This document shows, piece after piece, positions 1 through 64,000 of a stretch of DNA of 64,000 bases. The stretch's first letter is position 1, and each line of letters begins with the position of its first letter. The stretch is from an uncultured Ruminiclostridium sp. GTDB lineage: Bacteria; Bacillota; Clostridia; Oscillospirales; Ruminococcaceae. The translations under genes were made by a program, and so were the position numbers. The stretch spans positions 1 through 64,000 of the forward strand of contig CANRFO010000005.1 in NCBI GenBank assembly GCA_947629925.1, given 5' to 3'. The notes under the pieces were generated by a model that worked only from the letters and a program-made list of their open reading frames with translations, was not told the DNA's origin and did no database searches.

Positions 1-105
1 GTTTTTCTTTCTCAACTTTCAGTCAGCTTTTTTATTTACTGCCTTTTGGCTTTTTTGTTGAGTTTTGCTCTTATCTAGTATTATATTCAAATTGGCAGAA
101 AAGGT

Positions 106-145
106 GATAAAAAGCCGTCCTGCCGAGAATACGCAAGCAGGACGG
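106..145 (-). terminator. Intrinsic terminator of leuA
   Basis: On the minus strand a 9-bp GC-rich stem (CCGTCCTGC at one arm, GCAGGACGG at the other) is followed by CTTTTTATC. It lies just past the leuA stop codon. Bases 1-105 hold no gene I can support. Confidence 0.85.
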
Positions 146-161
146 TTATAGCTTTAAAATT

Positions 162-1826
162 TTATTTTATTATATCACTTAGATTGAGCGCGCTGAGCAG
201 TCCGCGCACTGATGATGTGATAATATCACTGTGTACGCCTGCTCCCCAGGTGATAACTCCGTTTTTATCAGCGATCTCAACATATGTAATCGCTTTTGAT
301 TTTGAACCGACGTTTAAAGCATGCTCATTATATGAACAAAGCACAAACTTTAAGTCAAGACACTTTCTCAGAGCGTCGCTGACGGCATCGAGCCTGCCGT
401 TGCCTGAACCTGTAATCGTTCTTTCCTGACCGTTCTGTATAATTGTGAGCTTTGCTTCAATTTCTTCGCCCTGTACAAAATGAACCTCTTTGTATTTAAT
501 TTTGCTTTCCACATTGACGAATTTTTCGTTGAAGGCGTCATAAATTTCATCGGGCATCAGCTCTTTATGAAGCTTGTCGGAAATATCTTTTATGGCATAG
601 CTGACGGTTTCTCTGAACTTAGGAGGCAGGTCAATTCCGAATTTTCTCTGAAGAAGATAGCCTATACCGCCTTTTCCGCTTTGGCTGTTGATCCTGATAA
701 CATCTCCGTCATATTGACGTCCTATATCCTTTGGATCGATTGGAAGATAGGGAACTGTCCAGTGAGGAACTTCATTGTCTTCGCGCCATTTCATGCCCTT
801 TGCGATAGCGTCCTGATGAGAGCCTGAAAATGCTGCGAATACCAATCTGCCACTGTATGGCTGCCTGTCGTATACTTTCATGCATGTCATTTTTTCATAC
901 AATTCAATTATTTCAGGCATATTGCTGAAGTCAAGCTCAGGATCAACTCCATGAGAGTACATATTGAGTCCCAGTGTCACAATGTCAACATTACCTGTTC
1001 TTTCGCCGTTCCCGAATAACGTCCCTTCTACACGGTCAGCTCCTGCAAGAAGTCCCATTTCTGTGTCCGCGACTGCACAGCCCCTGTCATTATGAGGATG
1101 AAGAGAAACGATTACATTTTCTCTTTTATAAAGGTTTTCACACATATATTCTATCTGGCTTGCGTAAACATGAGGCATTGACAATTCCACAGTTACAGGA
1201 AGATTGATTATCACTTTATTTTCAGGTGTAGGCTCCCAGATTTTCAGCACTTCGTTGCATATTTCCAGAGCAAACTCCATTTCGGTCCCTGTAAAGCTTT
1301 CAGGCGAATATTCAAATTTAAAATTTCCCTCGGTGTTTTTTGCAAAATCCAGAAGCATTTTTGCACCGTCTGTTGCAATTTTGATAATTTCATCTTTAGG
1401 CTTTTTAAAAACCTGTTCTCTTTGCGCAACAGATGTAGAGTTATACAGATGCACGACCGCATTTTTTGCTCCTTTAAGAGCGTCGAATGTCTTTTTGATG
1501 ATATGTTCGCGAGACTGTGTCAGCACCTGAATTGTCACATCATCAGGGATAAGGTTTTTCTCTATCAGCGCGCGGCAGAACTCATATTCCGTTTCAGATG
1601 CGGCAGGAAATCCTATCTCTATTTCCTTGAATCCGATTTTAACAAGAAATTTGAAAAATTCGAGCTTCTCCTCCAGATCCATTGGAACAATGAGAGCTTG
1701 GTTCCCGTCTCTCAGATCGACGCTGCACCAAATCGGGGCTTTGTCAATGTACTCCTTTATTGTCCACTTGTAGCAAGGGTAAGGAGGCAAGAAATAGTTT
1801 CTTGTGTACTTTTCTGTGTTTTTCAT
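162..1826 (-). CDS. leuA: 2-isopropylmalate synthase (long LeuA form)
   Basis: Catalyses the first committed step of leucine synthesis: acetyl-CoA plus 2-oxoisovalerate to 2-isopropylmalate, in the cytosol. The 554-aa protein has the HMGL-like TIM-barrel signature near the N-terminus (CSVDLRDGNQAL, metal/substrate site), the second barrel motif LHPHNDRGCAVADTE and NGERTGNVD. A C-terminal leucine-feedback (LeuA allosteric) domain occupies roughly residues 420-554. Its N-terminus resembles the longer, fungal-like LeuA class rather than the short E. coli form. The ATG start has a strong AAAGGAAAGG site. It is a single-gene unit read from its own T-box leader, with its own terminator; no leuB/C/D is nearby. 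Very sure of the family. Confidence 0.95.
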   Translation of the reverse strand: MKNTEKYTRNYFLPPYPCYKWTIKEYIDKAPIWCSVDLRDGNQALIVPMDLEEKLEFFKFLVKIGFKEIEIGFPAASETEYEFCRALIEKNLIPDDVTIQVLTQSREHIIKKTFDALKGAKNAVVHLYNSTSVAQREQVFKKPKDEIIKIATDGAKMLLDFAKNTEGNFKFEYSPESFTGTEMEFALEICNEVLKIWEPTPENKVIINLPVTVELSMPHVYASQIEYMCENLYKRENVIVSLHPHNDRGCAVADTEMGLLAGADRVEGTLFGNGERTGNVDIVTLGLNMYSHGVDPELDFSNMPEIIELYEKMTCMKVYDRQPYSGRLVFAAFSGSHQDAIAKGMKWREDNEVPHWTVPYLPIDPKDIGRQYDGDVIRINSQSGKGGIGYLLQRKFGIDLPPKFRETVSYAIKDISDKLHKELMPDEIYDAFNEKFVNVESKIKYKEVHFVQGEEIEAKLTIIQNGQERTITGSGNGRLDAVSDALRKCLDLKFVLCSYNEHALNVGSKSKAITYVEIADKNGVITWGAGVHSDIITSSVRGLLSALNLSDIIK

Positions 1827-1885
1827 TATTATACCTTTCCTTTCTGTGTGTTTGCAGATGAAAAAGCTTTTGCACCCTAAAAATA

Positions 1886-2138
1886 AACCCCGTCTCTTTT
1901 ATTAAAGAGACGGGGATAAAATTCCTCGCGGTACCACTCTTTTTAGCGCGAAACGCGCTCACCTTGACCACACATCAATCAATGCGCTACTCTGTAACGG
2001 GAGAACCCGGTCAAGCCTACTGCAAATTCAGCCGACTGCTCAAGGGCGAGCTATAACAGAATCATTTTACCGTTTCACACCGAGCAACGGCTCTCTGAAA
2101 AAAATCAACTGTCTTTTTCCCTGTCATTGCATTTTAGT
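1886..2138 (-). promoter_or_regulatory. T-box leader, leucine (CUC) specifier
   Basis: tRNA-sensing riboswitch controlling leuA. Read on the minus strand it has a Stem I with AGAGAG and GGTGTGAAACGG elements. The likely specifier CTC (2048-2050), followed by GCCCTTGAG, matches tRNA-Leu. The conserved antiterminator box AGTGGTACCGCG is at 1927-1938, and a perfect terminator stem (CCCCGTCTCTTT with AAAGAGACGGGG, 1888-1915) precedes a T-rich run. Uncharged tRNA-Leu should stabilise the antiterminator and switch leuA on. The specifier call is mine, from alignment with the usual T-box layout. Confidence 0.93.
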
Positions 2139-2530
2139 AATTTTATTATATTTGATTGCTTTTGTTTTGTCAAGTGTTTTTCGGAATTTTTATGAAAAAT
2201 TTCTTTTACTCCAACAAAAATCAATAGGGAAGCGAACATCTTCTGTAAAAAATCAACATTTATATGTGACGATATCCATACCCCGACAAGTATTCCAAAC
2301 AAACCTCCCGGTATCAGATACATCAGTTTTTTCCACTGAACGAATTTATTCTTATGGTGGATTATAAGCGATACAAATGCAATAGGCAGAAAAAACAACA
2401 GATTTATTCCCTGAGCCGTGATTTGGTCAACTCCGACAAAAACAGTCAGATATATTATGAGTATAAAACCGCCGCCGAACCCCATAGACGCTGCAATACC
2501 TGATAGTGTTCCTATTATTATTTCCATCAT
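2105..2530 (-). CDS. TauE/SafE (DUF81) half-size membrane protein, second of pair
   Basis: A 141-aa integral membrane protein of the TauE/SafE family, which exports sulfite, sulfonate or related anions; substrate unknown here. Visible: an N-terminal SGIAASMGFGGGF glycine-rich motif typical of each TauE half, about four hydrophobic segments, then a charged, low-complexity C-terminal tail of about 30 residues. That tail is encoded by the leuA promoter and leader DNA, so it may be under little coding constraint. The start overlaps the stop of the upstream half by 4 nt, so the two are translationally coupled. Full-length family members are about 250 aa with eight TM segments; this and its neighbour together equal one. 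Confidence 0.8.
   Translation of the reverse strand: MMEIIIGTLSGIAASMGFGGGFILIIYLTVFVGVDQITAQGINLLFFLPIAFVSLIIHHKNKFVQWKKLMYLIPGGLFGILVGVWISSHINVDFLQKMFASLLIFVGVKEIFHKNSEKHLTKQKQSNIIKLLKCNDREKDS
2145..2173 (-). promoter_or_regulatory. SigA promoter of the leuA T-box
   Basis: Perfect consensus on the minus strand: TTGACA (2168-2173), 17-nt spacer, TATAAT (2145-2150), giving a start near 2138 just before T-box Stem I. It sits entirely inside the 3' end of the upstream TauE-like gene. Confidence 0.85.
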
Positions 2531-2868
2531 TTTAAAAGTATCCTGATTGCCGCCGCCAGCATAATTCCGCCAAATATTCTTCTTAATACAGAATTTGAAA
2601 TGTTTTTAAGAAATATCGCCCCAATTACAGCGCCGATTATTCCATACGGGATATACTTGGCAGCAGTTATAAAATCAAGCTTGTCACCGAGCAAATAGCT
2701 TATTGTTGTAGCTATACTGAGGATAAAAATAAAAGCTACAGATGTGGCGTGACTTTCTTTTGCTTCACTTCCCGTTGCTTCCAGCAGCGGAACAGCGGCA
2801 ATCCCTCCGCCTGAACCGAAAAGCCCGTTTAACAGCCCGCACAGTAACCCCATGATATGTTTTTTCAT
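2527..2868 (-). CDS. TauE/SafE (DUF81) half-size membrane protein, first of pair
   Basis: A 113-aa membrane protein, the N-terminal half equivalent of a TauE/SafE permease. It has the glycine-rich LLNGLFGSGGGIAAVPLL motif and about four hydrophobic segments. ATG start with a GGCGGAG site. It overlaps the next half-gene by 4 nt (ATGA type). The likely product is a hetero-oligomer in the cytoplasmic membrane. No strong SigA promoter is visible just upstream, and the hairpin at 2929-2954 would stop transcription arriving from the DUF1292 side. No sulfur-metabolism gene is adjacent, so the substrate is not inferred. Confidence 0.8.
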   Translation of the reverse strand: MKKHIMGLLCGLLNGLFGSGGGIAAVPLLEATGSEAKESHATSVAFIFILSIATTISYLLGDKLDFITAAKYIPYGIIGAVIGAIFLKNISNSVLRRIFGGIMLAAAIRILLK

Positions 2869-2923
2869 TATTGCTCCGCCTTTTTTATTTATTTTGCGTC
2901 TGTCGCAGCTTTTTATACAAAAT

Positions 2924-3126
2924 AAAATACGGAGCTTTCCGAAGAAAGCTCCGTTTACCGCCGCGCCGTCGCATGATGAATAAAAACCCGCTTATGAGCA
3001 GGGTGGGTAAAGATCCCCTTGCAGGTTCACGCTCCCTTCGTCCGCGTTGCGGGAGGTCTGCAATCCGCTGCAAACGAGAAATCCCTTTTAACTATGTGTT
3101 GGATTTTATGAACCACCACACTAACT
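2924..3126 (-). ncRNA. Structured small RNA candidate (6S-like?)
   Basis: About 200 nt without a credible gene between the DUF1292 stop and a terminator. Complementary arms include TTGCAG (3019-3024) with CTGCAA (3058-3063), nested CTCCC (3032-3036) with GGGAG (3051-3055), a CCTGCT/AGCGGG hairpin near 2988-3004, and AAATCC/GGATTT closer to the 5' end. Length, long-hairpin shape and stand-alone terminator fit 6S RNA, but I cannot confirm the family. No good promoter is visible, so it could be a processed 3' UTR. The minus strand is favoured because only that side has a proper terminator. Confidence 0.4.
2929..2954 (-). terminator. Terminator with UUCG tetraloop
   Basis: Minus-strand 11-bp stem ACGGAGCTTTC / GAAAGCTCCGT closed by TTCG and followed by ATTTTATTTTG. 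It ends the structured RNA candidate and/or the DUF1292 transcript. The opposite strand has a poor T tract. Confidence 0.8.
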
Positions 3127-3179
3127 GAACGTAGCAGTGATATTATTATTTATTAAAACAACAAATAAATGCCTGTATA

Positions 3180-3509
3180 TTATTGGCAGTGACCACAGTC
3201 ACAATTGTCTTCATGCTCATCATCACCGTAAAGTGAATCCAGATGTTCTATAAAAGCTTGCCCTACTTCGTCGTACAGATCCTCGTCATCAACGGTGGAC
3301 AGCATATATTCGCCTTCTTCTTCGATCTCCTTCAGAATGATGAATTCAACATCTTCATCGTCCATTTCATCGCTTTCATTATACGGAACGAGCGCAACAT
3401 AGTTCTGATCGTCGTAGCAGATAGCGTCGATAACTTCAAAAGGTTCTCCGTCAAGATCAACTATCTGGGGTTCGTATTCTTCAAATCCATCTTTTTTATC
3501 TTCAGCCAT
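3180..3509 (-). CDS. DUF1292 (YrzB-like) acidic protein
   Basis: A 109-aa, very acidic protein of the DUF1292 family, widespread in Bacillota and of unknown function. Visible: a central beta-rich core (IVDLDGEPFEVIDAICYDD, then YVALVPY and EFIILKE), long Asp/Glu runs and a C-terminal DNCDCGHCQ tail that could bind a metal. In many Bacillota the family sits near yrrK/yrzL; that context is absent here. The start is preceded by an 11-bp hairpin rather than directly by a Shine-Dalgarno (see the leader entry). It is transcribed alone from a perfect SigA promoter. Confidence 0.85.
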   Translation of the reverse strand: MAEDKKDGFEEYEPQIVDLDGEPFEVIDAICYDDQNYVALVPYNESDEMDDEDVEFIILKEIEEEGEYMLSTVDDEDLYDEVGQAFIEHLDSLYGDDEHEDNCDCGHCQ

Positions 3510-3560
3510 TTTACGAAATACTTTTAAAAAGTGTGAACATGCTTTTTAAAAGACTCTCCT
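3510..3560 (-). promoter_or_regulatory. Shine-Dalgarno-hairpin-start leader of DUF1292 gene
   Basis: On the minus strand AAAGGAGAGT (AGGAG = 3556-3560) is followed by a perfect 11-bp stem, CTTTTAAAAAG (3542-3552) with CTTTTTAAAAG (3521-3531), then 11 nt and the ATG (3509). No other Shine-Dalgarno lies near the start. The loop also contains an ATG opening a 9-codon frame ending TAAAATG at the gene start, an alternative (coupling) reading. Confidence 0.6.
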
Positions 3561-3581
3561 TTCATTTTACCTAACTATTTA

Positions 3582-3610
3582 ATTATATCTTATATATGGT
3601 TTCGTGTCAA
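3582..3610 (-). promoter_or_regulatory. SigA promoter of DUF1292 gene
   Basis: Perfect TTGACA (3605-3610), 17-nt spacer, TATAAT (3582-3587) on the minus strand; start near 3575 gives a leader of about 65 nt. Confidence 0.85.
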
Positions 3611-3717
3611 TAGAAAAAGAAATGTTTTTGATTACCAAAAGTAATTTATGTGTAAAATGCAACAATAATTATTAACAACAGAGGAAAATTATATACAAAA
3701 TAACAATAAGGAAATCG

Positions 3718-3746
3718 TTGACATTTATATATAAATATGCTATTAT
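3718..3746 (+). promoter_or_regulatory. SigA promoter of the large RNA
   Basis: TTGACA (3718-3723), 17-nt spacer, TATTAT (3741-3746); predicted start near 3753. It faces away from the DUF1292 promoter. Confidence 0.8.
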
Positions 3747-3752
3747 ATAACC

Positions 3753-4413
3753 AAGGAAAGAGAGACAGAAAACCTCAGAAATGTAAGCTGTCAAATCGAC
3801 CGATGAATGACGGGATTGACTTAAAAGGATTCTGAGAGGGTGAAAATTTAAGGAATTTTTTGCTAATGTTTTTATTTCCTACGGCAAAGCTGAAAAGAAT
3901 AATGACTTTCATGCGATAATTACAAAACGACATTTTTCAGAGTTCGGCTTTGATGTACAGTTTGATGGTTGTACAAATTTTTACCGGGAAAGGAAGCGAG
4001 TCCGATGGAAATAATTGAATCACAGAATCACGCATTGCGGCTCGTGACCGTGAATTGACTTACTTTAAGAAATCTGAAATTTGAAATACAGCTCGTATGG
4101 CTGACATATTTCAATTTGATTTACATCAGAACGATTAGTTCATGAAATGTCTTCACAGTGTCATGGCTGCAATAAGTGATACGACCCGGGCGTAAACCCG
4201 AGGAGTATGCAGCTGAAACTGCTTTAATATATTTAATCCCATTCGGGGAGTTGATTGAAAATGAGAATTGTTTTCAGGATCGGACCCAGTGAATAACAGA
4301 AAGGGATTAAGCCAATGTACTGATTAAATTGACAATTGAATAACGTCCTGCGGGTAATGCCGCGTATAAAAGGATACATAAACCTCTTGCAGAAAACCTG
4401 CAAGAGGTTTTTT
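3753..4413 (+). ncRNA. Large (~660 nt) structured non-coding RNA, family unassigned
   Basis: This fills the longest gene-free stretch in the window. It has its own near-consensus promoter and a strong terminator, and no protein frame I would believe. Complementary arms run along the whole length: CCTCAGAA (3773-3780) with TTCTGAGAGG (3830-3839); GTCAAATC with GATTGAC inside it; TGTACA twice (3954-3959, 3970-3975); TCACG/CGTGA (4028-4032, 4043-4047); a long A/T-rich stem 4076-4088 with 4106-4117; CATGA/TCATG (4141-4145, 4161-4165); CGGG/CCCG (4187-4200); GCAG/CTGC (4209-4222); TTAATCCC/GGGATTAA (4233-4240, 4303-4310) enclosing a GAAAA/TTTTC hairpin; GCGG/CCGC (4350-4363). RNase P, tmRNA and SRP signatures are absent. 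Size and independence recall ROOL, GOLLD or OLE RNAs, but I cannot assign one. A possible 17-codon frame at 3867 is not convincing. Confidence 0.75.
4381..4413 (+). terminator. Strong intrinsic terminator of the large RNA
   Basis: Perfect 12-bp stem AACCTCTTGCAG (4381-4392) / CTGCAAGAGGTT (4398-4409) with a 5-nt loop and a T tract. It separates the RNA from the kinase gene promoter. Confidence 0.95.
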
Positions 4414-4427
4414 GGTGATAAAGCGTA

Positions 4428-4456
4428 TTGACAAATCCGTGAAATAGAGTTATTTT
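4428..4456 (+). promoter_or_regulatory. SigA promoter of the PfkB kinase gene
   Basis: TTGACA (4428-4433), 17-nt spacer, TATTTT (4451-4456), directly after the RNA terminator; start near 4463. Confidence 0.75.
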
Positions 4457-4488
4457 ATATAAAACAGTTTTGATTATACGGAGGCAAA

Positions 4489-5406
4489 ATGATATACACA
4501 GTAACATTCAATCCCGCAATAGATTATGTGATTTCATTACCTGAGTTTGTTGAAGGGAAAATAAACCGTTTTTCGGAAGAAGAAATTTTTGTAGGCGGCA
4601 AAGGGATAAATGTCTCTATAATGCTTAATCGCCTTGGAATAGCATCGAAAGCCTTAGGATTTACAGCGGGCTTTACAGGCAAGGCAATAGAAAATGACCT
4701 GACGGAGCAGGGAATAGAAACAGATTTTATACACTTAAAAAATGGCAGATCACGTATAAACGTTAAAATAAAAGCAGAGCTTGAAAGCGAAATAAACGGG
4801 ATCGGACCTGTTGTTGGAAAAGAAGCCGTTGATATGCTGTTTACTAAGCTTGATGATTTGATAGAGGGGGATACTCTTGTGTTGGCAGGGAGCATGCCTA
4901 CTTCTCTTCCAAACGATATTTATGAACAGATAGCGTGTCGTTTGAACTCTAAAAAAATAATGATTGTTATAGACGCATCGGGGGAATTGCTGCTTAATGT
5001 TTTGAAATATCGCCCTTTCTTGGTAAAACCGAATCACCATGAGCTTGGTGAAATGTTCGGCACAGAAATAACAGACAGTGAAAAAGCTAGTTTTTATGCA
5101 GAAAAGTTAAAAAATAAAGGGGCAAAAAACGTTCTTGTTTCTATGGCGGAGAATGGAGCCGTCCTTCTTGACTCAAACGGAAATTTTCATCAGATAAACG
5201 CTCCGCTCGGAAAAGTTGTGAATTCGGTAGGAGCGGGAGATTCAATGGTAGCCGGGTTTTTGGCAGGGTATACTGAAAGAAAGAATTATGAATATGCCCT
5301 TTCACTGGGAATTGCGGCAGGAAGCGCAACAGCGTTTTCTAAAGGACTTTCGGAAAAAGAAAAAGTATATGAAATTTTATCTTCACTAATAAAAAATGAT
5401 TTTTAA
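4489..5406 (+). CDS. fruK: 1-phosphofructokinase family (PfkB/FruK-type) kinase
   Basis: A 305-aa ribokinase-fold sugar-phosphate kinase, probably fructose-1-phosphate to fructose-1,6-bisphosphate. Evidence: TFNPAIDYVI at the N-terminus (substrate Asp), FVGGKGINVS (first PfkB signature), LAGSMP and the C-terminal NSVGAGDSMVAGFLAG motif with the catalytic Asp. This layout is the FruK/LacC branch rather than sugar kinases proper. ATG start with a CGGAGG site. The usual fructose partners (fruR regulator, fruA PTS permease) are absent, so tagatose-6-phosphate kinase is possible and the substrate is not certain. Confidence 0.85.
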   Translation: MIYTVTFNPAIDYVISLPEFVEGKINRFSEEEIFVGGKGINVSIMLNRLGIASKALGFTAGFTGKAIENDLTEQGIETDFIHLKNGRSRINVKIKAELESEINGIGPVVGKEAVDMLFTKLDDLIEGDTLVLAGSMPTSLPNDIYEQIACRLNSKKIMIVIDASGELLLNVLKYRPFLVKPNHHELGEMFGTEITDSEKASFYAEKLKNKGAKNVLVSMAENGAVLLDSNGNFHQINAPLGKVVNSVGAGDSMVAGFLAGYTERKNYEYALSLGIAAGSATAFSKGLSEKEKVYEILSSLIKNDF

Positions 5407-5452
5407 AACTACTTTATTATTTCAGCATCAAAGCGTTACAAATATCTCCTCC

Positions 5453-5482
5453 TTGACAAGAAAGGTATTTGTGTGATATAAT
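5453..5482 (+). promoter_or_regulatory. SigA promoter of hpt/HD-GYP unit
   Basis: TTGACA (5453-5458), 18-nt spacer, TATAAT (5477-5482), about 55 nt ahead of the Hpt gene. Confidence 0.75.
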
Positions 5483-5536
5483 AATTTTGAATAAAAATGC
5501 AACATTTAAGTGTTTTAAGAAAGGAACCTTGTTGAT

Positions 5537-5887
5537 ATGGCATTGATTGAAGAACTTGAATCGCTTGGAGTAGATACACAGGAAGCATTACAGAGATTTA
5601 GCGGAAACAGCGCTTTATATGAGAGAATGGTCGGTAAATTTCCGCCTGCGGCAGCTGATTTAAAGGTTTTGGAGTTTTTTGAAAAAGGAGATTATGAAAC
5701 CGCACTTTCAAATGCACACACCTTGAAAGGTGTAACAGGAAACCTTTCGCTTACTCCTTTATATAATGCATATACTGAAATAGTAGCTTTGCTTAGAGCC
5801 AATGATCCTGAAAAAGCAAAAAGCATATTGCTGGAAATTATTCCTGTTCAGGCAGATATTATTTCATGCATTGAAAGAAACAAATAA
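5537..5887 (+). CDS. Stand-alone Hpt (histidine phosphotransfer) protein
   Basis: A 116-aa all-helical phosphotransfer domain. The phospho-accepting site is His61 in SNAHTLKGVTGNL, matching the HxxKG Hpt core. It carries no kinase domain, so it should relay phosphate between a sensor kinase elsewhere and a receiver. The obvious receiver is the REC-HD-GYP protein encoded 38 nt downstream. An AAGGAA site lies about 11 nt before the ATG. It is the first gene of a two-gene unit with its own promoter. The partner pairing is inference from adjacency. Confidence 0.9.
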   Translation: MALIEELESLGVDTQEALQRFSGNSALYERMVGKFPPAAADLKVLEFFEKGDYETALSNAHTLKGVTGNLSLTPLYNAYTEIVALLRANDPEKAKSILLEIIPVQADIISCIERNK

Positions 5888-5925
5888 CTCAACATTAAAT
5901 TCAGATATCTTATTCGGAGGGACTT

Positions 5926-6975
5926 GTGGAAAAAGACAGAACTATACTTATCGTTGATGACCAGGAAATAAATCGTGTAATTCTTGCTGAAGGTTTTCGG
6001 GATAATTATAATATTATAGAAGCTGAAAATGGCAGTCAGGCGGTCGAAGTAATTGACAGCGGAAGAAAAATATCCGCTGTTCTTCTTGACCTTATCATGC
6101 CGGAAATGGATGGAATTTCTGTTCTTCGTCATATGAACAAAACCGGTTCAATAAGCCGTATTCCTGTTTTTATTGTTACTGCCGCTACTGAAAAGGACAG
6201 TAGGGAATTGCTTATGACCGCATATGATTTGGGAGCGGTTGACGTTATTTCCAAGCCTTTTTTTATGAACTTCCTTAAATGCCGTATCGGAAACGTAGTG
6301 GAGCTTTATCGCCATAGAGAGGATCTGGAAGCCCTTGTTGAGGAAAAGGTGAACCGTCTTGAAATAATAAATAAGTCTATGGTTGAAGCTCTGGCAAATA
6401 TTATTGAGTTTCGTGACTGTGAATCAGGCGAGCATGTAAAGCGCATAAGTGGTCTTACAAAAATACTTATGACCGAAGTCACAAGAATGTACCCCGAATA
6501 TTATCTTTCAAAAGAAGAAATAGATAAGATCGCAACCGCTTCAATACTTCATGATGTAGGAAAAATAGCAATACCCGATAATATTCTTAATAAACCCGGA
6601 AGGCTTACAAAAGAAGAGTTTGAGATAATGAAGCTTCATACTGTAAAGGGTTGTGAGATACTCGCAAATATTCCTAACCTTATAGATGAAGACATATATA
6701 ATTACAGCTATGACATTTGCCGCCATCATCATGAGCGCTGGGACGGGAGAGGTTATCCTGACGGAATAAAGGGTGATGAAATATCAATTTGGGCGCAGGC
6801 GGTAGCTATTGTTGATGTGTATGATGCTCTTATTTCACCGAGAGTATATAAAGCCGCATATGAGCATGAGGTCGCTGTAAATATGATCTATAACGGCGAG
6901 TGCGGTACTTTCAACCCGAAAGTCCTTGAAGCTTTTAACAATGCTATCGGTAAAAGCGAAAAGAAGTCATTTTAA
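5926..6975 (+). CDS. Response regulator with REC and HD-GYP c-di-GMP phosphodiesterase domains
   Basis: A 349-aa RpfG-like protein. The N-terminal receiver (about 1-125) has acidic pocket DD at 11-12, phospho-Asp55 in AVLLDLIMPEMDG, and a conserved Lys in ISKPFF. A linker coiled coil around 130-150 leads to an HD-GYP domain with HDVGK (208-212), HHHERWDGRGYPDG (GYP near 274) and the family's DVYDAL motif. Predicted to hydrolyse c-di-GMP (to pGpG or GMP) under phosphorylation control. GTG start with CGGAGG at good spacing. It follows the Hpt gene and ends in a terminator. No diguanylate cyclase is nearby. Confidence 0.92.
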   Translation: MEKDRTILIVDDQEINRVILAEGFRDNYNIIEAENGSQAVEVIDSGRKISAVLLDLIMPEMDGISVLRHMNKTGSISRIPVFIVTAATEKDSRELLMTAYDLGAVDVISKPFFMNFLKCRIGNVVELYRHREDLEALVEEKVNRLEIINKSMVEALANIIEFRDCESGEHVKRISGLTKILMTEVTRMYPEYYLSKEEIDKIATASILHDVGKIAIPDNILNKPGRLTKEEFEIMKLHTVKGCEILANIPNLIDEDIYNYSYDICRHHHERWDGRGYPDGIKGDEISIWAQAVAIVDVYDALISPRVYKAAYEHEVAVNMIYNGECGTFNPKVLEAFNNAIGKSEKKSF

Positions 6976-6981
6976 AATAAA

Positions 6982-7020
6982 CCGTCCTGATATAGAAGAA
7001 CCTATGTCAGGACGGCTTTG
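6982..7020 (+). terminator. Terminator after the HD-GYP gene
   Basis: Stem CCGTCCTGA.../...TCAGGACGG (6982-7015) followed by CTTTGATTTTT. Confidence 0.85.
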
Positions 7021-7043
7021 ATTTTTATTTACTGAGATAATGC

Positions 7044-7075
7044 AAAAGCAGACTTTATGAAAGTCTGCTTTTATT
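7044..7075. terminator. Second, possibly bidirectional terminator
   Basis: Perfect hairpin AAAAGCAGACTTT / AAAGTCTGCTTTT with a 3-nt loop. The T tract is good on plus and present on minus. It lies between the convergent HD-GYP and cdaR genes and can serve both. Confidence 0.75.
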
Positions 7076-7122
7076 GTTTTATAAATGAATTGCTTGTTGT
7101 TCAATTTACTTTTCGTAAACTT

Positions 7123-8424
7123 CTATTCTTCAGTTTCTTCAGGCTTTTCAGTTATGCGTATATCCACCTTATAATCGCCTGTTATCCATGCAGTGACGTT
7201 CTGACCTGCTATACGCAAAGTAACTGTAAGATTTTTAACGCTTTCTTCCATCTGAATGCCTAAAAGGTTTACAGTTCCGATAATATCATCATGTGACAGG
7301 TTCTGGAGTACACCTGAAGGTCCGATAGCAGTAACTTCAATTTGATTTGTAACAAACGAATATTCATAGTTTGTATCGCCGTTCAGTATAGTGAAGTTAT
7401 CGGTCGAAACGGTAAATTCCAGATTACCATAGCTGTCGATATTATCAAAAGTAACTTGCGCCCGTCCTGTATTGGAAAGGTTTTTATACCCTTCGGGAAG
7501 GGAAATGGCAAGATTGATTCCTCCTTGAATATCTCTTGCTGTTATATTAGATAGATTTATTTCACCCACATCTATCTTTTCAAGGTTTTCAATGCTGACA
7601 TCTTCGGCAGGCGCAGCAATAGTTATTTCCTGCGGAAGTATATTGTGTTTGAGACTGTTTTTGTTAAAGTTGTCGGGATAAATTATCGAAACATTGAGAG
7701 GCAGAGTTTTTACTCGATAAACAGGAATCGTGATAGTATAATTGTTAGCCTTATATTCAAGTTCGGGATTGTTTATTTTTATCCCATCGGAATTATAAAG
7801 GCTTACTGTACCCTGAACCTCGGTGGTTTCTGTCATTGTCCCTTGGTATACAGGCTCAATTACGGCTCGTTCAACGGATTCAACAAGGGATTCTTCACCG
7901 CTTATTACAACTGTATCTGATGATAGTGTAATATCGTCTTCCTGTATCTGCAATTCATCTCCTACTGAAATCCCGCTCGTACTTATTTCAAGATTAAGAG
8001 TTTTGCTTATTCTTCGTTCAACCGTAATTTTTGAAGTCAAGTCTGAAGAAATAATTTCATAGTCATTATTTGCTTCTGCTTTTTTGCTGACATTTATGTT
8101 TACCACATGCGTTCCCGGCGTTGTTATTTCTGAAAGATCAAGCGATGCCGTGAAATCATCGGCGGTAAGCATACCTATCACATAACGTTTACCCTGAATC
8201 TGTATAGAAACCGTTTCATCATAATCAATTATCTGAAGATTTTCTTCTTTCATAGCAGAAGTAAGTTCAGCGGAGACAGGTATATCGTCTATATGGTCAT
8301 GAACATTCGGAAACAATTGTATAGATACTGCAAACCATATAATTATCGAAAAAACAACGGACATTATTATAGTTTTCAGATTTTTTACAAAAAAGTCTCC
8401 GATCCTTTTTAAAAATGATTTCAT
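7123..8424 (-). CDS. cdaR: YbbR-domain protein CdaR, regulator of diadenylate cyclase
   Basis: A 433-aa protein with one N-terminal membrane segment (about 17-38, after a Lys/Arg-rich start) followed by four repeated beta-rich YbbR domains outside the membrane. Each repeat can be seen as valine-rich strands ending near phrases such as PGTHVVNINV and the later proline-containing PVYRVKTLPLNV. CdaR-family proteins bind CdaA and modulate c-di-AMP output. It overlaps cdaA by 4 nt. The canonical third gene, glmM, does not follow; instead the unit ends at a terminator. The C-terminus ends in an acidic tail. Confidence 0.9.
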   Translation of the reverse strand: MKSFLKRIGDFFVKNLKTIIMSVVFSIIIWFAVSIQLFPNVHDHIDDIPVSAELTSAMKEENLQIIDYDETVSIQIQGKRYVIGMLTADDFTASLDLSEITTPGTHVVNINVSKKAEANNDYEIISSDLTSKITVERRISKTLNLEISTSGISVGDELQIQEDDITLSSDTVVISGEESLVESVERAVIEPVYQGTMTETTEVQGTVSLYNSDGIKINNPELEYKANNYTITIPVYRVKTLPLNVSIIYPDNFNKNSLKHNILPQEITIAAPAEDVSIENLEKIDVGEINLSNITARDIQGGINLAISLPEGYKNLSNTGRAQVTFDNIDSYGNLEFTVSTDNFTILNGDTNYEYSFVTNQIEVTAIGPSGVLQNLSHDDIIGTVNLLGIQMEESVKNLTVTLRIAGQNVTAWITGDYKVDIRITEKPEETEE

Positions 8425-9323
8425 TTCTTGTCCTCCTTGTTTTTGGTACCGGAGGAGTGCTTGCCGGATTTGTTTTTCTTCTGATTATCAGACGAAGTAT
8501 GGATAAGACGCTCGTTAAGGTAATTTTTTAATGTAACACCGGAATAATTTCTTGTAAGTGTTCCGTTTTCCGCAACAGAGATAACACCTGTTTCTTCCGA
8601 AACAACAATTATTATGGCGTCAGAAACTTCGCTCATGCCTATTGCCGCACGGTGCCTTGTACCAAGTTCCTTAGGAACAAGTTCTTCCTTAGCAGGCTTT
8701 GGAAGATAGCAAGCGGCAGCAAGAATAATACCGTCCCTCATTATTACCGCACCGTCATGAAGAGGAGTATTTGGTACGAAAATATTTCCGAAAAGTTCGG
8801 CACTTGGGATAGCGTTTATCAATGTTCCCGTTTCGATTTGTTCGCCAAGTTTCGTTTGCTGTTCTATTACTATAAGAGCGCCTGTGGATGTTCTTGAAAG
8901 GTTTTCGCAGGCTTTTGAAATGCTGTTTATTTCATTTACTATTTTTTCATTCTCTTCGCCTATGCTTCCTTCAAGCAGGAAAGGAAGTTTTTTGGACATT
9001 TTCGTTCGTCCCACGCGTTCAAGGATACGTCTCAGTTCAGGCTGAAACATTACTATTATAGCAAGAATACCTATGTTAAAGAATGTTTCCGCTATAAGCC
9101 CCATTACTTTAAATCCAAGCTGATCTAACAGAAACAATACAATAGCAAAAAATATTATTCCTTTTATAAGCTGTTCAGCTCTTGTTTCACGCATGAGTTT
9201 AATGCAGAAAAATAAAATCGCAGAAAGAAATATCATATCGAATATATCAACGATCGTGATATAGCTTATAACACTGCGAATATTATCCAGAATATCTGTA
9301 AGGTATGCAATCAAATGAAACAC
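8421..9323 (-). CDS. cdaA: Diadenylate cyclase CdaA (DacA)
   Basis: Makes c-di-AMP from two ATP at the membrane; c-di-AMP controls potassium, osmolyte and cell-wall homeostasis. The 300-aa protein has about three N-terminal TM helices (roughly 30-95) and a DAC domain with the DGA motif at 190-192 (PLHDGAVIM) and RHR at 223-225 (GTRHRAAIG), both needed for catalysis. The C-terminus is Lys/Ser-rich and disordered. The called GTG start has a Shine-Dalgarno-like AGTAGG touching it; a TTG three codons later (9314) is better spaced and may be the true start. Co-transcribed with cdaR. Confidence 0.95.
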   Translation of the reverse strand: MFHLIAYLTDILDNIRSVISYITIVDIFDMIFLSAILFFCIKLMRETRAEQLIKGIIFFAIVLFLLDQLGFKVMGLIAETFFNIGILAIIVMFQPELRRILERVGRTKMSKKLPFLLEGSIGEENEKIVNEINSISKACENLSRTSTGALIVIEQQTKLGEQIETGTLINAIPSAELFGNIFVPNTPLHDGAVIMRDGIILAAACYLPKPAKEELVPKELGTRHRAAIGMSEVSDAIIIVVSEETGVISVAENGTLTRNYSGVTLKNYLNERLIHTSSDNQKKNKSGKHSSGTKNKEDKK

Positions 9324-9366
9324 CTACTTTATATGACCGTAATAAAACGGATACTTTCTTAAAATA

Positions 9367-9395
9367 ATTCTACCATAAAATTAAATGCTTTTCAA
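9367..9395 (-). promoter_or_regulatory. SigA promoter of cdaA-cdaR
   Basis: Minus strand TTGAAA (9390-9395), 17-nt spacer, TAGAAT (9367-9372). Confidence 0.7.
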
Positions 9396-9466
9396 TATTT
9401 TTTCTGATTTTTTTATTCTACTTTAATGAATTTTTGATTTATTTATGAAAGAATGGATATAAATAA

Positions 9467-9498
9467 AAGACCCGTGCGGATATTTTTGCACGGGTCTT
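9467..9498 (-). terminator. Terminator of the ABC transporter gene
   Basis: Stem AAGACCCGTGC / GCACGGGTCTT; on the minus strand it is followed by TTATTTATA. It lies about 30 nt past the transporter stop. Nothing else is visible in 9396-9528. Confidence 0.85.
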
Positions 9499-9528
9499 AA
9501 AAAATCATTTACCGATTAGCTTTATCAT

Positions 9529-12486
9529 TTATTCAGTCCTCAGCGCTTCAACAGGATCTTTCTTTGCAGCTACCCTTGAGGGAATAATGCCTGCTATCAA
9601 TGTAAGTATCATGCTTATTATTACAAGTATTGCCGCCCCTATTCCCGGAAGTATAGCTGTAAGCCCTTTGATTTCCGTTAAGCTGTACAATATTGCGTTA
9701 ATAGGTATCAGCAGGAGCAGTGAAACTCCTATGCCTATAATTCCTGATACAAGTCCCACTATCAATGTTTCAGCGTTGAAAACCGTTGAAATATCGTGCT
9801 TTGAAGCGCCGATAGCGCGAAGAATACCGATTTCTCTCGTACGCTCAAGTACAGAAATATATGTTATTATTCCTATCATTATTGATGAAACCACCAGTGA
9901 AATACCGACAAATGCGATGAGCAGATAGGAGATACCGCTGATTATATCGGTTATAGATGACATCAGCAGCGCCACATAATCTGTGTATTTTATTTCGTCA
10001 TCTTCTGAAACAGAGTCATTGTAATTCTTTATTGCTTCGGATATTTTATCCTTATCCTCAAATGTTTTTGCATATATGTGCATTGACGAGGGGTCGTCAA
10101 AATCTGCATATCCGAGTGTTGAAAGTACGCTGTCATAATCGCTTTCGGAAAATTCATCAGGTGTATAATTTTCAAAAAGCAAAGCATATTGTTCATCTGT
10201 GAACGCAGCCATATCAAGCGCTGCCGCAAGCTGTTCGGATGTCATTGATGCGAGCTGCTGCTGTACCGCCTGAGCGTATTGTTGTGCGTATTGTGAACCG
10301 ATTGCTTCGGCTGCATATCCGAAAAGCGTCTCATCATCCATCTGATTTATATAAGATAAAACGGAATCGGCGTCAACTCCCATATTTTGAGCATACATCT
10401 CAGCGACCTGCTGTTCAAGCTCTTCACGGGTATATTGAGAAAGGTATTGCTGAGCGTATTCCTGCACTTCGTTTTCGTCGGGCTGTGACATAATGAATCT
10501 GTATATATCAGCCTTATCGGGTATATCGGCTTTTGACAGGAATTCATTTACGCGATTGGCCATTTCCTGAGCGGACGGTTCAACATAATCGTCGGTTTTA
10601 AAAGGAAGACCTGAAATTACGTCTGTGTCAGGATCGTCTATCTGCTGTTTTAATATATCGCTATCGTTCGTTTTTTCTATTACATAATCAGTCAGACCTT
10701 TTGTATAACCGATGTATCCGTTGAGCATGGTGGCAGTTGCACTTTCGCTTGGACGAATAAATCCTGTTATTTTTAATTTAAGACCTATTTCATCGGAATT
10801 GTACAGATATTCAAGCCCCGTATCGCTTTCTGTAAGATCAATGTGTCCTTTTCCGTTTTCACCTGTCTGATAATATTCGCATGGGAGAATAAGTTTTAGC
10901 TCTTTTTCACAAAGCTCTTCGTAAGTCCATTCGGTCTTTCCGTAATCATCTATATATTCACCGTTCATTACCTTTGACATAAGATCCGGGAGCTTTTCTG
11001 TGTCCTTAAGACCGAGAGTATACATAACTATATCAGGAAGTTCATTTCTTCTTGTCAGCACAATGACTATTTCATCATAGTTCTGAGGCCAGCTCCCGTA
11101 AACGAGATCATACTGATTTTTAAGTATGTCGTTTACAGGAGAACCGTCGTCCGCAGGAAGAAGTTCTTCCCACATTTCCATTCCGCTCATTGCCATCATG
11201 GGGGAATCGCTCTGGAATACACTGCTCATGCCGACAGTGTTTGTCATTACTTCCGCAAGATCCGCTTTCATAATGTTTCCTGAATCTTCTTTTGTGAAAA
11301 CAGGCATTTTAATGTTATAGGAATATGAAATTGCGCTCGCATATTTCTGAATTTCTTCGTTGGAATCAACATATTCCTTGAAAGCCTTCATGTTGTTTGT
11401 CTGCCTTGCAGATGAGTTTAAAGCATTGAATACCTCGTAGACGTTAGTATTTGCTCTTACCATTTCTGTTTCAGGCTCATTTTCATCGGCATCGTCATCA
11501 CTGTCATCGTCGATGTCTCTGTCCATTATGGAACCGAAAAGGCTGCTTAGATCTGTGCTTTCTTTAAGTATATCTATCGGATATGACGACAGGGTTTCTT
11601 CCTGAACAGTATTGATATAATTGTTTATACCTGTTGAAAGAGACAGGATAAGCGCAATACCGATTATACCTATTGAGCCTGCGAAAGATGTAAGTAAAGT
11701 ACGTCCTTTTTTTGTAAGGAGGTTGTTGAGCGATAGAGAAACCGCAGTAAAAAACGACATTGAAACACGTTTTTTCTTTTCTTTTACTTCTGAGTCGTTT
11801 TTTGGCGCTTCATATGGATCAGTATCGCTCAGTATGGCTCCATCCTTGACCCTGACTATCCTTGTGGCGTATTGTTCGGCAAGCTCAGGATTATGTGTTA
11901 CCAGTATAACAAGACGGTCGTTCGCTATTTCCTTTAATAATTCCATAACCTGAACGCTGGTTTCGCTGTCCAAAGCACCTGTGGGTTCATCAGCAAGAAG
12001 AATATCAGGGTTGTTTATCAAAGCTCGCGCAATAGCGACGCGCTGCATTTGTCCGCCCGACATCTGATTGGGCTTTTTGTGCAGCTGGTCTCCCAAACCG
12101 ACTCTTTTCAGCGCTTCAATTGCTCTTTTTTTCCTTTCGGATTTAGACACCCCCGAAATTGTAAGAGCCAGCTCTACGTTTGCAAGAACCGTCTGATGGG
12201 GTATAAGATTATAACTTTGAAAAATAAATCCTATGGAATGGTTTCTGTATGCATCCCAGTCTCTGTCCTTATATTTTTTCGTTGATACGCCGTTTATTAT
12301 CAGATCGCCTGATGTGCAGTGATCAAGACCGCCGATAATATTCAGCATTGTGGTCTTACCGCAGCCTGAATGTCCGAGAACAGCAACAAACTCATTTTTG
12401 CGGAATGTAATGTTTATACCGTTTAGTGCGGTTACAACATTATCCTTTTCGCCGTATTTTTTTACTACATCTTTTAGCTGAAGCAT
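9529..12486 (-). CDS. Fused ABC ATPase-permease (MacB/FtsX type) with giant extracytoplasmic insert
   Basis: A 985-aa single-chain half-transporter. Residues 1-225 form a LolD/MacB-type ATPase: Walker [11 protein letters not shown]-loop [10 protein letters not shown], signature [15 protein letters not shown], Walker [14 protein letters not shown] membrane helix near 262-285 ([13 protein letters not shown]) is followed by about 570 residues outside the membrane. That insert holds an acidic patch ([14 protein letters not shown]) and a Gln/Ala/Glu-rich helical stretch (about 680-790). Three further TM helices with FtsX motifs ([15 protein letters not shown]) close the protein, ending PVEALRTE. 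Probably mechanotransmission or export of peptide/lipid substrates across the envelope; the substrate is unknown. AAGGAG site before the ATG. Divergent from an XRE regulator that may control it. Confidence 0.9.
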
Positions 12487-12565
12487 TTGTCTACTCCTTT
12501 TCAGTACGATTTTGCAGTTTATCTATCGTAAAATAAATAATACATACTTGAAAAAATACACAAAC

Positions 12566-12594
12566 ATTATATTTCAATTTGGTAATTTTGTCAA
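12566..12594 (-). promoter_or_regulatory. SigA promoter of ABC transporter gene
   Basis: Perfect minus-strand TTGACA (12589-12594), 17-nt spacer, TATAAT (12566-12571). Confidence 0.85.
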
Positions 12595-12635
12595 TCTAAT
12601 AAATTAAATTTTCATTATATGTTCACATTATTTAT

Positions 12636-12650
12636 TCAACCTAAAGTTGA
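12636..12650. promoter_or_regulatory. Inverted repeat, possible operator
   Basis: TCAAC-5-GTTGA perfect inverted repeat between the two divergent promoters, 20 nt upstream of the regulator's -35. The size suits a dimeric XRE protein, but the match is short and could be chance. Confidence 0.3.
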
Positions 12651-12670
12651 TAGATTCTAAAACAAGTTAA

Positions 12671-12699
12671 TTGTAAAAACGTTGCTTTTATGATAGAAT
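12671..12699 (+). promoter_or_regulatory. SigA promoter of the XRE regulator gene
   Basis: TTGTAA (12671-12676), 17-nt spacer, TAGAAT (12694-12699). Confidence 0.7.
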
Positions 12700-12731
12700 A
12701 AAGTCAAATAAATTAGAAAGGAAAATATAAA

Positions 12732-13409
12732 ATGGAAATAAGGATAAGTGATTGTATCAGAAAAAAGCGCCGTGAGATGGATATAAGCCAAGAAGCTCTT
12801 GCCAACGAGTTCGGAGTCAGCGTTCAGGCAGTAAGTAAATGGGAAACAGGAGCGTCGTTTCCTGATATAACTCTTCTTCCCAAAATAGCAGAATTTTTTG
12901 AAATGACGATAGACGATCTGTTTTACAACAAAGAAACAAGCAGTAAATCGGTTTTTTACGACGAAATTCCAAATGACGACAAATTGCGTATCATACAATT
13001 AAAAGGAAATACTGTCCTTACATCTGACATATACGACCCGAATATACGCATTGTGCTGGAAATGCCTGACACAATTAAAAACGATAAACATCTTGGTTGT
13101 TCTTTTGAAATATGGGGCAGCGCAGATATAAAAGGCAGCATAAGCGGAAATGTTAATGCGGGCGGCGGTATAAACTGCGGCAGTATCGGAGGAAATGTCA
13201 ATGCAGGAGATGGTATAAACTGCGGTAATATCGGGGGAAATGTCAATGCAGGCGACGGGATTTGTTGTGGCAACATTTCGGGAGATGCTGTTGCAGGAGA
13301 CGGAATTTGCTGCGGTGATATAGGAAACAATGCAAAATCAGAAGGCGATATACACTGCAGAAAAATAAAGGGTAATGCCACCTGCGGCGGAAACATAATA
13401 TGTGAATAA
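12732..13409 (+). CDS. XRE-family regulator fused to 15-residue glycine/cysteine repeats
   Basis: A 225-aa protein. Residues 1-65 are a clear helix-turn-helix of the XRE/Cro type (SQEALANEFGVSVQAVSKWETG, then SFPDITLLPKIAEFFEMTIDDLF). Residues about 75-130 form a beta-rich linker. Residues 139-225 are six tandem 15-mers of the form GNVNAGDGINCGNIG, most with Cys at position 11 and two with CC. The glycine/asparagine spacing looks like a short left-handed or right-handed beta-solenoid, as in polymer-forming bactofilin-like domains. The repeat could oligomerise the regulator or sense metal or redox state through Cys. It is divergent from the transporter gene, a probable target. AAAGGAAA site before the ATG. 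Confidence 0.88.
   Translation: MEIRISDCIRKKRREMDISQEALANEFGVSVQAVSKWETGASFPDITLLPKIAEFFEMTIDDLFYNKETSSKSVFYDEIPNDDKLRIIQLKGNTVLTSDIYDPNIRIVLEMPDTIKNDKHLGCSFEIWGSADIKGSISGNVNAGGGINCGSIGGNVNAGDGINCGNIGGNVNAGDGICCGNISGDAVAGDGICCGDIGNNAKSEGDIHCRKIKGNATCGGNIICE
13146..13406 (+). repeat. Coding tandem repeat, 45-bp unit x ~6
   Basis: Units begin at 13146, 13191, 13236, 13281, 13326 and 13371 (last partial), all in frame. The first four are nearly identical at the DNA level, while the last two are diverged. Similarity between units suggests unequal crossing-over or slippage could vary copy number. Confidence 0.85.
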
Positions 13410-13428
13410 TTTAATCTATTTCAGAATG

Positions 13429-13452
13429 GCTGACGGCAACGTCAGCTTTTTT
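13429..13452 (+). terminator. Terminator after the XRE regulator
   Basis: GCTGACG-gcaa-CGTCAGC perfect hairpin followed by six T. Confidence 0.85.
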
Positions 13453-13480
13453 GTTTCTTTAAAAATATTTTTAAAAACAT

Positions 13481-13509
13481 TTGAAAAATCTTCCGAAAAA
13501 TGTTATAAT
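13481..13509 (+). promoter_or_regulatory. SigA promoter of the topoisomerase operon
   Basis: TTGAAA (13481-13486), 17-nt spacer, TATAAT (13504-13509). Confidence 0.75.
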
Positions 13510-13559
13510 ATTATGGTATTTATTTTAAAAAGCTACAATCAAGATTTGGAGTTTAAAAT

Positions 13560-15554
13560 ATGGCGAAAAATAATTACGGTGATAACAGCATAGTTGCTTT
13601 AAAAGGACCTGATCAGGTTCGCAAAAGACCTGCGGTAATATTCGGCTCGGACGGTATAGAGGGCTGTCAGCATTCAGTCTTTGAAATACTTTCAAATTCA
13701 ATCGATGAAGCCCGTGAAGGATATGGCAAAAGAATCGAAATAACAAAATTTCTTGACAATTCGATAGAAGTTGTAGACAACGGGCGCGGAATACCCATAG
13801 ATTATAACAATAATGAAGAAAAATATAACTGGGAACTTGCATTCTGCACCTTATACGCAGGTGGTAAATACGATAACAACAGCGGAGATAACTACACTTT
13901 TGCGCTTGGCTTGAACGGCTTGGGACTTTGCGCTACTCAGTTTGCCTCCGAATACATGGAAGTTGTCAGCGATAACGGAACATGGCAGTACAGCTTGAGG
14001 TTTGAAAAAGGATTTAACGTAACCGTCAATGAAAATGAAAAAGGATTTATAAGAAAAAAATCAACAGGAAAAACAGGCACAAGAACAAGATGGAAACCTG
14101 ATCTTGAAGTTTTCACACAAATAGATATTTCTGATGAATATTTCTTTGATGTCCTCCGCAGGCAGTCTATCGTAAATGACGGTTTGGAATTTATTTTCCG
14201 CAAAGAAACAGCTTCAGGTGAGTTTGAAGAGCATAAATTCTGCTATGAAAACGGTATTGATGATTACCTTGAGGAGATCGCAGGCGAGGACGCTTTGACT
14301 GTTCCTCAGCATTGGCAGGCACAGAAGCAGGGGCGTGACCGTGAGGACAGACCAGAATACAAAGTAAAGCTAAGAGCGGCGTTTGTTTTTTCAAACAAAG
14401 TCAATCTTATTGAGCATTATCATAATTCAAGCTGGCTTGAACACGGCGGAAGTCCTGATAAAGCAATGAGACAGGCTTTTGTGTATCAGATAGACGCCTA
14501 TCTCAAAAATAACAACAAATATCAGAAAAACGAAAGCAAAATAGCTTTTAATGATATTGAAGACAGTCTTATATTCCTTTCTTCAAATTTTTCTACTCAG
14601 ACCAGTTATGAAAATCAGACCAAAAAGGCGATAAATAACAAGTTTATTCAAGACGCCATGTCCGATTGGCTGAAGCATAATCTTGAAGTTTATTTCATTG
14701 AAAATCCTGATGAAGCCGTTAGAATATGCGAACAAGTCCTTGTAAACAAGCGCTCCAGAGAAAACGCGGATAAAATGCGCCAGAATCTCAAGAAAAAACT
14801 TGAAGGCAATATTGACCTGAGCAACCGCGTTGAAAAATTTGTAGATTGCCGCAGCAGGGATATTTCCAAGCGAGAGCTTTATATAGTGGAAGGCGACTCG
14901 GCTATGGGCGCGGTAAAGCTTGCGCGGGATTCTGAGTATCAGGCTATAATGCCTGTAAGAGGCAAAATACTGAACTGCCTGAAAGCAGGGTATGATAAAA
15001 TCTTCAAGAGCGAGATAATAACGAATCTGCTTAAAGTACTCGGCTGCGGAGTTGAAGTACAGAGCAAGGCAAATAAAGATCTTTCCAATTTCAGCCTTGA
15101 TAATCTGCGCTGGAATAAAATCGTTATCTGTACAGATGCAGATTATGACGGCTATCAAATAAGAACTTTGATCCTTGCGATGCTTTATAGGCTCACTCCG
15201 ACGCTCATACAGGAGGGATATGTTTATATAGCCGAATCTCCTTTGTATGAAATAGAGTGCAGGGAACAAACATATTTTGCTTACACAGAACCTGAAAAAA
15301 ATCGCATTTTAAACAGCATTGAAGGTAAAAAATACACAATACAGCGTTCAAAAGGATTAGGTGAAAATGAGCCTGAAATGATGTCGCTTACCACCATGAA
15401 TCCTGAAACGAGACGTTTGATAAAAGTAATGCCAAGTGATGTGGAAGCAACGCAGGAGATATTTGATATGCTTATGGGCGACAATATTGCTGCAAGAAAG
15501 GATTATATCGCCCAATACGGAAGCAAGTATCTCGATCTTATCGATGTAAGCTGA
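13560..15554 (+). CDS. Type IIA topoisomerase ATPase subunit, divergent GyrB/ParE
   Basis: A 664-aa B-subunit that hydrolyses ATP to drive strand passage. GHKL ATPase motifs: EILSNSIDEA (N box), DNGRGIPI (G1) and GLNGLGLCAT (G2). Then the transducer, then a TOPRIM domain with YIVEGDSAMGA, CTDADYDGYQIRTLIL and the GyrB tail motif QRSKGLGENEPEMM. The usual RKRPGMYIGST near the N-terminus reads RKRPAVIFGSD, and HHLVYE reads CQHSVFE, so this is a diverged paralogue rather than the canonical gyrase subunit. The partner gene follows 53 nt downstream, which indicates topoisomerase IV (ParE) or a lineage-specific second enzyme. I leave the symbol blank for that reason. Confidence 0.9.
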   Translation: MAKNNYGDNSIVALKGPDQVRKRPAVIFGSDGIEGCQHSVFEILSNSIDEAREGYGKRIEITKFLDNSIEVVDNGRGIPIDYNNNEEKYNWELAFCTLYAGGKYDNNSGDNYTFALGLNGLGLCATQFASEYMEVVSDNGTWQYSLRFEKGFNVTVNENEKGFIRKKSTGKTGTRTRWKPDLEVFTQIDISDEYFFDVLRRQSIVNDGLEFIFRKETASGEFEEHKFCYENGIDDYLEEIAGEDALTVPQHWQAQKQGRDREDRPEYKVKLRAAFVFSNKVNLIEHYHNSSWLEHGGSPDKAMRQAFVYQIDAYLKNNNKYQKNESKIAFNDIEDSLIFLSSNFSTQTSYENQTKKAINNKFIQDAMSDWLKHNLEVYFIENPDEAVRICEQVLVNKRSRENADKMRQNLKKKLEGNIDLSNRVEKFVDCRSRDISKRELYIVEGDSAMGAVKLARDSEYQAIMPVRGKILNCLKAGYDKIFKSEIITNLLKVLGCGVEVQSKANKDLSNFSLDNLRWNKIVICTDADYDGYQIRTLILAMLYRLTPTLIQEGYVYIAESPLYEIECREQTYFAYTEPEKNRILNSIEGKKYTIQRSKGLGENEPEMMSLTTMNPETRRLIKVMPSDVEATQEIFDMLMGDNIAARKDYIAQYGSKYLDLIDVS

Positions 15555-15572
15555 TAAGCACATAAATAAAAT

Positions 15573-15607
15573 AAGGAGAGCTTTCCCGACGGAAGCAAGT
15601 CAAAGAA
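15573..15607 (+). promoter_or_regulatory. Shine-Dalgarno-hairpin-start leader of the GyrA/ParC-like gene
   Basis: AAGGAGA (15573-15579) is followed at once by a 6-bp hairpin, GCTTTCC (15580-15586, one bulged T) with GGAAGC (15591-15596), then 11 nt and TTG (15608). No other ribosome site fits, so folding of this hairpin is what makes the TTG start plausible. Confidence 0.5.
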
Positions 15608-17827
15608 TTGAAAAAGAAAAATAACAGGGACAATTCCATAAAAAGAAAAAATTATCCTGACGCTTATATTGAAGGTGCCGGAATAATTGCCGAACAGCCT
15701 ATAACAAACACCATTGAAGAAAATTATATGCCTTATGCAATGAGCGTTATAGTTTCGCGTGCGCTGCCTGAAATAGACGGATTTAAGCCTTCTCACCGCA
15801 AACTGCTTTATACAATGTATAAAATGGGATTGTTGAGCGGACCGAGAACCAAATCCGCAAACATTGTAGGTCAGACCATGCGGCTTAATCCTCATGGCGA
15901 TATGGCTATATATGAAACTATGGTGCGTCTTACAAGAGGAAATGAAACTTTGCTCCATCCTTATATTGACAGCAAAGGCAATTTCGGTAAGGCATATTCA
16001 AGGGATATGTCCTTTGCGGCGAGCAGATACACAGAGGCAAAGCTTGACAGAATATGCAGCGAGCTTTTTGATGACATAGACAAGGATACTGTTGATTTTG
16101 TACCAAACTACGACAACACAATGAATGAACCGTCTCTCTTGCCTGCTAAATTTCCCTCTATTCTCGTGAATAATAATATCGGTATTGCTGTTTCAATGTC
16201 CAGCAACATCTGTTCCTTTAATTTAAGCGAAGTGTGTGAAACTGCTGTCAGTCTTATTCGTGACCCTGACCACGATATTATTTCCACGCTTAAAGCCCCT
16301 GATTTTCCAGGAGGAGGGTTTATAATATATGATGAAGACGAGCTTAAAAGAATATATGAAACAGGAAGAGGTTCAATAAAAGTAAGGGCAAAGTATAACT
16401 TTGACTCTGACGTAAATGTGATCGAAGTCACTGAAATCCCTCCTACAACCACTGTTGAAGCTATAATGGATCGCATTGTAGAGCTTGTGAAAGCGGGAAA
16501 GCTGAAGGAAATTTCCGATATTCGTGATGAGACTGACCTTTCGGGATTAAAACTCGCGATCGACGTTAAACGTCGTGTAAATCCTGATGCACTGATGCAG
16601 AAGCTTTTTAAAATGACTCCTTTGCAGGATTCCTTTGCTTGTAATTTCAATATCCTTATAAACGGGACTCCTCGGGTAATGGGCGTCAGAGAAATACTCA
16701 ACGAGTGGACAGAGTTCAGAGCGACTTGTTTGAGGCGCAGAATAACTTTTGACCTTACGAAAAAGAAGGAAAAGCTTCATCTTTTGCTGGGACTTCAGAA
16801 AATACTTCTTGATATTGATAAAGCTATTAAAATAATCCGTCAGACCGTAGAGGAAACGGAGGTCGTTCCGAATCTTATGATAGGTTTCGGAATAGATGAG
16901 GTGCAGGCAGAGTATGTTGCGGAAATAAAGCTTCGCCATTTGAACCGTGAGTATATATTGAAAAGGCTTGAGGAAATAAACGATTTAAAGGCTGATATTT
17001 CCGAAATGGAAGATACTCTTGAAAATCCGAGAAAGATCAAAAATATTATAATTTCCGATTTAAGAGATATTACAGCAAAATATGGTCAGCCGAGGAAAAC
17101 TCTTCTGACATATGCCTCTGATGAACCTGAGGAGGTCGAAGAGGAAGAACCTGATTATAATGTTACAATTTTTGTTACAAAGGACGGCTATTTCAAAAAG
17201 ATAATAGCTCAGTCTCTTCGTATGAGCAGTGATCAGAAGCTTAAAGAAAACGATATTATAGTTATTGAGCAGGAAGTGCCGAATAGAAGCGACCTGATTT
17301 TCTTTACCAATACGGCTTTTGCTTATAAATACAAAGTAAGTCAGTTTGACACGACTAAGGCAAGCCTTCTGGGAGATTATATCCCCGCAAAGCTGGAATT
17401 TGAAAATGGGGAAAATTTATTGTTTACTGTTGTTACTGCTGATTATAGTGAAACTCTGATGATTTTCTTTAAAAACGGAAAGTGTGCCAAAATACCGCTT
17501 TCATCATATGAAACCAAAACCAACAGAAAAAAGCTTGCCAACGCGTTTAATACCGATTCGCCCATTGTCGGAACATTTGTGATAAAAGAGCCGACAGACT
17601 TTATTCTTCAATCCACAGCGGGTAAAGTGATGATATTTTCTTCTGATCTGCTTATGTCAAAAGCGTCTCGTGAAACGCAGGGAGTTCAGGTAATGCGCCT
17701 TACCAAATCCGAGCTTGCGTCAGTAAGCAGATATGTTGACGGTATTATGGATGAGTATATCGTTAAAAATATTCCGTCGGCAGGAAAAAGTGCTGACTTT
17801 AACGCAGGACAGATGAAATTGGTATAA
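15608..17827 (+). CDS. Type IIA topoisomerase cleavage subunit, divergent GyrA/ParC
   Basis: A 739-aa DNA cleavage/religation subunit. It has ENYMPYAMSVIVSRALPE (family N-terminal signature at about 38), the winged-helix domain with catalytic Tyr141 in AASRYTEAKL, and a C-terminal beta-pinwheel of about 230 residues. The GyrA Ser83 position is Met99 (NPHGDMAIYE) and Asp87 is Glu103, unlike drug-sensitive enzymes. The pinwheel lacks a recognisable GyrA box, which argues for a decatenase rather than a gyrase. The TTG start is chosen because a hairpin brings an upstream AAGGAG near it; the 38 residues before the signature are basic. Operon with the B-type subunit. Confidence 0.88.
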   Translation: MKKKNNRDNSIKRKNYPDAYIEGAGIIAEQPITNTIEENYMPYAMSVIVSRALPEIDGFKPSHRKLLYTMYKMGLLSGPRTKSANIVGQTMRLNPHGDMAIYETMVRLTRGNETLLHPYIDSKGNFGKAYSRDMSFAASRYTEAKLDRICSELFDDIDKDTVDFVPNYDNTMNEPSLLPAKFPSILVNNNIGIAVSMSSNICSFNLSEVCETAVSLIRDPDHDIISTLKAPDFPGGGFIIYDEDELKRIYETGRGSIKVRAKYNFDSDVNVIEVTEIPPTTTVEAIMDRIVELVKAGKLKEISDIRDETDLSGLKLAIDVKRRVNPDALMQKLFKMTPLQDSFACNFNILINGTPRVMGVREILNEWTEFRATCLRRRITFDLTKKKEKLHLLLGLQKILLDIDKAIKIIRQTVEETEVVPNLMIGFGIDEVQAEYVAEIKLRHLNREYILKRLEEINDLKADISEMEDTLENPRKIKNIIISDLRDITAKYGQPRKTLLTYASDEPEEVEEEEPDYNVTIFVTKDGYFKKIIAQSLRMSSDQKLKENDIIVIEQEVPNRSDLIFFTNTAFAYKYKVSQFDTTKASLLGDYIPAKLEFENGENLLFTVVTADYSETLMIFFKNGKCAKIPLSSYETKTNRKKLANAFNTDSPIVGTFVIKEPTDFILQSTAGKVMIFSSDLLMSKASRETQGVQVMRLTKSELASVSRYVDGIMDEYIVKNIPSAGKSADFNAGQMKLV

Positions 17828-17834
17828 ATAAATA

Positions 17835-17863
17835 TTGCTATTTATTCCAATATGTGTTATAAT
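17835..17863 (+). promoter_or_regulatory. SigA promoter of fhs operon
   Basis: TTGCTA (17835-17840), 17-nt spacer, TATAAT (17858-17863). Confidence 0.65.
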
Positions 17864-17880
17864 ATTTTTTGTGTAGAACA

Positions 17881-17919
17881 CAGGACTTCTTGTCCTGAAA
17901 ATGAATTTCATAGGAGGAC
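17881..17919 (+). promoter_or_regulatory. Possible translational switch in fhs leader
   Basis: Two exclusive pairings: CAGGAC (17881-17886) with GTCCTG (17892-17897), or the same GTCCTGAAA with TTTC (17906-17909) plus AGGAC (17915-17919), the latter covering part of the AGGAGG Shine-Dalgarno (17912-17917). No known riboswitch consensus is recognised. Confidence 0.35.
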
Positions 17920-17925
17920 ATTTAA

Positions 17926-19596
17926 ATGCTGACTGATATTGAAATAGCCCAGAATGCCCAAATGAAGAAGATCAAGGATATTGCCGCTGATTTAGGCATA
18001 TCTGAAGATGAACTTGAGCCTTATGGTCATTATAAGGCAAAAATAACTGAAGAATGTATCAAAAGGCTTGAAAATGAGCCTGACGGAAAACTTATACTTG
18101 TGACCGCCATAAATCCAACCCCTGCGGGAGAAGGCAAAACGACAACCAGCATCGGACTTGCACAAGGTATGTACAAGCTCGGCAAAAAGGCTGTTTTGGC
18201 ACTTCGTGAGCCCTCTCTGGGACCTGTTTTCGGAATCAAAGGCGGAGCGGCAGGCGGCGGCTATGCTCAGGTCGTTCCTATGGAGGATATAAACCTTCAT
18301 TTCACAGGCGATATGCACGCTATAACAGCCGCAAACAATCTTCTTTGCGCACTGCTTGACAATCATGTTCAGCAGGGAAATGTTCTCGGAATAGATGTTC
18401 GCCGTGTGCAGATCAAGCGCTGTCTTGATATGAACGACAGAGCGCTGAGAAACTGCATTGTAGGTCTTGGCACAAAAATGGACGGTATGCCCCGTGAGGA
18501 TCATTTCTGCATAACCGTGGCTACCGAGATAATGGCGATACTTTGCCTTGCAACAGACTTAAATGACTTGAAAAAGCGCTTGGGCAATATTCTTGTCGCC
18601 TATACATATGACGGAAAACCTGTTTTTGCAAGAGATTTGCAAGCGGTTGGCGCTATGACCGCGCTTTTGAAAACGGCTATCAACCCCAATCTGGTCCAGA
18701 CTCTTGAAAATACACCCGCAATAGTTCACGGCGGTCCTTTTGCGAATATTGCGCACGGCTGCAATTCCGTAAGAGCAACAAAGCTGGCTATGAAGCTGGG
18801 CGAATATGCAGTTACTGAGGCAGGTTTCGGTTCTGACTTGGGCGCTGAAAAATTCTTTGATATAAAGTGCCGCTTTGCAGGATTAAAGCCTGATTGTACC
18901 GTACTTGTCGCAACGATTCGCGCTTTGAAATACAACGGCGGTGTTCCTAAAGCAGAGCTTACAGCAGAAAATCTTGATGCTCTTAAAAAGGGAATTGTAA
19001 ATCTGAAAACTCATATTGAAAATATGCAGAAATACGGCGTTCCCGTTGTGGTCGCCATAAATCATTTCTATACCGATACAGAGGCGGAAATAGAATATAT
19101 CAAGACTTTCTGCAACGAGCTTGGCGTTAAGGTAGCATTTTCAGATGTATTCCTGAATGGCGGCGAGGGTGGAAAAGAGCTTGCTCAGGCTGTTATTGAT
19201 ACGATCGATAATACTGAGAGTCATTTTGCCCCGATATACGACGAAAAGCTGACTATAAAAGAAAAGCTGGATATTATTGCAAAAGAGATATACAGAGCGG
19301 ACGGAGTTATCTATACTTCTCAGGCTGAAAAAGCTATAAAAGAGATTGAAGCGCTTGGAAGTGACAGGATCCCTGTATGCGTTGCAAAAACGCAGTATTC
19401 TCTTTCTGATGATCAGACCAAGCTTGGCAAGCCCGAAGGCTTTAATATCACTATTAGAGATGTAAAGCTGTCATCAGGTGCAGGCTTTGTTGTGGCATAC
19501 GCAGGGGATATAATGACAATGCCCGGACTTCCCAAGGTTCCTGCCGCAAACAATATTGACGTTGACGATAACGGTGTTATAAGCGGGCTGTTTTAA
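17926..19596 (+). CDS. fhs: Formate--tetrahydrofolate ligase
   Basis: Cytosolic ATP-dependent formation of 10-formyl-THF from formate and THF, feeding purine synthesis and one-carbon or acetogenic metabolism. The 556-aa length is normal. Seen: [17 protein letters not shown] (P-loop-like ATP site), [21 protein letters not shown] and [11 protein letters not shown], all signature stretches of the family, and the C-terminal [10 protein letters not shown] motif. ATG start with AGGAGG. It leads an operon in which tsaE starts in the fhs stop codon (TAATG), so translation is coupled. No folD or other Wood-Ljungdahl genes are in the window. Confidence 0.97.
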
Positions 19597-20021
19597 TGGA
19601 AAAGTTTTTTTCTGACAGTGTGAATGATACCGAAAAAATAGCTTTTGACTTTGCGAAAAAGCTAAAAGCAGATGATGTTGTTCTGTACAGAGGAGAAATG
19701 GGAGCAGGAAAAACCTATTTCACCAAGGGAATAGCAAAATATTTCGGTATAAATGATGAGGTCACAAGCCCTACGTTTGCGCTTATAAATGAATATTGCG
19801 GTAAAATCAATATTTTTCATTTTGATTTGTTCAGGATAAGCAGTTTTGATGAACTTTATTCTATCGGTTTTTTCGATTATTTCGGAAGAAACGGAGTCTT
19901 ATGCATAGAATGGAGCGAAAATATAAATTTTGAAGTAGATTATCCTGAAAGCGTATACTTGATTTCTATAAATAAAACAGGCGAAATAAGCCGTGAAATA
20001 ATTATTGAAAAGGTCAAATAA
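19596..20021 (+). CDS. tsaE: tRNA t6A ATPase TsaE
   Basis: A 141-aa P-loop ATPase (YjeE family) that cycles the TsaB-TsaD complex during N6-threonylcarbamoyladenosine synthesis on ANN-decoding tRNAs. It has Walker A GEMGAGKT, the family TSPTFALINEY motif, and FHFDLFRI plus CIEWSENI near the C-terminus. It starts in the fhs stop and its own stop overlaps the tsaB start by one base (TAATG). tsaD and tsaC are not in the window. Confidence 0.95.
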   Translation: MEKFFSDSVNDTEKIAFDFAKKLKADDVVLYRGEMGAGKTYFTKGIAKYFGINDEVTSPTFALINEYCGKINIFHFDLFRISSFDELYSIGFFDYFGRNGVLCIEWSENINFEVDYPESVYLISINKTGEISREIIIEKVK

Positions 20022-20734
20022 TGCTGATTTTAGGTTTAGATTCTTCTGCTGTTGCAGGTTCGTGCGCTTTATGTGATATTTCCTCGGAAAAGACGACTGT
20101 TATCGCAAGCTCCTTTGTGAACACAAAGCTGACCCATTCTCAGACGCTCCTTCCTATGGTCGAAGAAATGCTGAAAAACTCAGGGGTTGAACTTGAACAG
20201 GTTGATTTAATTGCCGTAAATTCAGGTCCCGGTTCATTTACAGGAATAAGGATAGGCGTTGCCGCCGTAAAAGGGCTTGCATTTGCGTCAAATAAGCCTT
20301 GTGTCGGCGTTTCCACTCTTCACTCCCTTGCATATAATCTTATGGGACAGGATTGCATTGCCTGTTCGGTTATGGATGCACGGTGCAGTCAGTTTTATAA
20401 TGCTTTGTTTGAAGTAATAGGAAGTAAAATAAAGCGATTGACTCCTGACAGAGCGATTTCTTCTGTCGATGTGGCTGAGGATTTAAAAAAATACAGCAAC
20501 AGGCGCATAGTTCTTGCAGGAGATGGGGCAGAGCTTGCAAATAAAAAAATAACTGCGGAAAATATTTTTATTGCTCCTCCTGCCTTACGTCATCAACGAG
20601 CTGAAAGCGTTTGTTTTGCCGCTTCGGAATATGAAAGGCTATCAGCCAAAGAACTCATTCCGTTATATCTGAGGCTTCCACAGGCAGAAAGAGAACGTAT
20701 CGCAAGGATAAATGAAAATAAAAGCGGAGGGTAA
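20021..20734 (+). CDS. tsaB: tRNA t6A scaffold protein TsaB
   Basis: A 237-aa ASKHA-fold, enzymatically inactive partner of TsaD in t6A formation. N-terminal ILGLDSSAVAGSCALCD phosphate-loop-like start; the TsaB signature NSGPGSFTGIRIGVAAVKGLA is present. The GAAAAGG site for it lies inside the end of tsaE. The last about ten residues are charged. This tsaE-tsaB pairing is common in Bacillota, although there it usually continues with rimI and tsaD; here rpiB and upp follow instead. Confidence 0.94.
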   Translation: MLILGLDSSAVAGSCALCDISSEKTTVIASSFVNTKLTHSQTLLPMVEEMLKNSGVELEQVDLIAVNSGPGSFTGIRIGVAAVKGLAFASNKPCVGVSTLHSLAYNLMGQDCIACSVMDARCSQFYNALFEVIGSKIKRLTPDRAISSVDVAEDLKKYSNRRIVLAGDGAELANKKITAENIFIAPPALRHQRAESVCFAASEYERLSAKELIPLYLRLPQAERERIARINENKSGG

Positions 20735-20739
20735 ATAAA

Positions 20740-21165
20740 ATGATAGTCTTAGGCAGCGACAGCGCAGGAACTGAATTAAAACAACATATCCTGAAATATC
20801 TTTACGAAAACGGATATGAATATTCAGACTGCGGGGAGAATAAAGATTATCCTGACATTGCCGAAACAGTTTGTAAAAAAATAGTTTCAGGCGAAGCAGA
20901 CAAAGGAATTTTGATTTGCGGAACAGGCATTGGAATATCAATGGCGGCAAACAAGGTGAAAGGTATTCGTGCGGCGGCGTGCAGCGATTACTTCTCCGCA
21001 AAATATACAAGGCTTCACAATGACGCAAACGTTTTATGCCTTGGCGGGAGAGTTATTTCATACGGACTTGCTTCTGAGCTTGTGAACGTATTTTTAAATA
21101 CAGAATTTGAAGGCGGCCGTCATGCTGCCAGAGTTGAAAAAATAATGAAATTGGAGGAAAAATAA
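20740..21165 (+). CDS. rpiB: Ribose-5-phosphate isomerase B
   Basis: Interconverts ribose-5-phosphate and ribulose-5-phosphate in the pentose phosphate pathway. 141 aa, normal for the RpiB/LacAB family. Active-site Cys in ILICGTGIGISMAANK, HNDANVLCLGGR, and the phosphate-binding tail GGRHAARVEKI (usually HARRV, so one Arg is Ala here). CGGAGGG site before the ATG. It supplies PRPP precursor, which suits the following upp. LacA/B galactose-6-phosphate isomerase is a less likely alternative since no lac genes are nearby. Confidence 0.92.
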   Translation: MIVLGSDSAGTELKQHILKYLYENGYEYSDCGENKDYPDIAETVCKKIVSGEADKGILICGTGIGISMAANKVKGIRAAACSDYFSAKYTRLHNDANVLCLGGRVISYGLASELVNVFLNTEFEGGRHAARVEKIMKLEEK

Positions 21166-21170
21166 GCGTT

Positions 21171-21806
21171 ATGGAAATGCTCAACATTCTCGATCACCCT
21201 CTTTTACAGCATAAGGTGTCTCTTCTTCGTGACAAAAATACGGGGTCAAAGGAGTTTCGTGAACTTGTTTCTGAAATTGCAATGCTGATGAGCTACGAGG
21301 CTACCCGTGATTTGCCATTAAAACAGGTAGAAATTCAGACCCCTGTTGCTATTGCAAAATCTAATATTATCTCAGGCAGAAAGGTAGCGCTTATTCCCAT
21401 ACTTAGAGCTGGTCTCGGTATGGTGGAGGGCGCAGTTGCACTTATTCCTGCCGCTAAAGTAGGGCATATAGGCATATGCAGAGATGACGAGCATAATGAC
21501 GGAAGCGTCCGTGTTTATTATTGCAAGCTTCCTTTTGATATTAAGGAACGTGACGTTATTGTGATGGATTTGATGTTGGGAACAGGTTTAACAGCAGTAA
21601 AAGCTATCGACGAAATAAAGAAAGTCGGCGCCCGCTCTATCAAATTTATGACTGTTGTAGCTTGTCCTGAGGGAGTAAAAGCTCTTCAGGAAGCTCACCC
21701 TGATGTTCATATATACTGCGGCGCTCTTGATGAGGGACTGAACGAAGATCTGTATATAGTTCCGGGTATCGGCGACGGCGGTGACAGAATTTTCGGAACA
21801 AAATAA
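21171..21806 (+). CDS. upp: Uracil phosphoribosyltransferase
   Basis: Pyrimidine salvage: uracil plus PRPP to UMP. 211 aa as usual. Seen: ILRAGLGMVEG, the PRPP loop DLMLGTGLTAVKAI (more often DPMLATG, so this enzyme has Leu and Gly variants), and the uracil-binding tail GLNEDLYIVPGIGDGGDRIFGT. GGAGG about 13 nt before ATG. Last gene of the fhs operon, followed by a terminator. Confidence 0.96.
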   Translation: MEMLNILDHPLLQHKVSLLRDKNTGSKEFRELVSEIAMLMSYEATRDLPLKQVEIQTPVAIAKSNIISGRKVALIPILRAGLGMVEGAVALIPAAKVGHIGICRDDEHNDGSVRVYYCKLPFDIKERDVIVMDLMLGTGLTAVKAIDEIKKVGARSIKFMTVVACPEGVKALQEAHPDVHIYCGALDEGLNEDLYIVPGIGDGGDRIFGTK

Positions 21807-21857
21807 AACGCAAAACGTATTGAAAAATTTTATATTAGTTAATTTTTGAAAAATAAA

Positions 21858-21886
21858 GGCGGTACGATTTATCATACCGCTTTTTT
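21858..21886. terminator. Bidirectional terminator between convergent operons
   Basis: GCGGTA (21859-21864) / TACCGC (21875-21880) stem with six T on plus and a T-rich tract on minus; serves upp and the GNAT gene. Confidence 0.75.
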
Positions 21887-21909
21887 ATTATGTATTTTGT
21901 TGCAGAAAA

Positions 21910-22443
21910 TCACAGCAAATCCCCGTTATCATCATAAAATACGTCGCAGTAAACAAGCCTGCCACCAACTTTGCTTTTTACCGATTCGTCCAGAAACAAG
22001 ATCTGTAAATGCTCGTTGTCAAATTCGTTTTCTGTCACGGTTATCCCGTATTGCTTTCCGCTTTCAAAACCAAATCGAGAATAATAATCTCCGCCCAGCA
22101 AGGCGATCCACGAAAATCCCATTCTTTTTGCCCTGCTTACGCATTCATTCACAAGAGCTGTGCCGATCCCGATATTCTGATATTCCTTCCGCACGCCCAA
22201 CGGACCAAGAGCCAGACCGTGATTATCGCCTATTTTCGCTTTAGTCAGCGCGTTATATCCGACTACGTTTTCACCTTCTAAAGCCACGACGCACAGCTCA
22301 GGCAAATATCCCTCGGAACTCAGCAGATTTTCTGCAAACTCCCATTCGTTAAAGCGTTCATTGCTGCTCTCGTGATAAAATGCACTTTTTAATGCGTCCT
22401 TTGTACTGCTTAAATATGAATTTTCAAACGTCTTTATTTCCAT
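21910..22443 (-). CDS. GNAT-family N-acetyltransferase
   Basis: A 177-aa acetyl-CoA-dependent transferase; acceptor unknown. The GNAT core shows as VVALEGENVVGYNAL (beta2-beta3), then LGPLGVRKEYQNIGIGTALV with the Q-x-x-G-I-G acetyl-CoA pyrophosphate loop, then GFSWIALLGGDYYSRFGF. This last stretch is typical of the YhbS-like subgroup that includes predicted peptide or amino-acid acetylases. It is the last gene of the minus-strand operon, ten bases after apgM. Confidence 0.88.
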   Translation of the reverse strand: MEIKTFENSYLSSTKDALKSAFYHESSNERFNEWEFAENLLSSEGYLPELCVVALEGENVVGYNALTKAKIGDNHGLALGPLGVRKEYQNIGIGTALVNECVSRAKRMGFSWIALLGGDYYSRFGFESGKQYGITVTENEFDNEHLQILFLDESVKSKVGGRLVYCDVFYDDNGDLL

Positions 22444-22453
22444 TTAACCTTTT

Positions 22454-23662
22454 TTAATTTTTCTCCAAAAATCTGTCCATCAGCGTATGACCGACCTTTA
22501 CGAAAACTCCCGTTTTTTCCGCAGACTCTTCGTCAAATCTGTCCACGCCGTTATTTTTCTTTCTGCTGTCATAGATAAGATAGGGAACAGGAGCGTTGGT
22601 ATGCGTTTTCAGCGCCAGCGGCGTTGGGTGATCGGGACAGATAAGTATTTTCATATCTTCCCCCTCAAACGCCCTAAGTATCGGACCGAGAATAAGCTCG
22701 TCGATAAGCTCAATAGATTTTACCTTATTTTCAATTTCAAATCTGTGTCCGCATTCGTCAGGAGCCTCAACGTGAATGTAAACAAAATCGTTCCCGTTTT
22801 TCAAAGCGTTTATTGCAGCGTCAGCTTTCCCTGAAAAATTGGTATCTATGTAGCCTGTCGCTCCTTGAACGTTTATAACCTCCATTCCCGTAAACTTTCC
22901 TATACCCTTGAGCAGATCTACCGCCGAGATCATAGCGCCCTTCAGCCCATACTTCTTTTCAAAAGGCATAAGGTCTTTTCTCACGCCCTCGCCCCAGAAC
23001 CAAAGGCTGTTAGCGGGATGAAGTCCCTTTTCCATTCTCTTCAAGTTGACAGGATGATGTTTAAGAAAATCATAAGAACGTTTCATCATATCTATCAGCT
23101 TTGCGCCGTTTTCGTTTGCGCCAAGATATTCGGTTATCTTTCTGCCCGTTATGTCGTGAGGGGGAGTGAGCGTTCCCACATCCAATGTGCCGTGATCCCA
23201 TATCAGACAATGACGGTAGCTTACTCCGCTGTAAAAGCTGAATTCCTCATTGCCCATTTTCTCCTGTATAAAGGCTATAAGCTCCGCCGCCTCGGCAGTG
23301 GAAATATCCCCCGAGCAGTAGTCAACCATAGTCTTATCTTCATACTTTTCCTCATCGGACAGCGTAACAAGATTGCACCTGAACGAAACGTCGGTGGGCT
23401 TCATATCAATCCCTATGCTGCCAGCCTCCAGCGGCGAACGTCCCGAATAGTAAACTGACGGGTCATATCCAAGCACAGACAGGTTAGCCACATCGCTGCC
23501 GGGTTTCAATGTATCAATGACCGTCTTTACCAGTCCCACCTCCGAAACCTTTGCCAGCTTGTCCATATTCGGCTTGTTTGCCGTTCCCATAGGAGTTTTT
23601 CCGCTGAGGTCGTCTCTCGGCAGATCTGCCATTCCATCACAAAGCAATACCACATATTTCAT
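22454..23662 (-). CDS. apgM: Cofactor-independent phosphoglycerate mutase, archaeal (ApgM) type
   Basis: Interconverts 3- and 2-phosphoglycerate. The 402-aa protein is of the ApgM branch of the alkaline-phosphatase superfamily, not the longer GpmI. Seen: LLCDGMADLP (first metal Asp), PNMDKLA, the catalytic Ser in GSDVANLSVLGYDP, GRSPLEAGSIG, FRCNLVTL, and the C-terminal metal triad in HVEAPDECGH and CPDHPTP. The branch is typical of archaea and some anaerobic bacteria. It lies in a cell-wall/RNA-modification operon with no other glycolytic gene. It may replace or supplement GpmI/GpmA. Confidence 0.95.
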   Translation of the reverse strand: MKYVVLLCDGMADLPRDDLSGKTPMGTANKPNMDKLAKVSEVGLVKTVIDTLKPGSDVANLSVLGYDPSVYYSGRSPLEAGSIGIDMKPTDVSFRCNLVTLSDEEKYEDKTMVDYCSGDISTAEAAELIAFIQEKMGNEEFSFYSGVSYRHCLIWDHGTLDVGTLTPPHDITGRKITEYLGANENGAKLIDMMKRSYDFLKHHPVNLKRMEKGLHPANSLWFWGEGVRKDLMPFEKKYGLKGAMISAVDLLKGIGKFTGMEVINVQGATGYIDTNFSGKADAAINALKNGNDFVYIHVEAPDECGHRFEIENKVKSIELIDELILGPILRAFEGEDMKILICPDHPTPLALKTHTNAPVPYLIYDSRKKNNGVDRFDEESAEKTGVFVKVGHTLMDRFLEKN

Positions 23663-23667
23663 TTTCT

Positions 23668-24651
23668 TTATGTCCTTTCGGTATATTTTTCTTTTATTTT
23701 TTTGTATTGAGCTAAAAAGGGAACCAATTGCACTGTAAATTCCTTTTTATTCAGATAATTCAGCTTTCCTGCGTCCTCAACAAAATCAAACCGCAGCTTA
23801 TAGCTGTAAAGCACCTGCATTTTAAATCCGAATTCTTTGTTTATACGGTTTATCCCGTATTTTCCGTCCCCCAGCAGCGGGTGACCGATATGCGCCATAT
23901 GCGCACGTATCTGATGAGTCCTTCCCGTAAGCAAATCCACTTCAAGCAAACTCAGCTTTCCAAAGCTGTCCAGGACTTTGTATTTCGTTTTTATCGTAAG
24001 ATTTTCGCTTGTTTTTTTGTCCGTTATCGTGACCTGATTTGATTGGCTGTCCTTTTGCAGGTAAGCGGTAAGCAAAGCCTCTTCCTTATCAGGTTTTCCG
24101 AGAACGATACAGAGATATTTTTTTGTAAGCTCTCTGTTTTTTATTTTTTCATTAAGTATTCTCAGAGACTCTGCATTTTTTGCGGCGATAACTATCCCGC
24201 CTGTATTTCTGTCTATCCTGTTGCAAAGAGCTGGAGCAAAGGAATTTTCATTCTCAGGCTGAAATTCCCCTTTTTCATAAAGATATTTTTTTATTCGGTT
24301 TATCAGCGTATCAACGTTTCCGCTGTTGTCCGAATGTACCGCAAGTCCCTGTTCCTTGTCTGCAAGCAGGATATTTTCATCTTCGTAAATTATATTGAGT
24401 TTATTTCCCGCTTGTGTAAAATCTTCGCTTTCATAATTCGCCTCTAACAGTCGGTCGGGCATAAAAATATACAGAATATCGCCGCATTTCAGCTTATAGG
24501 ATATTTCAGAACGCTTTCCGTTGATTTTTATATCCTTGTTTCTGACCGCCTTGTTTATCACACCCGCAGTCAGAGAGGGAAAGGCTTTTATAAGAAATCT
24601 GTCCAGCCTTTGTCCTGCGTCGTTCTGACCTATCGTTATCTCTTTTTTCAT
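23668..24651 (-). CDS. RluA-family 23S rRNA/tRNA pseudouridine synthase
   Basis: A 327-aa enzyme isomerising uridine to pseudouridine in rRNA or tRNA. N-terminal S4 RNA-binding domain (about 15-75: QRLDRFLIKAFP, NKAVRNKDIKINGKR). Catalytic Asp in NRIDRNTGGIVIAAKN (family HRLDxxTSG, with Asn-Arg-Ile here). LTGRTHQIRAHMAHIGHPLLGD motif follows. The exact target (RluC- or RluD-type site) is not decided by sequence alone. The ATG overlaps the stop of the preceding 72-aa gene by 4 nt. Confidence 0.92.
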   Translation of the reverse strand: MKKEITIGQNDAGQRLDRFLIKAFPSLTAGVINKAVRNKDIKINGKRSEISYKLKCGDILYIFMPDRLLEANYESEDFTQAGNKLNIIYEDENILLADKEQGLAVHSDNSGNVDTLINRIKKYLYEKGEFQPENENSFAPALCNRIDRNTGGIVIAAKNAESLRILNEKIKNRELTKKYLCIVLGKPDKEEALLTAYLQKDSQSNQVTITDKKTSENLTIKTKYKVLDSFGKLSLLEVDLLTGRTHQIRAHMAHIGHPLLGDGKYGINRINKEFGFKMQVLYSYKLRFDFVEDAGKLNYLNKKEFTVQLVPFLAQYKKIKEKYTERT

Positions 24652-24866
24652 TTTTGTATTCTCACAAAGCCGTATTTCTCAAAATGCTTTACGGCCTCGT
24701 TGAAAAATTCGCTAGGATTTGAACATCTTTCTCCCACGTCTTCAAGCGTCTGCTTTGCGTCAGCCCAGCGTCTTTCCGAGCTTTCATCGCTCATAGTATC
24801 GCAGAACCACACCTGATTCTGCCATGCGTCAAAGGCGAGATTGATGATGTATGTGCTCCTAACCAT
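24648..24866 (-). CDS. Small 72-aa protein of unknown function
   Basis: I do not recognise the family. It is believable as a gene because AAAGGAGG stands 8 nt before its ATG inside the end of ddl, it overlaps ddl by 8 nt and rluA by 4 nt (ATGA), and its composition is normal for a soluble protein. The sequence is Trp-rich (three Trp plus several Phe/Tyr), with a helical middle (DESSERRWADAKQTLEDVGE). It has no signal peptide or TM segment. Its position between cell-wall and RNA-modification genes gives no clear role. Confidence 0.7.
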   Translation of the reverse strand: MVRSTYIINLAFDAWQNQVWFCDTMSDESSERRWADAKQTLEDVGERCSNPSEFFNEAVKHFEKYGFVRIQK

Positions 24867-26052
24867 TCAGCTTTCCTCCTTTTATCCCGCCCAACTTTGC
24901 ATTTTCGAGAATATTTGATTCAAAGGTAAAGTTGAGATTTTTTTGTTCACGGTCTCTTTTCAGCGCCAGTGAGACCATTTTGTCCAACAGCGCAGGGTAT
25001 TTGGTACCCAAAGGCTCCCACAGATAGAATGCAAGACTTCCCGGAATTGTGTTTATTTCATTGAGATAAATCTTGTTTTCCTTTACGTCTATCATAAAAT
25101 CTATTCTTGAAACGCCGCTGCATCCAAGGCACTTAAACGCCTTTACCGCCATATTTCTTATTTCTTCTCTTGTTTGTTCTGATATTTCGGCGGGAATTTT
25201 ACGCTTCAGCGATGCCATACCGCTTGACTTTGTGTCCTTTGAGCCGCCGCTTACGTATTTGTCCTCAAAGCTGAGTATCTCGTCGGTGCTCACAGGCTCT
25301 TCGCATTCGCTTGCTTCCGCAAAGTCAACGTCTCCGCATACAGAACAGTTTATTTCTCTAAGCTGTTCCACAGCGCGCTCCACCAGTACCTTTCCCGCAA
25401 ATCCGAAAGCGTGGTCAAGCGCCTCCTTCAACTCCTCCTCGTCACGTCCTATTTTGATACCAACGCTGGAACCGAGGTTCACAGGCTTTACTATCGCAGG
25501 AAGTCCTATTTTTTCCTTTATATCGTTCACAACGCTGTCAGGGTCGTTTGAAAATTCCAAAGCAGTCTTAACAACACAGTCAAGCACAGGAATGTCATTG
25601 TCCTTCAGCACCGTTTTCATAACATATTTATCCATTCCCACAGCGGAAGAAACAACGTCGCAGCCCGCATATGGAATATTCAGCGTCTGGAAAAAGCCCT
25701 GCAATGCTCCGTCCTCCACGTTTGTACCGTGAACAACAGGAAAAGCAACGTCTATTTCGTCAACGATGCTGTCCCCAAATTTTTTCATAGGATAGCATAT
25801 GAGCTTTGTTTTCCCTCCGTCGCTTACTATCAGAACTCTCGTGCTTTTTTTCAGCAACGCGGGAATATTTTTGTATTCCTCTATTTTACCCACCGCTTCG
25901 CCCGTATAAAATTCATTGTTTTTGGTGATATAAACGGGAATAACATCGTATTTGTTTCGGTCAAATGCGTTAAACGCCTGAATAGCGGAAATAATAGATA
26001 CTTCGTGCTCCACGCTCTTTCCGCCGAAAAAAACTCCGATCTTGATTTTCAT
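24859..26052 (-). CDS. ddl: D-alanine--D-alanine ligase
   Basis: An ATP-grasp enzyme making D-Ala-D-Ala for peptidoglycan. At 397 aa it is a little longer than the usual 310-370. Seen: FGGKSVEHEVSI, VHGTNVEDGALQGFF, the ATP-grasp core PAIVKPVNLGSSVGI, the omega-loop with FEDKY (Lys-Tyr, as in D-Ala-specific rather than D-Lac ligases) and metal ligands in RIDFMID and YLNEINTIPG. The omega-loop region carries an extra Gly/Ser/Lys-rich stretch (about 275-293). GGAG site before the ATG. It follows the MurF-like gene, which would use its product. Confidence 0.95.
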   Translation of the reverse strand: MKIKIGVFFGGKSVEHEVSIISAIQAFNAFDRNKYDVIPVYITKNNEFYTGEAVGKIEEYKNIPALLKKSTRVLIVSDGGKTKLICYPMKKFGDSIVDEIDVAFPVVHGTNVEDGALQGFFQTLNIPYAGCDVVSSAVGMDKYVMKTVLKDNDIPVLDCVVKTALEFSNDPDSVVNDIKEKIGLPAIVKPVNLGSSVGIKIGRDEEELKEALDHAFGFAGKVLVERAVEQLREINCSVCGDVDFAEASECEEPVSTDEILSFEDKYVSGGSKDTKSSGMASLKRKIPAEISEQTREEIRNMAVKAFKCLGCSGVSRIDFMIDVKENKIYLNEINTIPGSLAFYLWEPLGTKYPALLDKMVSLALKRDREQKNLNFTFESNILENAKLGGIKGGKLNG

Positions 26053-26074
26053 AGCATATCTCCTGTAAGTTTTA

Positions 26075-27655
26075 TCAGAAATTATCGGGCAAATCGTTTT
26101 CCAAAAGGATTATCTTTTTTGCTCCGCCTGTTTTTATGCTCTCCGCCTTGGCAAGCGCATCGTTAAGATTTTGTGCCACATACGTCTTTTCCTCAGGATA
26201 CCCCGCCGCTTTAAGTCCGTCAACAATAGGCACCGCCTGCTTTTCGCCTACCGCTATAACATAATCGCAAACTGCGGCGGCTCTTGTTCCAAGCTCCTTG
26301 TTAAGCTCGTATTCTTTTTCTCCCAGCTCTATCATTCCCGGCGTTATGAGTATTTTAAAGCCCTCCATAAGTCCCAGAGTTTCAAGCGCCGCCTTTGCTC
26401 CTGCGGGATTGCTGTTGAATGCATCGTCTATTATCACAGAATTTCCCCTGTCGATTATCTGCATTCGGTGGGGAACCGCCTCCAGCCTTCTTACAGGCGT
26501 TTTCAGCTCGTTCAGCGTTATACCCAGCTTGTTAGCCACAGCAATAGCGCCAACTATATTCTGCACGTTATGCTCGCCTATCAGCTTTGTTGAAAACTCT
26601 GCGCTCTCTTCTTCGTCCCTGTGATGAACGGTAAAGGAAGTACCCTTTGACGTCACCGCAATATTGTCCGCATAATATTCAAACTTGTCTGAAAAACCGT
26701 ATGAAATAACATTTTTGTCGATCTTATGCTCTCTTATGTGCTCATTATCATAATTCAAAAATACCATTCCGTCCGTGATACAGTCCGCTATCTCAAACTT
26801 TGTCTTTATGATGTTGTCAACTGTTTTAAAGCTCTCAAGGTGTTGCTCTCCGATAGAGGTTATCATAGAATGCTTCGGGTGGACGATGTCGCATATCTCT
26901 TTTATCTCACCCACGTTTTTTGCGCCCATCTCGCAGATGAATATTTCGTGAACGGCGCTGAGTGAGCCTCTTACCGTCTTTACAACGCCCATTGTCGTAT
27001 TGTAGCTTTCAGGGGTCATCAGAACATTGTATTTTGCGGAAAGCAGCTTGTTCAGATAAAATTTAGTTGAGGTTTTGCCATAACTGCCCGTTATTCCTAT
27101 AACAGTGAGATTTGGCAGTTCGTTTATTATCCTTTTTGCGTCGTTGATATAATGCTTGTTTATAAACATTTCAACAGGTTTGTTGATTACATTTGCTATT
27201 ATAGCCATAAACGCCGATAAAAGCTGTATTACAGGATAAGATATAATGTACACCACAGGGAAGTAATACACGCAGATAAATGCTCCTGCCACCAAAGCGG
27301 CATATACTATTACCGACGTCACGCACATTCTTATGACTCTTGGAGTATACACCAGCTTTTTCTTTGCTTTTTTGGGAAGATTGATAAGCAAAAACAGCAC
27401 CAGAACAGCTCCGCAGGACAAAAGTCCGGCAACTGAGCCGAATGGAAATACTATCAGCAACACCGCCATTATTACTGCGCACAGGTGCCTTTTTATGATT
27501 TCGGGCATATTTCCGCCCAGCCACTTCATCTGCTCCTTTGCGTGATAGGAGTTAAGCTGGAACATATGCATATACCGTATGAAATTGTTTGCAAAGTTAA
27601 CCGGCAAAGCGGCAAAGAAAACAACATATGACACAACAGTCAATATTTCAGACAT
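26075..27655 (-). CDS. Membrane-anchored MurF-like Mur ligase
   Basis: 526 aa. The N-terminal about 160 residues are hydrophobic helices (about 4-20, 55-92, 108-155) with basic loops (PKKAKKK), in place of the about 80-aa UDP-binding first domain of normal MurF. From 185 on there is a Mur ligase central domain with P-loop GITGSYGKTST (188-197), EMGAKNVGEIKEICDI and HHRDEEE, then a C-terminal domain with PVRRLEAVPHRMQII and DDAFNSNPAGAKAAL (MurF-like). Probably adds D-Ala-D-Ala to the UDP-MurNAc-tripeptide at the membrane, in line with ddl next door. Another Mur-type ligase role (for example on lipid-linked substrates) is possible. GAGG site before the ATG. Confidence 0.85.
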   Translation of the reverse strand: MSEILTVVSYVVFFAALPVNFANNFIRYMHMFQLNSYHAKEQMKWLGGNMPEIIKRHLCAVIMAVLLIVFPFGSVAGLLSCGAVLVLFLLINLPKKAKKKLVYTPRVIRMCVTSVIVYAALVAGAFICVYYFPVVYIISYPVIQLLSAFMAIIANVINKPVEMFINKHYINDAKRIINELPNLTVIGITGSYGKTSTKFYLNKLLSAKYNVLMTPESYNTTMGVVKTVRGSLSAVHEIFICEMGAKNVGEIKEICDIVHPKHSMITSIGEQHLESFKTVDNIIKTKFEIADCITDGMVFLNYDNEHIREHKIDKNVISYGFSDKFEYYADNIAVTSKGTSFTVHHRDEEESAEFSTKLIGEHNVQNIVGAIAVANKLGITLNELKTPVRRLEAVPHRMQIIDRGNSVIIDDAFNSNPAGAKAALETLGLMEGFKILITPGMIELGEKEYELNKELGTRAAAVCDYVIAVGEKQAVPIVDGLKAAGYPEEKTYVAQNLNDALAKAESIKTGGAKKIILLENDLPDNF

Positions 27656-27662
27656 AATTACC

Positions 27663-28436
27663 TCATTTTACATCAAAGAATGAATCAAGTATCCTGCAAA
27701 AACGCTGTCCTTGCTCAAGAAATGCATAATGCCCGCAGCCCTCAAATACCACCAGCCCAGCGTCGGGTATCAGCTTTTCCATCATCTGCCCGTCCGACAG
27801 TGGAGTAGCGTCGTCCTTATCGCCCCATACAAGCAAAGTGGGAACGTTTATATTGTGAATAAGCGGCGTCAGATCCTCGTTTACGACTTTGACCAGACAT
27901 TGCCGCATTATTGGGGAAGCAGCGTTGTAGTCTGCCGAGCCGTTTTTATTTCTGAAATTTTCCAATGCATTTGGAAACAGCTTTGAGCATATTTTTGAGG
28001 AAAGAATCTTTTTCCCTATTTTATAACAGCGTGTCCTTACTTTTTTCTTCAGCGTCTGTTTTGGGCGTATCCCTGCGCTGTCCGTAAGCACCGCCCTCAC
28101 CACTGAAAAGGGAACATTATTTCTTGACATCAGCTTTATGATAACTCTGCCGCCAAAGCTATGCCCAAGAATAAAACAGCTTTTTATATTCATCTTTTCG
28201 CAGAAAGCGATAACAAAATCCACATAATCGTCTACGCACCAAGGCTCTTTCGGCTCGTCGCTTTCTCCGAACCCGGGCATATCGGGAGCATAAACGGTAA
28301 ATTTTTGCGACAAATGACTTATCACAGCGGAAAAAAGCGTTATATTTGAGCCCCAGCCGTGCAGCAGAAGAACGTTTTCCTTACCGTTTCCTTCTGCGGC
28401 ATAATTGATTTTCAACCCGTTTATTTCAGTAAACAA
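27663..28436 (-). CDS. Alpha/beta-hydrolase
   Basis: A 257-aa alpha/beta-hydrolase fold protein; substrate unknown. LLHGWGSN (oxyanion region), nucleophile elbow Ser in LGHSFGGRV, acid in LLVWGDKDDATPL and His in GCGHYAFLEQ complete a catalytic triad. No signal peptide. TTG start, chosen because GAGAGGTG sits 6 nt upstream and there is a perfect SigA promoter behind it. First gene of a seven-gene operon that makes D-Ala-D-Ala and attaches it. The link to cell wall is by context only. Confidence 0.88.
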   Translation of the reverse strand: MFTEINGLKINYAAEGNGKENVLLLHGWGSNITLFSAVISHLSQKFTVYAPDMPGFGESDEPKEPWCVDDYVDFVIAFCEKMNIKSCFILGHSFGGRVIIKLMSRNNVPFSVVRAVLTDSAGIRPKQTLKKKVRTRCYKIGKKILSSKICSKLFPNALENFRNKNGSADYNAASPIMRQCLVKVVNEDLTPLIHNINVPTLLVWGDKDDATPLSDGQMMEKLIPDAGLVVFEGCGHYAFLEQGQRFCRILDSFFDVK

Positions 28437-28468
28437 AGCGCACCTCTCAATAATATCCTAACTAATTT

Positions 28469-28497
28469 ATTATATATCTCCTGCTATTTTTTGTCAA
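28469..28497 (-). promoter_or_regulatory. SigA promoter of hydrolase-murF-ddl-rluA-apgM-GNAT operon
   Basis: Perfect minus-strand TTGACA (28492-28497), 17-nt spacer, TATAAT (28469-28474). Confidence 0.85.
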
Positions 28498-28531
28498 GAA
28501 AAAGTAACCATTTTCCGCTTTATGCATAAAA

Positions 28532-28553
28532 TCCCCCGAATAAAATCGGGGGA
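28532..28553 (-). terminator. Terminator of the hemW transcript
   Basis: TCCCCCGA / TCGGGGGA stem; on the minus strand it is followed by TTTTATG. It closes the upstream operon before the next promoter. Confidence 0.8.
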
Positions 28554-28700
28554 CTGTATATTGGACGGTAAGACCCGCTTTAGTTTGGCGCAGGATTTAT
28601 CCCCGTGATATTTCACCTGAGAGAAAAAACCTGCTGAATAACGTCTTTACTTTTATATGTCAGCGTCGACAAAATTATTACTAAATCGTCTTTATTCAGC
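28532..28700 (-). ncRNA. Structured RNA/3' region after hemW
   Basis: On the minus strand GCTGAATAA (28692-28700, overlapping the hemW stop) pairs perfectly with TTATTCAGC (28633-28641). A GCAGG/CCTGC pair (28630-28634 with 28590-28594) encloses a GTGA/TCAC hairpin, and then comes the terminator. No gene fits. It could be a stable 3' UTR or a small RNA released from it; the family is unknown. Confidence 0.35.
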
Positions 28701-29763
28701 TTAACAGCGTTCCTATAATGCTGTTTGACACAAGAAATCCCTCGGGCGTTAGACACAGCCGTTCTCCGTTAAATCTGAAAAAATTCTGTGGGATAAGGCT
28801 TAATTTTCTTTCCAACGCCTCTGCGTCTCCGCCCCTTTTTGCAAATTCGGATAACATAAGTCCTTGCGTGAGCCTGAGCCTCAGCATAGCATACTCATCG
28901 CACCCGCCTGCGAAATCTGTTTCCTTATGTGTTGCTTGAAATTCAGTGTTTATAAAATCGTCGATATTTCTATCTACAAAAAACCTTTCACCCTTATAGT
29001 ATGAATGTGCGGCAGGTCCTATTCCCACATATTCTTCACAGTTCCAGTATTTCAGATTGTGCCTGCACTCACTTCCGCTTTTCGCAAAATTGCTTATTTC
29101 ATACTGATGCATACCGATATTTTCAAGCTGCTTAATGACTGAAAGATAGATATCGCATACCGTTTCTTCATCAGGAAGAGCAAGCCTCATCTTCGCAAAA
29201 GGAGTATTTTCCTCTATTTTCAGCATATAGGCAGAAATATGGCAAAGCGGCAAAAGGCTTAGCTCATTTATGGTGTTTTCAACGCTTTTGACAGTCTGCC
29301 CCTGTGTTCCCAGCATAATATCAGCGGAAATATTGTCAAATCCGCAGTTATATGCCGTTTCCACCGCTTTGACCGCTGTTTTTGCGTCGTGCCTTCTCCC
29401 AAGCGCCATAAGTTCCTTGTCGTTAAGACTTTGAATCCCGAAAGATATGCGGTTTACTCCTGCCTTTTTCAAAGCGGACAGATTTTCTTTGTCGGAACAG
29501 CAGGGATTTGCTTCAATAGTTATCTCCGCATTTTCTTCCAGATTGATATGTTCAAGTATCTCGCATATTTCTTTCCACAGCAAAACAGGTGTACCTCCTC
29601 CGAAGTACACCGTATCAAACTTTTCGTTGTAACAAAGCAGGTTCCTTATCACAGCGTCTTTATATTTTTCTGCATTTTCACAGCTGTATTTTACCGAATA
29701 AAAATCGCAGTAAGGACATTTGGAAAGACAAAACGGTATATGGATATAAAGCCCTCTGCTCAT
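28696..29763 (-). CDS. hemW: HemW-like radical SAM heme chaperone
   Basis: A 355-aa radical SAM protein with YIHIPFCLSKCPYCDFYS near the N-terminus (CxxxCxxC 4Fe-4S cluster), FGGGTP, and ISAYMLKIEENTPFAKM. The HemW C-terminal domain follows. HemW inserts or transports heme; it is often misannotated as coproporphyrinogen III oxidase HemN. GGAGGACAG site before the ATG. It follows lepA with a 14-nt gap, the usual Bacillota order. The downstream hrcA-grpE-dnaK operon seen in many relatives is absent here. Confidence 0.93.
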   Translation of the reverse strand: MSRGLYIHIPFCLSKCPYCDFYSVKYSCENAEKYKDAVIRNLLCYNEKFDTVYFGGGTPVLLWKEICEILEHINLEENAEITIEANPCCSDKENLSALKKAGVNRISFGIQSLNDKELMALGRRHDAKTAVKAVETAYNCGFDNISADIMLGTQGQTVKSVENTINELSLLPLCHISAYMLKIEENTPFAKMRLALPDEETVCDIYLSVIKQLENIGMHQYEISNFAKSGSECRHNLKYWNCEEYVGIGPAAHSYYKGERFFVDRNIDDFINTEFQATHKETDFAGGCDEYAMLRLRLTQGLMLSEFAKRGGDAEALERKLSLIPQNFFRFNGERLCLTPEGFLVSNSIIGTLLS

Positions 29764-29777
29764 TTCTGTCCTCCGAT

Positions 29778-31589
29778 TTACTCGTCCAACTTCAGAACAG
29801 CCATAAATGCCTCCTGCGGAACAGATACCGTTCCAAGCTGTCTCATACGCTTTTTGCCTTCCTTTTGCTTTTCAAGCAATTTTTTCTTTCTGGTTATATC
29901 GCCGCCGTAGCATTTTGCAAGCACGTCCTTGCGCATAGCTTTTATTGTTTCTCTTGCGATTATTTTTCCGCCTATCGCCGCCTGAACAGGCACTTCAAAA
30001 AGCTGACGGGGAATATTTTCTTTCAGCTTTTCCGTTATTCTCCTTGCTCTCGGATAAGCCTTGTCCGCGTGTACTATAAACGACAAAGCGTCCACTACGT
30101 CACCGTTCAGCATTACGTCCAGCTTCACCAGCTTTGACGGCGCAAAACCTATCACCTCATAGTCATAGCTTGCATAACCCCTTGAACGTGATTTAAGAGC
30201 GTCAAAAAAGTCGTAAACTATTTCATTGAGTGGCAGTTCATAGTGTATATCCACTCTCTTTTCGTCCAAATACTTCATATCCTTGAACACACCACGTCTG
30301 TCCTGACAAAGCTCCATAATGCTTCCCACATAATCCGATGGGGAGAAAATATGTGCGCTTACCATAGGCTCCTCGGCAAGCTGTATTTCAGACACGTCGG
30401 GATAGTTTGTAGGATTGTCTATCATCACCACATCTCCGTTTGTCTTTGTTATTCTGTATACAACAGACGGAGCAGTAGTTATAAGGTCAAGGTTATATTC
30501 TCTTTCAAGCCTTTCCTGTATAATATCCATATGGAGCAGACCGAGAAAACCGCATCTGAAACCGAACCCAAGAGCAATTGAAGTTTCAGGCTCAAAGGAA
30601 AGGGAAGCGTCATTAAGCTGCAATTTATCAAGAGCGTCCCGCAGATCTCCGTACTTTGACCCGTCAGCAGGATAAATCCCGCTGAACACCATCGGATTGA
30701 CATTTCGATAGCCTGCCAGCGGTTCATCGGCGGGATCGTCCGCAAGTGTCACAGTATCGCCTACCTTGGTATCTCCGATAGATTTTATCGAAGCGGCAAT
30801 ATACCCTACCTCTCCCGCTTTAAGTTCATCTGCGGATATAAGCCCGAACGCACCCATATATCCAAGCTCAGTGACCTGAAACTCGGCTTTTGTAGCCATC
30901 ATTTTTATTTTGTCTCCGACTTTTACTGTTCCTTCTTTTACACGAATATGAACAATTACGCCCTTGTATGCGTCATAATAGCTGTCAAATATCAGAGCCT
31001 TCAGTTTAGCGTCTTTGTTTCCCTTTGGCGGGGGAACACATTTTACTATCTGCTCCAAAACAGCCTCGATATTTATCCCCAGCTTTGCGGATATGCAAGG
31101 AGCATCGTCGGCGGGTATCCCGATAACGCTTTCTATTTCTTCTTTTGCTTCATCAGGACGTGCTGATGGCAGATCTATCTTGTTGATAACGGGGACAACT
31201 TCCAGATTCTGCTCTATTGCAAGATAAGTGTTTGCAAGTGTCTGCGCCTCAATGCCCTGAGAAGCGTCCACTATCAGTATCGCCCCTTCGCATGCGTTGA
31301 GAGAGCGTGATACTTCATAGTTAAAGTCCACGTGCCCCGGCGTATCTATAAGATTAAAAATATAATCGTTTCCGTCCTTTGCGGTATAATTCAGTCTTAC
31401 GGCTCTTGCCTTTATGGTTATTCCTCTTTCTCTTTCCAGCTCCATATTGTCAAGGAGCTGCTCCTCCATATCCCTTTGAGCGACAGTCTTTGTCATTTCA
31501 AGAATACGGTCAGCAAGAGTGGATTTACCGTGATCTATATGTGCTATTATGCAGAAATTTCTTATGTTATCGGGATATTGCAATTCCAT
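29778..31589 (-). CDS. lepA: Elongation factor 4 (LepA)
   Basis: A ribosomal GTPase of the EF-G family; back-translocates stalled ribosomes or acts in 30S biogenesis. The 603-aa call starts at ATG 31589 ([21 protein letters not shown]) because the family begins just there and AAAGGAAT precedes it; a longer open frame upstream to 31700 has no support. G1 AHIDHGKST, switch region [11 protein letters not shown]3 DTPGHVDF, G4 NKIDLP. The LepA-specific C-terminal domain contains KPLVKLD-like [10 protein letters not shown] and [18 protein letters not shown]. Confidence 0.96.
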
Positions 31590-31623
31590 TTTTTTGATAT
31601 TCCTTTCATCAAAAGCCGCTTGG

Positions 31624-32103
31624 TCATCTTGAACCCGTAATATGGATAAGTCTTGCTTTTTTATAACTGTATGTACTGAGACGACGGTTGAGAGAATCAT
31701 AGGTATGACACGCGATAAAAATATTGTCTTTAGAAGGAAACAGCAGTATTTTTGTTATTATCACAGCATGGCTAAACTGTATTCCGTCAAATGAAAGCTG
31801 TATAATGTCCCCTTTTTCTGCAAGCTGAAGGGGAAGTTCTTCTCCGTATGGACCATCGCCTTCGTTTGAGGTAAGAAAATTATAAAGATACTCAACTCCT
31901 GACCATGATGCGCTTCTGTTATTTAAATCTATATAATACCATCCGTATTCTTTTTTATAATTCATCACGCCGCACCCTGCATAAAGACATTGTGATACAA
32001 AATTTGTACAGTCTCCGCCGAGTTCTTCAAAATCATAAAAGTCGGGATTTCTTTTCAATGCCCATTTTACCGCATAATCAACGGCTTTTTCTCTGTTATA
32101 CAT
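31624..32103 (-). CDS. Putative amidase-domain (Amidase_6) protein
   Basis: A 159-aa protein that aligns with the putative amidase domain found in many Bacillota: [22 protein letters not shown], catalytic-type Cys in [15 protein letters not shown], Trp-Trp/Trp-rich middle, and the His in [10 protein letters not shown]. Cys/His suggests an NlpC/P60-like (CHAP-like) thiol hydrolase, possibly acting on peptide or cell-wall bonds. It has no signal peptide or TM, so it is either cytosolic or exported by an unseen route. GGAGG site before the ATG. Confidence 0.85.
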
Positions 32104-32151
32104 ATTAAAAACCTCCGCATTTTTTACAAATATACGGAAATTTTGTTTAAT

Positions 32152-32415
32152 TTATGTTTCATCAGCGGTGTATTGAGAAGTGAGAAATGCGTTTATATCA
32201 TATAATGACTGTTCACTTAGGTCAAAGCTTTTAGTCAAGCTTATTTCTGAGCTTTCAAGGCACTTTTCACCATACCATATAACTACGGTTAGCTTATCCT
32301 CATCTTCTTTATCGATCGCCACCGAAAACCTGAAATTTTTTCTGCTGCCTTTAAACGTATTTTTTGATTGAAAATAATCAAGTCCCGGTAAATCCCAGCT
32401 GCCATATGTAAGCAT
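32152..32415 (-). CDS. 87-aa protein of unknown function
   Basis: I do not recognise the family. It starts MLTYGSWDLPGLDYF, has a beta-strand-rich middle (RFSVAIDKEDEDKLTVVIWYG) and an acidic C-terminus. Nothing suggests a membrane or a catalytic motif. GGAG 5 nt before the ATG and a near-consensus promoter 40 nt upstream support it as a gene. It leads a co-directional cluster: this gene, amidase, lepA, hemW, with gaps of 48, 34 and 14 nt. Confidence 0.7.
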   Translation of the reverse strand: MLTYGSWDLPGLDYFQSKNTFKGSRKNFRFSVAIDKEDEDKLTVVIWYGEKCLESSEISLTKSFDLSEQSLYDINAFLTSQYTADET

Positions 32416-32445
32416 ATTAACTCCAAATTATAATTTATTTAATAA

Positions 32446-32474
32446 ATGATAACATAAATATGCTTTGTTGTCAA
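32446..32474 (-). promoter_or_regulatory. SigA promoter of 87-aa/amidase/lepA/hemW cluster
   Basis: Minus strand TTGACA (32469-32474), 17-nt spacer, TATCAT (32446-32451). Confidence 0.75.
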
Positions 32475-32530
32475 GAAAATATCATTTTTTGCTTCATCGG
32501 CAATATGGTTTTGAATGTATCCAAAAACAA

Positions 32531-32559
32531 TTGAATTTTTATATAGAATGTGATATAAT
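32531..32559 (+). promoter_or_regulatory. SigA promoter of dnaD-dnaI
   Basis: TTGAAT (32531-32536), 17-nt spacer, TATAAT (32554-32559); start near 32566. Confidence 0.75.
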
Positions 32560-32596
32560 ATAAAAAATATATTTTGTGATACGAGCGGGACTGTGT

Positions 32597-33568
32597 ATGG
32601 AATATATGATAAATCTCGGAATATGGAACAATATTTTCTGTGTTCCGAATGTTGTAGTTGACAATTATATGAAATTGTCAACTGAGAGCGACATAAAGGT
32701 ATTATTATACCTTTTAAAAAATGCGGGAAAATCCTGCGATACATATTCTATTTCCGAATTTCTCGGAATTTCCGAGGAACAGGCGGAGGAAAGCATAAAT
32801 TTTTGGATACAGCGCGGTGTAATAGAAGCAGAAAAATCAGGCGAGCTTGTTCCTGAACATAAAAATGATATTTCGCAAAATAAAGCAGAGGTGAATATTA
32901 CCACAAAGACAGCTTCTGCAAGGAAAATCGAGCTCGAAAGGACGCCTGATTTCGCTCCGAAAGAGATAGCAAAGGCAGTAAAGGAGCGCGATGAAGCGGA
33001 TTACCTTTTCAAACACTGTGAAGTGTTGTATGGCAGACCTTTAAAGCATAATGAACAAAGAACCCTTATGATTATACTTGAAGACGCTTGCCTTCCCGCT
33101 GATGTAGCGTTGATCCTTATTGATTACTGTTTTTCGGTGAATAAAGCCACTCCGGCATATATGAGAGCTATGGCACTTGACTGGGTAAATTCTGAAATCA
33201 CGACTATTGAAAAAGCAGAACAAAAAGCATATGAGCTGAAAAATCTGTATGAAGCTGTAAACAGATTCAAAAGAATGTTTGAAATTACTTCCGCATTGTC
33301 AAAGCAACAGCGTGATTACATAGATAAATGGGTAAATGTGTACGGATTCAGTGATAATATGATAAATGAAGCATATCAGATCACACTTAATTCAACCGGA
33401 AAGCTTGTGTTCCCTTATATGAATAAGATACTTGAAAGCTGGTATTCAAAAGGTATTAAGTCAATTGAGCAAATTCCTTCGGACAAAAAGCAGTATGACA
33501 ATGACAAAGGCGAGGATTCTTCTTTTGACATAGGAAAATTGGAACAGCTATTATCAGAAGAAATATAG
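32597..33568 (+). CDS. dnaD: DnaD-domain replication protein
   Basis: A primosomal protein that helps load the helicase. The N-terminal about 100 residues form a winged helix (VLLYLLKNAGKSCDTYSISEFLGISEEQAEESINFWIQRGV shortened in view here to its helix core SISEFLGISEEQ). The C-terminal DnaD/DnaB-2 domain has YGRPLKHNEQRTLMIILEDA and PAYMRAMALDW. The start at 32597 (ATG) is preferred over an in-frame GTG at 32576, which would lie about 10 nt from the predicted transcription start with no ribosome site. The ribosome site at 32597 is weak (GAGCGGGA). The dnaI-like loader gene follows 18 nt downstream. Confidence 0.85.
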   Translation: MEYMINLGIWNNIFCVPNVVVDNYMKLSTESDIKVLLYLLKNAGKSCDTYSISEFLGISEEQAEESINFWIQRGVIEAEKSGELVPEHKNDISQNKAEVNITTKTASARKIELERTPDFAPKEIAKAVKERDEADYLFKHCEVLYGRPLKHNEQRTLMIILEDACLPADVALILIDYCFSVNKATPAYMRAMALDWVNSEITTIEKAEQKAYELKNLYEAVNRFKRMFEITSALSKQQRDYIDKWVNVYGFSDNMINEAYQITLNSTGKLVFPYMNKILESWYSKGIKSIEQIPSDKKQYDNDKGEDSSFDIGKLEQLLSEEI

Positions 33569-33586
33569 GTGTGACGGAGCGTACAA

Positions 33587-34564
33587 ATGAGCTATTTGGA
33601 AAAATACTATATCAATGCAGAAAACGAGCTTGAAGAGCGTAGAATGCGAAACCGATTGCTTCAAGAGGAGCGTATATCTGAAGCGGAGAAAGCCATACCG
33701 CAACTTCATGAACTCAGAAAGCAACTTATGGCTTCAGGCACGAAACTGGCTTCTATTCTCGTTTCAGGCGGGAATATGAAGAAAAATCTTGAACAGATCT
33801 CATCAGAAAATATTTCAATACAGAAAAGTATAAAAGAGCTTCTTGTACAAAACGGATTTAAAGATAATTATCTTGATCCTGTATATAGTTGTGAAAAATG
33901 TCTTGACACGGGTATATATAACAATGCAAGATGTTCATGCTTCATGAATGATGTAAAAAAATTTGAGTGTATGGATTTGAACAGTTCTTCAGCCATGGAT
34001 CTATGCTCGTTTGATACGTTTGATTTGGGGTTTTACTCATCAGAAACAGATTCAAAAGGCGTTAGCCCACGCGACAAAATGAAACGGGTATATTTTTATT
34101 GCGCCGAATATGCGAGAGATTTTCACCTTCCGCAAAACGGAATACTTATGATTGGAGGTACAGGACTGGGAAAAACTCATCTTTCACTTGCAATAGGAAA
34201 AGATGTAATAGAAAAAGGATACAGCGTCATATATGGTTCGGCGCCTGACCTTTTCGGAAGAATTGAAAGAGAACATTTTAAAAATACAGAAAGTTCAGAC
34301 ACTTTGTCTCTTTTAAAGGAGTGTGATCTTCTCATTATAGATGACTTGGGGACCGAACTGGATTCTAAATTTAATTATTCAACACTTTATAATATTATAA
34401 ATACAAGGATGAATATGGGCAAGCCTTTGGTTATAAATACGAACTATAAGCTGTCGGAGCTTCAGGAACGTTACAGCAGCAGGATCACTTCGCGTTTGTC
34501 CACCATGAAAATACTTTTATTTAGCGGTGAAGATATACGGCTTATCAAAAAGGATATGAAATAG
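33587..34564 (+). CDS. dnaI: DnaI/DnaC-type helicase loader ATPase
   Basis: A 325-aa AAA+ protein that loads the replicative helicase. The N-terminal about 90 residues are helical; a zinc-binding cluster (CEKCLDTGIYNNARCSC) sits at about 103-119. Then Walker A GGTGLGKTHLSLAIG, Walker B LLIIDDLGTE, and an Arg-finger region RYSSRITSRL. The Zn-cluster plus AAA+ layout matches Bacillota DnaI rather than E. coli DnaC. GGAG site before the ATG. The dnaD-dnaI pairing supports the role. It is followed by an independent promoter with no visible terminator. Confidence 0.92.
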   Translation: MSYLEKYYINAENELEERRMRNRLLQEERISEAEKAIPQLHELRKQLMASGTKLASILVSGGNMKKNLEQISSENISIQKSIKELLVQNGFKDNYLDPVYSCEKCLDTGIYNNARCSCFMNDVKKFECMDLNSSSAMDLCSFDTFDLGFYSSETDSKGVSPRDKMKRVYFYCAEYARDFHLPQNGILMIGGTGLGKTHLSLAIGKDVIEKGYSVIYGSAPDLFGRIEREHFKNTESSDTLSLLKECDLLIIDDLGTELDSKFNYSTLYNIINTRMNMGKPLVINTNYKLSELQERYSSRITSRLSTMKILLFSGEDIRLIKKDMK

Positions 34565-34571
34565 CATTTTA

Positions 34572-34600
34572 TTTACAATTTACATTCTTTATGATATAAT
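34572..34600 (+). promoter_or_regulatory. SigA promoter of manA-glcK-ilvD
   Basis: TTTACA (34572-34577), 17-nt spacer, TATAAT (34595-34600). Confidence 0.7.
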
Positions 34601-34627
34601 TATTTGAATAAAATAAGGAGAATAAAA

Positions 34628-35587
34628 ATGAAATTATATCCTATGAAGCTTTCCACTCCATGCAAAGATTACATATGGGGCGGCAACAGACTGAGAAACG
34701 AATACGGAAAAGTTTCCGATGCGGACAAGATAGCCGAAAGTTGGGAGCTTTCCTGCCATAAAGACGGAGAAAGTGTTATCACCAACGGAGATTTTTCAGG
34801 AACAACACTGTCAGAATACATTGATAAAGCAGGGAAAAGCGTACTTGGGAAAAAATGTGAAAAATTTGAGTATTTTCCTATTCTTATAAAGCTTATCGAC
34901 GCTAAAGATAATTTGTCCGTACAAGTTCACCCGAATAATGATTACGCGCTGCGTGTCGAAGGGGAATACGGAAAAACCGAAATGTGGTATATTGTAGACT
35001 GCGACCCCGGAGCGGAGCTGTTATATGGATTTAAGAATAATATTTCAAAAGAAGAATTTGAGAAAAGGATAAAAGATAATACCCTTCTTGAAGTCACAAA
35101 CAGTGTAAAAGTCCATAAGGGTGACGTTTTCTTTATTGAATCGGGAACGCTCCATGCGATCGGAAAAGGTATACTGATAGCCGAGATACAGCAGAACTCC
35201 AATACCACATATCGTATTTATGATTACGGAAGAATTGGAGCAGACGGTAAACCGCGTCAGCTTCATATTGAAAAAGCTGTGGAGGTAACAGAACTTACTC
35301 CTCCTAAGTACCCGTGTAAACCGATGGGAAGTGAAAAAGAAAAAGACGGTTACACCGAACAATTGCTTTCTGAATGTGAATATTTCAGAGTAAAAAAACT
35401 TAATGTACATAAAGAATGTATACTTAATGCCGATTCAGAGTCTTTTAACTCGGTAATTGTAATAGATGGGAAAGGTACTCTTGACGGAGTTGAACTTGCA
35501 AAAGGAGACAGTTGTTTTATTCCTGCAGGATACGGCAAATATACTTTTGAAGGAAACGCGGAACTGATAGTTACGGACATTGACTGA
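34628..35587 (+). CDS. manA: Mannose-6-phosphate isomerase (type I, class 2)
   Basis: Interconverts mannose-6-phosphate and fructose-6-phosphate; a zinc cupin. 319 aa from the ATG at 34628, chosen because AAGGAG precedes it; an in-frame ATG at 34604 lacks a site. Seen: IWGGNRLRNEYGK, metal ligands in VQVHPNNDYAL (Gln-His), EYGKTEMWYI (Glu) and ESGTLHAIGKG (His), and QNSNTTYRIYDYGR. This is the short Bacillota form. It pairs with glcK immediately downstream, consistent with hexose entry into glycolysis. Confidence 0.95.
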   Translation: MKLYPMKLSTPCKDYIWGGNRLRNEYGKVSDADKIAESWELSCHKDGESVITNGDFSGTTLSEYIDKAGKSVLGKKCEKFEYFPILIKLIDAKDNLSVQVHPNNDYALRVEGEYGKTEMWYIVDCDPGAELLYGFKNNISKEEFEKRIKDNTLLEVTNSVKVHKGDVFFIESGTLHAIGKGILIAEIQQNSNTTYRIYDYGRIGADGKPRQLHIEKAVEVTELTPPKYPCKPMGSEKEKDGYTEQLLSECEYFRVKKLNVHKECILNADSESFNSVIVIDGKGTLDGVELAKGDSCFIPAGYGKYTFEGNAELIVTDID

Positions 35588-35601
35588 GAACGGAGTTTCA
35601 A

Positions 35602-36567
35602 ATGCGATATTCGTTGGGTATAGATATTGGCGGTACAAATATAGCCGCAGGCGTAGTAAACGATAATTATGACATAATATCTGAAAGCAAGGTGAAGACC
35701 TTTTCCGAAAGAGGATATCGTGCTGTGCTGGACGATATTGTACTTGCGGCGAAAATGGCTGTGGAAAAAGCCGGAATGACTTTCAATGATATAGAAAGTG
35801 TGGGAATGGGTTGTCCCGGCACCTGTAATCAGGAGACAGGGATCGTTGAGTATGCAAATAACCTGGGCTGGTCCAATGTACCGCTTGTAAGTTTTGTCCA
35901 TGATGCATTGAAGATCCCCGTGTATTTTGATAATGACGCTAATGCAGCCGCTCTCGGAGAATATATTGCCGGAGCTGCAAAAGGCGCAAAAAGCGCAATA
36001 GTCATAACTATCGGAACAGGTCTTGGTGCAGGAATAATTATTGACGGAAAAATTTTCAGCGGATCAAATTATGCAGGCGCTGAAATAGGACATACTGTTA
36101 TAAGTGTTGACGGAGAACAATGCACCTGCGGAAGAAAAGGCTGTTTTGAAGCATACTGCTCCGTTACAGCTCTGATACGTACTACTAAGGAATACATACA
36201 GCGGTTTCCCAACACAAAAATGAAGGAAATCGCCGAGACGGAAGGAAAAATAAGCGGAAGAACTGCGTTTAAAGCCGCTAAACTCGGAGATAAAGCAGGG
36301 GAAGAGATAGTAAGTATTTTTATAAAAAATCTTGCCTGCGGTATAATAAATACTATCAATGTGTTTCAGCCCGATGTTTTCTGCATAGGCGGCGGGGTGA
36401 GCAATGAAGGAGATAATTTGCTGATACCTTTAAAAGAGCGCATAAGCAGTGAGATTTATTCAAAGAACAGTAAGCACAATACAAAAATAGTACTTTGCAG
36501 TCTTGGAAACAAATCGGGAATAATCGGTGCGTCTTTTTTGGGAAAACAGCTAAAAAACAATTTATAA
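35602..36567 (+). CDS. glcK: ROK-family glucokinase
   Basis: Phosphorylates glucose to glucose-6-phosphate with ATP. 321 aa; no HTH, so an enzyme and not a ROK repressor. Seen: LGIDIGGTNIAAGVV (phosphate loop), DNDANAAALGE (catalytic Asp in the ROK signature), GTGLGAGIIIDG, the zinc motif CTCGRKGCFEAYCS, and IGGGVSNEGD. Substrate breadth (glucose, mannose, GlcNAc) cannot be read from sequence. CGGAG site before the ATG. Confidence 0.93.
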   Translation: MRYSLGIDIGGTNIAAGVVNDNYDIISESKVKTFSERGYRAVLDDIVLAAKMAVEKAGMTFNDIESVGMGCPGTCNQETGIVEYANNLGWSNVPLVSFVHDALKIPVYFDNDANAAALGEYIAGAAKGAKSAIVITIGTGLGAGIIIDGKIFSGSNYAGAEIGHTVISVDGEQCTCGRKGCFEAYCSVTALIRTTKEYIQRFPNTKMKEIAETEGKISGRTAFKAAKLGDKAGEEIVSIFIKNLACGIINTINVFQPDVFCIGGGVSNEGDNLLIPLKERISSEIYSKNSKHNTKIVLCSLGNKSGIIGASFLGKQLKNNL

Positions 36568-36594
36568 AATAATAAAAAGAAAGGAATATATATT

Positions 36595-38250
36595 ATGAGA
36601 AGCGACCTTATAAAAAAAGGAGTAGACAGAACACCCCATAAAGCGCTTTTGAAAGCGCTTGGGGTTACAGACAGCGAAATGGACAGACCGTTTATTGCCG
36701 TGGTTTGTGCGGCGAGCGATTATGTCCCCGGGCACAGTCATCTGCATGAAATTGCACAGTGTGTTAAAGATGGCATAAGAAATGCAGGCGGTGTGCCTTT
36801 TGAATTTTTTACAATAGGCGTATGTGACGGACTTGCTATGAACCACAAGGGAATGAGATATTCCCTTGCTTCAAGAGAGCTTATCGCCGACAGCATAGAA
36901 GTAATGCTTACGGCTCATCCTCTGGACGGAATAGTTTTTATTCCCAACTGCGATAAAATAGTTCCCGGAATGTTGATGGCGGCAGCAAGACTTGATCTTC
37001 CTTCTGTTTTTGTAAGCGGCGGCCCTATGAAAGCAGGCTGCGTTCAAGGTAAGAGAGTAGGATACAGTGAGATCTATGAAGCGATCGGTCAGTATTCAAA
37101 CGGTGAAATAGATGATTCGGTCCTTAAAGACTATGAGAATAATGCTTGCCCTACATGCGGAAGCTGTTCGGGTATGTATACAGCAAACTCCATGAACTGT
37201 CTTACTGAAGCGATAGGACTTGCATTACCGTATAATGGTACAGAGCCTGCTGTAAATTCTGCAAGAAGAAGAATAGCCAAAGAAGCAGGCGAGCGTGTTG
37301 TAGAGCTGTTCAGACAGTCTATTACCGCGAAAGACATACTTACAAAGAAAAATATGCTTAATGCACTTGCTACGGATATGGCTATTGGTGCGTCATCAAA
37401 TACTGTCCTTCATTTGCTGGCGATTGCTCATGAAGCGGGAATAGATATTTCTCTTGCGGATATAGATTCCATGAGCAGAAAAATCCCGCAGCTTGCAAAA
37501 CTGAATCCTGCAAGCGATATCTTCATCGAAGACCTTAATGCAATAGGCGGTATTCAAACTGTACTTAAGGAACTTGCCAAGACAGGGCAGATCTATACCG
37601 ATGTATTGACTGTTACAGGCACACAGCAGGACAGAATAAATAATGCTAAAGACGCAGACGGTGTCATAGTACACAAAGTTGAAACTCCTATTCGTAAAGA
37701 TGGAGGAATTGCGATCCTTACAGGCAATTTGGCGGAAAATGGTGCTGTTGTAAAGCAGGGAGCTGTTAAGCCTGAAATGATGACCACAACATGCACGGCA
37801 AAGGTATTTGACGGCGAACAGCTTGCTGTTGACGCAATTCTTGGAGATGAAATAAAGCCCGGAGACGTTGTTGTAATAAGATATGAAGGACCTAAAGGCG
37901 GTCCCGGAATGCCTGAAATGCTGGCTCCTACTGCTGCCATAGTGGGAAAAGGACTTGATGGTTCCGTTGCGCTTATTACTGACGGCAGGTTCAGCGGTGC
38001 AAGCCGCGGTGCTGCCGTAGGACATGTTTCACCTGAAGCCGCAGACGGCGGACTGATCGCGTTTGTTGAAAATGGTGACAAAATACTTATAGATATTCCA
38101 AACAGAACGATAAAGCTTCTTGTTGACGACGATGAGATAGCGAGACGCAGAGAAAGGGGAATAAATCCTCCTAAAGAACTCGACGGATATCTGAAACGTT
38201 ATGCAAAGATGGTCAGCGGCTCAGATAAAGGCGCAGTATTTGCCGATTGA
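36595..38250 (+). CDS. ilvD: Dihydroxy-acid dehydratase
   Basis: Branched-chain amino acid synthesis: dihydroxy-acids to 2-oxo acids (for valine, isoleucine, leucine). 551 aa, normal. Fe-S Cys in [12 protein letters not shown] and [18 protein letters not shown]; also [16 protein letters not shown], and the C-terminal [26 protein letters not shown] site before the ATG. No ilvC/ilvB nearby and no T-box seen in the short gap upstream. It is co-directional with manA-glcK and probably shares their transcript. Confidence 0.97.
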
Positions 38251-38287
38251 GCAAGTTCATAGTATAAAACGGTCAGGAGGTAATAAT

Positions 38288-39016
38288 ATGTCGGGAACTC
38301 AGAATTCAAATCTTCATGAGGGTCACAGACAAAGAATGAAAGAACGTATTCTGAAACACGGCGTTGACGCTTTTGACGATTACCAGCTCCTCGAAGTGCT
38401 TTTATTTTATGCTATTCCCAAAAAGGACACCAATGAATTGGCTCATACGCTGATAAATACTTTTGGCTCAATGGACAAGGTTTTTAAAGCGGATTATGAA
38501 GATCTTGTCAAAATAAAAGGAATAGGTGAAAATGCGGCAAGCTTGCTCAAGCTTTTTCCGCTTTTGGCAAGAAGATATATAAATTCCACTTTTAGCGAAG
38601 ACGGTAAAATTTTGCTTAATACTCCTGATAAGCTTGTGGATTACTGTCTTACTTTGTTTTTGGGAGAAACGGATGAGTCGGTCTATGCTTTGGCGCTTAA
38701 CAGCGATCTGACTTTGTCTTCATGTATCAGGCTCAATAAAGGCTTTGTAAATAAAGTGGAATTATCATACAGAATGCTGACTGAATTTGCAATTAAAAGC
38801 CATTGCAGCCGCATAGTTCTGACGCACAATCATTCAAACGGTTCTGTTATCGCTTCAAAGGCTGATTTGCGTACAACAATTGATATAGCAGACTTTTTGG
38901 CATCTGTGGATATGGAACTTGTTGATCATATAATCATAGGGAAAGGTACAGGAATAAGTATGAGAGAATGTCATATGGCAGAGCAGGCATGGGCGTACGG
39001 CGATGGAATGTTTTGA
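38288..39016 (+). CDS. radC: DNA repair protein RadC family (JAB1/MPN+)
   Basis: 242 aa from ATG 38288, which has CAGGAGG; an in-frame extension upstream (to 38201) overlaps ilvD and is rejected. N-terminal UPF0758 region with HhH-like [14 protein letters not shown]. The JAMM metal motif is seen in [18 protein letters not shown] and DHIIIGKG. The classic recombination-repair role of RadC is now doubted; the family is a predicted metalloprotease or nuclease. Its end overlaps uvrB by 14 nt, tying it to excision repair by transcription and translation. Confidence 0.88.
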
Positions 39017-40964
39017 ACTTCACTCGGACTACAAGCCTACGGGAGATCAGCCGGCTGCTGTTGATGCGCTTGCAAAAGGCGTTCTGAACGGTGATAAAGA
39101 ACAGGTCCTGATGGGCGTTACTGGTTCAGGAAAAACTTTTACAATGGCTAATGTTATTGCAAAAGTAAATCGTCCTACTCTTGTATTGGCTCATAACAAA
39201 ACCTTGGCAGCACAGTTGTGCAGCGAGCTTAGGGAATTTTTCCCTAATAACGCAGTAGAATATTTTGTATCATATTATGATTACTACCAGCCTGAAGCGT
39301 ATATTCCTTCTACGGACGCCTATATAGAAAAGGACAGTGCAATAAACGACGATATTGACAGGCTTCGTCACTCGGCTACATTTGCTTTGGCGGAAAGAAG
39401 AGATGTAATAATCGTTGCAAGTGTTTCCTGTATTTACTCACTTGGCAGTCCTGAGGATTACCGCGCAAATGTCATTTCTATCAGAAAGGGAACTGAGATA
39501 GGAAGAGATGAGCTGATAAAAAAGCTTGTAGAGATACAGTATGAGCGTAATGATGTAAACTTTGTAAGAAATAAGTTCCGTGTAAGGGGAGATGTCGTTG
39601 AGATTTTTCCTGCCGGCAATCCTGTGGAAACAGCGCTCCGCGTTGAATTTTTCGGTGATGAGATAGATAGGATAAGCGAAATAGAAGTGGTTACGGGTAA
39701 TGTCAGACGAGAATTGCTGCATGCTGCCATCTTTCCCGCCAGTCACTATATAGTGGATAAAGCTCGCCTTGATAAAGCGCTGGACGATATACGGGAAGAA
39801 ATGGAAGAGCAGGTTGAATTTTTCACAAATAACCATAAGCTCATTGAAGCACAGCGTATTGCGCAAAGGACTTCATATGACCTTGAAATGCTGCGTGAAA
39901 TAGGAACTTGCAAGGGAATAGAAAACTATTCAAGAGTGCTTGCAGGAAGACCTAAGGGAAGCACACCGCTTACTCTTATTGACCATTTCCCCAAGGATTT
40001 TCTTCTTTTTGTTGATGAAAGTCATGTTACTCTTCCGCAAATAAGGGGAATGTACGGCGGAGATGCCGCAAGGAAGAAAAATCTGGTGGATTACGGATTT
40101 CGTCTGCCTTCCGCATATGATAACCGTCCTATGAATTTTGATGAGTTTTATTCCAAGCTGAATCAGGTAATTTATGTATCGGCTACTCCCGGACCTTTTG
40201 AAAAGGAACATGCTGTCCGTATTGTAGAACAGCTTATAAGACCTACCGGCTTGCTTGATCCGCTTATATCCGTTCGTCCCGTAGACGGTCAGATAGAAGA
40301 TCTGCTTTCTGAGATAAATCAGAGGATTGATAGAAACGAAAGAGTTCTTATAACAACACTCACAAAAAAAATGGCAGAGGATTTGACCAAGTATTTTGAA
40401 AAGCTTGGGTTAAAAGTCCGCTATATGCATCACGACATTGATACGATAGAACGTATGGAAATTATTCGTGGGCTCAGGCTGGGTGAATTTGACGTTCTGA
40501 TAGGAATAAATCTGTTGCGTGAAGGTCTTGATCTGCCTGAAGTATCTCTCGTAGCCATACTTGACGCGGATAAAGAAGGCTTTCTCCGCAGTGAGACATC
40601 TTTGGTTCAGACTGTTGGTCGAGCTGCGAGAAACGCCAACGGTATGGTAATAATGTATGCGGATCAGGTCACGCCCTCAATGGAAAATGCGATCAATGAA
40701 ACAAACCGCCGCAGGGAGATACAAAGCGCGTATAACCGAGAGCACGGAATCGTTCCGAAAACAATTGTAAAGGAAGTTCGCGACGTCATAGATATTTCTG
40801 CTAAGTCAGATAAAAAAGGCAAGCTGAAAAAACAGCTTTCAAGAGAAGAAAAACAGACGCTGATAAAGCAGTATACCTCTCTTATGAGAGAAGCCGCTAA
40901 AGTGCTTGATTTTGAGCAGGCGGCATATTTCAGAGATAAAATAACCGAACTGAAGGAAAAATGA
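39003..40964 (+). CDS. uvrB: Excinuclease ABC subunit B
   Basis: A damage-verifying helicase of nucleotide excision repair. 653 aa. Seen: [14 protein letters not shown] (Walker A), the beta-hairpin [21 protein letters not shown] (DEAD-like box), [14 protein letters not shown] (motif V), TVGRAARN (motif VI), and a C-terminal UVR domain about 620-650 that would contact UvrC. The start is inside radC without its own clear Shine-Dalgarno, so it relies on translational coupling. uvrA follows at one base. uvrC is not in the window. Confidence 0.97.
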
Positions 40965-40965
40965 A

Positions 40966-43782
40966 ATGGCAACTAATAAAATTATAATAAAAGGAGCAAA
41001 AGAACATAATTTAAAGAATATTGACCTTGAACTTCCAAGGGACAAGCTTATTGTTTTTACAGGACTTTCAGGATCAGGAAAGTCTTCTCTTGCGTTTGAT
41101 ACTATATACGCAGATGGACAAAGAAGGTATATTGAAAGCCTTTCATCATACGCCCGTATGTTCTTGGGACAAATGGAAAAGCCGAATGTGGAAAGTATCG
41201 AGGGATTGTCTCCTGCTATTTCCATTGACCAGAAAACAACATCTAAAAATCCGAGGTCTACTGTTGGAACAGTAACGGAAATATATGATTATCTCCGACT
41301 TTTATATGCGAGAATAGGCATACCGCATTGTCCTGTTTGCGGAAGAGAAATAAAGCAGCAGACAGTTGACCAGATTGCCGATAGAGTTATGGAACTTGAA
41401 AAAGGGACCAGGATACAGGTAATGGCTCCCATAGTACGCGGCAGAAAAGGCGAGTATGCCAAGGAACTTGACAGTATAAGAAAACAAGGATATGTTCGTG
41501 TAAGGATTGACGGAATAATGTATGACCTTTCTGAACAGATAAAGCTTGAAAAAAATAAGAAGCACAATATTGAAGTTGTTATAGACCGTCTTGCTATAAA
41601 AGATGAGATCAAGTCAAGGCTTACGGAAAGTATCGAAACAGCGGGAACGCTTTCAGGAGGATTGGTATTTATAGATGTTGTAGGGCAGGAAGAACTTCAT
41701 TTTTCTCAAAATTATGCCTGCCCTGAGCATGGAGTGAGCATTGAAGACCTGAACCCCAGAATGTTCAGTTTCAATAATCCCTATGGTGCTTGTAAACGCT
41801 GCACAGGTTTGGGATTTTATTTGAGTATTGATGCTGATTTGATAATTCCCGATAGAACTCTTTCGATTCGTGAGAATGCCATAAAAGCAAGTGGCTGGAC
41901 TTACACTGAGGGCAGCATGGCTCAGATGTATTTTGACGGCTTGGCGAAGCATTACGGTTTTTCTGTCGATGTTCCTATAAAGGATCTGCCTGATGAAGCT
42001 TTAAATGTTATTCTTTATGGTTCAAACGGAGAAAAATTTTCTGTTCGCCGTCCTTGGGAAGTCGGCTCATCTCATATGACGGATTTTGAAGGCGTTGTAA
42101 ACAACCTTGAACGTCGTTTCAGGGAAACAGGAAGTCAGTATTCAAAAGATGAAATATCTGATTACATGTCAGAGGTGGAATGCCCGGAGTGCCACGGACA
42201 GCGCCTAAGAAAAGAAGCATTGTCTGTCACCGTAGCAGGAAAAAATATTGACGAATTTTGTAATATGAGCGTTACTCAGGCACTGAGGTTTACCGAATCA
42301 ATGACTTTGACTCCCCGTGAGAATATGATAGCTGAGCAGATATTGAAGGAGATAAAGTCAAGACTTGGTTTTCTGCAAAGTGTAGGCTTGGATTATCTTC
42401 GCTTGTCCCGTGCGTCAAGTACCCTTTCAGGCGGTGAAAGTCAGCGAATTCGTCTTGCCACACAGATAGGAAGCTCTCTTGTAGGAGTTTTGTATATCCT
42501 TGATGAGCCGAGCATAGGACTGCATCAGCGCGACAATGATCGTCTGATAGCTACGCTGAAAAATCTCCGAGATATAGGGAATACCGTTATAGTTGTAGAA
42601 CATGATGAAGATACAATGCGTGCTGCCGACTATATCGTAGATGTAGGTCCCGGAGCAGGCGTACACGGAGGAGAAATAGTTGCCGCAGGTACTGTGGATG
42701 ATATTATTAAATCTGAACGTTCAATAACCGGCAAATATCTTTCCGGGGAAATGAAAATTCCTGTTCCGAAAAAGCGCAGAAAGCCAAACGGTAAATTTTT
42801 GACTGTTTACGGCGCAGCGGAAAATAACCTGAAAAATATAGACATTAAAATTCCTTTGGGACTTTTTACCTGTGTAACAGGTGTTTCAGGCAGCGGAAAA
42901 AGCTCCTTTGTAAATGAAATCCTTTATAAATATCTTGTTGCAAAGCTTAACAGAGCGAGAATGAGATGCGGTAAATTTGACAAAATAACAGGTGCTGAAT
43001 ACCTTGATAAAGTCATAGATATTGACCAATCGCCAATCGGAAGAACTCCTCGTTCCAATCCTGCGACTTATACAGGCTTATTTACCGATATAAGAGACCT
43101 TTATGCGTCTACGACTGACGCAAAAGCAAAAGGATATAACAGCGGAAGGTTCAGCTTTAATATAAAAGGCGGGCGCTGTGAAGCTTGCGAAGGTGACGGA
43201 ATAATAAAGATCGAGATGCATTTTCTGCCTGATGTATATGTTCCATGTGAAGTTTGCGGAGGCAAAAGGTACAATAGAGAAACATTGGAAGTAAGATATA
43301 AGGGTAAAAATATTTATGAAGTCCTTGAAATGACTATTGAGGAGGGACTTGAATTTTTCTCTGAAATACCTAAGCTTAAACGAAAGCTTCAGACTTTATA
43401 TGATGTAGGACTTGGTTATGTAAAAATAGGACAGCCTGCTACAACATTATCAGGCGGAGAGGCTCAGCGGGTAAAGCTGGCTGCTGAACTTTCACGCCGC
43501 CCTACGGGAAAAACCATATATATTCTTGACGAACCCACTACCGGTCTTCACTCAGATGATGTATCCAAGCTTATTGACATAATGCAGAAGCTTACAGACG
43601 GGGGAAATACGGTCGTTGTAATAGAACATAACCTTGACGTGATAAAAACTGCCGATCATATAATCGACCTTGGCCCTGAGGGAGGAGACAACGGCGGATA
43701 TATTGTCGCGGAAGGCAGTCCTGAAGAAGTAGCAAAAAATAAGAAATCTTACACAGGGCAATATCTGAAAAAATTGCTTTAA
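40966..43782 (+). CDS. uvrA: Excinuclease ABC subunit A
   Basis: A dimeric ABC-type ATPase that finds DNA damage. 938 aa. Two nucleotide-binding halves: Walker [15 protein letters not shown] with signature [13 protein letters not shown], and [14 protein letters not shown] with signature [14 protein letters not shown]. Zinc-finger Cys pairs are seen in [43 protein letters not shown] and [20 protein letters not shown] before the ATG. Ends the radC-uvrB-uvrA unit at a perfect terminator. Confidence 0.98.
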
Positions 43783-43784
43783 AG

Positions 43785-43817
43785 ATAAGCGCAGAAATTT
43801 CTGCGCTTATTTTTTTA
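43785..43817 (+). terminator. Terminator after uvrA
   Basis: 26-nt perfect palindrome ATAAGCGCAGAAA / TTTCTGCGCTTAT followed by seven T. Confidence 0.92.
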
Positions 43818-43835
43818 TTTATTGCTGTAAAATAC

Positions 43836-43864
43836 TTGTCAGATTTTTTTAAATATGGTATAAT
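43836..43864 (+). promoter_or_regulatory. SigA promoter of hom
   Basis: TTGTCA (43836-43841), 17-nt spacer, TATAAT (43859-43864). Confidence 0.75.
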
Positions 43865-43901
43865 ATTCAATTGAAGAATGTAAAACTTTAAGGAGACAAA
43901 T

Positions 43902-45140
43902 ATGATAAAAATAGCAGTTATGGGCTATGGTGTAGTAGGCTCAGGCACTGTTGAGGTGTTTTATAAAAATCTTGATAATATTGAAAAAAAAATAGGGGAT
44001 AAGATAGATATAAAATATATCCTTGATTTAAGGGATTTTAGTGATTCACCTTATAAAGACAAATTTATAAAGGATTTTAATATAATACTGAATGATCCTG
44101 AAATTTCTGTGGTTGCTGAAGTTATAGGTGGTCTGAATCCTGCATATCAGTACGTTAAATCTTTGCTTGAAAAAGGGAAAAGTGTTGTTACATCAAATAA
44201 AGAGCTTGTGGCAGAAAAAGGTGCTGAGCTTATAAAAACTGCGCGTGAAAAAAATGTCAATTTCTTTTTTGAAGCCAGCGTTGGGGGAGGAATACCCATT
44301 ATACGCCCTCTTCATCACTGTTTATCTGCTAATGAGATCAATGAAATAGCCGGAATACTCAACGGCACCACAAACTATATTCTTACAAAAATGATAGATG
44401 AGGGTGAGAGCTTTGAAGCCGCGCTCACTCAGGCCCAAAAGCTCGGATATGCCGAAAGAGATCCGTCCGCTGATGTTGAAGGTGCAGATGCATGCCGAAA
44501 AATTTGCATACTTGCTTCCTTGGCTTTTGGAAAGCATGTTTATCCCTCATCTGTTCATACTGAAGGAATAACAGGAATAGCAGCTGAGGATATTCAGTAT
44601 TGTAAAGATTTCGGAGGAGCAGTAAAGCTCATAGGCTGGGCAAGCAGAAAGGGAAATAATGCTGCTGTGATGGTTTGTCCCGCGTTTATTGCCGCTTCAA
44701 GTCAGCTGTCAAGCGTCAATGATGTTTTTAATGCTATTCTTGTGAGAGGCGACGCAACAGGAGATGTGATATTCTATGGAAAGGGAGCAGGTAAGCTTCC
44801 TACGGCAAGTGCGGTTGTTTCGGATATAATAATGGCGGCAAAAATGGATTCCAATAGTAAATCCCTCTATTGGAACGATTCTGATAAATCTTTTGTACTT
44901 GACAGAAAATCCCTTGAAAATAAGTTTTATCTCAGGCTTATTTGCAAGGATAAAAATGAAATATTAGGCGCTGCTGAGAAAATGTGGGGAAAAGTCAAGA
45001 TTCTTCACAGAGATAATGAGAATGAAAATGAGATTGCGTTTATAACTGATAAGGTGAACGAAGGCAGATTTGATGAAGATTGTGCAGTTATTGCTGAAAA
45101 AGCGCAAATAAAGGGGAAAATAAGGGTGCTTGATTATTAA
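43902..45140 (+). CDS. hom: Homoserine dehydrogenase
   Basis: NAD(P)H reduction of aspartate semialdehyde to homoserine, for threonine and methionine. 412 aa. Rossmann VMGYGVVGSGTVE, FFEASVGGGIPII, NGTTNYILTKM, and the catalytic-site stretch YAERDPSADVEGADACRK. The C-terminal about 75 residues form an ACT-like regulatory domain (FYLRLICKDKNEI), suggesting threonine feedback. AAGGAG site before the ATG. No thrB/thrC follows; pyrH begins 45 nt on behind its own weak AT-rich region. Confidence 0.95.
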   Translation: MIKIAVMGYGVVGSGTVEVFYKNLDNIEKKIGDKIDIKYILDLRDFSDSPYKDKFIKDFNIILNDPEISVVAEVIGGLNPAYQYVKSLLEKGKSVVTSNKELVAEKGAELIKTAREKNVNFFFEASVGGGIPIIRPLHHCLSANEINEIAGILNGTTNYILTKMIDEGESFEAALTQAQKLGYAERDPSADVEGADACRKICILASLAFGKHVYPSSVHTEGITGIAAEDIQYCKDFGGAVKLIGWASRKGNNAAVMVCPAFIAASSQLSSVNDVFNAILVRGDATGDVIFYGKGAGKLPTASAVVSDIIMAAKMDSNSKSLYWNDSDKSFVLDRKSLENKFYLRLICKDKNEILGAAEKMWGKVKILHRDNENENEIAFITDKVNEGRFDEDCAVIAEKAQIKGKIRVLDY

Positions 45141-45184
45141 ATAAAGTATTTTATATATTGTATAAATTTTAGGAGGACTCTTAT

Positions 45185-45910
45185 ATGAGCGAACCCGTCG
45201 TACCGAAATATAAAAGGATTCTGCTGAAGCTGAGCGGTGAAGCTTTGGCGGGAGATAAGAAAACCGGACTTGATATTCCTACTATTGAAGGAATATGCAA
45301 GAGCATAAAAAAATGCTATGACATAGGAACCGAAATAGGTATTGTGGTCGGCGGAGGAAATTTTTGGCGCGGACGTTCAAGTAAAGACATGGATAGAGTA
45401 AGAGCCGATCATATCGGAATGCTTGCGACAACAATGAATGCGCTTGCTGTGGCCGATGTCCTTGAAAATCTCGGTTGCGAGGTCAGAGTCCAGACTGCAA
45501 TCGAAATGAGAGCGATAGCTGAGCCTTATATAAGGCAAAAAGCTCTTCGCCATTTTGAAAAAGGAAGGATCGTCATTTTTGGTTGTGGAACGGGAAGCCC
45601 GTTTTTCTCCACTGACTCTGCTGCTTCGCTTAGGGCCGCAGAGCTTGAGGTCGACGTTCTTCTGAAAGCTACTATGGTTGACGGAGTATACAATAAAGAT
45701 CCTCACCGTTATGATGACGCAGTAAAATATGATCATCTCAGTCATCATGATATTCTCGCTGCGGGACTTATGGTACTGGACGGAACAGCTGCGGCAATGT
45801 GCAGTGATAATGACATACCCCTTATCGTATTTGATCTGCATAATCCCGATAATATCTATGACGCAGTTTTAGGCAAAAAAGTAGGGACCCTTGTAAACAA
45901 TCAAAACTGA
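45185..45910 (+). CDS. pyrH: UMP kinase
   Basis: Phosphorylates UMP to UDP. 241 aa, amino-acid-kinase fold. Seen: [50 protein letters not shown] and [20 protein letters not shown] site 7 nt before the ATG. Head of the conserved pyrH-frr-uppS-cdsA-dxr-rseP-ispG-polC array. Bacterial PyrH is hexameric and GTP-activated, UTP-inhibited; this is family knowledge. Confidence 0.97.
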
Positions 45911-45930
45911 TACAGGAAAGGAAAAATGTT

Positions 45931-46485
45931 ATGAAAGAAGTATTGAATTCTGCAAAGGAAAAAATGGAAAAGTGTATTGCTTCACTGGAGCATGAATTTT
46001 CTACAATACGTGCCGGCCGCGCAAATCCTGCCGTTTTAGACAAAATAAACGTTGATTATTACGGCGCTCCTACACAGATCAACGCTATGGCAGCAATATC
46101 TGTTGCAGAGGCTCGTATCCTTGTTATCCAGCCTTGGGATGCGTCTATGCTCAAGGCTATTGAAAAAGCCATAATGGCAAGCGATATCGGAATCACGCCC
46201 ACAAATGACGGCAAATGCCTTAGGATCGTTTTCCCACAGCTTACTGAGGAACGTAGAAAAGAGCTTGTTAAGCAGATATCAAAGTATGGCGAAGAGGCTA
46301 AGGTAACGGTTCGCAATATTCGCCGTGACGCTATGGATAAGTTCAAGACTATGAAGAAAAATTCAGAAATAACTGAAGACGACATGAAAAATTGCGAAAA
46401 GGACATACAAAAGCTTACTGACACATATTGTGATAAAGTAGACGCAGTGTGCAAGGAAAAAGAAAAGGAAATCATGACTCTGTAA
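45931..46485 (+). CDS. frr: Ribosome recycling factor
   Basis: Splits post-termination ribosomes with EF-G. 184 aa, as usual. Seen: STIRAGRANPAVLDKINVDYYGAPT (family start), QPWDASMLKAIEKAI, TNDGKCLRIVFPQLTEERRKELVKQ, and the long C-terminal helix. AAGGAAAAA site before the ATG. The stop overlaps the uppS start (TAATG). Confidence 0.97.
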   Translation: MKEVLNSAKEKMEKCIASLEHEFSTIRAGRANPAVLDKINVDYYGAPTQINAMAAISVAEARILVIQPWDASMLKAIEKAIMASDIGITPTNDGKCLRIVFPQLTEERRKELVKQISKYGEEAKVTVRNIRRDAMDKFKTMKKNSEITEDDMKNCEKDIQKLTDTYCDKVDAVCKEKEKEIMTL

Positions 46486-47198
46486 TGGAAGCTGATAATT
46501 TGGTTCAAAGGCTTGGCATAAAACATATCGGCATTATAATGGACGGTAACGGAAGATGGGCTGAAAAAAGAGGTCTTCCGAGAAAAGCAGGTCATCCCAA
46601 AGGAGCCGAAGCTTTTCGCCGTTGTTTAAACAGCTGTGTTAAATTGGGGATCCCATGCGTCACGTTCTATGCTTTTTCCACTGAAAATTGGTCAAGGCCC
46701 AAGGACGAAGTAGACGCTCTGATGAATTTGTTCCTGTCTTTTATGGACGAAATGATGAAGCTCAGCTCTAAAAATATTCGGCTTAGATTTATCGGAGCGC
46801 GTGAAGGCATACCCGAAAAAATCCTTGAAAAAATGGAAGAAGCTGAATCCAGAACGGTCGGAAATACGGGAATGTGGTGCTGTGTGGCTTTTAATTACGG
46901 CGGAAAAGAGGAGATCCTTCATGCTGCAAAGAAAGCGATGCAGATGTATAAAGACGATGAAATCGATTCGTTGGATGAAGAAAAATTTTCTTCATTTCTT
47001 TACACAAGCGGATTACCTGATGTAGATCTTATTATTCGCCCCAGCGGTGAACAACGCTTATCTAATTTCTTGATATGGCAGGCTGCTTATGCTGAATTTG
47101 TTTTTATGGATGTTCTTTGGCCTGATTTTTCTGAAGCAGATCTGATTGCGGCATTGACTGAATACGGAAAAAGAAACCGTCGATTTGGCGGAGTATAG
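46485..47198 (+). CDS. uppS: Undecaprenyl (isoprenyl) diphosphate synthase
   Basis: Builds the C55 lipid carrier for cell-wall synthesis by cis-adding IPP units. 237 aa from the ATG in the frr stop; the 12 codons further upstream lie inside frr and are rejected. Seen: HIGIIMDGNGRWAEKRG (catalytic Asp), GHPKGAEAF, FYAFSTENWSRP, RPSGEQRLSNFLIWQAAYAE (substrate-binding tail). AAGGAAAT within frr serves as ribosome site. Confidence 0.96.
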   Translation: MEADNLVQRLGIKHIGIIMDGNGRWAEKRGLPRKAGHPKGAEAFRRCLNSCVKLGIPCVTFYAFSTENWSRPKDEVDALMNLFLSFMDEMMKLSSKNIRLRFIGAREGIPEKILEKMEEAESRTVGNTGMWCCVAFNYGGKEEILHAAKKAMQMYKDDEIDSLDEEKFSSFLYTSGLPDVDLIIRPSGEQRLSNFLIWQAAYAEFVFMDVLWPDFSEADLIAALTEYGKRNRRFGGV

Positions 47199-47209
47199 AG
47201 GATTAGGGA

Positions 47210-48058
47210 ATGATAAAAAGAATACTTACTGCTGTTGTTGCTATTCCGATTGTAATTCTTATTTTATGGCTGAATAATACGATCGTTATGCTTGCTGCAA
47301 TGACAGTTGTATCCGTTTTGGCTGTTGGCGAGGTATTGCTTGCTACAAAATATTTTTCAAACAGAAGTATCGCAATTGTCTGTATGGCATTTGTCGCGGT
47401 TTCACCTTCTTTTTTGTCCCTTGATATATTGTATCCGTTTTTCCCGTTGATTGCGGCAACATTCTTGTTACTTATGTTCCTGATCTTATTGTCTGATCAT
47501 GAGCATGTAAAATTTGAAGAAATGTCTTTAATGGCTTTTGTTTCATTTTTAGTTCCTATTTCTTTAAGCACCATTGTACTTATGCATAAAAATTTTGAAC
47601 ACGGCATTTTTTATGTCGTAATTACATTGCTTATACCTTGGATAAGTGACGCAGGCGCTTATTTTATAGGCTCTTTTTTCGGAAAACATAAAATGGCTGT
47701 TAAAATCAGTCCGAAGAAATCATGGGAAGGTTTTTTCGGAGGTCTTGTTACTGCAATAGTTTCTTCTTTGATCGTAGGATTTGGTTATCCTTGGGTAGTT
47801 GAATTGTTCAGCGGTTCTCCAGCCGGTTTTACGGTGAATATTCTTCTTCTTCTTTTTATTGCAGTAGTCGGAACGATACTTGGAGTGATAGGCGATTTTT
47901 CAGCGTCCTTGCTTAAAAGACAATGCATGGTAAAGGATTTCGGCTCAATTCTTCCAGGACATGGCGGAATACTTGACCGATTTGATAGTGTGCTTTTTGT
48001 TGCGCCGTTCTGCTATATTGTATTTAAAATTATAGAACCTGTTGTTATAATTGTATAG
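47210..48058 (+). CDS. cdsA: Phosphatidate cytidylyltransferase
   Basis: Makes CDP-diacylglycerol, the precursor of membrane phospholipids. 282 aa with about seven to eight TM helices starting at residue 5. The family signature is at the C-terminus: KDFGSILPGHGGILDRFDSV (usual K-D-x-G-x-x-x-P-G-H-G-G-x-x-D-R-x-D). SDAGAYFIGSFFG and KISPKKSWEG are further CdsA motifs. GGAATG before the ATG; a weaker AGGGA site is seen. It ends with AGGAGG, which is the ribosome site for dxr. Confidence 0.95.
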   Translation: MIKRILTAVVAIPIVILILWLNNTIVMLAAMTVVSVLAVGEVLLATKYFSNRSIAIVCMAFVAVSPSFLSLDILYPFFPLIAATFLLLMFLILLSDHEHVKFEEMSLMAFVSFLVPISLSTIVLMHKNFEHGIFYVVITLLIPWISDAGAYFIGSFFGKHKMAVKISPKKSWEGFFGGLVTAIVSSLIVGFGYPWVVELFSGSPAGFTVNILLLLFIAVVGTILGVIGDFSASLLKRQCMVKDFGSILPGHGGILDRFDSVLFVAPFCYIVFKIIEPVVIIV

Positions 48059-48094
48059 GAGGAATGCCGATTAAGTTCGGCATTGTTTTTGATT
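48057..48094 (+). promoter_or_regulatory. Shine-Dalgarno-hairpin-start leader of dxr
   Basis: AGGAGG (48057-48062) directly abuts a perfect 8-bp hairpin, AATGCCGA (48063-48070) / TCGGCATT (48077-48084), then 10 nt and the ATG (48095). Linear spacing is 32 nt, too long; folded spacing is about 10 nt. Confidence 0.65.
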
Positions 48095-49222
48095 ATGAAA
48101 GAAATTGTGCTGCTTGGGTCTACCGGTTCGATAGGTACACAAACATTACAGGTGGCAAAGCTGCATAATATAAAGGTAAAAGCTCTGTCCGCAAACAGTA
48201 ATGTGAATTTGTTGGCTGAACAGGTAAGAGAATTTTCTCCCGATTTTGTTTGCATATATGATAAAAATAAATATGAGGATTTAAAGCTGCTTCTTAGTGA
48301 TACTGATACAAAAATATTGTGCGGAAAAGAAGGCCTGTGTGAAATTTCGGCTATACCTTGCGATATTACAGTAAACGCAATTGTAGGTATGGCAGGATTT
48401 ATGCCGACTGTCAGTGCTATATATGCGGGAAACAATATTGCTCTTGCAAATAAGGAAACATTGGTAGTAGGCGGGGAAATAATCAAACGCCTTGCAAAAG
48501 AAAAAAATGTAAATATTTTTCCAATAGACAGTGAACATTCAGCTATATTTCAGTCGTTGCTGGCAGGGCAGGGAAATAAACCGAAAAAAATCATACTTAC
48601 CGCTTCAGGCGGTCCATTTCGCGGCTTTTCTTCCGAACAATTAAAATCTGTGACCAAAGAGCAGGCGTTACGTCATCCAAATTGGGTAATGGGCGCAAAA
48701 ATAACAATAGACAGCGCCACAATGATGAATAAGGGCTTGGAACTTATTGAGGCGGTATGGCTTTTTGATGTTTTGCCTGAGCAGATAGAAATAGTTGTCC
48801 ATCCTCAAAGTATACTTCATTCTGCTGTTGAGTATGAAGATGGTTCTGTTATAGGTCAGCTTGGAATGCCTGATATGAAAATACCGATACAGTTGGCTTT
48901 AACATATCCTGAAAGATTTGTCACAAATACAGCTCATCTTTCTTTGACTGACATAGGGAGCCTTACATTTGAAAAGCCTGATGAAGATGTATTTTCCTGT
49001 ATCGGTCTTGCGCGCAAAGCAATCAGAATAGGCGGCAATATGCCGTGCATAATGAACTGCGCGAACGAAGCCGCTGTTGATATGTTTTTAAAAGATAAAA
49101 TAAAATTTTATGAAATACCTGAAAAAATCAGCTTTTTGATGGATAAAATAAGGTATACAGAAACTATTTCTCCTGAGATTATAGAGCAGACCGAGAGAGA
49201 AGTAAAAGAGCAAATGAAATAG
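48095..49222 (+). CDS. dxr: 1-deoxy-D-xylulose-5-phosphate reductoisomerase
   Basis: Second step of the MEP isoprenoid pathway, DXP to MEP, with NADPH. 375 aa from ATG 48095; an in-frame TTG at 48083 lies within the leader hairpin and is less likely. Seen: LLGSTGSIGTQTLQVA (NADPH loop), ALANKETLVVGG, PIDSEHSAIFQ (metal Asp/Glu), TASGGPFRG, GAKITIDSATMMNKGLELIEA, VVHPQSILHSAVEY. Together with ispG below it supplies IPP/DMAPP for UppS. Confidence 0.96.
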   Translation: MKEIVLLGSTGSIGTQTLQVAKLHNIKVKALSANSNVNLLAEQVREFSPDFVCIYDKNKYEDLKLLLSDTDTKILCGKEGLCEISAIPCDITVNAIVGMAGFMPTVSAIYAGNNIALANKETLVVGGEIIKRLAKEKNVNIFPIDSEHSAIFQSLLAGQGNKPKKIILTASGGPFRGFSSEQLKSVTKEQALRHPNWVMGAKITIDSATMMNKGLELIEAVWLFDVLPEQIEIVVHPQSILHSAVEYEDGSVIGQLGMPDMKIPIQLALTYPERFVTNTAHLSLTDIGSLTFEKPDEDVFSCIGLARKAIRIGGNMPCIMNCANEAAVDMFLKDKIKFYEIPEKISFLMDKIRYTETISPEIIEQTEREVKEQMK

Positions 49223-49241
49223 CGTTTCGTACGGAGGCTTT

Positions 49242-50303
49242 ATGATTATTTTAGCGATTCTCGCGTTTTGTGTCATTATTATAATACATGAAATGGGACA
49301 TTTTTTTGCTGCTAAAGCATGCAAAATGAAGGTCAGTGAATTTTCTTTAGGAATGGGTCCCAGACTGTTTAAAATACAGGGTAAAGAAACACTTTATACG
49401 ATTAAGCTTCTTCCTATCGGCGGCAGTGTACAGCTTGACGAAGATGAGGAAAATGATGATCCCAGAAGCTTTAGAAACAGACCTGTCTGGCAGAGAATAA
49501 TTGTTCTTGTAGCAGGACCTGCAATGAATCTTATACTCGGCATTATTGTATGTGCTATCGCAATATTAGTTAGCGGAAAAGTAGTTACCGCCGAAATAGG
49601 AGGATTCAGAGGTGATTCTCCCGTTTCCAGTCAGTATTTGCAGGCCGGAGATGAAATTGTTGAGATAAACGGGTTATCGATCTGGAGCTCAATGGATATT
49701 TCATATGCATTACAGAACAGCGCAATGAAAGCTTCTCCTGATGATGAATATATGACGTATGATTTTAAAGTCAGACGCGACGGTGAAGTAGTGTCTTTAA
49801 ACGATGTGAAATTTGCAGTTGCGGCAAGAGATGACGGAAGTACAAGCGTTGTCCTCGACTTTTTTGTTATAGCTCATCATCCTCAAATTGGGAACACATT
49901 TATTTACAGCTTCAAGGAAGCAGCCACTTACGGGCGTTTGGTATGGATTTCTCTTATTGACCTTATAAGCGGAACATATGGTCTGAATGATCTTTCAGGA
50001 CCTGTTGGCGTAGTTTCCGCTATCACTCAGACAGCAAGTGCCAGCACTGATATGCGGGAAAATTTTTCCAATCTTTTTTCAATGATTGCGCTTATAACAA
50101 TAAATATAGGTATTTTTAACCTGCTCCCTATACCTGCTCTTGACGGAAGCAGAATAGTATTCCAGATAATTGAACTTATACGAAGAAAACCTATAAAACC
50201 GGAACAGGAGGGTATAGTCCATTTTGTCGGTTTTGCAGCTTTGATGCTTTTAATGCTTGTAGTTACTTTTAATGATATCGTTAAATTATTTACGGGGGGC
50301 TGA
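49242..50303 (+). CDS. rseP: RseP-type site-2 intramembrane metalloprotease
   Basis: A 353-aa membrane protease cutting transmembrane segments of anti-sigma factors or signal-peptide remnants. Zinc motif HEMGH at 16-20 in the first TM helix. GMGPRLF and VAGPAMNLILG follow. A PDZ domain spans about 115-200 (QAGDEIVEINGLSI). The third zinc ligand is in NLLPIPALDGSRIVF. About four TM helices. CGGAGG before the ATG. Its place between dxr and ispG is conserved in Bacillota. Confidence 0.95.
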   Translation: MIILAILAFCVIIIIHEMGHFFAAKACKMKVSEFSLGMGPRLFKIQGKETLYTIKLLPIGGSVQLDEDEENDDPRSFRNRPVWQRIIVLVAGPAMNLILGIIVCAIAILVSGKVVTAEIGGFRGDSPVSSQYLQAGDEIVEINGLSIWSSMDISYALQNSAMKASPDDEYMTYDFKVRRDGEVVSLNDVKFAVAARDDGSTSVVLDFFVIAHHPQIGNTFIYSFKEAATYGRLVWISLIDLISGTYGLNDLSGPVGVVSAITQTASASTDMRENFSNLFSMIALITINIGIFNLLPIPALDGSRIVFQIIELIRRKPIKPEQEGIVHFVGFAALMLLMLVVTFNDIVKLFTGG

Positions 50304-50305
50304 GC

Positions 50306-51340
50306 TTGAAACGAAAAGTAAAAGTCGGTAATGTTGTTTTAGGCGATGGAAATATTTATATTCAGTCAATGCTCAATGTTCCCGCCGAGTGTGTCGAAGA
50401 AAATGTACAACAAGCAAAAATGCTGGAGCAGGAAGGCTGTGAAATAATCCGAGTATCTGTTCCGTCGTTAAATGATGTCCGACTTATATCCGCAATTAAA
50501 TCAAATATTTCAATTCCTTTGGTCGCAGATATACATTTTGATTATCGGATAGCGATAAAATGCGCAGAAGAGGGCGTTGATAAACTTCGTATAAACCCAG
50601 GAAACATAGGCTCTAAGGAAAATGTATCTAAAGTAGTAGAAATATGTAAAGCGAAGCATATTCCTATAAGAATTGGCGTAAATTCAGGTTCTGTCGAAAA
50701 GGATATTTTAGAGAAATATGGTCGTCCATGCTCTGACGCACTGGTGGAAAGTGCACTGCGGCATGTAAAAATACTTGAAGAAAATGACTTTTATGATATT
50801 GTTATATCAATAAAAGCCTCGTCTGTTCCCACAATGATCGAATCATACAGAAAAATAAATGCTCTTTGTGATTATCCTCTTCATCTTGGAGTGACTGAGG
50901 CAGGAACAAGGCATATGGGCATTATAAAATCTGCTGTTGGGATCGGTTCGCTTTTATGTGACGGAATAGGAGATACTATACGCGTTTCTCTTACGGAAAA
51001 TCCTGTTGAAGAAGTTAAAGCGGCAAAAGATATACTTACTTCGATAGGAAAAAATAAAAATTCTGTTGAGATAATATCTTGTCCGACCTGCGGTAGAACT
51101 CAGATAGATCTGATTTCTCTTGCACATAAGGTAGAAGAAAAAACTGCACATATACATAAAAATATAAAGATTGCTGTTATGGGCTGTATCGTAAACGGTC
51201 CGGGAGAAGCTTCGGAAGCTGATATAGGAATTGCAGGCGGTAAAGGCGAAGGTCTTATATTCAAAAAAGGCAAAATTATAAGAAAAGAAAAGGAAGATCA
51301 TTTGCTTGATGCTCTGTTGGAGGAGATCGACAAAGTTTAG
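50306..51340 (+). CDS. ispG: (E)-4-hydroxy-3-methylbut-2-enyl-diphosphate synthase
   Basis: MEP pathway enzyme converting MEcPP to HMBPP with a 4Fe-4S cluster. 344 aa. Seen: VVLGDGNIYIQSM, ADIHFDYRIA, KLRINPGNIG, cluster Cys in ISCPTCGRTQ and MGCIVNGPGEA. TTG start with a GGGGGG run 8 nt upstream; no ATG alternative fits the family start. It is separated from rseP by 2 nt only. Confidence 0.96.
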   Translation: MKRKVKVGNVVLGDGNIYIQSMLNVPAECVEENVQQAKMLEQEGCEIIRVSVPSLNDVRLISAIKSNISIPLVADIHFDYRIAIKCAEEGVDKLRINPGNIGSKENVSKVVEICKAKHIPIRIGVNSGSVEKDILEKYGRPCSDALVESALRHVKILEENDFYDIVISIKASSVPTMIESYRKINALCDYPLHLGVTEAGTRHMGIIKSAVGIGSLLCDGIGDTIRVSLTENPVEEVKAAKDILTSIGKNKNSVEIISCPTCGRTQIDLISLAHKVEEKTAHIHKNIKIAVMGCIVNGPGEASEADIGIAGGKGEGLIFKKGKIIRKEKEDHLLDALLEEIDKV

Positions 51341-51354
51341 ATAAGGAAGTAAAA

Positions 51355-54300
51355 ATGTCTAAAAAACTGTGTGAATTATTTAATAACATTGAGTTTGAAA
51401 GCATTGTGGGGAACGGCGAAGTGCTTTCCATAGCGTACGACAGAATAAAAAAGATTTTTTCGCTGAAAATCGGAATGGACGATATTCCTGATTCGGCGGA
51501 TATTTTGTCTGCGTCAAATAAAATACGAAATTATTTACTTGTAAATATGGTTGATATATACCCCAACTATCCTTCTGTTTTATTTTCTGCGGACAAACTT
51601 CCTCATGTTGTAGAACTTATGAGAGCGAGACCGTACCTTGCAGGAAAAATAAACGGATATTTAAATGACGCAGAAATATCGGATGGTGACGGAACATATG
51701 AGATAACGCTAAAAAACGGCGGTTATGAAATACTCACTGAGTGTCATATAGATAAAGAGATAGAAAAATATGTTAAGCGTTTTTTCGGCGTTAGCATAAA
51801 TGTTATGTTTGACGGAGTAACATCTGTTGATATTCCCAACAGAGAAGAAAAACTTTTTGTTGATGAATCGGAACTTCCACCGCCTCCTCCGCCCGAAAAT
51901 TATGTTGTCGGACCTGCTGCGCAAAAAAAGAATTACAGTGAAAAAGGCGGTTACAGAGACAATCAGACGAGGCGTACAAGAGGTATGCAGGTTTTATTCG
52001 AACCTGCAAAAATGCCGCTTATGTTTGACAGCGATGAATTTGAAAAAAATGCTGAGCTGTTGGCAGGTAAGCCGATAAACGATGCCCCCGTTCCAATGAA
52101 GGATGTTTTTGAGGAAGGAAATAATGTAACTCTATGGGGAAAAATATTTAATGTAGAGGAAAAGACGGTCAAAAACGGCGAATTTACAATTCTGACAGCT
52201 TTTTTTACCGATTCTACCAATTCGCAAACACTTCGTATTTTTACCTCAACAGATAAAGTTGACGATTACAGTTTTATAAAAAAGGGCGAAACTCTGCTTG
52301 TAAACGGTGATGTAAAATTTGATACTTTTACAAAAGCGAATTATGTTGAACCTAAATCAATAATGCGCATAAAAAAAATCGAAAAGACCGATGAAGCAGA
52401 AGAAAAACGTGTTGAACTTCATATGCATACATATATGTCCGATCTTGATGCGTTGACGCCTGCCGAAGAATTGGTTAATCTCGCGTATAAATGGGGACAC
52501 AAAGCTGTTGCAATAACTGACCATGGAAATGTTCAGGCATATCCTGATGCCATGAATGCGCTGAATGCCATAAGAAAAGATGATCCTGATACAAAATTTA
52601 AAGTATTATACGGTGTCGAAGCATATTTTGTAAATGATGGTCACTCATTGGTAGAAGGCTGCACTAACCGTTCTATAAATGAAGATTTAATTGTTTTTGA
52701 TATAGAAACCACAGGTTTATCTCACGAAACTGACAGGATAACAGAGATTGGCGCAGTTAAGCTTCGTAATATGGAAATTGTTGATGAATTCAATATTTTC
52801 GTCAATCCTGAAAAATCCATTCCTGAAAATATAATTGAATTGACCGGGATAACCAACGAGATGGTTGCCGATGCCCCAAGTGAGTCTGAAGCGGTGAAGA
52901 AATTTCTGGACTTTTGCGGCGATGCGCCTCTTATTGCGCATAACGCTGATTTTGACACATCGTTTATTCGTTCGGCGTGTGAGCGCTGTGGTATAAGCTA
53001 TCACAATTCCCAGATAGACACGCTTAAATTGTGTAAAGCTGCTATTCCCAATAAGAAAAAATATACTCTTGACTCTATGGCTGATGAATTTGGTTTGGGT
53101 GATTTTAATCATCACCGAGCCAAAGATGACGCCGCTATGCTTGCTAAAATTTTTGTAAAGCTTATTGAGCAGTCTCAAAAGGGAAGAGCTATTGAGAAAT
53201 TAGGCGATCTTAATACATCTCTCGGTAATATAGATGTAAAAAAGATGCCTTCATATCACCAGATCATTCTCGTAAAAAATAATACAGGATTAAAAAATCT
53301 TTATAAACTTATATCATTTTCAAACTTGGATTACTACTTCAAGAAACCGCGTATTCCAATGTCGGAGCTTAAAAATTATCGAGAAGGGCTGATCATAGGA
53401 AGTGCTTGTGAAGCAGGTGAGCTTTACAGGGCTATTCTTGAAGGAAAATCCGAGGAAAGTATTGAAGAGATAGCGGAATTTTACGATTATCTGGAAATTC
53501 AGCCTGTCACAAATAATATGTTTCTTGTTCGTGAAGGAAAAGTCCCTTCTGTGGAAACATTGAAAGACTATAACCGTAAGATAGTCGCACTGGGCGAGAA
53601 ACTGAACAAGCCTGTTGTGGCAACTTGCGACGTACATTTTATGAGAAAAGATGACGCAATATTCCGTGAAATTCTCCAAGCAGGACAGGGTTATACCGAT
53701 TCTGACCATCAGGCACCGCTGTATTTCCGTACTACCAATGAGATGTTGGAAGAATTTTCATACTTGGGAAAAGAAAAAGCATTTGAAGTAGTAGTAACCA
53801 ATACAAATCGGATCGCTGATATGATAGATGATATCAGACCTATTCCCAAAGGAACTTATACTCCTTACATTGAAGGCGCTGAACAGGAATTACAGGATTT
53901 GTGCTGGGGAAAAGCTCACGAGATGTTTGGCGATAATCTTCCCGAAGTTGTTGAACAGCGTCTTAATAAAGAGTTGAATGCTATTATAAAGTATGGATTT
54001 TCAGTTTTGTATATTATAGCGCAAAAGCTTGTTAAAAAATCTAATGAATGCGGATATGCTGTGGGTTCGAGAGGTTCGGTAGGTTCTTCATTGGTAGCTA
54101 CCATGTCAGGAATATCCGAAGTTAACCCTCTTCCTCCGCATTACAGATGTAAAAAATGCAAACACAGCGAGTTTATATCAGACGGTTCAGTGCAATCAGG
54201 CTATGATTTGCCTGAAAAAAATTGTCCCAACTGTGGTACTCCTATGGAGCGCGATGGACATGATATACCCTTTGAAACATTCTTAGGTTTTAAGGGAGAT

Positions 54301-55737
54301 AAAGCCCCCGATATTGACCTTAACTTCAGCGGAGAATATCAGTCTCAATCACACAGATACACAGAAGAATTATTTGGTAAGGATCATGTATTTAAAGCGG
54401 GAACTATTTCTGCTATACAGGAAAAAACAGCCTTCGGATTTGTTAAAAAATATATGCAGGAGCGCGGAAGGGTAGTTAATCCTGCGGAAACAATGCGTCT
54501 TGCTCTCGGGTTTACAGGCGTAAAAAGGACTACCTCTCAGCATCCGGGTGGAATGGTCGTAGTTCCCGACAAATACGAAATATATGATTTTTCTCCTGTT
54601 CAGCTTCCTGCGGACGATGTTTCAAAAGGAGTCATAACTACTCACTTTGACTTCAACGCCTTGCACGATACTATTTTAAAGCTGGACGAGCTTGGACACG
54701 ATGTTCCTACTCTTTATAAGCATCTTGAAGATATGACAGGGATAAAAATAGCTGACGTTCCTACGACTGACCCTGCTGTTTTGAGCCTTTTCACATCTAC
54801 CAAGGCGTTAAAGCTTGAGGAGGAAGATCCTGTTCTTATACCGCTCGGTACTTACGGACTTCCTGAGTTTGGAACGAACTTTACAATTCAGATGCTTAAA
54901 GATTCAAAGCCTAAGCTTTTCTCAGACCTTTTGCAGATCTCAGGCCTTTCTCATGGTACTGATGTATATGTCGGCAATGCAAAAGACCTTATTGCAAACG
55001 GTACATGTACTATTTCCGAGGTAATAGGAACGCGTGACAATATAATGGTATATCTTATGCATAAGGGAGTAGACCCAAGCCTTGCCTTTAAAATAATGGA
55101 AATAACCCGAAAAGGCAAAGCAAAGAAAATGTTTGACGATACCATATATAATGCCTTTAAAGAGAATAATATCCCCGAATGGTATGTAGAGAGCTGCAAG
55201 AAGATAAAGTATATGTTTCCCAAGGCGCATGCGGCAGCATATGTAACAGGCGCTGTCAAGCTCGGTTGGTTCAAAATATACCATCCTTCTGAATTTTATG
55301 CTGCGATACTTACAAAACACACTGAAAATATTGAAGTTACCACTGTTTTGGAAGGAAAAGAAGCAGTCAAAGCAAGAATGCAGCAAATACAGGCTAATCC
55401 TGAGGCAAGCCAGAAAGAATTGTCAACTTTGGAAGCATATTTCCTTATATATGAAATGCTTGACCGCGGAATAAAGTTTTTGCCTGTTCATTATCTGAAA
55501 AGCGATGCTACGAAATATGTAATAGAAGATGGTGATCTTCGTCTGCCTATTTTGGCGATAGACGGATGTGGTGAGAATGCAGCAAAGAGTCTGAAAGAAA
55601 CAATAGACAGTAATAATTATGTAAGCATTGAGGATATTCAGGTTGAAAGCGGAATAAATAAATCAGTTATGACCAAGCTTGAAGAAATGAATGTTTTTGA
55701 AGGATTAGATAAAACAGCTCAGATGACGTTCTTTTAA
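51355..55737 (+). CDS. polC: DNA polymerase III alpha subunit, PolC type
   Basis: The replicative polymerase of low-GC Gram-positives. 1460 aa. In order: N-terminal domain with PPPPPENYV linker (about 178-185), OB-fold about 245-330, PHP domain from about 351 (VELHMHTYMSDLDALTPAEE), inserted DnaQ-like 3'-5' exonuclease about 444-615 (FDIETTGLSHETDRITEIGA, HNADFDTSFI, HHRAKDDA), second PHP half, zinc ribbon about 925-960 (CKKCKHSEF, CPNCGTPM), then the polymerase core with PDIDLNFSG at about 985 and GSRGSVGSS. AAGGAAG site before the ATG. Ends the array; no strong terminator seen. Confidence 0.98.
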   Translation: MSKKLCELFNNIEFESIVGNGEVLSIAYDRIKKIFSLKIGMDDIPDSADILSASNKIRNYLLVNMVDIYPNYPSVLFSADKLPHVVELMRARPYLAGKINGYLNDAEISDGDGTYEITLKNGGYEILTECHIDKEIEKYVKRFFGVSINVMFDGVTSVDIPNREEKLFVDESELPPPPPPENYVVGPAAQKKNYSEKGGYRDNQTRRTRGMQVLFEPAKMPLMFDSDEFEKNAELLAGKPINDAPVPMKDVFEEGNNVTLWGKIFNVEEKTVKNGEFTILTAFFTDSTNSQTLRIFTSTDKVDDYSFIKKGETLLVNGDVKFDTFTKANYVEPKSIMRIKKIEKTDEAEEKRVELHMHTYMSDLDALTPAEELVNLAYKWGHKAVAITDHGNVQAYPDAMNALNAIRKDDPDTKFKVLYGVEAYFVNDGHSLVEGCTNRSINEDLIVFDIETTGLSHETDRITEIGAVKLRNMEIVDEFNIFVNPEKSIPENIIELTGITNEMVADAPSESEAVKKFLDFCGDAPLIAHNADFDTSFIRSACERCGISYHNSQIDTLKLCKAAIPNKKKYTLDSMADEFGLGDFNHHRAKDDAAMLAKIFVKLIEQSQKGRAIEKLGDLNTSLGNIDVKKMPSYHQIILVKNNTGLKNLYKLISFSNLDYYFKKPRIPMSELKNYREGLIIGSACEAGELYRAILEGKSEESIEEIAEFYDYLEIQPVTNNMFLVREGKVPSVETLKDYNRKIVALGEKLNKPVVATCDVHFMRKDDAIFREILQAGQGYTDSDHQAPLYFRTTNEMLEEFSYLGKEKAFEVVVTNTNRIADMIDDIRPIPKGTYTPYIEGAEQELQDLCWGKAHEMFGDNLPEVVEQRLNKELNAIIKYGFSVLYIIAQKLVKKSNECGYAVGSRGSVGSSLVATMSGISEVNPLPPHYRCKKCKHSEFISDGSVQSGYDLPEKNCPNCGTPMERDGHDIPFETFLGFKGDKAPDIDLNFSGEYQSQSHRYTEELFGKDHVFKAGTISAIQEKTAFGFVKKYMQERGRVVNPAETMRLALGFTGVKRTTSQHPGGMVVVPDKYEIYDFSPVQLPADDVSKGVITTHFDFNALHDTILKLDELGHDVPTLYKHLEDMTGIKIADVPTTDPAVLSLFTSTKALKLEEEDPVLIPLGTYGLPEFGTNFTIQMLKDSKPKLFSDLLQISGLSHGTDVYVGNAKDLIANGTCTISEVIGTRDNIMVYLMHKGVDPSLAFKIMEITRKGKAKKMFDDTIYNAFKENNIPEWYVESCKKIKYMFPKAHAAAYVTGAVKLGWFKIYHPSEFYAAILTKHTENIEVTTVLEGKEAVKARMQQIQANPEASQKELSTLEAYFLIYEMLDRGIKFLPVHYLKSDATKYVIEDGDLRLPILAIDGCGENAAKSLKETIDSNNYVSIEDIQVESGINKSVMTKLEEMNVFEGLDKTAQMTFF

Positions 55738-55813
55738 TTCTGTACATAAATATAAAAAAGTATAAGTTTTGTTGAAAAAAATATATTTTATTTACAAATT
55801 TTATTTTTTATTA

Positions 55814-55842
55814 TTGATTTTTTCTAAGCAGTGTGATATTAT
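55814..55842 (+). promoter_or_regulatory. SigA promoter of the his operon
   Basis: TTGATT (55814-55819), 17-nt spacer, TATTAT (55837-55842). No T-box or leader peptide seen between it and hisZ. Confidence 0.65.
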
Positions 55843-55884
55843 AGTATCAATCTACTACGCTAAAGTAAAAAGAAAGAGCAAAAT

Positions 55885-57084
55885 ATGAAAAAAAATAATT
55901 TACTTACTCCTGAGGGAACGAGAGACCTTTTGTTTTCTGAGAGCGTTGCAAGACGCACTTTAGAGGACAAGCTCCGCAATTTATTTGAAAGTTACGGATA
56001 CTCTGAAGTAATTACACCTGGGCTTGAGTTCTATGATGCATTTATGCTTAAAACAAGACATTTTCCGCAGGAAAGTATGTATAAGCTGTCTGATGCAAAG
56101 GGAAGACTTATGGTACTCCGTCCCGATTCTACAATTCCTATTGCTCGTCTTGCGGCAACACGTCTGCGTGAAGAGACTTATCCGATGAAGCTTTTTTATA
56201 ATCAGAATATTTTCAGGATAAATCCTAAAAACAGCGGAAGAGATGATGAAATAACACAAAGCGGCATTGAAATAATAGGCGGTGATTCCAAAAGAGCTGA
56301 CATTGAAGTGCTGAATATTGCTATTGAAGCGCTAAAGGCTTGCACGTCAGATGATTATTTCAGCTTGGAGATAGGAGACAGCGCTTTTTTTAGAACTCTT
56401 GTATCAAAAGTAACTGATGATGAGGAAGAGATAGAGACTATACGCAGTTATATAGAAGATAAAAATTATCCTGCGCTGCATTCGGCATTGGAAAAATATC
56501 CGAAATGCAGTGAAATAACTGCTCTTGAAGCATTACCGAAATTATTCGGCGGAGCGGAAGTTTTTGAAAAAGCCGAAAAAATCTTTAATGATACATCAAC
56601 TGCGTCTATTCTTGCAGAATTAAAACAGGTTTATGAAAGTCTTTGCAATCTTGGTGCTGTGAATAAAATAAATGTTGACTTGGGTATGGTCAATAAAGTA
56701 AATTATTATACAGGCATTTTATTCAGAGGGTACATACGCGGATACGGTATGTCGGTGTTATCAGGCGGAAGATATGATAATCTGATGGGTGAATTTGGTA
56801 CTTCTCTTCCTGCAACAGGTTTTGCGGTAAACGTAAATGCTGTTGCAAACGCTTTATTGAAAAACAGCAGGACGAAGCTTGCTTCATCAGTGGACGTTCT
56901 TGTTTATTCCGAAGAGGCGGAAAAAGGATTTATTCGCTGCCGTGAGCTTATTGCAAATGGAATGACTGCTGAAAATTCTCTCCATGCTTCTCTTGATGAA
57001 GCCAAAGAATATGCCGAAAAAAAAAGTATACATAAAATAGAAGCAGTTGATAAAAACGGTAAAGTTGACGAAATTGATTTATAA
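55885..57084 (+). CDS. hisZ: ATP phosphoribosyltransferase regulatory subunit
   Basis: A catalytically dead histidyl-tRNA synthetase paralogue that combines with short HisG and gives feedback control by histidine. 399 aa. Seen: LTPEGTRDLLFSE, FYDAFML, LRPDSTIPIARLAAT, and VLSGGRYDNLMGEFG (motif 3-like). The lack of a C-terminal anticodon-binding domain and its place in the his operon separate it from HisS. The ribosome site is weak (AAAGAGC). Confidence 0.93.
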   Translation: MKKNNLLTPEGTRDLLFSESVARRTLEDKLRNLFESYGYSEVITPGLEFYDAFMLKTRHFPQESMYKLSDAKGRLMVLRPDSTIPIARLAATRLREETYPMKLFYNQNIFRINPKNSGRDDEITQSGIEIIGGDSKRADIEVLNIAIEALKACTSDDYFSLEIGDSAFFRTLVSKVTDDEEEIETIRSYIEDKNYPALHSALEKYPKCSEITALEALPKLFGGAEVFEKAEKIFNDTSTASILAELKQVYESLCNLGAVNKINVDLGMVNKVNYYTGILFRGYIRGYGMSVLSGGRYDNLMGEFGTSLPATGFAVNVNAVANALLKNSRTKLASSVDVLVYSEEAEKGFIRCRELIANGMTAENSLHASLDEAKEYAEKKSIHKIEAVDKNGKVDEIDL

Positions 57085-57104
57085 AAAAGATATGAGGATC
57101 TAAA

Positions 57105-57770
57105 ATGAGTGATAATGTTATAAGAATGGCTCTTACAAAAGGCAGGCTGGAAAAAGATACAGTCGAGCTTTTTGAAAATCTCGGATTTGATGTAACTGCT
57201 CTTAAAGACAAAGGCAGGAAACTTATACTTCCGATACCTGATAAAAATATAGAAGTTGTGCTTGCGAAAGCAGCAGATGTTATTACATATGTGGAACATG
57301 GTGTATGTGATATCGGTGTGGTTGGCAAGGATACGATAATGGAGCATAGCGGCAAATATTTTGAAATTGCTGATTTAGGTTTTGGAAAATGCAAATTTGC
57401 TCTTGCAGGAAAAAAAGGCGTAGATTTTTATGAGGGCTACGGTGTAAAAACAATAGCTTCCAAGTATACAAATGTTGCGCGTTCTTTCTTTGAAAGCAAG
57501 GGAATGGACGTCGATATTGTCAAAATAGAAGGTTCGGTTGAACTTGCTCCTTTGCTTGGTTTGGCGGATGGAATAGTTGATATAGTTGAAACAGGAACGA
57601 CTTTGAGAGAAAACGGCCTTGAAGTTTATGAAGACGTTGTTCCTATTTCCGCAAGACTTATAGTAAATACTGTGAGCATGAAACTGAAAAAAGAAAGAAT
57701 TGAAGATCTTATTTCACTTATAGAAAATAAATTACAGGAGAAAACCAATGATAAGAAAAATATATGCTGA
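57105..57770 (+). CDS. hisG: ATP phosphoribosyltransferase, short form
   Basis: First step of histidine synthesis: ATP plus PRPP to phosphoribosyl-ATP. 221 aa, the short form lacking the C-terminal regulatory domain, which is why HisZ is needed. Seen: MALTKGRLEKDTVELFENLGFD, DIGVVGKDTIME, and DGIVDIVETGTTLRENGL (PRPP-binding). GAGGATC site before the ATG. Overlaps hisD by 23 nt. Confidence 0.96.
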   Translation: MSDNVIRMALTKGRLEKDTVELFENLGFDVTALKDKGRKLILPIPDKNIEVVLAKAADVITYVEHGVCDIGVVGKDTIMEHSGKYFEIADLGFGKCKFALAGKKGVDFYEGYGVKTIASKYTNVARSFFESKGMDVDIVKIEGSVELAPLLGLADGIVDIVETGTTLRENGLEVYEDVVPISARLIVNTVSMKLKKERIEDLISLIENKLQEKTNDKKNIC

Positions 57771-59043
57771 CGGAAGTGAGATAGAATTTCTCAAAGAAGT
57801 CGAAAAAAGAAGCCGCGAGATAAATACAGACGTTGAAAAAACTGTTAGCGCGATCATTGACGATGTTCGTGCAAACGGTGATAAAGCGGTCAAGGCTTAT
57901 ACTGAAAAATTTGACTGTTCAAATCCTGAATACTACGAAGTTCCTAATGAAGTTATCAACGATGCATTGACAGAAGCTGATCCTAAACTTGTTAATGCAC
58001 TATTGGACTGCATAGAAAATATAACTGCCTTTCATAACCGACAAAAACAAAACGGTTATATGATTACCAATGAGGATGGTTCGATACTTGGTCAGCGAGT
58101 TCGCGGACTTGACAGGGTAGGCTTATATGTGCCCGGCGGTACTGCCGCATATCCATCTTCTGTTCTTATGAATGCAATTCCCGCAAAAATTGCGGGCGTG
58201 AAAGAGATCATTATGGTAACTCCGCCTTTGAAGGACGGAACGCCTAATAAAGATATCTTGCTTGCCGCTTCATTGTGCGGAGTTGACAGGATTTTTATGT
58301 GCGGCGGCGCTCAGGCTGTGGCGGCTTTGGCATATGGAACGGAAACTATCCCTAAAGTATCAAAAATTGTAGGTCCCGGAAATATATTTGTAGCTACTGC
58401 TAAAAAAATGCTTTACGGTGTTGTTGATATTGATATGATAGCGGGACCGAGCGAAATACTTATCGTAGCCGACGATACAGCTAATCCGAAATATACGGCG
58501 GCAGACCTTATGTCTCAGGCTGAACATGATAAATTAGCGAGCGCTGTTCTTATAACAACAAGCGAGCGTGTTGCAGATGAGGTCATTTCCGAAATAGAAC
58601 GTCAGTCAGCGTCTCTTTCAAGAAAAGAGATAATAGATCATTCTCTTGAAAATTATGGGGCTGTGATCGTTGCTCAGGATATGATGCAGGCTTGTGATAT
58701 TGCAAATAAGCTTGCTCCTGAACATCTTGAAGTAATAGCTGAAAATCCGCTTGAATATATCGGAAAACTGGACAATGTGGGTTCACTGTTTTTAGGACAA
58801 TATGCTCCTGAACCTTTAGGAGACTATTATGCAGGTCCGAATCATGTTCTTCCCACCAGCGGTACTGCAAGGTTTTTCTCTCCTTTGTCCGTTGACAGCT
58901 TTATAAAAAAATCCAGTTATATATACTATACTAAACAAGCGCTTAACGAGGCCGCCGATGACATAATTCTGGTAGCCGAGAGGGAAAAGCTTACAGCGCA
59001 TGCAAATTCCATCAAAGTAAGAATAGAAGATATTCGTTCGTAA
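57748..59043 (+). CDS. hisD: Histidinol dehydrogenase
   Basis: Last two steps of histidine synthesis: histidinol to histidine with 2 NAD+. 431 aa. Zinc ligands in LMSQAEHDK (Gln, His); catalytic Glu-His in APEHLEVIAENP and in YYAGPNHVLPTSGTARF; IAGPSEILIVAD is also seen. AGGAG inside hisG. The start overlaps hisG, so coupling is likely. Confidence 0.97.
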   Translation: MIRKIYADGSEIEFLKEVEKRSREINTDVEKTVSAIIDDVRANGDKAVKAYTEKFDCSNPEYYEVPNEVINDALTEADPKLVNALLDCIENITAFHNRQKQNGYMITNEDGSILGQRVRGLDRVGLYVPGGTAAYPSSVLMNAIPAKIAGVKEIIMVTPPLKDGTPNKDILLAASLCGVDRIFMCGGAQAVAALAYGTETIPKVSKIVGPGNIFVATAKKMLYGVVDIDMIAGPSEILIVADDTANPKYTAADLMSQAEHDKLASAVLITTSERVADEVISEIERQSASLSRKEIIDHSLENYGAVIVAQDMMQACDIANKLAPEHLEVIAENPLEYIGKLDNVGSLFLGQYAPEPLGDYYAGPNHVLPTSGTARFFSPLSVDSFIKKSSYIYYTKQALNEAADDIILVAEREKLTAHANSIKVRIEDIRS

Positions 59044-59055
59044 AGAGGCTTAAAA

Positions 59056-60093
59056 ATGTACAAACTTCCTGAAAAGCTTGTCAATCTCTTACCGTATGAC
59101 CCTATACAAGGGCAATACAATATAAGACTTGACGCAAACGAGAGCTTTATCAATACTGATTCTGATATTATATCGAAAGCGCTTCAGAATATAGAATTGA
59201 ACCGTTACCCTGATCCTTTTGCTTTAAAGCTTATTTCGGCTTACAGTGATTTTTACGGAACAGATCCTGATTTGGTAACTGCGGGAAACGGTTCTGACGA
59301 GATAATAAGTATCATCACTGCATGCTTTTTTCAAAAGTGTGACAAGATTATGTGTTTTTCACATGATTTTTCAATGTATGCTTTTTATTCAAAGCTGTAT
59401 GAGCTTGAAGTGGTTGTTTGTGATAAAGAGCAGGATTTAACAATAAATGTTGACAAAGCAATTGAAAAAATAAAAGAGGAAAATATAAAAGCTGTTATAT
59501 TTTCCAATCCTTGCAATCCAACCTCACTTGGACTAAAAAAGGAAGATGTGATACGGCTTGTAAACTCAGTTGATGCATTGGTCATATTAGATGAAGCATA
59601 CATGGATTTTTGGGATGAGAGACAGAGTTTGCTTCGTGAAACATCCAATTATGGTAATCTTATTGTGCTGAGGACATGTTCAAAAGCACTTGGAATGGCA
59701 GGTCTGAGGCTCGGATTTGCTGTTTCAGATAAACTGAAAACGGAAAAACTGCGTGCCGCTAAATCCCCTTATAATGTAAATTCACTTACACAGTGTGTTG
59801 CAGAATATGTTTTAAAAGATAAATCAGAAATAAAAAGGCGCATTGAAGCGTGTAAAGCTGCGAAAACAGAATTGATATACGGTCTTAACAAGCTTGACTG
59901 TCCTTATATTGATGAAATTTATCATTCAGTTACAAATTTTGCATTTATAAAAACAAATAAGGCAAAGGAAATCTTTGATCACCTTTTAAATAATTCAATC
60001 GCAGTCAGATATATGGGGGATTATTTAAGAATTACAGCAGGTGATCATGAAGAAAATGAAGCCTTATTAACCGCATTGAAATTATTTAAATGA
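59056..60093 (+). CDS. hisC: Histidinol-phosphate aminotransferase
   Basis: PLP-dependent transfer between imidazole-acetol phosphate and glutamate. 345 aa. Seen: IRLDANESF, GNGSDEII, FSNPCNPTSLG, ILDEAYMDF, and the PLP Lys in RTCSKALGMAGLRLGFA. AGAGG site before the ATG. Confidence 0.95.
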   Translation: MYKLPEKLVNLLPYDPIQGQYNIRLDANESFINTDSDIISKALQNIELNRYPDPFALKLISAYSDFYGTDPDLVTAGNGSDEIISIITACFFQKCDKIMCFSHDFSMYAFYSKLYELEVVVCDKEQDLTINVDKAIEKIKEENIKAVIFSNPCNPTSLGLKKEDVIRLVNSVDALVILDEAYMDFWDERQSLLRETSNYGNLIVLRTCSKALGMAGLRLGFAVSDKLKTEKLRAAKSPYNVNSLTQCVAEYVLKDKSEIKRRIEACKAAKTELIYGLNKLDCPYIDEIYHSVTNFAFIKTNKAKEIFDHLLNNSIAVRYMGDYLRITAGDHEENEALLTALKLFK

Positions 60094-60108
60094 TCATGGA
60101 GAAGTAAA

Positions 60109-60693
60109 ATGGAAAGAAAAGCAGAAATATGCCGCACTACAAAAGAAACAGGTATAAGGATCTCGTTGAATATCAACGGAAACGGTAAAGCCGATATAGA
60201 CACAGGAATAGGTTTCTTTGACCACATGCTTACGTCATTTGCCGTACATGGCGGATTTGATATTTTCGTTAATTGTAAAGGTGATTTGAATGTTGACGGA
60301 CATCATACGGTAGAAGATGTTGGGATTTGCTTAGGAAAAGCTTTTGCTGAAGCATTAGGTGATAAAAGCGGAATTATGAGATATGGCTCAGCTTTTATAC
60401 CAATGGATGAAGCTCTCGGATTTTGCGCCGTTGACATAAGCGCAAGACCGTATCTGGTATTTAACGCTGAATTTAAAAGTGAGAGGATAGGTGAGTATGA
60501 TACCTGCCTAACAGAAGAGTTTATGCGTGCGTTTGCATTTAATTCAGGTATAACCCTTCATCTTAAAGCGGAATACGGCAAGAATGACCATCATATTACG
60601 GAATCATTGTTCAAATCTCTTGCTTATGCTATTAAACAGGCAGTACGTTTGAATAATAACGGTCTGCCTATCTCGTCCAAAGGCGCAATATGA
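60109..60693 (+). CDS. hisB: Imidazoleglycerol-phosphate dehydratase
   Basis: Removes water from IGP. 194 aa, monofunctional (no N-terminal phosphatase as in E. coli HisB). Metal-binding His/Glu in GFFDHMLTSFAVHGG, DGHHTVEDVGICLGKAF and NDHHITESLFK. GGAG site before the ATG. Since this HisB has no phosphatase half, histidinol phosphate dephosphorylation must be done elsewhere. Confidence 0.96.
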   Translation: MERKAEICRTTKETGIRISLNINGNGKADIDTGIGFFDHMLTSFAVHGGFDIFVNCKGDLNVDGHHTVEDVGICLGKAFAEALGDKSGIMRYGSAFIPMDEALGFCAVDISARPYLVFNAEFKSERIGEYDTCLTEEFMRAFAFNSGITLHLKAEYGKNDHHITESLFKSLAYAIKQAVRLNNNGLPISSKGAI

Positions 60694-60711
60694 ATTTTTT
60701 ACGGAGCATTT

Positions 60712-61311
60712 ATGATAATTATTATAGATTATGGAGCGGGAAATCTTTTCAGTGTTCAGAATGCATTGGATTATCTCGGTTATGAAAGCAAAATATCATC
60801 TGACAAAGATGATGTTATTTCAGCTGACCGCCTTATTTTGCCCGGTGTCGGCGCTTTCGGCGACGCAATGGATAAGCTTCAAAAAACAGGGCTTATTGAC
60901 TTAATCAAGAGTGAAGCTGTAAAAAAGCCTTTCCTGGGAATATGTCTCGGTATGCAAATGCTTTTTGAAAAAAGCTACGAGTTTGGAGAATACGAGGGAC
61001 TTGGTCTTATTCCCGGAGAAGTGAAACTGATGGAGCCTGAAGGAAATCTTGTTATTCCTCAAATGGGCTGGAATTCACTTGAATATAATCATCAAAGCGC
61101 CCTTTTAAAGGATATTGATAACGGAGCGTACGTTTATTTTGTTCATTCGTATGCCGCAGAATGTCCTGATGAATTTGTCAGCGCATATGCAAATTATGGC
61201 GGAAAAGTGACAGCATTGGTAAACAAAGGTACAGTTTACGGTGCTCAGTTCCACCCTGAAAAAAGTGGTGAGATAGGACTGCAAATGCTGAAAAACTTTG
61301 CTGAATTGTAA
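60712..61311 (+). CDS. hisH: Imidazole glycerol phosphate synthase, glutaminase subunit
   Basis: A class I glutaminase giving ammonia to HisF. 199 aa. Seen: IIDYGAGNLFSVQNAL, PGVGAFGDAM, nucleophile Cys in LGICLGMQMLFE, and His-Glu in GAQFHPEKSGE. CGGAG site before the ATG. Confidence 0.96.
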   Translation: MIIIIDYGAGNLFSVQNALDYLGYESKISSDKDDVISADRLILPGVGAFGDAMDKLQKTGLIDLIKSEAVKKPFLGICLGMQMLFEKSYEFGEYEGLGLIPGEVKLMEPEGNLVIPQMGWNSLEYNHQSALLKDIDNGAYVYFVHSYAAECPDEFVSAYANYGGKVTALVNKGTVYGAQFHPEKSGEIGLQMLKNFAEL

Positions 61312-61332
61312 AATAAATCGGAGAACGACGAT

Positions 61333-62058
61333 ATGATTATTTTACCTGCGATAGATATAAAAGACGGAAATTGCGTAAGATTGTACAAAGGTGATTTTTC
61401 CACCGTTCAAAAGGTAGCTGATGATTATTTGCTTACTGCCAAAGGTTTTGAAAAAGACGGAGCAAAATGGATACATACAGTTGATTTGGACGGAGCAAAG
61501 GAAGGAAAACCTGTAAACAGTGAGATTTTTGTTTCAATTGCAAAAGAAACTAACCTGAAGGTAGAGCTTGGCGGAGGTATCAGGAGCCTTGACACGGTAG
61601 AATATTATATTTCAAACGGAATTTCGAGAGTAATATTAGGTTCTGTCGCTTTAAAAAATTCACAGATAGTTAAAGACGCCGTAAGGGAATACAAAGAGCG
61701 CATAGCGATAGGAATCGACGCTAAGAACGGAAAGGTTTCGGCTGAGGGCTGGCTGGACGATTCACAGGTGGATTATATTGAGCTTGCTTTGAAAATGGTG
61801 GATGTTGGGGTAAAAAACATTATTTTTACCGATATTTCAAAGGACGGAACTTTGTCGGGGGTAAATGCGGAGCAACTTGAAGTCTTGAACAATGCCGTAA
61901 AAGGAAAATGCGACATAACGGCAAGTGGCGGGGTACATAACATTGATGATATTTATTTGTGCAGAAAATTAGGGCTTTACGGTGCTATCTGCGGAAAATC
62001 TCTGTACAGCGGCACTCTTGATCTGAAAGAGGCGATCAAAGTGGGAGAAGGTGACTGA
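61333..62058 (+). CDS. hisA: ProFAR isomerase
   Basis: Phosphoribosylformimino-AICAR-phosphate isomerase, a TIM barrel. 241 aa. Catalytic Asp in [18 protein letters not shown] and in [13 protein letters not shown]; phosphate loops [10 protein letters not shown] and [17 protein letters not shown] site before the ATG. PriA-like bifunctionality (with TrpF) is typical of actinobacteria and not expected here. Confidence 0.96.
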
Positions 62059-62060
62059 TT

Positions 62061-62816
62061 TTGCTTGCTAAAAGAATAATACCTTGCCTTGATGTAAGAA
62101 ACGGAAAAGTCGTCAAGGGCGTCAATTTTGAAGGTATCCGTGATGTGGGCGACCCAGTGAAATACGCCGAGGAATATAACCGTCAGGGCGCTGATGAAAT
62201 CGTTTTTTATGATATAACGGCATCTGCGGAAGGCAGAGGTCTTATGCTTGATGTGGTCCGTGAAACTGCAAAAAGAGTTTTTGTCCCGCTTTGTGTCGGC
62301 GGAGGAATAGGCAGTATCAATGATTTTCGTGAAACGCTGAGAGCAGGCGCGGATAAGGTATCGGTAAATTCACAGGCGCTTACAAATCCCGATCTTATAA
62401 GTGAGGCAGCGAAAATTTTCGGAAGTCAGTGCGTTGTGGTGGGAATTGATGCAAAGCGTGACGGCAACGGCGGATATACCGTTTATCGCAACGGCGGAAG
62501 AATAGATATGAAGATGGAGCTTGGCAAGTGGGTGAAGGAGATAGAAGAACGTGGTGCGGGTGAGATCTGCCTTAACTCAATGGACGCTGACGGTACAAGA
62601 GCGGGATTTGATATTGAAATGCTTGATTATGTCTGCGGCAAAGTGAACATTCCTGTTATAGCAAGCGGCGGAGCAGGGAAGTTAAAGCATTTTTCAGACG
62701 CTCTTATTCAAACGAATTGCTCGGCGGTACTGGCGGCATCTCTTTTTCATTTCAAAGAGCTTACAATTGAACAGGTCAAAGATGATTGCAGGAAAAATGG
62801 AATTTCTGTAAGATGA
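62061..62816 (+). CDS. hisF: Imidazole glycerol phosphate synthase, cyclase subunit
   Basis: Uses ammonia from HisH to form IGP and AICAR. 251 aa TIM barrel. Catalytic Asp in [18 protein letters not shown] and in [24 protein letters not shown] and IASGGAGK phosphate loops. TTG start, three bases after hisA, with GGAGAAGG upstream. Confidence 0.96.
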
Positions 62817-62835
62817 TATGATTTACGGAGGAAGT

Positions 62836-63183
62836 ATGACGAATATTGATGTAAATTCTCTTGATAAATACTTTGTAAAATCTGAGCTTATTCCTGCGGT
62901 AGCGTTTGATGTCGACACTAAAACCGTTCTTATGCTTGCATATATGAACAGAGAAAGTCTGAAAAAAACCCTTGAAACAGGTTATACATGGTATTGGAGC
63001 CGCTCAAGACAAGAGCTTTGGAATAAAGGAGCAACAAGCGGTCATTTGCAAAAGGTGGTTTCAATTTACAGTGATTGTGATGATGATACTTTGCTTATAA
63101 ACGTAAAGCAAACAGGCGTTGCTTGCCATACGGGCAGTTACAGCTGTTTTTTCAATAAAATATATGGAGGAAACAATGACTGA
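62836..63183 (+). CDS. hisI: Phosphoribosyl-AMP cyclohydrolase
   Basis: Third step; opens the adenine ring of PR-AMP. 115 aa from ATG 62836, chosen because CGGAGGA sits 5-10 nt upstream; an in-frame ATG at 62818 has none. Seen: [42 protein letters not shown] (Mg Asp cluster) and CHTGSYSCF (Zn Cys). Separate from hisE, unlike the fused hisIE of enterics. Confidence 0.95.
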
Positions 63184-63502
63184 GGTATTTGAAGAACTTT
63201 ATCAGACGGTTTTGAGCCGCAAATCAGCAAAGGAAGAGGGTTCATATACCTGCTATCTGTTTGAAAAGGGAATTGATAAAATCCTGAAAAAATGTGGCGA
63301 GGAATGTACAGAAATGGTTATCGCCGCAAAAAATGCAGATAATGAGGAGCTGAAAAACGAGATAGCAGACTTGATGTATCACATTATGGTAATGTGCGTT
63401 GAAAGAGGTCTGGAATGGAAAGATGTGGAAGATGTTCTTGCTCAACGCAGCCAAAAAACGGGCAATTTGAAAAAATTTCATCAAGTGGACAAGAACACAT
63501 AA
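63176..63502 (+). CDS. hisE: Phosphoribosyl-ATP pyrophosphatase
   Basis: Second step; PR-ATP to PR-AMP. 108 aa, MazG-like helical fold. Start at ATG 63176 because GGAGG precedes it. Seen: [31 protein letters not shown] (quoted here in pieces: [12 protein letters not shown] gives the E-E-x-x-E metal site) and [12 protein letters not shown]. Overlaps hisI by 8 nt. Last gene of the operon. Confidence 0.95.
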
Positions 63503-63512
63503 TTCTTCTTAT

Positions 63513-63546
63513 AAAAAAGTGATTGCTTTATGCAATCACTTTTTTA
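63513..63546. terminator. Terminator after hisE
   Basis: AAAAAAGTGATTGC / GCAATCACTTTTTT stem with a 5-nt loop; symmetric and so usable on both strands. Confidence 0.9.
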
Positions 63547-63570
63547 TAACTTCGCACAAAGAATGGCAAT

Positions 63571-63740
63571 CTAAATTTCAATAAAACATACGAATTATAA
63601 TAAAATTGATACCCCGCTCGTCATGCCCGTCAACATCGTGCTTTTACCAATCTTGATTTTCTGAATCAGCCGCACAAGCATCATTGTGCAGTCAAGTTCC
63701 TCAATTCGTGTACAGTACTGAATCAAGTCGAAATGGTCAA
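63571..63740 (-). pseudogene. Remnant of a large serine recombinase C-terminus
   Basis: The minus strand translates to FDLIQYCTRIEELDC, then LVRLIQKIKIG, then VSILL-stop-FVCFIEI-stop. This resembles the end of large serine recombinases with a DUF4368 domain (pattern L-I-x-K-Y-T-x-I-x-E-L, then a strand, then V-D-I-Y-Y-x-F-V-G-x-I-E-I). A stop (TAA) interrupts it where the family has an Asn/Tyr-type codon, and another stop (TAG) lies just upstream of the fragment. It is a short decayed piece of a mobile element or prophage integrase. Confidence 0.4.
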
Positions 63741-64000
63741 ATCGGGTAAAGAACTATATGAATGCCGAAATATTTTTACCGCCGCAGACCTTGTGTACGG
63801 CGAAAAGGAAATGTACACTGTCCGTCCTTACCGTGTTCAGGGTATAATCATGTTTCTTGCAGGAATAAGCGACCTTACAGACAGCGATATTCCAAGAGCA
63901 GTTGGACCGAGTAAAACTGAAAAATACCCGATACATAAGTGTTAATAGTGACAAGTAACTATTTTGCCCTAGAAGGGGCGTGACGATGTGTCACGCGTCT
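63733..64000. other. Right-edge region with no supported gene
   Basis: A 70-codon plus-strand frame (63733-63945) has no ribosome site and no family I recognise; it may be debris of the same element as the recombinase remnant. A short inverted repeat, CGTGAC / GTCACG, lies close to the window edge and may belong to a feature outside it. I see no other signal. Confidence 0.3.

Follow-up and report, generated by a model that had tools for sequence, protein, structure and literature searches.

A stand-alone structured RNA with short reading frames and long complementarity to the 16S tail, apparently undescribed, in an order of mostly gut and rumen bacteria

What kind of gene occupies positions 3718–4413 of the window, a 64,000-nt stretch of contig CANRFO010000005.1 from an uncultured Ruminiclostridium sp.? 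A sequence-only reading had proposed an independent, large, structured RNA gene, bounded by a TTGACA-17-TATTAT promoter and a perfect 12-bp terminator, that would belong to the class of ROOL, GOLLD, and OLE RNAs or be undescribed. The boundary elements and the transcript between them are:

3718–3746 (+): promoter TTGACA-17-TATTAT, matching the consensus at 11 of 12 positions
3754–4413 (+): structured RNA of ~660 nt, identified by its fold (z = −6.9), relatives, and covariation
4380–4410, with a T run to 4413 (+): intrinsic terminator with a 13-bp stem, AAACCTCTTGCAG / CTGCAAGAGGTTT, called from the fold and by script

The proposed promoter is present at the 5′ boundary, and the RNA start at 3754 is placed 7 nt past its −10 element; positions 3000–5200 contain 10 promoter-like sites, compared with 7.4 in shuffled sequences, so the promoter match itself is only moderately special. 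The terminator stands as proposed except for its stem length, which the fold gives as 13 bp and not 12 bp; a generic terminator scan did not list it, and both the fold and a separate script did. None of 20 shuffles folds as well as the RNA, and none of 20 folds as well as its minus strand (z = −4.5). No plus-strand ORF of at least 60 aa lies inside 3718–4413, and a minus-strand ORF of 66 aa overlaps the 3′ end of the gene. The promoter, the strong fold, and the terminator confirm, at the level of sequence, that 3718–4413 is a stand-alone RNA gene, and, with the covariation in homologues described below, they bear out its proposed independence, size, and structure.

Comparison with known RNAs did not reveal a described family to which this RNA belongs. 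In particular, no Rfam family reaches threshold in the region (Rfam 15, 4227 families), consistent with the suggestion that the RNA could be undescribed, and known Rfam families were rejected as its identity after scans of the region and of relatives. A scan relaxed to E 10 gave ten matches in the region, all far below threshold, and ROOL, GOLLD, OLE, HEARO, RNase P, SRP, and tmRNA are not among them. The proposed class is not supported: ROOL, GOLLD, OLE, and HEARO (the last three presumably among the 4227 models scanned) gave nothing in the region (E ≤ 10) or in two sets of relatives, one of 20 (E ≤ 0.5) and one of 16 others (E ≤ 0.05). The ROOL model (RF03087) also has no match in the genome of the window, where the positive control gave no signal. 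The claimed lack of RNase P, tmRNA, and SRP signatures holds, with no covariance-model match for RNase P RNA or SRP RNA and no ARAGORN hit for tmRNA (RF00023) in the window. Two further identities were rejected: a tmRNA substitute, because the genome has a tmRNA elsewhere (166.8 bits), and 6S RNA, because 6S RNA is the neighbor on the opposite strand. ROOL, GOLLD, and OLE are large, ornate, independent bacterial RNAs (cf. PMC12286853); like them, the window RNA is large and independent, and, unlike them, it carries short frames and has no covariance-model, viral-contig, phage, or plasmid match. The RNA family is apparently undescribed. No description of it occurs among the literature matches listed, which have supplements and most subscription papers outside their scope, and an earlier description is possible; passages of PMC8632094, PMC7580957, and PMC11109978 make no mention of the family, and no word starting with Ruminococc occurs in the main text of either PMC8632094 or PMC11109978.

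Among 71 genus genomes, a search at the DNA level revealed two full-length relatives (70–71% identity) and many further fragments that share three blocks; the better fragments, when read out, look like complete RNAs that have both a promoter and a terminator. The most conserved block, GGNAAGGNRGCGAGTCCNRTGG, has one match in the window (0.01 expected) and is present in 41 stretches of genome contigs, some of them chance matches, with carriers mostly from Ruminiclostridium, Ruminococcus, Oscillospiraceae, and Clostridia MAGs, plus Collinsella. The exact core pattern of this block has no match in viral contigs, and there is no match among phage or plasmid records; a phage or plasmid origin was rejected on these grounds. 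A count of 85 of 396 family genomes, obtained with a two-mismatch core pattern, was discarded because the reversed control often matched and several hits were ordinary genes.

We built a covariance model of the core block (R1) from 41 sequences, which match it by construction. At E ≤ 0.01, R1 matches 52 of the 71 genomes in the genus, including 36 of 41 good ones, and 69 of 394 genomes of the order, some of the latter falsely; at E ≤ 0.001, it matches 8 of 291 class-level genomes. A genome normally has one match; G036, G038, and G039 have weak additional ones, and G062 gives a partial match of borderline strength. Of the eight class-level matches, the three that lie outside the order were judged false by inspection (two read into long frames, and in the other one no frame begins at the start site). 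Among 18 loci inspected, L143 and L151, which run into long frames that we take to be RsmH, L147, which has a 41-residue frame, and L139, a match to what looks like a downstream module, were not kept as members carrying the core frame, ORF1. A search of 100 loci with R1 gave 99 primary hits and 94 members, after removal of L069 (contig end), L181 and L186 (no start), L179 (63-codon frame), and L182 (for which the script chose a GTG upstream of the likely ATG); a set of 88 RNAs further omits L008, L015, L054, L077, L078, and L171, whose promoter calls are unreliable. By script, a TTGAC-17-TAnnnT promoter is present in 83 of the 94 members and a terminator in 63, and the start-to-terminator length is 350–1636 nt, with a median of 673 (n = 59 members with both). 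The family is strongly promoted, normally single-copy, and distributed through a large order whose bacteria come mostly from gut and rumen. In three very similar Collinsella contigs (L054, L055, and L071), the core block is accompanied by ORF MGTEQIAEAFGIGSEVSEVR, a second AAGGTGAGTCC motif, and a hairpin resembling a terminator, and the scan found no clear promoter; these loci may represent a form of the family that occurs beyond the order, or a transfer.

The fold of the RNA is supported by compensatory changes in relatives. The helices concerned are:

3773–3780 / 3830–3839 (+): 5′-domain helix; 75% of cells paired, 4 of 8 pairs with two-sided changes
3886–3894 / 3943–3951 (+): helix 1; 88.9% of cells paired, 6 of 7 pairs with two-sided changes
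3954–3961 / 3968–3975 (+): helix 2, the pre-core hairpin; 97.2% of cells paired, 5 of 8 pairs with two-sided changes
3996–4002 / 4039–4045 (+): start-codon hairpin around the ORF1 AUG; 93.7% of cells paired in 41 relatives
4233–4240 UUAAUCCC / 4303–4310 GGGAUUAA (+): helix 6; 95.1% of cells paired in nine relatives

Across nine relatives from the subfamily to which the window RNA belongs, 96% of cells are paired in seven helices (50 pairs), with two-sided changes at 16 of the 50 pairs. The number of two-sided cells is 34, compared with 11.4 ± 2.4 in shuffles (0 of 500 reach 34) and at most 8 in slid versions. The helices were taken from an RNAalifold consensus computed on this very alignment, a choice that favors them. 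The consensus itself has two-sided changes at 26 of 75 pairs, and a second subfamily has them at 29 of 129 pairs; the covariation in homologues by which the earlier proposal was to be judged is therefore present. Two long-range arm pairs had also been proposed. The closing pair 4233–4240/4303–4310, corresponding to helix 6, is upheld by its pairing in relatives, with one two-sided change among its 7 tested pairs. The arms 3773–3780/3830–3839 are only moderately supported: their pairing and two-sided changes speak for them, but, in this poorly aligned part, the 5′-domain helix set slid by +1 is comparable, with more two-sided cells (9 vs. 5) and less pairing (61.9% vs. 72.4%). The pre-core hairpin scores 5.39 over 83 members, compared with 4.79 for swapped controls (5.01 for the highest of 200), a real, small signal that is biased by taking the best complement. 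The start-codon hairpin has a nearly invariant 5′ arm and a 3′ arm (4039–4045, inside the end of ORF1) that varies mostly among letters still able to pair; its region ends were picked by complementarity, which favors the pairing result, and just 3 of its cells are two-sided in the 41 relatives. A model-fitted alignment of 109 matches, including a few secondary or noise matches and with ends likewise picked by complementarity, gives 15 two-sided cells vs. 3.8.

The core of the fold contains a ribosome site and a short frame:

3989–4003 (+): Shine-Dalgarno site AAAGGAAGCGAGUCC, with extended, interrupted complementarity to the 16S tail
4005–4058 (+): ORF1, MEIIESQNHALRLVTVN, a conserved frame of 15–30 codons

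The block AAAGGAAGCGAGUCC-N-AUG forms the start of ORF1, the start codon being ATG in 91 of the 94 members and GTG in 3. The frame ends after 15–30 codons in all 94 retained members (18 and 23 in the other frames), a count that is partly conditioned, because long-frame loci (L143, L151, and L147; L179, 63 codons) had been set aside as false beforehand. For this reason, we recounted members of at least 41 bits, with L069, cut by a contig end, as the sole exclusion: ORF1 ends after 15–30 codons in 61 of 61, and each of the other frames does so in 15 of 61. In eight of nine groups, frame 0 is the frame with the most conservative codon changes (group D, the exception, is best in another frame, and the results for groups R and g71 come from a single pair in each). 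With the codons of the hairpin arm left out, frame 0 ranks first in seven of nine; in group B, synonymous changes are fewer in frame 0 than in frame 1. Synonymous changed codons number 139 in frame 0 vs. 93 and 80 in the others, and substitutions at the three codon positions number 264, 235, and 315. The predicted peptides are acidic (mean charge −1.39), with E at position 4 or 5 in 80 of 94 members. The codon changes amount to a coding signal that is real but modest. Conservation of the core is partly a matter of selection, because the R1 core served to find the members, many of which are mutually related. A conserved protein frame had been named as a finding that would overturn the RNA proposal; such a frame is indeed present, but the RNA proposal survives it, as frames and structure coexist. 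The label "non-coding" is wrong for 3718–4413, which has a conserved short frame in its core and putative micro-frames downstream.

The ORF1 start site is predicted to pair unusually far into the 16S tail. Specifically, the predicted duplex of the window copy pairs 14 of the 16 bases of GGAUCACCUCCUUUCU, the 16S 3′ tail. The gain from the extra 16S bases averages −6.5 kcal/mol over the 94 members, compared with −0.7 for 54 window ORFs (at least 150 aa, some spurious, with starts picked by best Shine-Dalgarno), and TCC at −4 to −2 is present in 0 of these 54 ORFs. The tail sequence was taken from the rRNA operon of a single-contig genus member; searches for the exact tail in the assembly that contains the window and in three further genus genomes gave no match, which is probably explained by the frequent lack of rRNA genes in MAGs. 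The predicted duplex ends 1–2 nt 5′ of the AUG and may hinder initiation. The invariance of GAGUCC could reflect a protein site.

Further small frames are positioned downstream of ORF1:

4245–4250 (+): Shine-Dalgarno of ORF2, GGGGAG, read from the sequence
4261–4296 (+): ORF2, MRIVFRIGPSE, with MRVIRIGPSE and MIAQTTIIRIGPAE in relatives
4315–4323 (+): ORF3, two-codon frame AUG UAC UGA, read from the sequence; minimal frames recur in relatives

ORF3 is the weakest of the three frames; helix 6 covers its ribosome site, with arm 4303–4310 preceding it. In the 88 RNAs, downstream ATGs preceded by a Shine-Dalgarno number 58 at a threshold of −12, which ORF1's own site passes in 55 of 88 RNAs, compared with 9.0 in shuffled sequences and 3 on the reverse strand; other thresholds give 14 vs. 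2.3 shuffled and 3 reverse and, at a looser setting, 83 vs. 41.2 shuffled and 7 reverse. These counts replace a first test with ORF1 included (57 observed, 26.8 shuffled, 8 reverse), because its threshold was so strict that ORF1 often failed. The motif YGAKTCC has 60 copies in 35 of 94 RNAs, vs. 7.7 and 3 in controls, and 30 of the 60 sit directly 5′ of NATG. The downstream peptides (7–22 residues) are basic, with a mean charge of +1.48 (n = 69, some nested), and recurrent ones include RIGPSE and MISEVSAKRGFG. Three observations on individual members may be added. In L010, ORF1 is followed by three tandem eight-residue frames, MEGEYLPL, MESEYLPL, and MEGEYLLL, each with a GAGTGATTCC-like site; the long members L059, L092, L100, and L152 have several micro-frames, such as MA*, MRT*, MY*, and MR*, among basic frames of ~10–15 residues; and L141, L142, L145, and L148, from another family of the order, share a second block, CCGATGGGCATACYGATGRGTATG, downstream of ORF1.

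These frames bear on the idea of a purely structured, non-coding RNA of the giant ornate type, in which the frames would be incidental. The size, the own promoter and terminator, the strong fold, and the covariation all fit that idea, but the narrow frame length in 61 of 61 strong matches, the use of GTG in place of ATG, the codon-level constraint, the enrichment of ribosome sites, and, for the giant type, the lack of a match to known large RNA families make it improbable. The main rival is instead a micropeptide messenger, an RNA that would mainly make one acidic micropeptide (ORF1) and at least one basic one, with a fold that only sets translation rates. The modest amino-acid-level constraint in ORF1, the recurrence of downstream peptides such as RIGPSE and MISEVSAKRGFG, the opposite mean charges of ORF1 and downstream peptides (−1.39 vs. 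+1.48), and the tandem frames of L010 argue for it; the small share of the RNA occupied by frames, the two-codon frames that would hardly yield useful peptides, and the large amount of conserved structure outside the frames argue against it, and we consider it possible, if rather unlikely.

With its fold and its tiny frames at unusually strong ribosome-binding sites, the window RNA probably represents a new kind of RNA, one that acts through the ribosome. The specific form of this reading that we favor, and to which we give roughly even chances, is a new dual-function RNA family: stand-alone, strongly promoted, folded, translated from several micro-frames, and likely to sense or tune ribosome availability. 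Its sequence-level support consists of the promoter, the compensatory fold, the terminator, ORF1, the 16S complementarity, the micro-frames, and the locus. In the proposed mechanism, 30S subunits would be captured at the start site hyper-complementary to 16S; translation of ORF1 would open the start-codon hairpin; translation of ORF2 would open 4233–4240/4303–4310 and free the hidden site of ORF3; and ribosome traffic would thereby set the fold of an RNA that responds to that traffic. Its role would likely be the sensing or tuning of ribosome availability, or the dosing of micropeptides, rather than control of a neighboring gene. The family unites a large conserved fold, a micropeptide frame, and start sites with long 16S-tail complementarity. 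Capture of ribosomes, if it occurs, would add a layer of translation control beside 6S RNA, and production of the peptides, if it occurs, would add a micropeptide family missed by ordinary gene finders.

Two of the hallmarks of a dual-function RNA, which also include RNA function and translation in cells, are found in the sequence of this one, namely compensatory structure and a conserved short frame, the latter with a modest codon signal. Staphylococcus aureus RNAIII is a dual-function RNA of hundreds of bases, structured, independent, and with a short peptide frame. The window RNA resembles it in all four respects and differs in having several micro-frames, long 16S-tail complementarity, and a fixed locus beside 6S RNA; it has no Rfam match at threshold. 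Minigenes such as lambda bar are very short frames within a transcript that influence translation, as is the axe-txe minigene (PMC8708949); unlike these, the window RNA has arrays of frames in a conserved fold together with a conserved 15–30-codon frame. The odc1 and other uORF motifs have a short conserved frame in a structured RNA upstream of a controlled gene (passages of PMC8632094); the window RNA shares the short conserved frame in a structured RNA and, unlike them, is a free-standing transcript.

The locus has a recurrent set of neighbors:

3180–3509 (−): DUF1292 gene, divergent upstream neighbor, found upstream in 71 of 96 loci
2951–3143 (−): 6S RNA, divergent neighbor; E 8.9e-6, 35.6 bits
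4489–5406 (+): pfkB-family kinase gene, downstream

The 6S match in the window is below the Rfam gathering score (35.6 vs. 46.4 bits), and a scan at the gathering threshold misses it for this reason. Among relatives, a 6S RNA match lies on the opposite strand, upstream of the RNA, in 15 of 20 (E ≤ 0.5) and in 8 of 16 more (E ≤ 0.05); all 23 of these neighbors have the same orientation, and 15 of the 23 pass the gathering score. The recurrence of 6S RNA and DUF1292 upstream indicates that the locus is probably stable and chromosomal, not mobile. The exception is another family of the order, in which the neighbors differ and six loci (L138, L141, L142, L145, L146, and L148) have no 6S match at E ≤ 0.05. 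On the other side, the sequence 3′ of the RNA varies between relatives (by inspection, uncounted), and the pfkB gene has a promoter-like site of its own at 4428–4456. Both observations weigh against an attenuator leader, in which translation of ORF1 would govern whether transcription continues into the following gene, which is pfkB in the window, as does the upstream, divergent position of the conserved neighbors. The leader-peptide-like length of ORF1, the terminator that follows, and the location of the next gene on the same strand would suit such a leader, which we nevertheless judge very unlikely.

6S RNA binds, and thereby traps, RNA polymerase. The proximity to 6S RNA suggests, by analogy, a parallel role for the window RNA: both are stand-alone and share a locus, with binding of a core machine as the suggested parallel; the two are nonetheless encoded separately, on opposite strands. 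A ribosome-binding counterpart of 6S RNA, in which one or many start sites hyper-complementary to 16S would capture 30S subunits and micro-frames of one to a few codons would hold or count ribosomes, is a tentative proposal that we consider doubtful. Further upstream, a T-box leader at 1903–2136 (−; 122.9 bits) precedes a LeuA-like gene at 162–1826 (−).
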